NCBI GenBank assembly: GCA_020725425.1
Contig: DYFA01000024.1
Location: 1-35,262, forward strand
Direction: 5' to 3'
Source of the DNA: Aneurinibacillus sp.
GTDB lineage: Bacteria > Bacillota > UBA5301 > DYFA01
Length of the DNA: 35,262 nt
Positions 1 through 35,262 of the stretch are shown one piece after another. Position 1 is the stretch's first letter; every line of letters starts with the position of its first letter. The notes below the pieces were generated by a model. The model had not been told where the DNA came from. It saw nothing but the letters and a program-made list of their open reading frames with translations, and did not search any database. Made by a program: the position numbers and the translations under genes.

Positions 1-89
1 ATCTGAACATGGACGCCTATTGGGAGTGGAAGCAAGCGCAGGAGAACGCCGTGACCTCAGACATGCGCCGGAAGGAGGAGGCTGCCTAA
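1..89 (+). CDS. C-terminal end of an unidentified protein (partial)
   Basis: An open frame enters from the left edge and stops at a TAA at 87-89. The visible tail is 28 residues, rich in charged residues and tryptophan (it includes MDAYWEWKQAQE), which looks like a helical C-terminus and not random translation. The rest of the gene lies outside the window. I do not recognise the family. It is on the plus strand, like the methyltransferase gene that follows, and is separated from it by about 190 bases holding a repeat-like element. Confidence 0.35.
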   Translation, partial: LNMDAYWEWKQAQENAVTSDMRRKEEAA

Positions 90-117
90 CTTACCCGAAC
101 GCCGTTGGAGGAGCATT

Positions 118-235
118 TTACACCACATTCCGGACTTGACCCGGAATCCGCAGAATCCGCACAAGACACCAAGTTGCCGTTTGCCCGCGGGGCTGACCTC
201 GTTCGCCCGCATGACAGGAGAATCCTCAAGCATTC
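118..235. repeat. REP-like intergenic element with inverted repeat
   Basis: The arms ATTCCGG (127-133) and CCGGAAT (141-147) form a perfect 7-bp inverted repeat around ACTTGAC. About 60 bases on, there is a second element-like segment (CGCCCGCATGACAGGAG). The wording resembles the mobile palindromic repeats that appear in many bacterial genomes as 'attccggacttgatccggaatcc'. It lies in the gap before the methyltransferase gene, where an open frame can be read but has no ribosome site at its start. I infer a dispersed repeat; no second copy is present in this window. Confidence 0.3.
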
Positions 236-276
236 CCGAATTCCGTTTGAAACAGTTTTCGGAGAAGGGGGTCTTT

Positions 277-915
277 ATGCCTAGCAGTGACTGCCGGCAA
301 ATCCCCGTGATCATGGATATCATCAATGTCCTTAAGCCGAAGACCGTGCTGGATGTGGGAATAGGCCGCGGAAAATACGGGTTCCTTTGTCGCGAATACT
401 TCCCAAACATTGACGTGATTGACGGCGTCGAGGCCTGGGCGGATTACGTGACTCCAGTTCAGCGACATGTTTACTCGAACATCTTCACTGGGACTATTCA
501 AGAGTGGGTGGACAAATTGCCTGCCTATGACCTAGCGCTACTAATCGACGTAAGCGAACACCTGCCTCTCGATGAAGTGTACTCTGTTATCGAAGTCCTT
601 CAATCCAAGTGTAGTGCGATAGTGCTGGCCACTCCGGCAACCTTCCTGCCTCAGGGGGCCGCCAACGGGAATGTTTTCGAGCGCCATTTGAGCTTCATTT
701 CTCCCAGAGATCTCAAGAAAATGGGATTCGGGTGGACAACCCGGGTTAGCGAACAGAGGGTCGCCCTTTGGACCAAAGGGCGATCACCCGGACTCACTCG
801 GTTTAGGACTAGGCGACTCATTCACAGTCTGGCTCCGCCTATTCTCTTGCCGCTGCTCCGCGCTGTCATGCTAGCCGTCAGGAACCTTCGCCCCCCTCGC
901 TGCCGAATGCCCTGA
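277..915 (+). CDS. Class I SAM-dependent methyltransferase
   Basis: The product is a 212-residue protein. The ATG at 277 is chosen because GGAGAAGGGGG lies just upstream; the longer frame from 136 runs through repeat-like DNA. Motif I of class I SAM methyltransferases is seen as VLDVGIGRGKYG (about residues 24-35), followed by an acidic position after the second strand (DGVEAW) and the post-motif LLIDVSEHL (about 88-96), the arrangement of the Methyltransf_23/11 group. The C-terminal 40 residues are basic and hydrophobic, so the protein may sit at the membrane. It is transcribed towards the end of the polysaccharide operon, with only 5 bases between the two stop codons. The substrate is unknown; modification of a cell-surface sugar or lipid is a reasonable inference from its position. 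Confidence 0.75.
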   Translation: MPSSDCRQIPVIMDIINVLKPKTVLDVGIGRGKYGFLCREYFPNIDVIDGVEAWADYVTPVQRHVYSNIFTGTIQEWVDKLPAYDLALLIDVSEHLPLDEVYSVIEVLQSKCSAIVLATPATFLPQGAANGNVFERHLSFISPRDLKKMGFGWTTRVSEQRVALWTKGRSPGLTRFRTRRLIHSLAPPILLPLLRAVMLAVRNLRPPRCRMP

Positions 916-920
916 CTGAG

Positions 921-2069
921 TTAGGTAGGCCGCGCCTTTTCCCACGAAGGCGTGAGCGCTGTAAAGAGGAAACGCAAAAATCCCAGCAACAGAGCGTAGT
1001 TCATTGCCGTAAGGTAGTAGGCATAATAGGCGGGCGCTGGAACACGCCGTCCTGCCCTTTCTGCAAGAGCCGCTGCTCCGGCGACCGCGTAAACGAAGGT
1101 CTGGAGCAACGCAACTGCTCTCGGAACTGCTTGTCTAGCCATGGCGATCGAGCTGGCGTAGAAGGCAATGAGAAAAAAGGGGGACATCCACCGTAGCGCC
1201 TTGTGTGAGAAAAATGCGAAGAAGGCTCCTGGATTCCGCATCAAGCAAGAAGGCTTTATTCTAGACAGAATCTGGAAGTCGCCGGCGGCAATCCTTTTTT
1301 TGCGCCGGAATTCCTCTGAAACGAATCCGGACGTTTTCTCCCATGCGAGGGCCTCCGGTTCATACACTGCTTTGTACCCTTGAAATAATACGTTTAGCGT
1401 TACGGCAAAGTCGTCCACAATCGTGTTGGTTGGAGGAGGCATATAAAGAGTTCGTCTCATGGCATACACTCCCCCATTCGCTCCTGCCAGCCATCCCATT
1501 CGCCCTTCATGCCTCTTAAGAAACTGTTCATATCTCCAGTACGCGCCCTCGCCGTTTGGCTTTCCGTCCTCCCCTAGCAGGCGTAGTTCACCACATACTA
1601 ATCCCACCCGGGGATCCACAAAATGCCCTACCAGTCTGCGAACACAGAGCGGATCAAAGACGGTGTTAGCGTCGGTAAGAACGAGAATAGACCCCGTGGC
1701 TTTACCGACCAGAGCGTTGATGACCCCCATCTTCCCCGTGCGTTTGTCCATACGCAAGAAACCGATCCCCTGGTCGGCATACCTGGCGATTATGTCATCA
1801 GTGCGGTCAGTAGAAGCATCGGAGCCAATCAGAATTTCCAGCCGCTCCTTCGGATAGTCCAGATCCAGACAGTTTCTGATCCTGTCTTCGATACAGGTCT
1901 CCTCGTTATAGGCAGAGATGAGAATAGTCACCCTTGGCATCTCGACGTCGACAACAGACTGATTTGCTGGACGCTTCAGGCACGACACGAACCAGATGAT
2001 CAGGGGATAAAGGAGGTACGTGTATGTCAACATGAGGCCCGTCACAACAAATAGCCATCTGAAGGCCAT
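921..2069 (-). CDS. Membrane-associated family 2 glycosyltransferase
   Basis: This 382-residue protein has an N-terminal membrane helix, a GT-A catalytic domain and several C-terminal hydrophobic helices, the layout of processive or cellulose-synthase-like GT2 enzymes. Visible motifs are SDASTDRTDD after the first strands, the metal-binding TDAN (about residue 135), the catalytic-base region VDDF (about 220) and the basic RRKKR patch in the place of the usual QxxRW. The GTG at 2081 forms a GTGA overlap with the preceding gene's stop, but the ATG at 2069 sits six bases after GAGGTGAGG and is preferred. It is the last gene of the polysaccharide operon. It probably adds a sugar, or a short chain, to the lipid-linked repeat unit; the donor cannot be told. 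Confidence 0.85.
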   Translation of the reverse strand: MAFRWLFVVTGLMLTYTYLLYPLIIWFVSCLKRPANQSVVDVEMPRVTILISAYNEETCIEDRIRNCLDLDYPKERLEILIGSDASTDRTDDIIARYADQGIGFLRMDKRTGKMGVINALVGKATGSILVLTDANTVFDPLCVRRLVGHFVDPRVGLVCGELRLLGEDGKPNGEGAYWRYEQFLKRHEGRMGWLAGANGGVYAMRRTLYMPPPTNTIVDDFAVTLNVLFQGYKAVYEPEALAWEKTSGFVSEEFRRKKRIAAGDFQILSRIKPSCLMRNPGAFFAFFSHKALRWMSPFFLIAFYASSIAMARQAVPRAVALLQTFVYAVAGAAALAERAGRRVPAPAYYAYYLTAMNYALLLGFLRFLFTALTPSWEKARPT

Positions 2070-2077
2070 CAGCGACC

Positions 2078-3268
2078 TCACCTCTTCCCAGAATCGAAGA
2101 CCTCGTCTAGAGCTCGAAAGAGCCGATCAGCGCAGCAAGACCACGTATACCTGTCGACAACGAGATTTCGCCCTGCGCTTCCTAGCGCCCTTCTAAGCTC
2201 AGGGTTTCGAATGAGATCGACAGTCTTGCAGGCAAATTCCTCTGGATCATCCGCGACGAGCAGGTGCTCACCGTCTACCGTGTCGAGTCCTTCACAACCC
2301 AGCGACGTCGAGATGACGGCGCTGCCCATAGCCAAGGCCTCCAGAATCTTGAGCCGAGTGCCGCCTCCAATGCGGAGGGGAACAACGAATACCTTGCTTC
2401 GGCGTACGTATTCTCGAACGTCCGGAACAGCACCGGTAAAATGAACTGGTAGTCTCCTGCCAAGCTTGAGGAGTTTAGGGGAGGGGTTGCGTCCAACCAC
2501 AAGCAGCTTGGTCAAAGGCGCTCGGGCCATTATTCTGGGCAGGATTTGGTTGGCAAAGTAGAAGATCGCATCTTCGTTCGGTAGCCAATCCATGCTTCCC
2601 GTGAACACCAGATCCCACTCGGCTTCGCGGGGCGCCTCGATGGAGAAGAACTCCGTATCCACTCCATTGGGAACAACCTGTATCCTGGCCTCCGGTGACA
2701 GACTGCCGAGTGCCCTTCGATCCACTTCCGAAACGGTCGTAACCAAGTCAAAACGCTTGGTTACCTGAGCCTCGTAGGCTCTCATCTTCTTGGCTTGGGA
2801 CTCGAGAACCCATCGCTTAGGCCCCCAGGAGTATTCGGCCGCTCGGGCGAGAACAATTGACTCAACGTTGTGTTCATCCAGGACCGTCTTGATTCCGGGC
2901 GCAACGCATTCCCTGTACTGGGCAACGTGAAGATGGTCAAAATAGACTAAGTCGAAGCCATGCTTTGACTGCAGTCGGTGAATCCTTTCAGCCATCTTTA
3001 CGGAACGGTACTTGGCAATGCTTAGCGGGCGATCCCCAAACGCAGCGGTCGCCAGTTGGTTGAGCCGCCCCTCCATGGGCACGAGGTGTACCTGACACCT
3101 TAAAGACAACTCGGGTGCGGTCGTCACCGACTCTTTCCTGCGCGAATAAAACGTCAACAGGTGAACCTCGCCGCAGCGACTCGTTTCTTTCAGCAGGTTG
3201 AACGTTCTTAATTTGCCACCCGTATCAGGGGGGCAGGGAAAGAGCGTTGAAATGAACAGAGCCTTCAT
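2078..3268 (-). CDS. Family 4 glycosyltransferase (GT-B fold)
   Basis: This 396-residue protein is a GT-B retaining glycosyltransferase. The N-terminal half begins MKALFISTLFPCPPDTGG, where the glycine-rich loop contacts the acceptor or donor. The C-terminal half carries VVPNGVD, the strand FTGSMDW, and GGGTRLKILEALAMG (about residues 301-315), which holds the nucleotide-sugar-binding glutamate. This pattern is close to the Stp1-like sugar transferases of exopolysaccharide loci. The ATG follows AAGGGG at good spacing, and the gene starts 2 bases after the stop of the Wzy-like gene, so the two are translated from one message. The sugar specificity is not readable. Confidence 0.88.
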   Translation of the reverse strand: MKALFISTLFPCPPDTGGKLRTFNLLKETSRCGEVHLLTFYSRRKESVTTAPELSLRCQVHLVPMEGRLNQLATAAFGDRPLSIAKYRSVKMAERIHRLQSKHGFDLVYFDHLHVAQYRECVAPGIKTVLDEHNVESIVLARAAEYSWGPKRWVLESQAKKMRAYEAQVTKRFDLVTTVSEVDRRALGSLSPEARIQVVPNGVDTEFFSIEAPREAEWDLVFTGSMDWLPNEDAIFYFANQILPRIMARAPLTKLLVVGRNPSPKLLKLGRRLPVHFTGAVPDVREYVRRSKVFVVPLRIGGGTRLKILEALAMGSAVISTSLGCEGLDTVDGEHLLVADDPEEFACKTVDLIRNPELRRALGSAGRNLVVDRYTWSCCADRLFRALDEVFDSGKR

Positions 3269-3270
3269 GT

Positions 3271-4500
3271 CTATCCCCTTTTCTCAACTACGCGCTGACG
3301 GCTTGAGTAGGCCACGGTCCCCGCCAAGAAACCGAGAAAGAGCATGGCATTGCGCTGCAAGAACAAGGGGGAAGAGACCGAGGTTACTGCCATGCCAACC
3401 ACGAGCATAAACGTGCCCTGAGCGACCCCTCGAAGCCCAATAGAGCTGGCGGCCTTGCTCTGTCTCCAGGCAGTTCGCAAAACGGCAAGCGCCCAGTAGG
3501 CAAATGCGAGAGTCCCAATCAGGCCGACCTTGAACAGGAGATAGAGGTAGAAGTCGTGAGCCCATCGGACTTCAACGTAACCGGTAGTGCCGTACGTGAA
3601 GGGATTCAGGGAGTAGAAGAAGAAGCTCGATCCAAACCCATGACCCCAAACCGGGCTTCGCAGGATCTCTTGGATAATCCAGCGGCTTTCGGATAACCGA
3701 TCCACCACTGACAGGTCTTTGAGAGCAACCAGCACCGACATACTCCGGGCAAACAAGTAGTTCCCAGTCAAGTGGTTCAATCCTACCACAAGTAGGACGA
3801 GGCAAGCGGTCATCCAGAAAGCTCTCCTTCTTGGAGTTCCTGAACCCCTCAGGTTTGCCACAAGCGTGGACCCGACCCCTACGATAAGACCCGCCAGCGT
3901 TCCTGCCCAGAACCCCCTGGTGCCCGACAGAAGTACGTTGACGCCCAAGTAGGCCAGCAACACGACGATTCGCCGGTCGCCCGAGATCAGGAATCTACCC
4001 AGCCAAACCAAGAAGAGTCCCTCGTGGAATACCGCGGTCCCGGGAAACCGGATGAACCTGTGATCTTTTAGCAGCGCACTGAATTGAAGCCAGACCTCGG
4101 GCCCGTTCTGAATTAGTCCAACGACGGTAAAGAAGGTCAAGAACAGCAGTTGATGCTGCTCATCTCCAGACAACCACGCAACGGCCATTCCTACCACTAC
4201 CCACAGGAACACTGTGAACTCTCGCATCCCCATCCAGACTGAGGCTCCATAGTACTGGCCGTATAACATGGAGAAGACGGCCCACAGACAGAACAGGAAG
4301 TACGAGGACTCTAATCCGGTTAGACAGTCCTCCCTCTGCTCCACTCGCATGATCAGCATGAGCCCGACAAGGAGAGTGCCCCACACGAGGTAGGCAATCT
4401 CCGTCCACACCACGTCCGTGGACCGCTGGAAGGCCAGTAGCTGAGAGAACACGAACGACCCCAGTACCAGCACACTTAGGCTACCTGTATTGCGGCCCAT
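3271..4500 (-). CDS. O-antigen polymerase/ligase-like membrane protein (Wzy/WaaL family)
   Basis: The product is about 409 residues and almost entirely hydrophobic, with some ten predicted membrane segments. Near its C-terminal third is a loop with GHGFGSSF followed by HDFYLYLLFKVGLIG, which matches the O-antigen ligase domain signature (a conserved His, then G-x-x-G in the next helix). In a capsule locus such a protein normally polymerises lipid-linked repeat units at the outer face of the membrane. The ATG at 4500 is chosen because GGAGG lies six bases before it; a GTG at 4506 overlaps the stop of the upstream glycosyltransferase as GTGA but would have no spacing to that site. Polymerase is the favoured role; ligase is the alternative. 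Confidence 0.78.
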   Translation of the reverse strand: MGRNTGSLSVLVLGSFVFSQLLAFQRSTDVVWTEIAYLVWGTLLVGLMLIMRVEQREDCLTGLESSYFLFCLWAVFSMLYGQYYGASVWMGMREFTVFLWVVVGMAVAWLSGDEQHQLLFLTFFTVVGLIQNGPEVWLQFSALLKDHRFIRFPGTAVFHEGLFLVWLGRFLISGDRRIVVLLAYLGVNVLLSGTRGFWAGTLAGLIVGVGSTLVANLRGSGTPRRRAFWMTACLVLLVVGLNHLTGNYLFARSMSVLVALKDLSVVDRLSESRWIIQEILRSPVWGHGFGSSFFFYSLNPFTYGTTGYVEVRWAHDFYLYLLFKVGLIGTLAFAYWALAVLRTAWRQSKAASSIGLRGVAQGTFMLVVGMAVTSVSSPLFLQRNAMLFLGFLAGTVAYSSRQRVVEKRG

Positions 4501-4502
4501 CT

Positions 4503-5651
4503 TCACCCTCCGAGGACCCTGCTATAAGCCATAAACAAGCTACCGGCCAATGATTCCCAGGAGAACCTTTCGCGGGTCCAACTCTGCGCCGCGACTATCT
4601 GCTGTTCCAGCTGTTCTGGAGGCGTATGTCTTGCCGCATGAATCGCGTCGGCGAGGCCCCGAGAATCCTTCGGAGCCACTACGGCGCCGCATGCCCTTAT
4701 GACCTCCGGGATTCCACCGCTGGCCGTGCCGATTACCGGTACTCCGCACGACATGGCCTCTACCAAGACTCGCCCGAAAAACTCCTCCCACAACGGAGTA
4801 CTATAAGAGGGGAGAACCATGACGTTCATGGCGCTGTACAAATCGACCAACTCTCTTTGTTTAACAACGGGATGGAATACCAGGCGCTCCAAAATGCCTA
4901 ACTGGGCGGCCCTTTCCTCCAGGGTCGGCCGATATGGCCCCGTACCGACCAAGAGAAGTCTCGCATCCGGCATATTCAACTGAGCCAGAGCGTCAATCAG
5001 GTACTGAATACCCTTTTCGGGCACGAAACGGCCCACGTACCCGATGACGTAGGCCCCTTGTAGGCCGAGTTTCTTCCTAACATCCGTGCCCTGACGAGGA
5101 GAAAAGACGGATGGGTCTACCCCATTAGGGTGATAGAACATGGAAACCTGCCGGCCCACCCTGTCCTGCAATCGCTTCAATGCTCCGGAGTACAAGTAAA
5201 AGAAGCCGTCAGCCTCGTTTAAGGAGACCCTCTCGGCAAGGCTGGCCAACCAGTGCAGCTTCATCCTTCGGAAGATGCCGCCAGTCGATGTCCTAATCAG
5301 CAGCCTGGCGTTTGGTGCGAATAGCCTCTTTAACAGGACAACCTGCAAGGCTACCAAGCTGAATGGTTCCTGTTCCAGATGGATTATATCAGGCTTGAAT
5401 GTCCTCAATTGCCTCGCCAAACCCCATAGGTAGAAGTGTCGTTCACCATACCCAGGGAAGGTGTTGGGAAGCCTTATCACCGAGACCTTCTCGTCCGGGT
5501 CTGTGTCTTCGAAGATGTATTCGTAATTCTCCAACCATCTCTGGGGGACAACAATCCTGATTACGAATTCAGGGTGACCCGCTGCCAAGATGTTGAACTT
5601 GGATCGCCAGCTTCTTCGAACGCAGGCGTGAGATATTACTAGCACTCTCAC
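4503..5651 (-). CDS. Family 4 glycosyltransferase (GT-B fold)
   Basis: This 382-residue GT-B enzyme opens with MRVLVISHACVRR and carries HPNGVD and YVGRFVPEKG at the start of the nucleotide-sugar domain. Its E-x7-E motif is clear in EEFFGRVLVEAMSCG (about 289-303), followed by GTASGGIPEV, which binds the donor phosphates. The N-terminal domain is of the Glyco_transf_4 type. It starts at a GTG that overlaps the preceding TGA by four bases (GTGA), so translation is coupled. It is one of two GT4 enzymes in the operon and likely adds one sugar of the repeat unit. Confidence 0.88.
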   Translation of the reverse strand: MRVLVISHACVRRSWRSKFNILAAGHPEFVIRIVVPQRWLENYEYIFEDTDPDEKVSVIRLPNTFPGYGERHFYLWGLARQLRTFKPDIIHLEQEPFSLVALQVVLLKRLFAPNARLLIRTSTGGIFRRMKLHWLASLAERVSLNEADGFFYLYSGALKRLQDRVGRQVSMFYHPNGVDPSVFSPRQGTDVRKKLGLQGAYVIGYVGRFVPEKGIQYLIDALAQLNMPDARLLLVGTGPYRPTLEERAAQLGILERLVFHPVVKQRELVDLYSAMNVMVLPSYSTPLWEEFFGRVLVEAMSCGVPVIGTASGGIPEVIRACGAVVAPKDSRGLADAIHAARHTPPEQLEQQIVAAQSWTRERFSWESLAGSLFMAYSRVLGG

Positions 5652-6541
5652 GGGTGTTCACCGACCTCCCCCTGAAGACCTGCTCGGACTCCGTCCAGCG
5701 CCGCTGCCAAAGGCCGGTAGTCCCTGGCCAGCAACGCCTTGATGGATTCCCGCAACAGGTCCACAGTCAAACGCAGGTAGAAGCGGGCGGTCAGCTTCTG
5801 TGTCATCCGTCGTACAAAGAGAACTCGATTGCGGTAGAAGTAGTAGTAGAACTTTTCGCTGCGACTTCCGACAGTTCTAGATATTTTGTGAACAACCACT
5901 GCATCGGGCACGTACAACACCTTGAAGCCCGCTCGCAAAGCTCTCGTGCACCATTCAGTCTCTTCGTAGTAAAGGAAGTAGTCCTCCGGCATCAAGCCAA
6001 CTGCATCGACGACTTCACGGCTCACGAGCAGCGCACACCCGGAGACATAGTCGACGTCAACCGGCAGTTGCAAAGCTTTGTCACTTGTGTAATGCCAGGT
6101 CTTTCCGGTCTCTTCGTCAACCCGACCCCCGGCAAACCACACCTGCTCGGTCCCGTGGTAGAGAATCTTCGGTCCCACAACTCCTGCACGCGGAGATGCT
6201 TCCGCCACTCTGAGCAGTCTTCTGAGCACGCCAGGCTGGCACTCGGCATCGTTGTTCAAAAGGAAGAAGTAGCGGTATCCGTTCTCCATCCCCCATCTAA
6301 TTCCGAGGTTATTGGCCCCTGCGTATCCCAGGTTCTTGGGGGACTGGATGAAGACGATGCGGTCGCCGAATTCCTGGGCAATTCTCGTACCCGATCCGTC
6401 CGAGGAGCCGTTGTCTACCAAGACCACGGTTCTTTCAGGCTCCGGGTCACTCAGGACGGACTCGAGACAAGCCCGAGTATCAGGCTCGTTGTTCCAGTTC
6501 ACCACAATGACCACTATCGCAGGTGAACCTGCGAATGACAC
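5648..6541 (-). CDS. Family 2 glycosyltransferase, WbbL/rhamnosyltransferase-like
   Basis: This 297-residue soluble GT-A enzyme has VVNWNN at the first strand, VDNGSSDGS for nucleotide binding, a LNNDAE metal site (DxD equivalent) and YEETEWCTRALRAGF as the catalytic ED-type segment. This is the classical order of WbbL-like rhamnosyl- or related transferases. The sequence after about residue 225 is basic and aromatic-rich (KFYYYFYRNR), fitting a membrane-apposed end. The GTG start shares its first G with the TAG stop of the upstream GT2 gene, and an AAGGAG lies 11 bases ahead. Rhamnose as the donor is a guess from family resemblance only. Confidence 0.86.
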   Translation of the reverse strand: MSFAGSPAIVVIVVNWNNEPDTRACLESVLSDPEPERTVVLVDNGSSDGSGTRIAQEFGDRIVFIQSPKNLGYAGANNLGIRWGMENGYRYFFLLNNDAECQPGVLRRLLRVAEASPRAGVVGPKILYHGTEQVWFAGGRVDEETGKTWHYTSDKALQLPVDVDYVSGCALLVSREVVDAVGLMPEDYFLYYEETEWCTRALRAGFKVLYVPDAVVVHKISRTVGSRSEKFYYYFYRNRVLFVRRMTQKLTARFYLRLTVDLLRESIKALLARDYRPLAAALDGVRAGLQGEVGEHP

Positions 6542-7476
6542 TATCTATTCAGCTCCTTGATGCGCCTTATGGTGAGTTCCCCAACAACACGACGCTCGCG
6601 CAATATTTGTGGCATCTTGATCCCTGCGTCCAACACGGCAGCAAGCCATGTGAACAAGCCGCAATGACGAACTGATACAGCCAGAGTTCGAACCAAGACT
6701 AAGCCCGTCTTGACAACTGCCAACGGACATGGGAAGTACTTCCAGGGAATCCACAAGTTGTTCCGCACGTTGAAATAGGCAATTTGTCGACTGTAAGCTT
6801 TTCTGCCGAACTCTTTGTGAAGAGCTAGCACCTGCGGGTAGTACACGATCCTGTATCCGGCGTCTACCATCCGAATAGCCAAGTCCAGACCTTCAGCCTG
6901 CCGGAAAAAGTTGCCCGGATACAGTCCAGTATGGGCCAGTGCTTCCTTCCGGAAAGCCGTCACTCCTTCAGGAAATGCCAGGATGTCGAACTCCTTGTTG
7001 GCATATTCTGAAGGAGCCTTTCGAGGCGAGGGCCAATTGCAGATTTGCCCTGTCTCGGCGTTTCGTACGTGGCAGACCAAGACTCCGATCGAGTCGTCAC
7101 CCCGCAGCCGTGAGACGATTCTGGAGAGCGCCGAATCGTCGGCAAGAAGGGCGTCGTCATCTAGAAAGAAGAGAAACTCGCCATTAGCGTTGACTATCCC
7201 TATGTTCCTGCCCAAGGCAGGTCCCAGGTTCTCGGGCAACCTTAAGAGGCGCGCTTCGGGGAATTCACTGGATACCATCTGCGCAGTCCCGTCGGTAGAG
7301 CCGTTGTCAATGACAATGATCTCCTTGGACACCCCGCCTTGTCCGGCTACACTGACTAGGACCTCTCGAAGGCTGTCGCAGCGATTGTAGGTGACGATGA
7401 CGACCGAGATTTCAGGCTTCGGTGAATTGCTTATGTTTCCGGACGGAACCAAGATGACTGGCCGAATACCTGTCAT
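6541..7476 (-). CDS. Family 2 glycosyltransferase
   Basis: With the start at the ATG at 7476 the protein has 311 residues. An open frame continues upstream to 7647, but it would overlap the end of ugd by over 100 bases, and those residues look unlike any glycosyltransferase. Motifs are VIVTYNR (about 26-32), VIDNGSTDGT (about 55-64), FFLDDDALLADD with the metal-binding aspartates (about 103-114) and AEGLDLAIRM in place of the usual ED-x-D segment. The conserved NLGPALGRNIG helix is also present. A G-rich site lies about eight bases before the ATG. There are 61 bases between this gene and the ugd stop, the widest gap within the glycosyltransferase block. Confidence 0.84.
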   Translation of the reverse strand: MTGIRPVILVPSGNISNSPKPEISVVIVTYNRCDSLREVLVSVAGQGGVSKEIIVIDNGSTDGTAQMVSSEFPEARLLRLPENLGPALGRNIGIVNANGEFLFFLDDDALLADDSALSRIVSRLRGDDSIGVLVCHVRNAETGQICNWPSPRKAPSEYANKEFDILAFPEGVTAFRKEALAHTGLYPGNFFRQAEGLDLAIRMVDAGYRIVYYPQVLALHKEFGRKAYSRQIAYFNVRNNLWIPWKYFPCPLAVVKTGLVLVRTLAVSVRHCGLFTWLAAVLDAGIKMPQILRERRVVGELTIRRIKELNR

Positions 7477-7537
7477 CGTGCATGCCCCCAGCTTCTCGGA
7501 CCAGGAAAGCGAGTATTCTTGCACAATTGAGCATAAC

Positions 7538-8896
7538 CTAAACCTGGCTGGCACGTTTCTTGCCAAACGTGATGTTGGTCGATACCTCATCGCCATCTCC
7601 AGCCCCTTGCCGACCAATGCCGCTGTACCGGAATCCAAGCGCTTCAAGAGATGCCCGGGCTAGCGCATTTCTCCCATCAAAAACGACAAAGGGAGGGGCC
7701 ATCAGTCTCTTCACTTTCGTCCAGTCCATGCCTGTAAAATCATCCCATTCGGTTGCCAAGAGCACGGCATTGCTGTTACGCACGGCATCATAAGGGTCTT
7801 GAAAAAGCTCTACGCTGTCCGGAAGAACGGTCCGCGCATTGGCCACAGCAACTGGGTCGCACGCAGATACAGCGGCACCTTCATCAACAAGATAGCTGAT
7901 GATCTCTATAGCCGGAGACTCACGAACATCGTCGGTTCCTGGTTTGAAGGCTAGACCAAGTACCGCTACTCGCTTGTCGAGCAAACCGCCCAGCGCCGCC
8001 CGGAGCTTACGAACGGCCGATATCCTCTGCCGGCGGTTTACTTCAATGACAGCCTTCAACAAGGCAAAATCATACCCGTTTAGTGACGACAACTGCTCAA
8101 GCCCTTTGGTGTCTTTTGGGAAACAGGAGCCTCCGTACCCAATACCTGCTCGTAAAAATTGAGAACCTATACGGACATCCATCCCTAGAGCCGGGGCAAC
8201 CTCAGTCACATCAGCTCCGACTAGTTCGCAAATGGTCGCGATCTCATTAATGAAGGAAATCTTGGTCGCGAGAAAGGCGTTGGCCGCATACTTGATCATT
8301 TCTGCGCTGACAACACTCGTTCTTATCTTTGGGGCTTGGATTCCAGCGTACAAAGCTAGGACCCTTGTAGCTACGTCTTGATCGTCGCTTCCGACAACGA
8401 TCCTGTCAGGAGAGAACCAATCCTTTACGGCTTGACCTTCCCGCAAAAACTCTGGGTTGGATGCATATCGGATCCGAGTCGCGCTCTTGGAGAAAAAGCG
8501 CTCTGTTAGCGCCCTGCCCGTACCCGGTGGCACAGTGCTCTTCATCACCACAGTTATCGGATGTACGGCGTTACGAACTATCTGTTCGGAAACGCGGTAA
8601 AGCGCGCTCAGATCAACTCGGCCATCCAAACGAGCCGGAGTGCCCACGGCGACAAGCGCGAAATCCGCTCCGGCTAGTCCCTCCTCAATTCTGTCCGTGA
8701 AACACAGCTGCTTGCTCTCGGCATGCGCCCGGACCAGCTCGTCTAGTCCAGGCTCGTGAATGGGCACCTCTCCCTGATAGAGAAGCCTCAATTTGGCCGG
8801 ATCACTCTCCACCCCAACGACCTTTCTGTCTGGCCCAGCTAGCCCGGCAGCAGCAACTAGGCCAACATAACCCATTCCAATGACGCAAATCTTCAT
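7538..8896 (-). CDS. ugd: UDP-glucose 6-dehydrogenase (UDP-sugar dehydrogenase family)
   Basis: This 452-residue enzyme oxidises UDP-glucose twice, with NAD+, to UDP-glucuronate. The N-terminal Rossmann fold starts MKICVIGMGYVGL. The middle part shows VMKSTVPPGTG, SNPEFLREG, and KYAANAFLATKISFINE; the catalytic cysteine is Cys258 in GYGGSCFPKD. The C-terminal domain holds GLAFKPGTDDVRESP. The length fits the family. The ATG follows GGAG. The last 20 or so residues are an unconserved basic tail. UDP-ManNAc or UDP-GlcNAc dehydrogenases share these motifs, so a related UDP-hexose substrate is possible, but the overall pattern fits the UDP-glucose enzyme best. Its product would be an acidic building block for this locus's polymer. 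Confidence 0.92.
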   Translation of the reverse strand: MKICVIGMGYVGLVAAAGLAGPDRKVVGVESDPAKLRLLYQGEVPIHEPGLDELVRAHAESKQLCFTDRIEEGLAGADFALVAVGTPARLDGRVDLSALYRVSEQIVRNAVHPITVVMKSTVPPGTGRALTERFFSKSATRIRYASNPEFLREGQAVKDWFSPDRIVVGSDDQDVATRVLALYAGIQAPKIRTSVVSAEMIKYAANAFLATKISFINEIATICELVGADVTEVAPALGMDVRIGSQFLRAGIGYGGSCFPKDTKGLEQLSSLNGYDFALLKAVIEVNRRQRISAVRKLRAALGGLLDKRVAVLGLAFKPGTDDVRESPAIEIISYLVDEGAAVSACDPVAVANARTVLPDSVELFQDPYDAVRNSNAVLLATEWDDFTGMDWTKVKRLMAPPFVVFDGRNALARASLEALGFRYSGIGRQGAGDGDEVSTNITFGKKRASQV

Positions 8897-8962
8897 GTCT
8901 CTGCTCCTCGACAGTCATTTGTCTCATAACGTTTCCTAAAATGCAGCGGAGGCCTCGTCCAA

Positions 8963-10390
8963 CTATGACTGCTCAGGCTCGAGTGCGCGTTGACCTCCGG
9001 TCGGTCCGGACTTCCAGTTCTGTCCACCGCTATTGGACGCCGCCTTGACCAATTCGCCGCCGGCTCTTCCTCTCAGGCCCGAGGCTGCGTCTGGCCTTAG
9101 AACGACCCAGAGGGTCTGAAAGATAATCCGCAGGTCAAGCAGGAGCGACCAGTTCCGGATGTAGTACAGGTCGTACCGAAGCTTGTCAGCGGCTTCGGTG
9201 CTGTAGTTCCCTCTCACCTGCGCCAACCCGGTGATACCTGGCTTGACCTTGAACCGATAGACGTAGGCCGGGATGGCCTGCATAAACCGCTCCACGAACT
9301 CCGGCCGTTCGGGTCGCGGACCCACGAAGCTCATCTCACCCTTGAGGACGTTCAAAACCTGGGGGACCTCGTCCAACCGGGTGGCGCGCAGGAAACGCCC
9401 GACCGGTGTGATACGCGGGTCGTTCTCGGACGCGAGGATTGCACCCGTCCGTCTCTCGGCACCGTCGACCATCGTCCGGAACTTGTAGATGTAGAACCGG
9501 CGCCCATCCCGGCCCACCCGCTCCTGGCGGTAGAAGACCGGGCCCGGCGAGGTCAGCTTGATGGCGAGGGCGATGAAGGGCGTCACCACGACGGCGCCCG
9601 CCGCCAAGATGGCAGCCAGAAGCAGGTCCTCGGCCCGCTTTGCCAGGCGCTGCCCGGGGGAGAGGCTGAGACCTTCGATGTAGAACAGCGGTTGGTCCCC
9701 CAAATGCGTCTTGACTGCGCCCTGCAGCATGATGTCGTACGTGTTCGGCACAAGGTAGATCGTCTTGTCGTGGGCGAGGCACCAGGACATGATCTTCCCT
9801 TGACGCTCCGAAGGGTCGGCCGCGGCGAAATACACCGCGTCTGCCTGCGCCAAGTCGTCCTCCGCCTCTTCAAAATCGTCGTCGCCCTTGTATGCGCCAA
9901 CCAACCTGACCGGCCCGCCGTAGTTCTCCTTGACCCGGTCCAGGATGGTGGAAACGTCGGCTTCGCCGACCACGACCAGCTTCAACGCCCCGCCGGTCTT
10001 GACCTGGATCGCCTGCCGGAGCGACCGCCACGATAGAAGAACTACGACCTGAATCACCGCGGCGAGCAGGAACACGGTGCGGGGGATGGCAAAGTCTCGC
10101 AGCCAATAAGTCAGAGCCATGTTTCCCGCGTTCGCTAGAGTGACCGCCAGGATGACGGTGGTCAGACAGTCGCGCAGCCTTTGCCAGCCGTAGAGATACG
10201 GTTCATACGCCCAAAAGACGCCCATGGTGAGCAGAGTGCTGTACGGCAAGACGTGCAGGAACGGCGAAAGGTTCTGTGGTGGGACCCGGTGCGGAAACCG
10301 CAGCCAAAAGGCGATGAAGTAGCCCAGCTCAAACAGCGCCACATCGGCCAGGAAGCCTAATGCAACCCACTGCCGCCGACCGGACTGCAC
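8963..10390 (-). CDS. Undecaprenyl-phosphate sugar-1-phosphate transferase (WbaP/WcaJ type)
   Basis: This 475-residue polytopic enzyme transfers a hexose-1-phosphate from a UDP-sugar to undecaprenyl phosphate, the first step of repeat-unit assembly. Four N-terminal membrane helices (about 1-115) lead into a CoA-binding-like Rossmann domain (VVVGEAD). After another hydrophobic segment comes the catalytic bacterial sugar-transferase domain: SPGPVFYRQERVGRDG, YKFRTM, LDEVPQVLNVLKGEMS, FVGPRPERPEF and KPGITGLAQV. The start is a GTG three bases after the phosphatase stop, with AGGAGG eight bases ahead. A 40-residue low-complexity tail follows the catalytic domain. The first sugar (glucose, galactose or another) cannot be decided. 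Confidence 0.9.
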   Translation of the reverse strand: MQSGRRQWVALGFLADVALFELGYFIAFWLRFPHRVPPQNLSPFLHVLPYSTLLTMGVFWAYEPYLYGWQRLRDCLTTVILAVTLANAGNMALTYWLRDFAIPRTVFLLAAVIQVVVLLSWRSLRQAIQVKTGGALKLVVVGEADVSTILDRVKENYGGPVRLVGAYKGDDDFEEAEDDLAQADAVYFAAADPSERQGKIMSWCLAHDKTIYLVPNTYDIMLQGAVKTHLGDQPLFYIEGLSLSPGQRLAKRAEDLLLAAILAAGAVVVTPFIALAIKLTSPGPVFYRQERVGRDGRRFYIYKFRTMVDGAERRTGAILASENDPRITPVGRFLRATRLDEVPQVLNVLKGEMSFVGPRPERPEFVERFMQAIPAYVYRFKVKPGITGLAQVRGNYSTEAADKLRYDLYYIRNWSLLLDLRIIFQTLWVVLRPDAASGLRGRAGGELVKAASNSGGQNWKSGPTGGQRALEPEQS

Positions 10391-10393
10391 CCC

Positions 10394-11185
10394 TCATGCC
10401 TCCTTGCGCGCGCCAACGCTCCGGCGCTCTGGTTCGATGAGGACCCCTTGGACCACGGCCGCCGGTGCATCGCACAGCAGCCGCTGCGCCGTCCGTCTAT
10501 CCGTGACCCTCGCCAGGGCCTGCCTGGCCGCCCGGAACTCCGGGGGCCGCCGGGCGGAATGGGCATCGCTCGCCACCAGATGGCCCAGGCCGCTCTGAAG
10601 GAGGCTTGAGGCAAAGTCGGCGACGCGGCTCCCCCAACGCCCGGCCAGGCTTGAGGCGTCGAGTTGCAGGAGGACGCCTTGTCGCACCAGGTCCGACGGC
10701 AACTCGGCGTCAGCCCTGATCTGGTCGTTCAGCTCCGGATGGGCGAGAATCGGGCGGTAGCCGGAGCGCTGCAGTCGCTCAAGCGCCTCAAAGCCCCAGA
10801 AGGGTACTTCCCGGCGGGGGAATTCCACCAGGACGTACCGGCTGTCACCCAGAGTCGGAAGACGCCCCTGCTCGGCTAACTGGACTACTTCCGGCGAGAG
10901 GTAGTTTTCGGCCCCGCCGATCACTTCGATCTCGAGCGCGGCGGCCGCGGCGGCCTGTCTCAGCTCAGCCAGCTTGTCCTCCATCCTCGCCGGGTCGTAG
11001 GGCCAGAAGAAGCCTGGCGCCACGTGGGGGGTGGCCACCACTGTCCCGACCCCGTCCCTCTCCAGGAGCTTCAGGAGTTCCACGGCTTCCTCCAGCCGCC
11101 CGGGGCCGTCGTCCAGCCCGGGCAGAACGTGCGCATGCAGGTCGATTATTTGGTCCTTTCTATGTACCATGGCCGCCGTGGACAT
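10394..11185 (-). CDS. cpsB: Tyrosine-protein phosphatase of the PHP family (CpsB/YwqE)
   Basis: This 263-residue metal-dependent phosphatase has the PHP-fold metal ligands in order: DLHAHVLPGLDDGP (about 15-28), ATPH, ENYLSPEV, LAHPE and SDAHS. This is the CpsB/YwqE pattern seen in Gram-positive capsule operons, where the enzyme dephosphorylates the C-terminal tyrosines of the CpsD kinase. The kinase gene is immediately upstream (133-base gap). The start at 11185 has only a weak GGA ahead of it; an ATG five codons later is possible. Together with CpsC and CpsD it forms the phosphorylation cycle that controls polymer length. Confidence 0.9.
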   Translation of the reverse strand: MSTAAMVHRKDQIIDLHAHVLPGLDDGPGRLEEAVELLKLLERDGVGTVVATPHVAPGFFWPYDPARMEDKLAELRQAAAAAALEIEVIGGAENYLSPEVVQLAEQGRLPTLGDSRYVLVEFPRREVPFWGFEALERLQRSGYRPILAHPELNDQIRADAELPSDLVRQGVLLQLDASSLAGRWGSRVADFASSLLQSGLGHLVASDAHSARRPPEFRAARQALARVTDRRTAQRLLCDAPAAVVQGVLIEPERRSVGARKEA

Positions 11186-11318
11186 CCTCGTTTCCAGTCC
11201 ATCATAAATCAGGGCCGCGACACACCTTGTCAGTCAGCCGTCTTGGTCGGAGCCGCTCCCTCCCTCTTCTGGTCAGATGGAAACTTCGCCACCTGAGCGG
11301 GCAAACCCTTCCCGGGAC

Positions 11319-12065
11319 TCAGGCCTCCCCGGCCGCGCCTTCCCGGTCGGCGTAGTAATGGTAATAGTGCTGGTAGGTGTGGTCCCGCGGCGCCACCTGG
11401 TTGAGGACCACGCCGATCACCCGGGCGTCGGCCGCCTCCAGCGCCTGCTTGCCGCGGCGGATGGCCTCGCGGGGTGTCCTGCCCGCCCGAACCACCAGGA
11501 TCGTCCCGTCGGCTTTCGGGGCAAGGAGCGCCGCGTCGGTGACGGGCAGGAGCGGTGGCGTGTCCACGATGACGAAGTCGCATTGCGTGCGCAGTGCGTC
11601 GAGAAGCGAGACCATCGCCTCGCTCTCCAGGAGTTCGGCCGGGTTCGGCGGTATGGGGCCGCTCGGCAGGAGCTTGAGCCCCTCGATACCCGTCTCCTTC
11701 AGCGCCTCTTCGAGCGACATGGACCCCATCAGGACGTTGGTGAGCCCCACCCGGCCGCTCAGGTCAAAGATCCTCGCCTGCACCGGCTTGCGCAGGTCGG
11801 CGTCGACCAAAACGCCGCGGGCGCCGCTCGACAGCGCCATGACCGAGGCCAGGTTCGCCGCCACGCTGGACTTGCCCTCGCCCGGAACCGTGCTCGTCAC
11901 CTCGATCACCTTGAGGGGCGCCTTTATCCCCGCAAACTGGATGTTGGTCCGGAGGCTCCGGAACGCCTCCACCACCGGGGAGTTCGAGCCCAGGCTCCGG
12001 ATGAGCAGCTTCCGGGCGTTCGCCTCGTCCTCGTCGGCGGTCGGTCTACGCCACCAGACGTTCAT
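11319..12065 (-). CDS. cpsD: BY-kinase: tyrosine autokinase CpsD
   Basis: This 248-residue bacterial tyrosine kinase has a Walker A motif STVPGEGKSS (about 58-67), Walker A' VLVDADLRKP (about 85-94) and Walker B FVIVDTPPL (about 164-172). Its C-terminus carries a tyrosine cluster (HTYQHYYHYYADREG), the usual autophosphorylation site. There are no membrane helices, so it works with the separate membrane adaptor CpsC, as in Gram-positive systems and unlike the fused proteobacterial Wzc. Its ATG overlaps the CpsC stop as ATGA. Substrates of CpsB and CpsD can include UDP-glucose dehydrogenase in other bacteria, and ugd lies in this same operon. Confidence 0.93.
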   Translation of the reverse strand: MNVWWRRPTADEDEANARKLLIRSLGSNSPVVEAFRSLRTNIQFAGIKAPLKVIEVTSTVPGEGKSSVAANLASVMALSSGARGVLVDADLRKPVQARIFDLSGRVGLTNVLMGSMSLEEALKETGIEGLKLLPSGPIPPNPAELLESEAMVSLLDALRTQCDFVIVDTPPLLPVTDAALLAPKADGTILVVRAGRTPREAIRRGKQALEAADARVIGVVLNQVAPRDHTYQHYYHYYADREGAAGEA

Positions 12066-13474
12066 GCCCTGCCCCCCCTGGTCATCTGTTTCAGGTGAAC
12101 CGGCTGGTACGACGGGATCTGCCCCAGCACCGGCAGACCGAGGACCTCCTCCAGCTCCTCCGGGGTCCGGATCGTCGTGTCGAGGTACTCGAGGAGGAAG
12201 GCCAGCCCCACCCCGGTAAAGAGGCTGAGGAAAGCGGCGATGGCCACGTTGAGCGCCTTGCGCGGCCGGACCGGCTCGGCGGGGGTCACCGCCTCGTCGA
12301 CGATCCGCACGTTGCCGCTCTTCATCGCCTCGGTGATGCGCAGCTCCTCGTACTTCTGTTTGAGCATCAGATAGGTCTGTTCGCTCACCTTGGCGTTCCG
12401 GGTGAGGCTGACGAGCTGCAGCTCCTTGTCCGGCAACTGGGTGAAGAGCTTTTCCTCCTCGGCGACGAGCCGCTCAAGGGTCTCCCGGCGCACGTCGAGC
12501 GCCAGCCGCTCCACCTCGAGCTGCGTGGCCTTGAGCAGCAGCTCCTGGTACACCGGGTTGGCCGTCTCGGTCTCCGAGGCCACGATGCGCTCCGCCGCCT
12601 GCCGCATCTGGCCCTTGACTTCCTCGACCTGCGAGCGGAGCGCCACCACCGCGGGGTGCTTGTCCGTGTACTTCTCGCGCGCCCCGGACAATTCCACTTC
12701 GAGGCTCGAGAGCTGTCCCTTCAGTTGCTGGACGAGCGGGTTGGCGGCGATGGTCGTCGCCGAGACGACTCTCTGCTGCTCTCTGCCCAACTGGCGGTTG
12801 ATCTGGGCCAGTCTGGTTCCGGCCTCGTTCAGGGCCACGGCGGTCTCGGCCCTCATCACTTCCAGCTTGGCCACCCTGTCCAGGACGGCCTTGACCTCTT
12901 CCGCCGGGGCGAAGACCTTGTTCTCCTTCTTATACCGCCGCAGCGCCTCCTCGGCCTCGGCCAGCTCCCGGCTCACGATCCGGATCTGCTCGCCGACGAA
13001 GGCCCGGGCCCCCCGGGCGGCCGTGGTGTCCTCCCGCTGGTTCTGGGCGATGAACTCCTGGACCAGGTCGTTCGCCACGTCCCGGGCCACCTCCGGCATG
13101 GGAGATTCGACCGAGATGCGGATCACGTTCGTGCCGACGACCGGCTGGATCGTGATCGCTCTCCGCAAGGCTTCCATCTCCGGCGAGTCGATGGACGGGA
13201 CCAGGTTGTGGCGGCGGGCGACCGCATATTGCAGCGTCTTGCTCTTCAGCACCTCCACAAAGTCGGCCACCTGCGTCTTGCCCATCCCGCCCAGGGCCTC
13301 CAGGAACGGGTTGGCCAGGGACTTTTCATCCTTGATGAGGATGGTGGTGGTCGCCTGGTAGATGGGGGTCAGGAGGAACGAGGCGACCAGGCTGGCGGCC
13401 ACCGCGCTCAAAAGTAAGCTGAGGATCATCCAGCGATGTTTGGCGATGACCGCCAGGTACTGCCTGAGTTCCAT
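12062..13474 (-). CDS. cpsC: Chain-length regulator / kinase adaptor (Wzz/CpsC family)
   Basis: This 470-residue protein has the polysaccharide co-polymerase layout: a membrane helix near the N-terminus (about 15-37), a long helical external domain (about 165-375) with strong coiled-coil character, and a second membrane helix (about 405-428) preceded by the proline-rich TPAEPVRPRKA. The cytoplasmic tail (TIRTPEELEEVLGLPVLG) is of the type that activates the partner kinase. At 470 residues it is longer than the roughly 230-residue streptococcal CpsC and closer to Wzz/GNVR proteins with a full coiled-coil domain. An ideal GGGAGG precedes the ATG. It controls polymer length with CpsD and the Wzy-like protein. 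Confidence 0.92.
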   Translation of the reverse strand: MELRQYLAVIAKHRWMILSLLLSAVAASLVASFLLTPIYQATTTILIKDEKSLANPFLEALGGMGKTQVADFVEVLKSKTLQYAVARRHNLVPSIDSPEMEALRRAITIQPVVGTNVIRISVESPMPEVARDVANDLVQEFIAQNQREDTTAARGARAFVGEQIRIVSRELAEAEEALRRYKKENKVFAPAEEVKAVLDRVAKLEVMRAETAVALNEAGTRLAQINRQLGREQQRVVSATTIAANPLVQQLKGQLSSLEVELSGAREKYTDKHPAVVALRSQVEEVKGQMRQAAERIVASETETANPVYQELLLKATQLEVERLALDVRRETLERLVAEEEKLFTQLPDKELQLVSLTRNAKVSEQTYLMLKQKYEELRITEAMKSGNVRIVDEAVTPAEPVRPRKALNVAIAAFLSLFTGVGLAFLLEYLDTTIRTPEELEEVLGLPVLGQIPSYQPVHLKQMTRGGRA

Positions 13475-13487
13475 CGACGCCTCCCGC

Positions 13488-14375
13488 TTATTCGAACAGA
13501 TCCTTGAGCAGGTTGAGACCGGTGAGGAAAGCGATCACCTTCGCCCAGTCGATCCGTTTCGTCTCGGGAACGAAGATCACGTCGCCGGGCTTCAAAAGGG
13601 GGCTCTCCTTGACGCTCCCCTCGAACAGCAGGTTGTCCCGCCCCATCACCACCGCTTCGGGGCTGTCGGTCCGGCCGCCGCGATAAATCCGGACTCCCTC
13701 CAGCGCCGCCCGCTCCGTCGGCCCGCCGGCTGCCCCGAGGGCGTCGAGCAGGCGGGTGTCTTCCGCAATGGCGTACGATCCGGGGTTTTTCACCTGCCCC
13801 AGCACCGTCACCCGGTGCACCATCCTCGCCACGATGAGCTGGTCGCCGTCGGCCACTTCGGCGTTGTTGGCCTGGTCTCCCCGGAGGAACAGGCCCTCCA
13901 GGTCGAGCAGGCGCGGCCCTTCGGACTGGGAGACGAGGCTCACCCTGGTCGGGTCGGCGTCCGGACCCAGCCCCCCGGCGGCCGCCAGGGCATCTGCGAC
14001 TCGCGCCCCCGGGCGGAGGCGATAGAGGCCGGGGTTTTTCACCTGGCCCGCCACCTGAACCGCCAGAGTGCGGAACTGCTTTACCGCCACAGTCACTACG
14101 GGGTTTTGGACGTACTCCGAAAGCTTCCTGGTGAGGAGTTCCGCCACCTGGAGGGGTGTCTGGCCGGCCACGACGAGCTCCCCCACCAGGGGGAAGCTGA
14201 GCTTGCCGTCAGGGCGCACCTCGACCACCTGCGTCAGGTCCTCGTGCCCCCAAACGGTCACCTGAATGACGTCACCGGCGCCCAGAAGATAAGTCCCGGA
14301 CTGTTGGGCCGCCGCCCCCTGCGGCAGCGTTCCCAGCAAGGCCAGGACGAGCACGAGCAACCCCACCCGCTTCAC
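13488..14375 (-). CDS. Polysaccharide export protein (Wza-like, SLBB domains)
   Basis: This 295-residue secreted protein begins with a signal peptide (hydrophobic to about residue 22, then an AAAQQ cut region). It then has the Poly_export domain (YLLGAGDVIQVTVWGHEDL ending at a VRPDGKLSFPLVGEL strand) and two SLBB repeats, each starting like VQVAGQVKNPGLYRL and VTVLGQVKNPGSYAI. No lipobox cysteine is visible. The start is a GTG with GAGGAG ahead. In diderm bacteria this family forms the outer-membrane export channel. Here the segment before the C-terminus is short and ends KVIAFLTGLNLLKDLFE, a possible amphipathic helix. It heads the polysaccharide operon. Confidence 0.88.
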   Translation of the reverse strand: MKRVGLLVLVLALLGTLPQGAAAQQSGTYLLGAGDVIQVTVWGHEDLTQVVEVRPDGKLSFPLVGELVVAGQTPLQVAELLTRKLSEYVQNPVVTVAVKQFRTLAVQVAGQVKNPGLYRLRPGARVADALAAAGGLGPDADPTRVSLVSQSEGPRLLDLEGLFLRGDQANNAEVADGDQLIVARMVHRVTVLGQVKNPGSYAIAEDTRLLDALGAAGGPTERAALEGVRIYRGGRTDSPEAVVMGRDNLLFEGSVKESPLLKPGDVIFVPETKRIDWAKVIAFLTGLNLLKDLFE

Positions 14376-14422
14376 GCTTCACTCTCCTCTGCCCAAACAG
14401 CCGTACCTGAGAAGACCATGTG

Positions 14423-14452
14423 TAATTCGATTTTCCTGAAGAGGATTCCTGC
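14423..14452 (-). promoter_or_regulatory. Bipartite CAGGAA ... CGAATTA element before the polysaccharide operon
   Basis: The 76-base gap between the aminotransferase stop and the export-protein start holds, on the minus strand, CAGGAA directly after the stop codon, a second CAGGAA nine bases further on, and then CGAATTA. The first CAGGA and CGAAT are 17 bases apart, which would suit a promoter. No convincing sigma-A promoter is seen in this gap. The assignment is tentative. Confidence 0.25.
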
Positions 14453-15792
14453 TACAGCCTCTCCACCTCTGCCAGCACCTCGTCCAGGTCGGTGACCAGC
14501 CGGTCCACGTCGTCCCGGTCGATCACGAGCGGCGGCTGGAAGGCCAGGACGTTGCGGGAGAAGCCGTTCTTCCCGATGAGGATTCCCCGGTCCTTCAGCC
14601 GCTCGAGCACCGCGTCGGTCGCCTCGGGCGCCGGTTCCCTGGCCGGGTTGTCCTTGTCCTTCACCAGCTCCACGCCCTGCATCAGGCCGATCCCCCGGAC
14701 GTCGCCGGTCAGGCGGTGGCGGGAGGCGACCTGCTCCAGCCGTTCCCGCAGGTAGGGGCCGAGGCGGGCGGCGTTGCCCACGAGGTCGTACTTCTCGAGC
14801 ACGTCCAGCGTGGCGAGGGCGGTCGTAGCGGTGACCGGGTTGCCGCCCAGGGTCGAGGCGCCGGGCCGGGTGTAGGCCATGGCGACCTCCTCGGTGGCGA
14901 TCACCGCCCCCACCGGCTGCCCGTTGGCCAGCGCCTTGGCCATCGTCATGATGTCCGGCTGAACCCCCCAGTGCTCGATGGCGAACCACCTGCCGGTCCG
15001 CCCGAAGCCGGTCTGGACCTCGTCGATGATGAGCAGGATGCCGAACTTGTCGAGGATCTCCCGCACCCGGGGGAAGTACTCCGGCGGCGGGGTGATGATG
15101 CCCCCGTTGCCCTGGATCGGCTCGGCGATGAGCGCCGCCACCTGGCCGGAGGTGGAGGTCCGGATGACGTTCTCGACCTCCCGGGCGCAAGCCACATCGC
15201 AGTTGGGATAGGTCTTGCCGAACGCGCAGCGGTAGCAGTAGGCCGACGGCACGAAGGTGATCCCGCCCACCGGGGTCGGGTCGGTCCGCCAGAAGGCCAT
15301 GCCGGTCAGGGACATCGTGAGCTGGGTCCGCCCATGGAGGCCGTTGCGCAGGGAGAGGAACTCCGACTTGCCGGTGGCGAGCTTCGACAGGAGCACCGCC
15401 GTCTCGTTGGCCTCTGTCCCCGAGGAGCAGAAGAAGCTGCGCTTGAGGTTCCCGGGGGTGAGCTGGGCCAGCCGCTCCGCCAGGTCCATCATGGGCTGGG
15501 TGAGGTAGACGGTGGTGGTGTGCTGAAGCGTCCGGGCCTGTTCGCAGAGGGCCTCCACGATCTCCGGGTGGCAGTGGCCGCAGTTGACCACCGACACCCC
15601 GGCAAAGAAGTCCAGGTACTCGCGGCCGTCGGAGTCGTAGAGGTGCTTCCCGGCCCCCCGGACGATCTGCGGCGGGTTCTGGTAGAAGTGGTAGACGCAG
15701 GGGATGAGGTACTCCTTCTTCTTGGCCAGGAGTCTCTCCGGGCCCAGGTAGGCCTTTTCTCCCGGCGAGGTTCCGGCCTTGTCCACGGCCAT
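14452..15792 (-). CDS. Class III PLP-dependent aminotransferase (AGXT2/GabT-like)
   Basis: This 446-residue fold-type I aminotransferase has the PLP-binding lysine at about Lys286 in MTMAKALANGQPVGAV. Its cofactor aspartate is in IDEVQTGFGRTG (about 256-267), and SSGTEANE and AEPIQGNGG are also present. The N-terminal HFYQNPPQIVRGAGKHLYD and GHCHPEIV resemble alanine-glyoxylate aminotransferase 2 and related omega-aminotransferases. A CYRC-x8-C-x3-C cysteine group (about 186-202) is a mark of a prokaryotic subfamily. The natural substrates (a beta- or omega-amino acid with pyruvate or glyoxylate) cannot be fixed. The ATG has AGGGGG ahead. It starts 20 bases after the U32 gene and is likely in one operon with it. 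Confidence 0.87.
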   Translation of the reverse strand: MAVDKAGTSPGEKAYLGPERLLAKKKEYLIPCVYHFYQNPPQIVRGAGKHLYDSDGREYLDFFAGVSVVNCGHCHPEIVEALCEQARTLQHTTTVYLTQPMMDLAERLAQLTPGNLKRSFFCSSGTEANETAVLLSKLATGKSEFLSLRNGLHGRTQLTMSLTGMAFWRTDPTPVGGITFVPSAYCYRCAFGKTYPNCDVACAREVENVIRTSTSGQVAALIAEPIQGNGGIITPPPEYFPRVREILDKFGILLIIDEVQTGFGRTGRWFAIEHWGVQPDIMTMAKALANGQPVGAVIATEEVAMAYTRPGASTLGGNPVTATTALATLDVLEKYDLVGNAARLGPYLRERLEQVASRHRLTGDVRGIGLMQGVELVKDKDNPAREPAPEATDAVLERLKDRGILIGKNGFSRNVLAFQPPLVIDRDDVDRLVTDLDEVLAEVERL

Positions 15793-15812
15793 CAGCTATT
15801 CCCCCTTCGGTA

Positions 15813-17822
15813 TCAGCCGGCCGCGCCCCGCCGATAGGCCCCGAGCCCCAGCGGGCGGGGCGAGGCGGCCAAGAGGCTCTCCCACTCCCCGGCGGACAGG
15901 CGGCAGCCCTGTGGGTCCGCTATGGCCCGGTCGAGGTGGCGGCGGTACAGCTCCACCAGCCGGGCAAGCGTGGAGTCGTCGTAGAGCTGGCCCTCGATCC
16001 GCAGTCCGGAGAACCCGGCCCGGACGAAGTCGCCGAGGTACGGCAGGACACACAGGTCGTTGGCCAGGTAGAGGTGGTTCCGGCAGTGCTGGTCCACCCG
16101 GAGCGGCCGGCGTTGCCCCAGGTTGTCGAGCAGGGCGAGCCGCCGGTCCCGGCAGTAGCCGGGGCAGGGCTGCTGCGCCGTCTGGTCGCCCAGCAAGGCG
16201 GCGGGGAGGCAGTGCTCCATGACCATCGCGGGCAGCGGGCCGTGGACCACCACTTCGAGCGGCAGAGGCGACTCGCCGGCCAGCTCGGCCAGGTGGCCGA
16301 AGGAGGCCTCCAGTTGCCCGGTGACCAGGACGACTCCCCGTTTGGCGAGGAGGGCGGCTGAAGCGGAATTCATGACGTTGAACCCGTAGTCGGCCAGGAG
16401 CGGCAGACCGGTCGCCCGGGCCAGGCGGAGGACGCCGAGATTGGCCGCCATGATCCCGGCGGCGCCAGTCGCCGGAAGCCCGGCCAGGAACGCCTGGAGG
16501 TCCACCAGTTCCCGCCGCATGGTGATCCGGGGGGTGGCCACGACCACCGGCACGCCGCCGGCAGCCTCCACCGCCTGTTGTACCGCCGCCAGGGTCCAGG
16601 CGGTCGCCTGAGGGTGAACCTCCTCGCCGCCCACGTAAATCAGGTCCGCTCCCCGCTCGGCGGCCGCTTTCACTCCGGCCAGGGTGCCGACTCTCACGGC
16701 CAGATGGGGCCGGCCCGGCCGTCCCAGGGGCAACGGGCCGTCCGGGAGAGGGCGGACCCGCGGCGCCGGCGCCTCAACGCCGGCGAAGGGCGAGGTCTCC
16801 AGGTCGGAGACCGTCAAGGCCGGCTCCCGCGCCGCGGTGGAGAAGAACGCCGGCTCCCGCTCGCCGGAGTAGCCGATCCCCCCCCTCCCGGGGTGGGACA
16901 GGGCGTAACAAGTCGAAAGGTCGCGTATCCGGTTGGCCCACCGCTCGCGCCAGAGCTCCGGGTCCAGCCGGTACCCGCCCGGATCGGCCAGGTAGGCGTC
17001 GATCGCCCGCCGGTACGCCGCCACCAGCGGGCCCAGGTACTCCCCGGGCCGCATCCGGCCTTCGATCTTGAAAGAGTAGATCCCCGCCTGGATGAGTTCG
17101 GGGAGGTGGCCGAGCAGACACATGTCCTTGAGCGCCAGAAGATACCGGCCGGCTACCGGCGGGGAGGCCTCCAGCTCCTCGCCCGACTCCTCGTCGACCA
17201 GGCGGTACTCCCAGCGGCACGGCTTCATGCAGCGCCCGCGGTTGGAACTCTCCCCGAAGAGCAGGCCGCTGGCGTAGCACTGACCGGACTGGGCCAGGCA
17301 CATGTCCCCGTGGACGAAGTACTCCAGCTCCATCCCGGTTTCCGCCCCGAGGCGCGCCGCCTCGGCCAGCGAGACCTCCCGCCCCAGCACCACCCGGGAG
17401 AGGCCGAGCTCCGCCAGGGCCTCGATCATGGGAGCGTTGTGGGCGTTCATCATGACGCTGGCGTGGAGCGGAAGGGCGATCCCTTCCCGCCGCAAGAGGG
17501 CGATGACGCCCAGGTCCTGGACGATGAGGGCGTCCGGGCCGAGGGTGGTCAGAAAGCGCGCCCACTCCAGGACGTCGGCCAGTTCGCGGTCCCGCTGGAG
17601 GTTGTTCAGGGTGACATACACCCGGACCCCCCGGGCGTGGGCGTACTCGATCGCCCCGGCCAGCGCCTCCCCGTCGAAGTTCAGGTCGGCGCGGAACATG
17701 CGCATGTTGTACTTCTTGCCCCCGAGGTAGACGGCGTCCGCCCCGGCCTCCACCACCGCCTCGAGGGCCTCGCGGTTGCCGGCGGGGGCCAGGAGTTCCA
17801 CCGGTGGAGAGGTTGTGTTCAA
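15813..17822 (-). CDS. U32 peptidase-family protein, long form
   Basis: The 669-residue protein begins ELLAPAGNREALEAVVEAGADAVYLGG (cut here for reading: LLAPAGN, then GADAVYLGG), the standard U32 opening. The U32 signature EYFVHGDMC-x6-C is at about 168-182, and cysteines at about 198 and 202 follow (CMKPC). A second barrel-like half (about 380-640) repeats the theme with VVVHGPLPAMVMEHC and ends in a CPGYC / HCRNHLYL cysteine set. Well-studied members (TrhP, RlhA, UbiU/UbiV) are Fe-S proteins acting in RNA or quinone hydroxylation, so 'peptidase' may be a misnomer here. The start is a TTG with GAGGGG ten bases ahead, 5 bases after the upstream stop. Confidence 0.85.
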   Translation of the reverse strand: MNTTSPPVELLAPAGNREALEAVVEAGADAVYLGGKKYNMRMFRADLNFDGEALAGAIEYAHARGVRVYVTLNNLQRDRELADVLEWARFLTTLGPDALIVQDLGVIALLRREGIALPLHASVMMNAHNAPMIEALAELGLSRVVLGREVSLAEAARLGAETGMELEYFVHGDMCLAQSGQCYASGLLFGESSNRGRCMKPCRWEYRLVDEESGEELEASPPVAGRYLLALKDMCLLGHLPELIQAGIYSFKIEGRMRPGEYLGPLVAAYRRAIDAYLADPGGYRLDPELWRERWANRIRDLSTCYALSHPGRGGIGYSGEREPAFFSTAAREPALTVSDLETSPFAGVEAPAPRVRPLPDGPLPLGRPGRPHLAVRVGTLAGVKAAAERGADLIYVGGEEVHPQATAWTLAAVQQAVEAAGGVPVVVATPRITMRRELVDLQAFLAGLPATGAAGIMAANLGVLRLARATGLPLLADYGFNVMNSASAALLAKRGVVLVTGQLEASFGHLAELAGESPLPLEVVVHGPLPAMVMEHCLPAALLGDQTAQQPCPGYCRDRRLALLDNLGQRRPLRVDQHCRNHLYLANDLCVLPYLGDFVRAGFSGLRIEGQLYDDSTLARLVELYRRHLDRAIADPQGCRLSAGEWESLLAASPRPLGLGAYRRGAAG

Positions 17823-17827
17823 GACCG

Positions 17828-18712
17828 TCAGACCCCTCTTTCCGCTGGCACCACTTCGTCCGGTTGGACGCTCCCGGGCAACCGGTACCCCACGGCCTCG
17901 GCCACGCCGGCGTTGAGCACCAGCCGGGCCTCCTCCGCGTACTCCACCGGAATCCGGGCGGGATCGGCACCGTTGAGGATGCGCTGGGCGATCGCGGCGG
18001 CGCGCCGGCCGAGATGGGCGGGGTCGGCCTCCAGGGCGACCAGCGCCCCCCGCCGCACGCCGGCGGCGTTATGAGCCACCAGGGGTTTCCGGGCCTCCCG
18101 CGCCGCCGCGGCGATCCGCTCCAGCTCCCCGTCGGTCAGCCGGTCCAGCGAAAGCAGGATCACCTGCGCCTCCGCCATCACTTTCGGCAGGGCAGCCTCC
18201 AGGGCGGCGACGTCGGTCACCTCCGCCCGTCTCACGGCGATCCCCCGCTTCTCCCCGGCCGCTTCCAGGCTTGCCGCCTCGACCGGCGAGTTGGGGTCCT
18301 GAGGGTTGAAGAGAACCGTCACCTCAGACAGGCCGGGGAAGAGCTCGCTCAACTGAGCGAGCTTCCGGTCGCCGGGGATCATCCCGCTGACCCCCGTCAC
18401 GGGGCGGCCGGGCTGGTCCGCCCGCTCCACCAGGCCCGCTCCCACCGGATCGAAGACCGGCGCGAAGACTACCGGCCGGGAACCCTGGGCGGCCGCTTTC
18501 GCCGCCGGGGTGCCGCAGGCCAGGATGAGGTCCACCTGCTGGCCGAGCGACTCCACCGCCGCCGGCAACTGGTCCACCCGGCCCTCTACGCTGCGTTGCA
18601 CATACTCCACGTCCCGCCCCTCCTGGAAGCCCAGCCCTTCCAGGCCCCGCCGGAACCCGTCGACCACCGGCCCCAGCGCCGGCACGAACAGCAAGACGCC
18701 AACCCGTCGCAC
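17828..18712 (-). CDS. ABC-type substrate-binding protein (ABC_sub_bind/TrpX-like), no signal peptide
   Basis: This 294-residue protein has the two-lobed ABC_sub_bind fold: MRRVGVLLFVPALGPVV at the start, EGLGFQEGRDVEYV, ILACGTPAAKAA and PVVFAPVFDPVGAGLV in lobe one, then GVSGMIPGDRKLAQL, VTVLFNPQDPNS and VYL-type strands in lobe two. Ends such as EYAEEARLVLNAGVAEAVGYRLP are typical. Most members carry a lipoprotein signal; this one starts straight at the first strand of the domain. The GTG start has GGGGGAGG four bases ahead, and a sigma-A promoter lies upstream. No permease or ATPase gene is near. It is the first gene of a run with the U32 and aminotransferase genes. Confidence 0.82.
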   Translation of the reverse strand: MRRVGVLLFVPALGPVVDGFRRGLEGLGFQEGRDVEYVQRSVEGRVDQLPAAVESLGQQVDLILACGTPAAKAAAQGSRPVVFAPVFDPVGAGLVERADQPGRPVTGVSGMIPGDRKLAQLSELFPGLSEVTVLFNPQDPNSPVEAASLEAAGEKRGIAVRRAEVTDVAALEAALPKVMAEAQVILLSLDRLTDGELERIAAAAREARKPLVAHNAAGVRRGALVALEADPAHLGRRAAAIAQRILNGADPARIPVEYAEEARLVLNAGVAEAVGYRLPGSVQPDEVVPAERGV

Positions 18713-18761
18713 AAGCCTCCCCCTTTACTTCCTCTTTTGCCAAACCGCGGAAGCCGGATTA

Positions 18762-18790
18762 ATTATAGCACCCGTCCCCTCCGCTATCAA
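18762..18790 (-). promoter_or_regulatory. Sigma-A promoter for the substrate-binding-protein operon
   Basis: On the minus strand, TTGATA (18785-18790) and a perfect TATAAT (18762-18767) are separated by exactly 17 bases, and the start codon follows about 50 bases downstream. It is the best sigma-A match in the window. Confidence 0.75.
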
Positions 18791-18891
18791 ATGCAACCGG
18801 CGGAGGGGGTCCAATCTCTGCGCAATCGGGCGATAACTTACGAAATTCTGGGGTGATGTAAGATGACGTTACTTTAGGGCAAATTGTGGGG

Positions 18892-18920
18892 TTGCAATTT
18901 CTGCCAAAATTTAGTACACT
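18892..18920 (+). promoter_or_regulatory. Sigma-A promoter for abrB
   Basis: TTGCAA (18892-18897) and TACACT (18915-18920) are 17 bases apart in an AT-rich patch, about 37 bases before the abrB ATG. It is divergent from the promoter at 18762-18790; about 100 bases separate the two -35 boxes, leaving room for shared regulators. Confidence 0.6.
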
Positions 18921-18956
18921 TTACCTGACTTGGTGCGGAAAGGAGCAGAATACACA

Positions 18957-19205
18957 ATGATGAAATCAACCGGCATTGTTCGCAAAGTTGATGAGCTCGG
19001 TCGGGTCGTCATTCCGATCGAACTCCGCCGGACCCTCTCCATTGCCGAAAAGGACGCTCTTGAGATCTACGTCGACGGCGAGCGGATCGTCCTTCGCAAG
19101 TACGAGCCGGCCTGCATCTTCTGCGGCAACGCCGAAGGTGTCCGGTCTTTCAAGGGCAAGAACGTCTGCCCCGAGTGCATGGAGGCCATGAAGCAGGTCA
19201 GCTAG
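18957..19205 (+). CDS. abrB: AbrB-family transition-state regulator with C-terminal zinc-ribbon-like tail
   Basis: The protein has 82 residues. The N-terminal half (MKSTGIVRKVDELGRVVIP, then IELRRTL and EKDALEIYVD) is nearly identical to the DNA-binding swapped-hairpin domain of Bacillus AbrB, which represses stationary-phase and sporulation genes. The second half differs: instead of the Bacillus dimerisation tail it has CIFC (53-56) and CPEC (71-74), a likely zinc ribbon. The ATG at 18957 is 11 bases after GGAG; the ATG one codon later is also possible. A sigma-A promoter precedes the gene and an intrinsic terminator follows it, so it is a single-gene unit. Confidence 0.93.
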   Translation: MMKSTGIVRKVDELGRVVIPIELRRTLSIAEKDALEIYVDGERIVLRKYEPACIFCGNAEGVRSFKGKNVCPECMEAMKQVS

Positions 19206-20152
19206 TCCGGCGGCAAGCAGCGGCGGGGCGGAGAGGTCTCCGCCCTCCTTTTTATGGTATTTTCTCGCTTAGTTCCCTTTTTCTCCCCTTCCCCGGACCG
19301 GCAGGTCAGCGCCAGGCGATACACGGCGTTGCGGGAAAGGCCGCGGGCCGTCGCCACCCGTCGGGCCGCCTCCCGCAACGGGAGCCCCTCGCGCTGCGCC
19401 AGCGACGCCGCTTCCTCCCCCGCGCCCTGCTCCGCTCCGGCCGCCCCGCCCTCCGGCTCCGCGGGGCTTCCGGCCGCGGCCGCTCCCCCCACGACTAGAG
19501 TGAACTCTCCCCGCCGCTCTCCCGTCGCGAAGTGGGCCAGGGCGGTGGAGAGCGTTCCCCGGTACACCTCTTCGAACTGCTTGGTCAATTCCCTGGCCAC
19601 GGCTACCGGGCGCTCCCCCAGGCTCCCCGCCAGGTCCTCCAGCGTGCGCAGGAGCCGGTGGGGCGCCTCGTAGAGCACGATCGTCCGCCGCTCTCCCGCA
19701 AGCTCAGCCAGCCGGCGCCGGCGCTCCCCGCCCCGGGTGGGTAGGAAGCCCTCGAAGACGAAGCGGGCGGCGGGCAGCCCCGCCACGGACAGGGCGGCGA
19801 TCACCGCGCTCGGCCCCGGCACCGCCTCCACCCGGATCCCGGCGGCCAGCGCCGCCTCCACCAGGGGCAGTCCGGGGTCGGAGACGCCCGGCGTCCCGGC
19901 TTCCGAGACCAGCGCCACCCGGCCCCCCGCGGCCAACCGTTCGAGCAGCCTCTGGACCGTCTCCGGCCCGGAGTGGGCGTGGTAGCTCACCAGGGGCGTC
20001 GAGATCCGGTACCGGCTCAGCAGCTTCCGGGTCGTCCGGGTGTCTTCGGCCGCCACCACGTCCACCTCGCCGAGCACCCGCAAAAGGCGAAGGGATACGT
20101 CCTCCAGGTTACCGATGGGTGTGGCGCAGACGTAGAGAATCCCTTGGCCCAC
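19202..20152 (-). CDS. rsmI: 16S rRNA 2'-O-ribose methyltransferase RsmI
   Basis: The product is about 316 residues and methylates C1402 of 16S rRNA with SAM. The start is the GTG at 20150-20152, with GGGAGG nine bases ahead; the open frame upstream of it does not match the family. The tetrapyrrole-methylase fold opens with LYVCATPIGNLEDVSLR, then EDTRTTRKLLSRY, SEAGTPGVSDPG, VPGPSAVIAALS and FEGFLP. The C-terminal RsmI-type helix-turn-helix (GLPLREAARRVATARGLSRN) is present after an Ala/Glu-rich linker. The last 30 residues are unconserved, and its stop codon overlaps that of convergent abrB (CTAG at 19202-19205). In Bacillus the order yabC(rsmI)-abrB is the same. Confidence 0.93.
   Translation of the reverse strand: MGQGILYVCATPIGNLEDVSLRLLRVLGEVDVVAAEDTRTTRKLLSRYRISTPLVSYHAHSGPETVQRLLERLAAGGRVALVSEAGTPGVSDPGLPLVEAALAAGIRVEAVPGPSAVIAALSVAGLPAARFVFEGFLPTRGGERRRRLAELAGERRTIVLYEAPHRLLRTLEDLAGSLGERPVAVARELTKQFEEVYRGTLSTALAHFATGERRGEFTLVVGGAAAAGSPAEPEGGAAGAEQGAGEEAASLAQREGLPLREAARRVATARGLSRNAVYRLALTCRSGEGEKKGTKRENTIKRRAETSPPRRCLPPD
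19226..19253 (+). terminator. Intrinsic terminator of abrB
   Basis: An 8-bp perfect stem GGGCGGAG / CTCCGCCC (19226-19233 and 19238-19245) with an AGGT loop is followed by TCCTTTTT. It begins 20 bases after the abrB stop. It lies inside the 3' coding end of rsmI on the opposite strand. Confidence 0.85.
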
Positions 20153-20255
20153 AGTGGTGGTCCTCCCTCCCCGGGCATCCGGGTGGCCTCTGCCCCGGCC
20201 CGGGATAGGACTGTACGGTCCGGGGAATACTCCCCGTTTACGAGGAGGTCTATGC

Positions 20256-21878
20256 GTGAACCTGCGCCACCTGATCGAGCTGCTCCGGCACCAGGGCACC
20301 GATGTGGAAGTGGCGGGGGACCTCGGAGCACTGGACCAGGAGGTTCTCGCCGTCACGAGCCGGGTGGCGGAGGCCGGGCCCCGGGTGGTGCTGGTCGTCG
20401 AGCCGGTCGCCGACCCCTTGGCAGTCCGTGAGGCGCTGCGCCGCGGGGTGGCCGCGGTAGTGACCGAGGAGCCGCTCGTCTCCCCGGTGCCTGTCCTGCG
20501 GGTGCGCCGCGCTCGGGAGGCGTTCCGCCACCTCCTCGCCGCCTTCTACGGCACGCCAACCCAACAGTTGCTGCTATGGGGCGTCACCGGCCCCGGGCAA
20601 ACGAGCGTGGCCTTCCTTCTCCACCGCTGCCTCGCCGCCCACGGGCTTCGCTCCGGCCTGTGGGCGGACGTCCTCGGAGCGGGCACGCGGTGCGGCGCCG
20701 GCCGCGGCACCGGCTTTCCCGCCAGCCTCCTGCTCTTCCTCCGCAACCTCACTGAACGGGGCGGGCAGGCAGCCGTCCTCAGTCTTTGTCGGGAGGATCT
20801 GACCGCCTGCGCCGCCTCCGGTCTCGCCCTGCAGGGCCTGATCGCCCTCGGGCGCCCCTCCTCCCGCCTGCCGGCGCGCCTTGTCGCGGCGCGCTCTTTG
20901 CTCGTCCCGGCGGGGTGGCGGCCACCCCCCGGCGCGGGCCCGTTCTTCACCTTCGGCCCGGGGCCGGAGGCCGATCTCCGCTACCGCCGCCCGGCCGGAC
21001 GACCAGCCCCTCCGGAGGGGCACCCCTCCCGGCCGCGGCCCCTCCCCTGGTTCCAGGAGCTCGAGTTCGCCGCAGGCTCACACCTGGTTCCGCCGGGGGC
21101 GGAGCCTCGCCCGCTCCCCGCCACCTTCAGGGCGCGGCTCGCGACGCCGGGCCCGGCGGCCCGGCGGGCCGCCGCCGCGGCCGCGGCCGCCGCGCTGCTC
21201 GCCGGCGTTCCCCCGGCCACGGTGGCCGCCGCCCTGGAGGCCTTTCCCGGCGTCTATCGCCGGTTCCAGCTCGTCCACCGCGGGACGTTCACCGTGGTCG
21301 ACGACGTAGCGCAGACCCCGCAGGAGGTCGCCGCCACTCTGGCCGCCCTCGCCGAACTGGAGAGCGCCGCCCGGCGGGAGGGTTCCGTCCCTCCTTACCG
21401 GCTTCTCCACCCCGTCTGCGCCGTGGCCGGCGGACGAGGGGCCGCGCACAACGCGGCGCTCGGCCGCTCCCTGGCCCGCCTTCTCCCCCGCCGCCGGGCC
21501 GAACGGCTGGTGGTCACCGAGTGCCTTTATCACACTCCGGCGGAGTTCCGGGCCGCCCCGGAAGAGCGCGTCGCCCTGGCCGCCGCCTGCCACCAGGGCG
21601 GGCTCACGTTCGAGTACTACCCGGACCTGGGGGATGCTTTGAGGGCCGCCGTCGGGGCAGCGGGCGAGGGCGACCTGCTGCTCCTCCTGGGTGGGCCGCA
21701 GATGGCTCAGGCCCAGGCGGTGCTGGGGGAGATCCTGACCGACCGGGGCCTGGCGCTGCAGGAGCCCTACGACGACTGGGCGCCGGGGCCGCTCCTGCGC
21801 CCGTTGAGCCTTGCCGAACTCACTCGGAGGGAGAACCTCCCTGGTTCGAGGGGTTCTCTCCGGACCCCCCGGCCTTAG
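20256..21878 (+). CDS. Degenerate Mur-ligase-like protein (MurE-related pseudoenzyme)
   Basis: This 540-residue protein starts at a GTG seven to eight bases after GAGGAGG. The N-terminal domain is that of MurE (AVTSRVAEAGPRVVLVV, then REAFRHLLAAFYGTPTQQL) and leads into GVTGPGQTS (about 109-117), where true Mur ligases have GVTGTNGKT. The ATP-binding lysine is gone. The region that should hold the catalytic Ser-Ser-His and Arg-Asp-His motifs reads SLCREDL, with no counterpart of RDHLDFH. VVDDVAQTP (about 347-355) replaces the VDYAHTP segment, and the DNPR motif is missing. The fold therefore seems kept and the chemistry lost. The gene is very GC- and Ala/Arg/Pro-rich. It opposes its neighbours, and its 3' end overlaps yaaT by 59 bases. 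A structural or regulatory cell-wall role is only a guess. Confidence 0.7.
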   Translation: MNLRHLIELLRHQGTDVEVAGDLGALDQEVLAVTSRVAEAGPRVVLVVEPVADPLAVREALRRGVAAVVTEEPLVSPVPVLRVRRAREAFRHLLAAFYGTPTQQLLLWGVTGPGQTSVAFLLHRCLAAHGLRSGLWADVLGAGTRCGAGRGTGFPASLLLFLRNLTERGGQAAVLSLCREDLTACAASGLALQGLIALGRPSSRLPARLVAARSLLVPAGWRPPPGAGPFFTFGPGPEADLRYRRPAGRPAPPEGHPSRPRPLPWFQELEFAAGSHLVPPGAEPRPLPATFRARLATPGPAARRAAAAAAAAALLAGVPPATVAAALEAFPGVYRRFQLVHRGTFTVVDDVAQTPQEVAATLAALAELESAARREGSVPPYRLLHPVCAVAGGRGAAHNAALGRSLARLLPRRRAERLVVTECLYHTPAEFRAAPEERVALAAACHQGGLTFEYYPDLGDALRAAVGAAGEGDLLLLLGGPQMAQAQAVLGEILTDRGLALQEPYDDWAPGPLLRPLSLAELTRRENLPGSRGSLRTPRP

Positions 21879-22839
21879 AGCGCCTCGACCGGCGCCGGCG
21901 GCCCGGCCGGCCGGCGGAGCGGTTGGCCGGCGGAGACGCCGGGCGCGCCGGCTGCTCGGCCGGCGGCTCCGGAGGGGACCCGGGCTCGCCGGCGCTGCCG
22001 GCCTGTCCCGCGCCCGGGCGCCGCCGTCGCCGCCGCTTTCCGCCGCCCCGGCGCTCCACCGCCGCGCCCGGAGCGGCCGCGCCGCTCTCCGGCGCCACAT
22101 CGGCCGACCCCTCAGCGCCGGGCGCCTCCGGAGCCTCCGGGGCCGGGCTGGCCGCCTCGGCTTCTTCAGCCTGGGCGGCTTTCGCGGCTTTCCTGGCCTC
22201 GCGGTACGCCTCGGACTCGAAGTTCAAGCAGCACATCAAGCGGCCGCAGATACCCGAAATCTTGGTGGGGTTGAGCGAGAGGTTCTGTTCCTTGGCCATG
22301 CGGATCGAGACCGGGACGAAGTCCCCGAGGAACGCTTGGCAGCAGAGCTGGCGCCCGCACGGCCCGAGCCCTCCCAGGAGCTTCGCCTCGTCCCGCACTC
22401 CGATCTGGCGCAGCTCGATCCGGGTGCGGAAGGTGGAGGCCAGATCCTTGACCAACTCCCGGAAGTCGACGCGGTTCTCCGCCGTGAAATAGAAGATGAT
22501 CTTGGAGCCGTCGAGGGTGTACTCGACGTGGACCAGCTTCATCGGAAGCCCGTGGGCGGCGATCTTCTGCTGTCCGACGCTGAACGCCCGCCGGGCCTTC
22601 TCCTCGTTTTCCCGGCGGCGGGCGAAGTCCTCCGGCCCTGCCTTGCGCAGCACTCTCTTCAGGGGCGCCTTGACTTCCTCGTCGGGGACCTCCTTCGGCC
22701 ACGAGGCCACCATCCCCAGCTCGATCCCGCGCGCCGTCTCGACGACCGCCCCGTCCCCAGGCTCCAGCGGGAGCCCGCCGGGGTCGAAGTAGTAGACCTT
22801 GCCCGCCGTCTTGAAGCGGATTCCCACCACCTGTGCCAT
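21820..22839 (-). CDS. yaaT: PSP1-domain protein YaaT/RicT with long basic tail
   Basis: The protein has 339 residues from the ATG at 22839, which has GGAGG six bases ahead. It opens VVGIRFKTAGKVYYFDPG. The PSP1 domain carries two cysteine clusters, CGRQLCC (about 161-167) and ICGRLMCC (about 197-204), which in Bacillus RicT hold an Fe-S cluster. RicT acts with RicA and RicF in RNase Y-dependent mRNA maturation and in competence and sporulation; I infer a similar role. Residues from about 215 on are an extra, disordered-looking tail: Ala/Glu/Pro-rich, then runs of arginine (KRRRRRR, RRRRSRRSK). That makes it some 60 residues longer than the Bacillus protein. The tail end overlaps the convergent Mur-like gene. 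Confidence 0.9.
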   Translation of the reverse strand: MAQVVGIRFKTAGKVYYFDPGGLPLEPGDGAVVETARGIELGMVASWPKEVPDEEVKAPLKRVLRKAGPEDFARRRENEEKARRAFSVGQQKIAAHGLPMKLVHVEYTLDGSKIIFYFTAENRVDFRELVKDLASTFRTRIELRQIGVRDEAKLLGGLGPCGRQLCCQAFLGDFVPVSIRMAKEQNLSLNPTKISGICGRLMCCLNFESEAYREARKAAKAAQAEEAEAASPAPEAPEAPGAEGSADVAPESGAAAPGAAVERRGGGKRRRRRRPGAGQAGSAGEPGSPPEPPAEQPARPASPPANRSAGRPGRRRRSRRSKAGGSGENPSNQGGSPSE

Positions 22840-22858
22840 CGCGTTCCTCCGTCCTCGT

Positions 22859-23878
22859 CTAAGCCGGCTCCTCGGCCAACCCCGGCAGAGAGTCGCCTCC
22901 GGTGTGACACCGGGCGATCTCAAGAAACAGAACCTCCAGGAGCAGCCGTCGGTGGGCGTTGGCCGACAGCGCCCGCTGCGCCCACATGACCGCTTCCAAA
23001 ACCGTCCGGGCGCCGGCCAGGGAGAGCCCCCCGCCATCCTCCGCCGGTCCCAGCACCCGCCGCCACACGCCGGGCGGGCTCCCCCCCGCCTCAAGCAACA
23101 GTTGCCGGTAGAGCGCCTCGAGCAGCTCCAGCCGCTCCTGCGCCTCCTCCCGGCTCTTGGACCAGGCGGCCGCCCGGTTGAGCAGCGCCACCCGGTCGCC
23201 CCGGCAGGCGGCGGCGTAGAACTCCCGCGCCTCCTCCCGCAGGGTCTCCCAGCGGCCGGCCACCTCCCGGGCCCGGCCGAGCGAACCCCCGGCGAGCGCG
23301 GCGGCGGCTCTTGCCTGCTCCTCCGGCCGTCCCTCTTCCATCAGCGCCCGGGCGATCAGCGCCTCCGGGAGGCTCGCCATCTTCAGGATCGAGCAGCGCG
23401 AGGCGATGGTCGGCAAGATCCGGGCCGGGTAGGCCGTAAGCAGCAGGAAGACCGCCGGCCCCGGCGGTTCCTCCAAGGGCTGGAGCAGACAGTTGGCCGC
23501 CTCGTCGGTCATCGCCTCGGCCCGATCGACGATGAACACCTTGTAGCGGGCCTCGTAGGGCCGCCGGGCGTTCTCGCGCCGGAGTTCCTGCATCTGTTCG
23601 AGCTTGAGGTGGGCTCCCTCCGGGGCGATCACCTGTACGTCGGGGTGGTTCCCGTGGGCCACCTTCCGGCAGGACCGGCACTCCCCGCATGGTTCGCCGT
23701 CCCACTCCGGCCCGCGGGCCTCGCAGTCCAAGGCGGCGGCGAACACCTCCGCCATACTCCTCTTGCCCGAGCCGGGGGGGCCTGTCAGCAGGTAGGCGTG
23801 GGCCACGCGGTCCCGCACCAAGGCCGCCTTCAACAGGCGAACGTTCCTCTCCTGGCCGAGCAGGTCGGCAAAACGCAT
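22859..23878 (-). CDS. holB: DNA polymerase III delta' subunit
   Basis: This 339-residue clamp-loader subunit starts MRFADLLGQE and has a P-loop GPPGSGKRS (about 33-41). A zinc-binding group C-x11-C-x2-C-x2-C (CGECRSC, about 52-70), FIVDRAEAMTDEAANCLLQPLEEPP as Walker B and its helix (shortened: FIVDRAE, then LEEPP), and the sensor-1 SRC (about 172) are all present. It helps load the beta clamp. The Walker A end is KR in place of KT/S, and delta' ATP sites are often inactive, so this is not alarming. It sits 19 bases before yaaT and 19 after yaaR, in the standard Firmicutes order. Confidence 0.93.
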   Translation of the reverse strand: MRFADLLGQERNVRLLKAALVRDRVAHAYLLTGPPGSGKRSMAEVFAAALDCEARGPEWDGEPCGECRSCRKVAHGNHPDVQVIAPEGAHLKLEQMQELRRENARRPYEARYKVFIVDRAEAMTDEAANCLLQPLEEPPGPAVFLLLTAYPARILPTIASRCSILKMASLPEALIARALMEEGRPEEQARAAAALAGGSLGRAREVAGRWETLREEAREFYAAACRGDRVALLNRAAAWSKSREEAQERLELLEALYRQLLLEAGGSPPGVWRRVLGPAEDGGGLSLAGARTVLEAVMWAQRALSANAHRRLLLEVLFLEIARCHTGGDSLPGLAEEPA

Positions 23879-23897
23879 GCGCGCTGATCCCCACTTC

Positions 23898-24356
23898 TCA
23901 AGTGTAGAGGTCGACGAGCAGCCCCCGGATTTCGCCGAGCTTCTCGAGGAGCAGAAGCGGGTCGGCGTGGCGCGAGAGCGTCAACTGGGCCAGCTCCTCC
24001 AGCGCCTGGTTCACCCGCTGGACCAGGACGTAGACCCGGCGCCGCCCCTTCCGGTCGAACCCCGTCTGCTGTTGCACCGCGTAAGCCTGGTGGAGCACGG
24101 TGTCGAGGAACGACTGCACCAGCTCCCGGTACTTGCGCAGCACCGCCAGGCTGCGCTTATCCCGCAGCTCCTCGGCGGTCCGGTCGAGCTCCGCCAGAAG
24201 CTCGTCCAGCGTGCAGTGGATCGCCTCGACGCGAGCCACCCCCAGCGTCCGGGCGAACTCCGGCTTGGCCGCCGGCTTGACCGCCCTGGGGCTCCGGCGC
24301 CGTCGCGGCCCTTCGAGGCTCTCGCCGCGGGAATCCCCTGCCTCCCGGATGCGCAT
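23898..24356 (-). CDS. yaaR: YaaR family protein (DUF327)
   Basis: This 152-residue, mostly helical protein has a basic, variable first 35 residues. The conserved DUF327 core follows: FARTLGVARVEAIHCTLDE-type segment, ELLAELDRTAEELRDKRSL, VLRKYRELVQSFLDTVL, and the C-terminal ALEELAQLTLSRHADPLLLL (split here for reading). Its function is not known; it is kept between yaaQ and holB across Firmicutes. The start is 6 bases after the yaaQ stop, with a weak AAGG site inside that gene. Confidence 0.88.
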   Translation of the reverse strand: MRIREAGDSRGESLEGPRRRRSPRAVKPAAKPEFARTLGVARVEAIHCTLDELLAELDRTAEELRDKRSLAVLRKYRELVQSFLDTVLHQAYAVQQQTGFDRKGRRRVYVLVQRVNQALEELAQLTLSRHADPLLLLEKLGEIRGLLVDLYT

Positions 24357-24362
24357 CGCCTG

Positions 24363-24692
24363 CTACACCTTGACGAAACGCTCGACGTCCACCACGAAGA
24401 CCGTGGCCCCGCCGACCGGGACCTCCACCGGCTCCGTGAAGTAGGGAGTATCCACCCGGCCGAGGGAGGCCAGCGGGGTGATGAGCTGCCGGCGGGAGCG
24501 GCAGGTCTTTCTCACCAGGTCCAGCACCGCCTCCACCCGGTCCTCCTCCACGCCCACCAGGACGGTAGTGTTCCCTTCCCGCAGGAAGCCCCCGGTGGAG
24601 GCCAGTTTGGTGGCCTGGAAGCCGGCGTTGGACAAGGTCGAGAGGAGGTTCGCCTCGTCCTGGTCCTGCACCACCGCTACTACAAGCTTCAT
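24363..24692 (-). CDS. darA: Cyclic-di-AMP receptor DarA/YaaQ (PII-like)
   Basis: The 109-residue protein is the same length as Bacillus DarA (also called PstA). It opens MKLVVAVVQDQDEANLLSTL, the PII-like fold, then GFQATKLASTGGFLREGNTT with the c-di-AMP-contacting loop, LVGVEEDRVEAVL, CRSRRQ, and a final PVEVPVGGATVFVVDVERF strand. The open frame continues upstream to 24752, but the ATG at 24692 has GAGG eight bases ahead and matches the family start. It is a cytoplasmic trimer that binds the osmotic and cell-wall messenger c-di-AMP; the partner protein is unknown. It follows tmk by 10 bases. Confidence 0.93.
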   Translation of the reverse strand: MKLVVAVVQDQDEANLLSTLSNAGFQATKLASTGGFLREGNTTVLVGVEEDRVEAVLDLVRKTCRSRRQLITPLASLGRVDTPYFTEPVEVPVGGATVFVVDVERFVKV

Positions 24693-24702
24693 CCTGCTCA
24701 CC

Positions 24703-25374
24703 TCACCCTTCGCCCCATTCCCTGCCGAACCGGTCCGGAAAGCGACGCGCAAGGCAGGCCAAAAGCTCGCGCTCGACCTCAGCCGGTGTCCGGCCGTCGG
24801 TCGGAATCACCCGGATCCGTCCGGCTTCCTCCTCCGCCAGTCGAAGATAATACTCCCGCACCTTGCGGTGGTAGTCGAGCTGGCGCTGCTCGATCCGGTC
24901 GCCGGCCCCCTCGCTCCGCGCCCCGGCTCTGGCCAGCCCCACCTCCGGCGTCACGTCCAAGAGCAGCGTCAGGTCGGGGACCAGACCCCCGGTGGCGAAG
25001 GCGTTCACCTGGCGCACCGCCTCGACCCCCCGCCCCAGGGCGTATCCCTGGTAGGCCAGGCTCGAGTCGACGAACCGCTCAGCCAGGACCACTTTCCCCT
25101 CCGCCAGGGCCGGCCGGATCACCCGTTCCACGTTCTGAGCGCGGCTGGCGGCGTAGAGCAGGACCTCAGCCTCACCGACCAGGTCGCTCGCCGGGTCGAG
25201 GATGATCTTCCGCAGCGCCTCGCCGACCGGCGTCCCGCCGGGCTCCCGGGTGAAGACTACCGGCACCCCGAGCGCCTGCAGCCTTGCGGTGAGACGCGCC
25301 GCCTGGGTGGACTTGCCGCCGCCGTCGGGTCCTTCGAGGGTGATGAAGAGTCCCCGTTCACTCCTTCGTGCCAC
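24703..25374 (-). CDS. tmk: Thymidylate kinase
   Basis: This 223-residue enzyme phosphorylates dTMP to dTDP. It has a P-loop LEGPDGGGKST (about 13-23), TREPGGTPVGE (about 42-52) for the dTMP site, the catalytic AERFVDSSLAYQG (about 98-110) where Glu-Arg replaces the usual Asp-Arg, and the LID segment with RSEGAGDRIE. A GTG start with GGAGGA seven bases ahead is used. It is the first of the tmk-darA-yaaR-holB-yaaT run, all with gaps of 6-20 bases, and so is almost certainly co-transcribed with them. Confidence 0.94.
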   Translation of the reverse strand: MARRSERGLFITLEGPDGGGKSTQAARLTARLQALGVPVVFTREPGGTPVGEALRKIILDPASDLVGEAEVLLYAASRAQNVERVIRPALAEGKVVLAERFVDSSLAYQGYALGRGVEAVRQVNAFATGGLVPDLTLLLDVTPEVGLARAGARSEGAGDRIEQRQLDYHRKVREYYLRLAEEEAGRIRVIPTDGRTPAEVERELLACLARRFPDRFGREWGEG

Positions 25375-25418
25375 CAGCGCGTCCTCCTCCGGCCGTGGGC
25401 CCGATCCCGCCCGCCCGC

Positions 25419-26948
25419 TCAGCGGCGCCCGGAACCGTGAGGATAAATCGTGACCCGGCGGTTCGGCTCCTCCCCCACCGAGCGGGAGTGGAGCTGGTAT
25501 TTCTCGGCCAGCTCGTGCTGGAGGCGCCGGATAGCCGAGGATTGGGGCGCCAGCTCCACCGGCTGCAATGACTGGATTACCCGCTGGATCGCCTGTTCCG
25601 CCTCGGCCAGGGGGTTCATTCCCGGAGAGTCCACCAGCTCCTTGAGGAAGGACTCCATCTGGGCCATGGTGTTGCTGCGGATGACGTAGATCGGCAGCCC
25701 CCGTTCCTCCGCCATACGCAGTCTCTTCGGCATCTTGCGGTACTGTCCCTTTAAGGTCAGGATCAAATCGGCCTTTTCCGGTTCGTCAGCCAGGTGGACC
25801 GGCATGCGCAGCTCACTCACGACGCGGGCCAGCCGGTTGCGGCTGACGGCGTAAGGGAAGATTTTGACGATCCCCGCCTTCCTTTGCCCCGGCCGGGCGG
25901 GCGGGACCGCTTCCCGGGCGGCGAGCCGGCTTCCCGGCTCCGGGCGTTGGACCACCTCGATCGTGCCCTCGCTCGACCGCTCGCGGATCTCCGGGCGCGG
26001 CTCGATCCCCCGCAGGAGGTCGTCGACCACCGCCGCCACGTCGTGATGGATAGCGAACCGGTCCTTCTCCTGGATCTCCACCAGGATCTCGAAGGTCGGG
26101 GGCGCCTTGCGCTCCAGCACAGTCTTCTGCGTGCCGCGCCTTTTGGCCTCCTCGTCGCCGAGGGTCACGGCGTGGATGCCCCCGATGAGATCGGAGAGGG
26201 TGGGGTTGAGCACCAGGTTCTCCAGGGTGTTCCCGTGGGCTGTCCCGATGAGCTGGACTCCCCGCTCGGCGATGGTCCTGGCCGCCGCCGCCTCCGCCTC
26301 CGTCCCGATCTCGTCGATCACCACCACTTCCGGCATGTGGTTCTCCACCGCCTCGATCATGACGGCCGCCTGCTGATCCACCCGGGGCACCTGCATCCGG
26401 CGGGCGTGCCCTATGGCTGGGTGGGGGATGTCGCCGTCGCCGGCGATCTCGTTGGAGGTGTCGACGACGATGACTCTCTTCTGGAACTGGTCCGCCAGGA
26501 CCCGGGCCACCTCCCGGAGCATGGTCGTCTTGCCGACCCCCGGCCGCCCGAGGAAGAGGATCGACTTGCCCTTCTCCACCACGTCCCGGATGATGTCGAC
26601 GGTGCCGTACAGCGCCCGGCCGATCCGGCAGGTGGCGCCGATGATGTCGCCCTCCCGGTTGCGGATGGCGGAAATGCGGTGGAGGGTGGCCTCGATTCCC
26701 GCCCGGTTGTCCTGGCCGAACGTCCCGACCCTCCGGACGAGGTGCTCCAGGTCCTGCCGGGTTACCGGGTGGTCGGAGAGGTAGACGAACCGGTCCGGGT
26801 AGCGGGCCTCCGGCTGTCGGCCCAGATCCAGCACGATCTCGATCAGGGTGTCGGTCTCGGGCAGCGCCTTCACCGCCTCCGCCACCTTGGGCGGCAAGAC
26901 AGCCAGGAGTTGTTCCAGGTTGTCGGTGACCCGTCGTTGACCGGTCAT
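25419..26948 (-). CDS. AAA/PilT-like ATPase with R3H domain (Ycf45-like)
   Basis: This 509-residue protein starts at the ATG at 26948, with GGAGG eight bases ahead and the family-like opening RRVTDNLEQLLAVLPP; TTG/ATG starts at 26990-26993 overlapping the upstream stop are less likely. The ATPase core has Walker A FLGRPGVGKTT (about 132-142), VVDTSNEIAGDGD, Walker B VVVIDEIG (about 208-215) and QLIGTAHGNTLENL. After a linker comes a small domain (EKADLILTLKGQYRKMP) and then an R3H-type end (LQHELAEKYQLHSRS, EEPNRRVTIYP) that binds single-stranded nucleic acid. It is a relative of SpoIIIAA and of plastid Ycf45. The exact job is unknown. Confidence 0.85.
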   Translation of the reverse strand: MTGQRRVTDNLEQLLAVLPPKVAEAVKALPETDTLIEIVLDLGRQPEARYPDRFVYLSDHPVTRQDLEHLVRRVGTFGQDNRAGIEATLHRISAIRNREGDIIGATCRIGRALYGTVDIIRDVVEKGKSILFLGRPGVGKTTMLREVARVLADQFQKRVIVVDTSNEIAGDGDIPHPAIGHARRMQVPRVDQQAAVMIEAVENHMPEVVVIDEIGTEAEAAAARTIAERGVQLIGTAHGNTLENLVLNPTLSDLIGGIHAVTLGDEEAKRRGTQKTVLERKAPPTFEILVEIQEKDRFAIHHDVAAVVDDLLRGIEPRPEIRERSSEGTIEVVQRPEPGSRLAAREAVPPARPGQRKAGIVKIFPYAVSRNRLARVVSELRMPVHLADEPEKADLILTLKGQYRKMPKRLRMAEERGLPIYVIRSNTMAQMESFLKELVDSPGMNPLAEAEQAIQRVIQSLQPVELAPQSSAIRRLQHELAEKYQLHSRSVGEEPNRRVTIYPHGSGRR

Positions 26949-26989
26949 CCGCCTCGCCTCCGCTTCCACGTCGCTGATCACGCCTGGCA

Positions 26990-27424
26990 TCAATCCGGGG
27001 GAAGAAGCCAGGCTCCTCTAACCCGGCGCAAGCCCCGGGACTTCAGCGCCAGGAATTCCTCCCTCTCTTGTTCGAACCATGCCTCGCCCAGGAGCGGGAC
27101 CCCTTTATGATAGGCCTCCAGGGCTGTCACATGGCCCTCCCGCAACATGCGCCGGAACTCGTCCGGTGTGTAGCCCATCACTTCCAGCGGAACGCCGGGC
27201 GGGCGAAGCCTGGCCAGCACTTCCAGCCGGCTGAAGAAATCCGCCGGCAGAGCTGACCCGATCACGAGCAGATCCAGGTCGCTGCCCTCGCAGTAAGTCC
27301 CGTCAGCCGCAGATCCCACCAGGATGACGCACTCCGGCTCCAGTTTTTGCTGAACGGCCAGGCAGAAATCGGCCAGGCCGCTCCGCCAGGCCGCGGGCAG
27401 GTTCGGCCCGAAGCCGTCTTTCAT
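26990..27424 (-). CDS. MNT-type nucleotidyltransferase (antitoxin-like)
   Basis: This 144-residue protein starts at an ATG that overlaps the HEPN stop as ATGA (27421-27424). The minimal nucleotidyltransferase motif G-S-x10-D-x-D is present as VGSAADGTYCEGSDLDLLV (about 36-54). Family members paired with HEPN proteins neutralise them, in studied cases by adding AMP residues to the toxin. Tight coupling after the HEPN gene fits this. The C-terminal half (EFRRMLREGHVTALEAYHKGVPLLG, abridged: EFRRMLREGH, then YHKGVPLLG) is typical of the same group. An alternative is a stand-alone substrate nucleotidyltransferase. Confidence 0.82.
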   Translation of the reverse strand: MKDGFGPNLPAAWRSGLADFCLAVQQKLEPECVILVGSAADGTYCEGSDLDLLVIGSALPADFFSRLEVLARLRPPGVPLEVMGYTPDEFRRMLREGHVTALEAYHKGVPLLGEAWFEQEREEFLALKSRGLRRVRGAWLLPPD

Positions 27425-27813
27425 CCCTGAAGCTGAGTCTTGGCGAACTCCACCAGCTTCCTGGCGCAACTCAGCGCATCCTCCCCCATTGTCCGGGTGT
27501 AATGTCCGGAAGGCGTGCCGGAAGGGAGCGCGTCCGGATAACGTGACGGTATGTAGTGCAGGTCCAACTGACGGGCATCGTCCACTAGCGGGAGCGGGAC
27601 GGCGAGGCCGCGGGCCGCCACCCGGTCGAGCAGTTCGCTGACCGAATGTCCCCAGGGTGCCTCGTGAAGGAAGAACAGAAGCGCCTTCACGGCTTTCTCC
27701 GCTGCTTGCTGAGCATAGAAGGCGCAGGCATTGTACTTCATTCCCGTCAGCAGAACCTGTGCGGCTTCCAGGTCAGCCTCCGCTTCGGCCAGCCACGCTT
27801 CAGCCCGGCTCAC
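27421..27813 (-). CDS. HEPN-domain protein (toxin-like)
   Basis: This 130-residue all-helical HEPN protein has a first helix AEAWLAEAEADLEAAQVLL, then CAFYAQQAAEKAVKALL, HSVSELLDRV and LDLHYIPSRYPDALPSG, the last being a strong mark of this HEPN family. I see no clear R-x4-6-H ribonuclease motif, so a toxic RNase activity is not evident from sequence. The start is a GTG after a G-rich site (GGGGGCGG). An extended -10 promoter lies upstream. Its stop overlaps the start of the nucleotidyltransferase gene. Confidence 0.82.
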   Translation of the reverse strand: MSRAEAWLAEAEADLEAAQVLLTGMKYNACAFYAQQAAEKAVKALLFFLHEAPWGHSVSELLDRVAARGLAVPLPLVDDARQLDLHYIPSRYPDALPSGTPSGHYTRTMGEDALSCARKLVEFAKTQLQG

Positions 27814-27846
27814 GGCACCGCCCCCTTTCCCTCTTCTCTCATGCCA

Positions 27847-27855
27847 ATTATAGCA
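27847..27855 (-). promoter_or_regulatory. Extended -10 promoter before the HEPN gene
   Basis: The minus strand reads TGCTATAAT, an extended -10 (TGn plus perfect TATAAT), about 35 bases before the HEPN start, with no good -35 at 17 bases. The AT-rich patch stands out in GC-rich DNA. A bulged hairpin (27905-27924) without a T-run lies upstream, just past the metallophosphoesterase stop. Confidence 0.5.
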
Positions 27856-27933
27856 TAGCGTTGGACGGCAGCGGCGAAAAGCCGTTCGTGCGCCAGCCCT
27901 GAGGCCCGGCCGAAACGGTCCGGGGCGAAGTGC

Positions 27934-28656
27934 CTACCAATTGGACTCCCACCACCCGGCGTGGGGCAACTTCCGCTCCCTGGCGAGCGACAGCACTCTC
28001 TCCAAGTCGAACGGGACTTGACGCAGCTCCACGCTCGCCCGCCGGGGCCCGCAGGAAAGGATCGCGTACTCGGCCATGGGGCGGGGCTCACCGGAAGAAG
28101 TTGAGGGAAGCCCTACTGACCCAGGGTTTAGCAGAATCGCCTCGTTGAAGCGGCGGAACAACTGCCTATGCGTATGGCCACCGACCAGATACTCTTGGGT
28201 CCAGCCGCGGAACATCGGCTCCAGCTCGGCGTCCGGGGTAGTGGCTAGGATGGTGTCCCTCGCCGACCGGGGGGACCCGTGAAAGCAGAGCAAGGAGCGC
28301 CCGTGGTCGAGCTGCAGCACAGCCGTGGAGGGAAGCGCCGCCAGGTAGTCCCGGTCGGCAGGCGACAGCTGCTCCCTACACCAGAGGAAGATTTCCCCGA
28401 TCTGACGCATCGGTCCGTGCAGGCCCTTGACCTCGGCTTCCAGACCGGGCTCCAGTAAAGAGGCGTCCGTGTTGCCCCTGACCGTGATGCAGCCGAGCGC
28501 TTTCACTTGTTCGACGACTTCGTGGGGTGCAGGTCCTTTGGCTGCCAAGTCACCGAGGCAGACGGTCTGGTCGACGCCTTCCCGCGCAAGATCGGCAAGC
28601 ACGGCCTCCAGGGCCGTGAGGTTGCCGTGAATGTCCGCCAGCAACGCTACTCTCAT
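27934..28656 (-). CDS. Calcineurin-like metallophosphoesterase (YfcE/MJ0936-like)
   Basis: This 240-residue two-metal phosphoesterase has its ligand motifs in order: LADIHGN (about 6-12), GDLAAKGP (about 35-42), RGNTD (about 60-64), CFHGSP (about 123-128) and VGGHTHRQ (about 158-165), followed by LNPGSVGLP. The fit to the family is complete. Substrates of such proteins range from phosphodiesters to small phosphomonoesters, and none can be chosen here. The ATG has AAGGGGG eight bases ahead. It stands between the decarboxylase and the HEPN/nucleotidyltransferase pair. Confidence 0.9.
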   Translation of the reverse strand: MRVALLADIHGNLTALEAVLADLAREGVDQTVCLGDLAAKGPAPHEVVEQVKALGCITVRGNTDASLLEPGLEAEVKGLHGPMRQIGEIFLWCREQLSPADRDYLAALPSTAVLQLDHGRSLLCFHGSPRSARDTILATTPDAELEPMFRGWTQEYLVGGHTHRQLFRRFNEAILLNPGSVGLPSTSSGEPRPMAEYAILSCGPRRASVELRQVPFDLERVLSLARERKLPHAGWWESNW

Positions 28657-28701
28657 GTGGTCCGACCCCCTTGATCGGCTTACGCAATCCCGGCCGCCAG
28701 G

Positions 28702-30273
28702 TCACCCTTCGACCACTTCAACCCTGTCCTCTCCGGCCAGTCCGTCCACCCGCAGCCTGCCCGCGATGAGGCGTCCGAGCAGTTCCACGTGGGCCGCCGT
28801 GACCACCTCGCCCGGGGCGACCACCGGGATACCTGGCGGGTAGATCCCCACTGCCCTGGCCGCCACCCGGCCGGCGGCCTGTCCCAGGGGAACCGCCTCG
28901 GACGGCCGGAGCAGCGCCTCGCGGGGAGAGAGCGCCCGCTCCGGGGGAAGCGCCATCACCTCGCCGAGCAGGGCGGCCGTCTCCTCCGGCGGCGGCGCTC
29001 CCGTTGGGCGCCTGGCGGTCAGGCGGGCCCGGTCGGCCGGACGGCCCGCCGCCTTGGCCAGCGCCGCCAGGGCCGCCACCAGGGCGGAGGTGGTCTCGGG
29101 GGTGTCGGCCGGGCTCAGGAGGAAGAGCACGTTCAACGGGTCGGCCAGCTCGGCGCGGATCCCCCGCCAGCGAAGGAAGGCCTCGGCCTCCGGGCCGGAC
29201 AGCCCAAGGTCCCGCACCGAAACGGTGAGCTTCGCCGGGTCGAGGGCCACGTACCCCAGCCGGAGCGCCTCCGGCCCGTCCAGGCAGCGCAGCCCCGGAA
29301 GGGCGGCGATGGCCGCCCGGGTCTCCAGGGCCAGCCCGGCCAGGCGCCGGTAGGCTTCCTGCCCTTCGGCCGCCGCCCAGCGCCGGGTGGCGTCCAGGGA
29401 AGCGAGGAGGAGGAAGGAGGGGCTGGTGGTGGTGAGGGCAGACAGCGCCGCCTCGACCCGCGCCGGGTCGACCGCCGCCCGGCCCGTCGGCCGCTCGCCG
29501 GCCAAGTGAAGCCAAGCGCTCTGCACGAGCGACCCCAGGAGCTTATGGGGGCTCTGCACCACGGCGTCCGCTCCCAGCTCCAAAGCCGGGCGGGGGAGAG
29601 GGGTTTCGGGCGAACTGCAGCCGGGCAGGAAGGGGAGGTGGGGGCCGTGGGCCTCGTCCACTAGGAAGGGAATCGGCCCGGCAGCCGTCGGCTGGGCGTG
29701 CCTGGTGCCGCCCGTGAGGGCGTCCCGCCACCCGGCCAGGTCACAGGCGAGGCCGTAGTAGTCGGGATAGACCGCGAGGACCCCCTGTACTGCGGGGAAG
29801 CGCGGCGGGGAAGGCAGGCGGGGCGCCAAGGGAAGCCCCCAGAAGGGATCGATCGCCCCGGGAAGGTACACCGGCTCGGCGTCGGCCAGGGCCAGCGCCC
29901 CGAAGACCGACCGGTGGGCGTGGCGGGGCAGGAGCAACGAGCCCCCCGCGACTGTCGCCAGAAGGAGCGCCTGCAGACCCACGGTCGCCCCGTTGACCAG
30001 GAAGAAGCTCCTTCGGGCCCCGTATAGCCCGGCCAGGAGCTCCTCTGCCGCTTTGACAGCCGCGGCAGGCGCCACAGCGGTTTCCGGGGCGGCCGGCGAA
30101 GGCAGCGCCGGCGGGTCGATGTCCAGCGAGAGCGCCCCCTTGAGGAGGTCCCGCCACCGGGGGTCACCGGCGCGCCCCTTCTTGTGCCCGGGGGTATGGA
30201 AGACTTGTCCACCAGCTGTCGCTTGGCGCAGGACGGCCTCCAGAAAAGGCGCCGACCGCTGTCCCCGCCCCAC
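28702..30273 (-). CDS. Orn/Lys/Arg decarboxylase family protein (YaaO-like)
   Basis: The product has 523 residues if started at the GTG at 30271-30273, which has GGGGGAG five bases ahead; a longer frame to 30354 would overlap the gin gene. It is a fold-type I PLP enzyme with FHTPGHKKGR (about 25-34), FLVNGATVGLQ, VDEAHGPHLPF (cofactor aspartate about 206) and QSPHKLLGSLVQ (PLP lysine about 244). The C-terminal domain ends RAVGIYPPGIPVVAPGE. This matches arginine/lysine/ornithine decarboxylases that make polyamine precursors. In Bacillus the homologue yaaO stands next to tmk, as here except for an insertion of three genes and the R3H gene. Substrate not decided. Confidence 0.88.
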   Translation of the reverse strand: MGRGQRSAPFLEAVLRQATAGGQVFHTPGHKKGRAGDPRWRDLLKGALSLDIDPPALPSPAAPETAVAPAAAVKAAEELLAGLYGARRSFFLVNGATVGLQALLLATVAGGSLLLPRHAHRSVFGALALADAEPVYLPGAIDPFWGLPLAPRLPSPPRFPAVQGVLAVYPDYYGLACDLAGWRDALTGGTRHAQPTAAGPIPFLVDEAHGPHLPFLPGCSSPETPLPRPALELGADAVVQSPHKLLGSLVQSAWLHLAGERPTGRAAVDPARVEAALSALTTTSPSFLLLASLDATRRWAAAEGQEAYRRLAGLALETRAAIAALPGLRCLDGPEALRLGYVALDPAKLTVSVRDLGLSGPEAEAFLRWRGIRAELADPLNVLFLLSPADTPETTSALVAALAALAKAAGRPADRARLTARRPTGAPPPEETAALLGEVMALPPERALSPREALLRPSEAVPLGQAAGRVAARAVGIYPPGIPVVAPGEVVTAAHVELLGRLIAGRLRVDGLAGEDRVEVVEG

Positions 30274-30304
30274 GGCGTCTCCCCCTTCGCCGTCCCCGCC
30301 GGGC

Positions 30305-30502
30305 TTACCGGAACTCCGGCCAGACTTTCCGCAATCCGGCGACGAAGTGGTCATACTCGGGGTCGTTCACCCCCGTGGTCAGAAGGCGCTCTTCGCACGC
30401 CCGGCAGAGGAAAACCCGGCGGATGACGGTTCCCCGCACCCGGTACCGGCCGCAGGCCAGGCACCGGCGTTTGACCGAACGGCCCTTCGTTCCGCCCGCC
30501 AT
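30305..30502 (-). CDS. csfB: Gin/CsfB-family anti-sigma factor (zinc protein)
   Basis: This 65-residue protein has two CxxC pairs, C14-x2-C17 and C33-x2-C36 (CLACG and CRACE), that would bind zinc. They are followed by LLTTGVNDPEYDHFVAGLRKVW, here read as TTGVNDPEYD then AGLRKVW, which matches the C-terminal helix of Gin/CsfB. In Bacillus this protein holds back sigma-G (and sigma-E) during sporulation, and its gene is in the same neighbourhood (csfB-xpaC-yaaN-yaaO-tmk). The ATG has GGGGGGAG four bases ahead. It supports a spore-forming lineage. Confidence 0.85.
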   Translation of the reverse strand: MAGGTKGRSVKRRCLACGRYRVRGTVIRRVFLCRACEERLLTTGVNDPEYDHFVAGLRKVWPEFR

Positions 30503-30594
30503 CGCGCTCCCCCCTGCCGGTCCGGCCCTCCCCGGCCGCCCCGGTCACTCCTGTCGTCGGGCCGTACCAGAGTATGCGGCGCGCCCTTTTCCGG

Positions 30595-32529
30595 TCAGCT
30601 TCCGGGACTGCCCCCCGGCGGCTCGGCCAGCGCCGGCCCGGCAATGCGCACCTCCGCCACCCGCCGGGTCCAGCGCATCCGGTCGCAATACTCCAGCAGA
30701 GGGATGGCGAACTTGCGGCTCAGGCCCAGTCTATCCTTGAACGCTGGCGGCTCGAGCGTCTTCTCCGCGGCGAAGTAGTCCCGCAGGACCTCCCTCACCC
30801 GGCCCAGAGCCTCGGGGCTGAAGTACAGCTCCTCCGAGACCTTGACCAGCCGCCCCTCTTTGACCAGCCGGGCGGAAAGCTCTTCCGCCATGCCCGGCGC
30901 GAGCCCCCAACGCTCTTGAAGTTCGCCGAGGGTCGGCGGGGTCACCCCGCCCTCCGCAATGGCCTTTTCGATCGCCTTCAGCCGCCGCTCCTGCTCGGCG
31001 GAGACCGCCGGGTCGTGGCCGGCCAGCGCGACCTCGCGGCCCGCCGCCTTCACCTGCCCCGCCCCCTGCCAGGTTTCCAGGAGCAGCCCGAACTCCTTGC
31101 TCTCCCACCGCGGCGCCACCCGGCTGCGGAGCTCCTCCTTCGGCATGCCGGGGCGCAGAGGAAACCGCTCGTGGAACTCGGCCAGCGCCTCCTTGGCCGC
31201 GGCGGTCACGGCTTTAAAGGCCTGGGCGTCGAGATAGTGGCCCTCCCCCAGCGCCGCGGCGGTCCCGGCGCGGCAGGCCTTCTCCAGCTCGGCCTGAGTC
31301 CGGCCCGGGTCGAGCATGGCCGTCCGGGCGAGGCGCTCCACCGTCAGCGGGCGGCCGCCGCTCCGGGCCAGCGCCAGCGCCACGAGGTCCGCCGGGTCGC
31401 CGCGCTCCTCCCGGGCCAGCTCCACCACCGTAACGGCCCGCATCCGCCGGTGGCGCGGCGGGTGGGCGTCGATGATCCGGCCGCCGCCCAGCGTCCGGGC
31501 GGGGGAGTAGGACCGCACCACGAACAGGTCATCCCGGACTGCCACAAGCGGCTCCGCGAGATGGAGCTGGGCCCAGGCCGACTCCCCCGGCTGGACCTCG
31601 TCCCGGTCGAGGAACCTCACCCGGGCCAGGACCTCGCTCGTCCCGACGTGCAGCCGCACCTGGTCCCCGTGAGCCACCCCGCGCGGGGCGCGCTCCAGGA
31701 TGGCCAGCTTCACATCTAGCAGGCGGGTCGGGGTCAGTTCCCCCGGCGCCGTGACGACCTCGCCCCGGGCGATTTCCTCCTTCTCCACGCCGCCCAGGTT
31801 CAGCGCCACCCGCTGCCCGGCCTCGGCCGCCTCCACCGGCGACCCGTGCACCTGCACCTGGCGCACCCGGGCTGCCTTCCCCGAGGGCAGGATGGCGACG
31901 GCGTCCCCCGGCCGGATCTTCCCGCCCCACAGCGTGCCGGTGACGACGGTCCCGTGTCCCTGGAGGGCGAAGACCCGGTCGATCGGCAGCCGCAGGACGG
32001 CGGACTTCGCCCGGTACTTCTCAGCGGTCAACTCGTCGATCAGAGCGACGAGGCGGTCCACCCCCTCCCCCGTGGCGGCCGAGACCGGGGTGATCGGCGC
32101 CTCCGCCAGAGCGGTCCCCTTGACCTTCTCCCGGATCTCCTCTGACACCAGCTCCCGCCACTCCGGTTCCACCAGGTCGATCTTATTCAGGACGATGATT
32201 CCCCGCTGGACCTGCAAAAGAGTGAGGATGTCGAGATGCTCGACGGTCTGGGGCATGACCCCCTCGTCGGCCGCCACGACGAGCAGCACCAGGTCGATCC
32301 CGGCCGCTCCCGCCAGCATGTGGTGGATGAACCGCTCGTGCCCCGGAACGTCGACGATCGCCGCCTGTCGCCCGCTGGGAAGCTTGAAGGGCGCGAACCC
32401 CAGTTCGATGGTGAGGCCCCGCTCCTGCTCCTCCTTGAGCCGGTCGGTGTTGACGCCCGTCAGCCGCTTGACCAGCGTGGTCTTGCCGTGGTCCACGTGC
32501 CCCGCCGTGCCGATCACTACGTGCCGCAT
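30595..32529 (-). CDS. selB: Selenocysteine-specific elongation factor SelB
   Basis: The protein has 644 residues. The GTPase domain shows [13 protein letters not shown] (G1, about 8-20), GLTIELGF (switch I), [12 protein letters not shown] (G3), LNKIDLVE (G4) and a VSA G5 motif. Beta-barrel domains follow ([15 protein letters not shown]), and the C-terminal half has four winged-helix-like repeats ending with [20 protein letters not shown], which bind the SECIS RNA hairpin. It delivers Sec-tRNA to UGA codons. The gene begins 4 bases after selA, and an internal GGAGG at the end of selA serves as its ribosome site. It is the last of selD-selA-selB. Confidence 0.96.
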
Positions 32530-32533
32530 GGCT

Positions 32534-33931
32534 CTACTGCCTCCAGGCCGCCAGGGCGGCCAGGATCAGGTCCTCCTCGCCGGGCAGGACGGTGCGCAGG
32601 TTGAGGAGGAGCCGGCCCTGGGCGACATGGGCGATCACCGGCGGGTCGGCTGACCGCAGCCGGGCCAGGCACTCCTCGAGTGACCCCACTTCCGGTCCGG
32701 GGGTAATCCCCACCGCCCAGCTCGGCACTTCTGCCCCCGGGAGCGATCCGCCCCCGGCTTCCGTCGGGTCGGGCACCACCTCGACCCCGGCTCGCTGGCC
32801 CAGGACCTCCCGGGCCCGGGCCGCCAGGCGCTCCGCCGCTTCCTTGACTTCCTCCGCCGGCCGGGTCAGCATGGCCAGGGTCGGCACCTCCCGCAGCGCC
32901 AGCTCCGGGTTGCGGTAGAGCCGCAACGTCGCTTCGAGCGCCGCCAGGGTCAGCTTGTCGACCCGCAGCGCCCGCATCAGCGGGTTCCGGGCCAGGCGCC
33001 CGACCAGCTCCGCCCGCCCGACGATGACTCCCGCCTGCGCCGCCCCGAGCAGCTTGTCGCCGGAGAAGGTGACCAGGTCCGCCCCGGCCGCCACGCTCTG
33101 CTGCACCGCCGGCTCGGCCGGCAGCCCATAGCGGCTCAGGTCCACCAGAACTCCGCTTCCCAGGTCCTCGACGACCGGCAGGCCCCGTTTCCGTCCCAGA
33201 CTCACCAGCTCGGCCAGCGGGACCTCCGCGGTAAACCCGATCACCCGGAAGTTGCTGGTGTGGACCTTCAGGAGGAGCGCCGTCTCCGCCGTGATCGCCC
33301 GCTCGTAGTCGGCCAGCCGGGTCTTGTTGGTCGTCCCCACCTCGACGAGGCGCGCCCCGCTCCGCGCCAGGACCTCGGGGATGCGGAAGGCGCCGCCGAT
33401 CTCCACGAGCTGCCCCCGGGAGACGATGACCTCCTTCCCGGAGGCCAGGGTATCCAGGATGAGAAGGACCGCCGCGGCGTTGTTATTCACCACGAGGCCC
33501 GCCTCGGCGCCGGTGATCTCGGAAAGCAGGCCCGCCACGTGGGCGTGGCGCGAGCCCCGTTCCCCGGTGCGCAAGTCGAATTCCAGGTTGCTGTAGCCCT
33601 CGCCGACCTCCGCCAGCAACTGGCGGGCCGCCCGGGCCAGCACCGCCCGTCCCAGGTTGGTATGGAGGATGATGCCGGTAGCGTTGACCACCCGGCGCAG
33701 ATTGCGGGCGCTCAGCCGGCTTTCCAGGCGGCTCAGGAGCAACTCGTCCCAGGCCTCCAAGCTTCCGGGAGGCTTCCCGCCAGCCGCCACCTTCTCCCGC
33801 TCCTCGGCGGCGAGCTCCCGCAGGGCGAGGACCACTTCCTCCCGCGACCAGCGTTCCGCCGCCGCCCGGGCCGCCGGCCGCTCCAGGAGCCGGTTCATCG
33901 CCGGGATCCGGGTGAGCCCGTCGTCCTCCAT
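32534..33931 (-). CDS. selA: L-seryl-tRNA(Sec) selenium transferase SelA
   Basis: This 465-residue PLP enzyme turns seryl-tRNA(Sec) into selenocysteyl-tRNA(Sec) using selenophosphate. The start is the ATG at 33931 with GGGGGAGGAG ahead, and it matches the family opening ([14 protein letters not shown]). Key stretches are [70 protein letters not shown], and the PLP lysine at about Lys293 in [13 protein letters not shown]; the GG-P usual after the lysine has become GAA. The gene is 69 bases after selD. Confidence 0.95.
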
Positions 33932-33980
33932 CCGCCACACTCCTCCCCCGGCGGCGCCCTGCCGTCGGGCCTCGCTTCCC

Positions 33981-34000
33981 GGGCGCCGCAAAAGGCGCCC
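33981..34000 (-). other. Hairpin between selD and selA
   Basis: A perfect 7-bp stem GGGCGCC / GGCGCCC (33981-33987, 33994-34000) with a 6-base loop starts directly after the selD stop. No T-run follows, so it is not a classical terminator; it could protect or weakly attenuate the message. Confidence 0.5.
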
Positions 34001-35068
34001 CTAGACTACCACCACGCCCTGCTCGCCGCGCTCCCGGACCTCGCCGACCAGCGCCGCCGCCTCCCCGCCCGGGGCCTGCCGGACAGCCGCCAGGAGCTCC
34101 TCCGCCCGGCCGGCCGGCACGGCGATGAGCAGGCCGCCGGAGGTTTCGGGCCCGCAGAAGATCAGTTCATCCAGCTTCCCGCCGGCGACGCCCGCCCGGC
34201 GCAGGGTGTACTCCCGGTTGTTGTGGGCTCCGGCGGGGATCAGTCCCTGCCCGGCCATCTCCCGGACCCCCGGCAGGAGCGGCACCGCCCCGCCCTCGAT
34301 CACCAGCGTCACCCGGCTGGCCTCAGCCATCTCCAGGGCGTGCCCCACCAGGCCGAACCCGGTGATGTCGGTGGCTGCGTTGACGCCGACCTTAACCATG
34401 GCCCGGGAGGCGTCCCGGTTGAGGGCGCTCATCACCCGGATGGCCTCCGCCACCACCCCCGCCTCCGCCACCCCGCCTTTGATGGCCGTGGAGATGATGC
34501 CGGTACCCAGCGGCTTGGTCAGGATCAACCGGTCCCCCGGCCGGGCAGCGGCGTTCGTCACCAGTTTCTCCGGCTCGATCAGCCCTGTCACCGCCAGGCC
34601 GTACTTCGGTTCCTCGTCCTGCACGGTGTGGCCCCCGACCAGGACCGCCCCCGCCTCGGCGACCTTCTCCGCTCCGCCCCGCAGAATCTCCCGCAGGAGG
34701 TCCAGGTCGCCGCGGCAGGGGAAGCAGACGATGTTCAGGCAGGTCAAGGGCTCCCCACCCATGGCGTAGACGTCGGACAGGGCGTTGGCCGCGGCGATGG
34801 CCCCGAAGGCGTACGGGTCGTCGACGATGGGCGTGAAGAAGTCCAGCGTCTGGATGAGCGCCTGGCGCTCGCCGATGACGAACACCCCCGCGTCGTCCGC
34901 CGTGTTGAACCCGACCAGAAGCCGTGGATCGGCCGCCTGCGTCAGCCCGGCCAGGATCTGCGCCAGGTCCCCTGGCGCGTACTTGGCCGCTCACCCGCTC
35001 TTGGTCGCCATCTCCGTCAAGCGCAGCTTGCGCCGGTTATCCGCCCCGGCTACCTGGAAATCCCTCAT
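34001..35068 (-). CDS. selD: Selenophosphate synthetase SelD, a selenoprotein with in-frame UGA
   Basis: The enzyme makes selenophosphate from selenide and ATP. Read through the TGA at 34991-34993 it has 355 residues, with Sec at residue 26 and the partner lysine at 29 (SG-Sec-AAK), the spacing of Cys17 and Lys20 in E. coli SelD. The segment RLTEMATKSG before the TGA and YAPGDLAQIL after it both match the family, so the frame is continuous. Later parts include TLDFFTPIVDDPYAFG, GGEPLTCLNIVCFP, VGGHTVQDEEPKYG and ATDITGFGLVGHALEM. The ATG at 35066-35068 has GGAAAG ahead; one further ATG at MATKSG would leave too little. Ordinary gene calling would start it at 34885 and lose the catalytic site. 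Confidence 0.93.
34960..34993 (-). promoter_or_regulatory. Bacterial SECIS element of selD (UGA plus hairpin)
   Basis: Twelve bases after the TGA (34991-34993) the minus strand has GCGCCAG, a GGGAC loop, and CTGGCGC (34960-34978): a perfect 7-bp stem with G at the first loop positions. The loop begins 19 bases after the UGA, in the known range for SelB recognition. Confidence 0.8.
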
Positions 35069-35120
35069 GCGGTTATCTTTCCACACTCCGACCGCCCACC
35101 CCTTCCCGGCCGCCATCCGC

Positions 35121-35160
35121 CAGAGAGAAACCTCCGCCGCTTCTCCCGAGGCGGCGGAGG
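35121..35160 (-). terminator. Hairpin terminator after tRNA-Sec
   Basis: A perfect 10-bp stem CCTCCGCCGC / GCGGCGGAGG (35131-35140, 35151-35160) with a 10-base loop is followed on the minus strand by TTTCTCTCTG. It lies 16 bases after the tRNA CCA end and about 60 before selD. It could end the tRNA transcript, partly or fully. Confidence 0.65.
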
Positions 35161-35176
35161 CTGGCCAAACCGACTT

Positions 35177-35262
35177 TGGCGGGGGTAGGTGGGGATTGAA
35201 CCCACCCCGGACAGGATCACTGCCCGACACTGGTTTTGAAGACCAGGAGGCCCACCAGGACC
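35177..35262 (-). tRNA. selC: tRNA-Sec (anticodon UCA), 5' end cut by the window
   Basis: On the minus strand the arms are, from the 3' end: encoded CCA, a discriminator G, an 8-base acceptor strand CTACCCCC (35181-35188), a 5-bp T arm GTGGG-TTCAATC-CCCAC (35189-35205), a long variable arm, and an anticodon stem CTGGT/ACCAG with loop CTTCAAA. The anticodon TCA is at 35237-35239. The 8-base acceptor and long variable arm are the marks of bacterial tRNA-Sec. The 5' acceptor strand and the first D-stem bases lie past the right edge. Confidence 0.93.

Follow-up and report, generated by a model that had tools for sequence, protein, structure and literature searches.

The selD gene near one end of a 35,262-nt contig of an Aneurinibacillus species is interrupted by an in-frame TGA, which raises the question of whether the TGA ends the protein, reflects a mistake in the sequence, or specifies selenocysteine (Sec). 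An earlier note on this stretch of DNA (henceforth referred to as ‘the window’, meaning all 35,262 nt) had proposed that SelD is itself a selenoprotein with Sec in place of the catalytic Cys. The analysis described below leads us to conclude that the window contains, almost certainly, a standard Sec-containing selD whose UGA codon 26 is translated as selenocysteine with the guidance of a SECIS hairpin.

The selD reading frame and its SECIS hairpin

The earlier note named no strand; selD runs along the minus strand. When TGA is translated as Sec (U), the frame given in Table 1 yields 355 residues, contains a single TGA and is otherwise open throughout, with its stop codon at 34001-34003. The read-through protein scored 379.2 bits against the SelD equivalog model TIGR00476 (NCBIfam; cut-off 125), and the match covers residues 16-319, that is, both sides of the TGA. 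In near full-length alignments with the solved structures 2yye and 3u0o, which we take to be the SelD proteins of Aquifex and E. coli, respectively, U26 (in TKSGUAAKYAPGDLA) is aligned with the N-terminal Cys of 2yye (SGCAAK) and of 3u0o (GAGCGCK), and the nearby Lys of this glycine-rich stretch (SGUAAK) is kept in comparison with both. The aligned Cys and Lys of the two structures are the catalytic residues, which places the TGA at the catalytic Cys position, as the earlier note had claimed.

Table 1. Features of the selenocysteine gene cluster in the window
Feature	Position	Strand	Evidence
tRNA-Sec (selC), anticodon TCA, 5' end cut by contig end	35181..35262	-	RF01852, 55.6 bits
selD, selenide, water dikinase (selenophosphate synthetase)	34001..35068	-	TIGR00476, solved SelD structures
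In-frame TGA, probable selenocysteine codon 26, catalytic-Cys position	34991..34993	-	alignment to homologues
Bacterial SECIS hairpin GCGCCAGG-GGA-CCTGGCGC	34960..34978	-	folding + synonymous-codon null
selA, L-seryl-tRNA(Sec) selenium transferase (start codon approximate)	32534..33991	-	TIGR00474, 594.6 bits
selB, selenocysteine-specific elongation factor	30595..32529	-	TIGR00475, 357.5 bits

Folding of the 49 nt from the TGA gave a free energy of -27.2 kcal/mol (z = -2.87 relative to dinucleotide-shuffled sequences), and the structure is topped by a hairpin with an 8-bp stem (7 bp if the loop is counted as GGGAC). The G-rich loop at the right distance that had been described from the letters is thus present. 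Bacterial SECIS elements are expected to have a G at loop position 1 or 2 and a loop that lies 16-37 nt past the UGA (PMC13188914), and the window hairpin, in which the GGA loop opens with G and begins at +20 nt, agrees on both counts. We compared the hairpin with a synonymous null in which the protein was kept fixed, codons were sampled by local usage and the whole allowed SECIS range was considered. A stem of 8 bp or longer arose in 0.4% of the draws and one of 7 bp or longer in 2.3%, and a folding energy as low or lower was found in 0.17%. In a separate null, restricted to loop starts at +15-21 and to the codon usage of selD itself, the same hairpin gave values of 2-2.7%. Of the 793 TGAs in the window, only 14 precede a stem of 7 bp or longer.

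Selenocysteine machinery and other candidate selenoproteins in the genome

The genome contains selA, selB, selC and selD, which in the window lie on one strand in the order tRNA-Sec, selD, selA, selB. The contig ends at 35262, inside the tRNA-Sec gene and upstream of selD; because of this the truncated gene was missed by ARAGORN, and it was detected by the Rfam model. Two further RF01852 matches, considered as a possible second tRNA-Sec (L120 and L121), are tRNA-Ser according to ARAGORN, and the RF01852 matches examined in the assembly included no further credible tRNA-Sec. Nor does the assembly (96.85% complete, 72 contigs) contain a second selD, and so the full-length Cys-containing copy that would have spoken against a Sec-type SelD was not found in it; a Cys-type copy hidden in a gap of the assembly would be a remote possibility. 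The only other match, on contig C23, is HypE (449 bits against the HypE model); HypE and AIR synthase-like ATP-binding proteins have their superfamily in common with SelD, but HypE is not a SelD.

It is likely, judging from the placement of their TGAs, that at least two further selenoproteins are encoded in this genome. The first is FdhA (G000:C52:9960-12845 (-), locus L114), with Sec in HQARIUHSATVAGLGPSFGRGAMTN, where the TGA occupies the usual Sec site of the formate dehydrogenase alpha subunit. The second is a HesB-like (Fe-S_biosyn) protein (G000:C55:51961-52233 (-), locus L128) with an in-frame TGA in IYLRGYGUSGPNFGM. Since these two genes also carry well-placed TGAs, UGA decoding is likely in use in the genome; the same TGAs rule out SelD as its sole selenoprotein, and SelD would therefore not be the sole reason for retaining the Sec machinery. 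We also observed a twin-arginine-like signal (RRDFLKLSG) in frame ahead of FdhA, and the terminal codon of the HesB-like gene is likewise TGA. Searches of the genome with the ybbB/selU model for the selenouridine trait, and for FlpD/FrhD, gave no match, and a search for GrdB of glycine reductase gave none in this genome or in the control genomes.

Codon 26 in relatives and alternative explanations of the TGA

Among relatives of the same class or phylum, TGA was found at the codon for residue 26 in all 29 loci fetched (from 28 genomes), and in each of the 28 relatives with selD the best copy has TGA at this position. The window SelD and its closest counterpart among those found have about 60% sequence identity, and at the locus nearest by identity (L037, which is the L005 locus) tRNA-Sec, selD, selA and selB follow one another in the identical order. 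We combined the relatives' loci with the best 80 from a contig search, counting each locus once, into a set drawn from Bacillota, Thermodesulfobacteriota, Chloroflexota, Acidobacteriota and other phyla. The 109 distinct loci comprised 90 with TGA, 19 with a Cys codon and none with any other codon, proportions that are biased towards Sec by the use of a Sec-type gene as the query. The in-frame UGA of the window gene therefore stands where homologues have Cys or Sec. A hairpin score of at least 14 was reached by 80 of the 90 TGA loci versus 2 of the 19 Cys loci; the scores of the two groups differ with a Mann-Whitney p of 1.4e-10, a value that ignores relatedness and in which 12 of the 19 Cys rows represent one clade.

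These results bear directly on the possibility that a TGC or TGT codon of an ordinary Cys-type SelD was turned into TGA by a mistake in sequencing or assembly. The assembly is a draft, selD lies near a contig end and TGA is one base away from a Cys codon; however, an error at 34991-34993, which the earlier note had named as a potential refutation, has little plausibility, given that relatives retain TGA at codon 26 together with a SECIS, and the hairpin present here is typical of Sec-type genes and mostly absent from Cys-type genes. We thus consider an error very improbable. Still less probable is that selD is a decaying pseudogene with a true premature stop: a single in-frame stop is what such a gene could show, but this stop falls exactly on the active-site codon, the remaining frame is intact and scores strongly as SelD, and no other selD was found in this genome, which has the Sec machinery and other likely selenoproteins. 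A restart of translation at the GTG at 34885, where a 294-aa open reading frame begins, leading to a truncated SelD with another role, is the least probable of the three, given that the product would be devoid of Sec26 and Lys29 in a genome where no other selenophosphate maker was found, and the SECIS would be left without a purpose.

The 294-aa frame does matter for annotation, as it is what a plain list of open reading frames contains and what TGA-blind gene callers would output, namely a SelD fragment without its active site, with a start in that frame at 34885 or further downstream. For such callers the earlier note's warning that standard annotation loses the active site holds; as a general claim it is too strong, because in RefSeq the Sec-type selD genes of Terrisporobacter mayombei (on pTM1) and of Peptoclostridium acidaminophilum are annotated as continuing past the TGA. 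On the plasmid pTM1, a Sec-type selD is succeeded by selA and selB and then by genes for a selenium-associated regulator of the LysR type and a class V aminotransferase, which together make up a plasmid-borne selenium cassette. Small plasmids of Terrisporobacter, about 21 kb in size, carry selD; they comprise NZ_CP101638.1 (locus L129) and seven others, pTM1 being one of the set. In a separate case, one genome (G009) has three selD copies, one of which (G009:C13:16663-17643) has no in-frame stop and is perhaps of the Cys type beside the Sec type.

Hairpin position across selD genes and the place of the window gene

The 90 TGA-type selD genes differ in where the hairpin lies. Called at a lax synonymous-null threshold (0.1) with an ungapped stem score, and with a conserved LAQVL protein motif that favours some stems, 29 genes including the window gene have the loop at +16-21 (class A), 50 have it at about +33 (class B), 6 have both and 5 have neither. 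Both positions fall inside the known range of 16-37 nt. On the SelD tree the labels cluster, yet 15 changes are required for A and 14 for B, at least 8 and at least 9 of them, respectively, on well-supported branches, and a single family (f4) contains both classes (L007 A, L008 B, L011 A). It is possible, though we would lean against it at present, that the selD SECIS alternates between two places at a fixed Sec codon, with several moves and with some genes retaining both hairpins. Because of the lax threshold, the ungapped score and the bias from LAQVL, we treat this pattern, drawn from hairpin scores and the SelD tree, as a lead only. No description of a two-position selD SECIS was found in a light search of the literature. 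If the pattern is true, SelB would accept hairpins displaced by about 13-17 nt relative to an unchanged UGA, and selD genes with two hairpins would be evolutionary intermediates.

For the window gene we propose that SelB and Sec-tRNA(Sec) decode the UGA of codon 26, guided by the hairpin just downstream, and that Sec26 and Lys29 (SGUAAK) would form the active site at which selenide and ATP are converted to selenophosphate. SelA would use this selenophosphate to make more Sec-tRNA, and SelD, which feeds Sec-tRNA synthesis, would therefore be required for its own full-length synthesis. The earlier note's reading, in which SelD is a SECIS-bearing selenoprotein that relies on the machinery it supplies, is strongly supported. 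The note's description of this as something seen in some anaerobes understates the matter: 19% of the SelD genes in the reference set of a 2015 survey have Sec, always at the same position (PMC4561486), and a 2026 review places SelD second in size among the selenoprotein families of prokaryotes (PMC13188914). Sec-SelD, among the most frequent and most familiar of bacterial selenoproteins, and its self-dependence have been on record since at least 2006 (PMC1794560, PMC4561486, PMC13188914).

Cys-type SelD proteins (E. coli 3u0o and several Lachnospiraceae loci) have the family and the active-site position in common with the window gene, but have TGC or TGT where it has TGA, and lack a consistent SECIS hairpin. 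With Sec-SelD of the SPS/SEPHS2 type (TIGR00476), in contrast, the window SelD shares the family, the probable Sec at the catalytic Cys position, the downstream SECIS and the adjacent selA, selB and tRNA-Sec, and differs in nothing of substance. The Sec-SelD described here is an ordinary member of a well-described kind and nothing new in kind; as a textbook selenoprotein it carries little weight as a discovery, and the locus provides a clean selC-selD-selA-selB example in a genome with relatives in the Bacillota.
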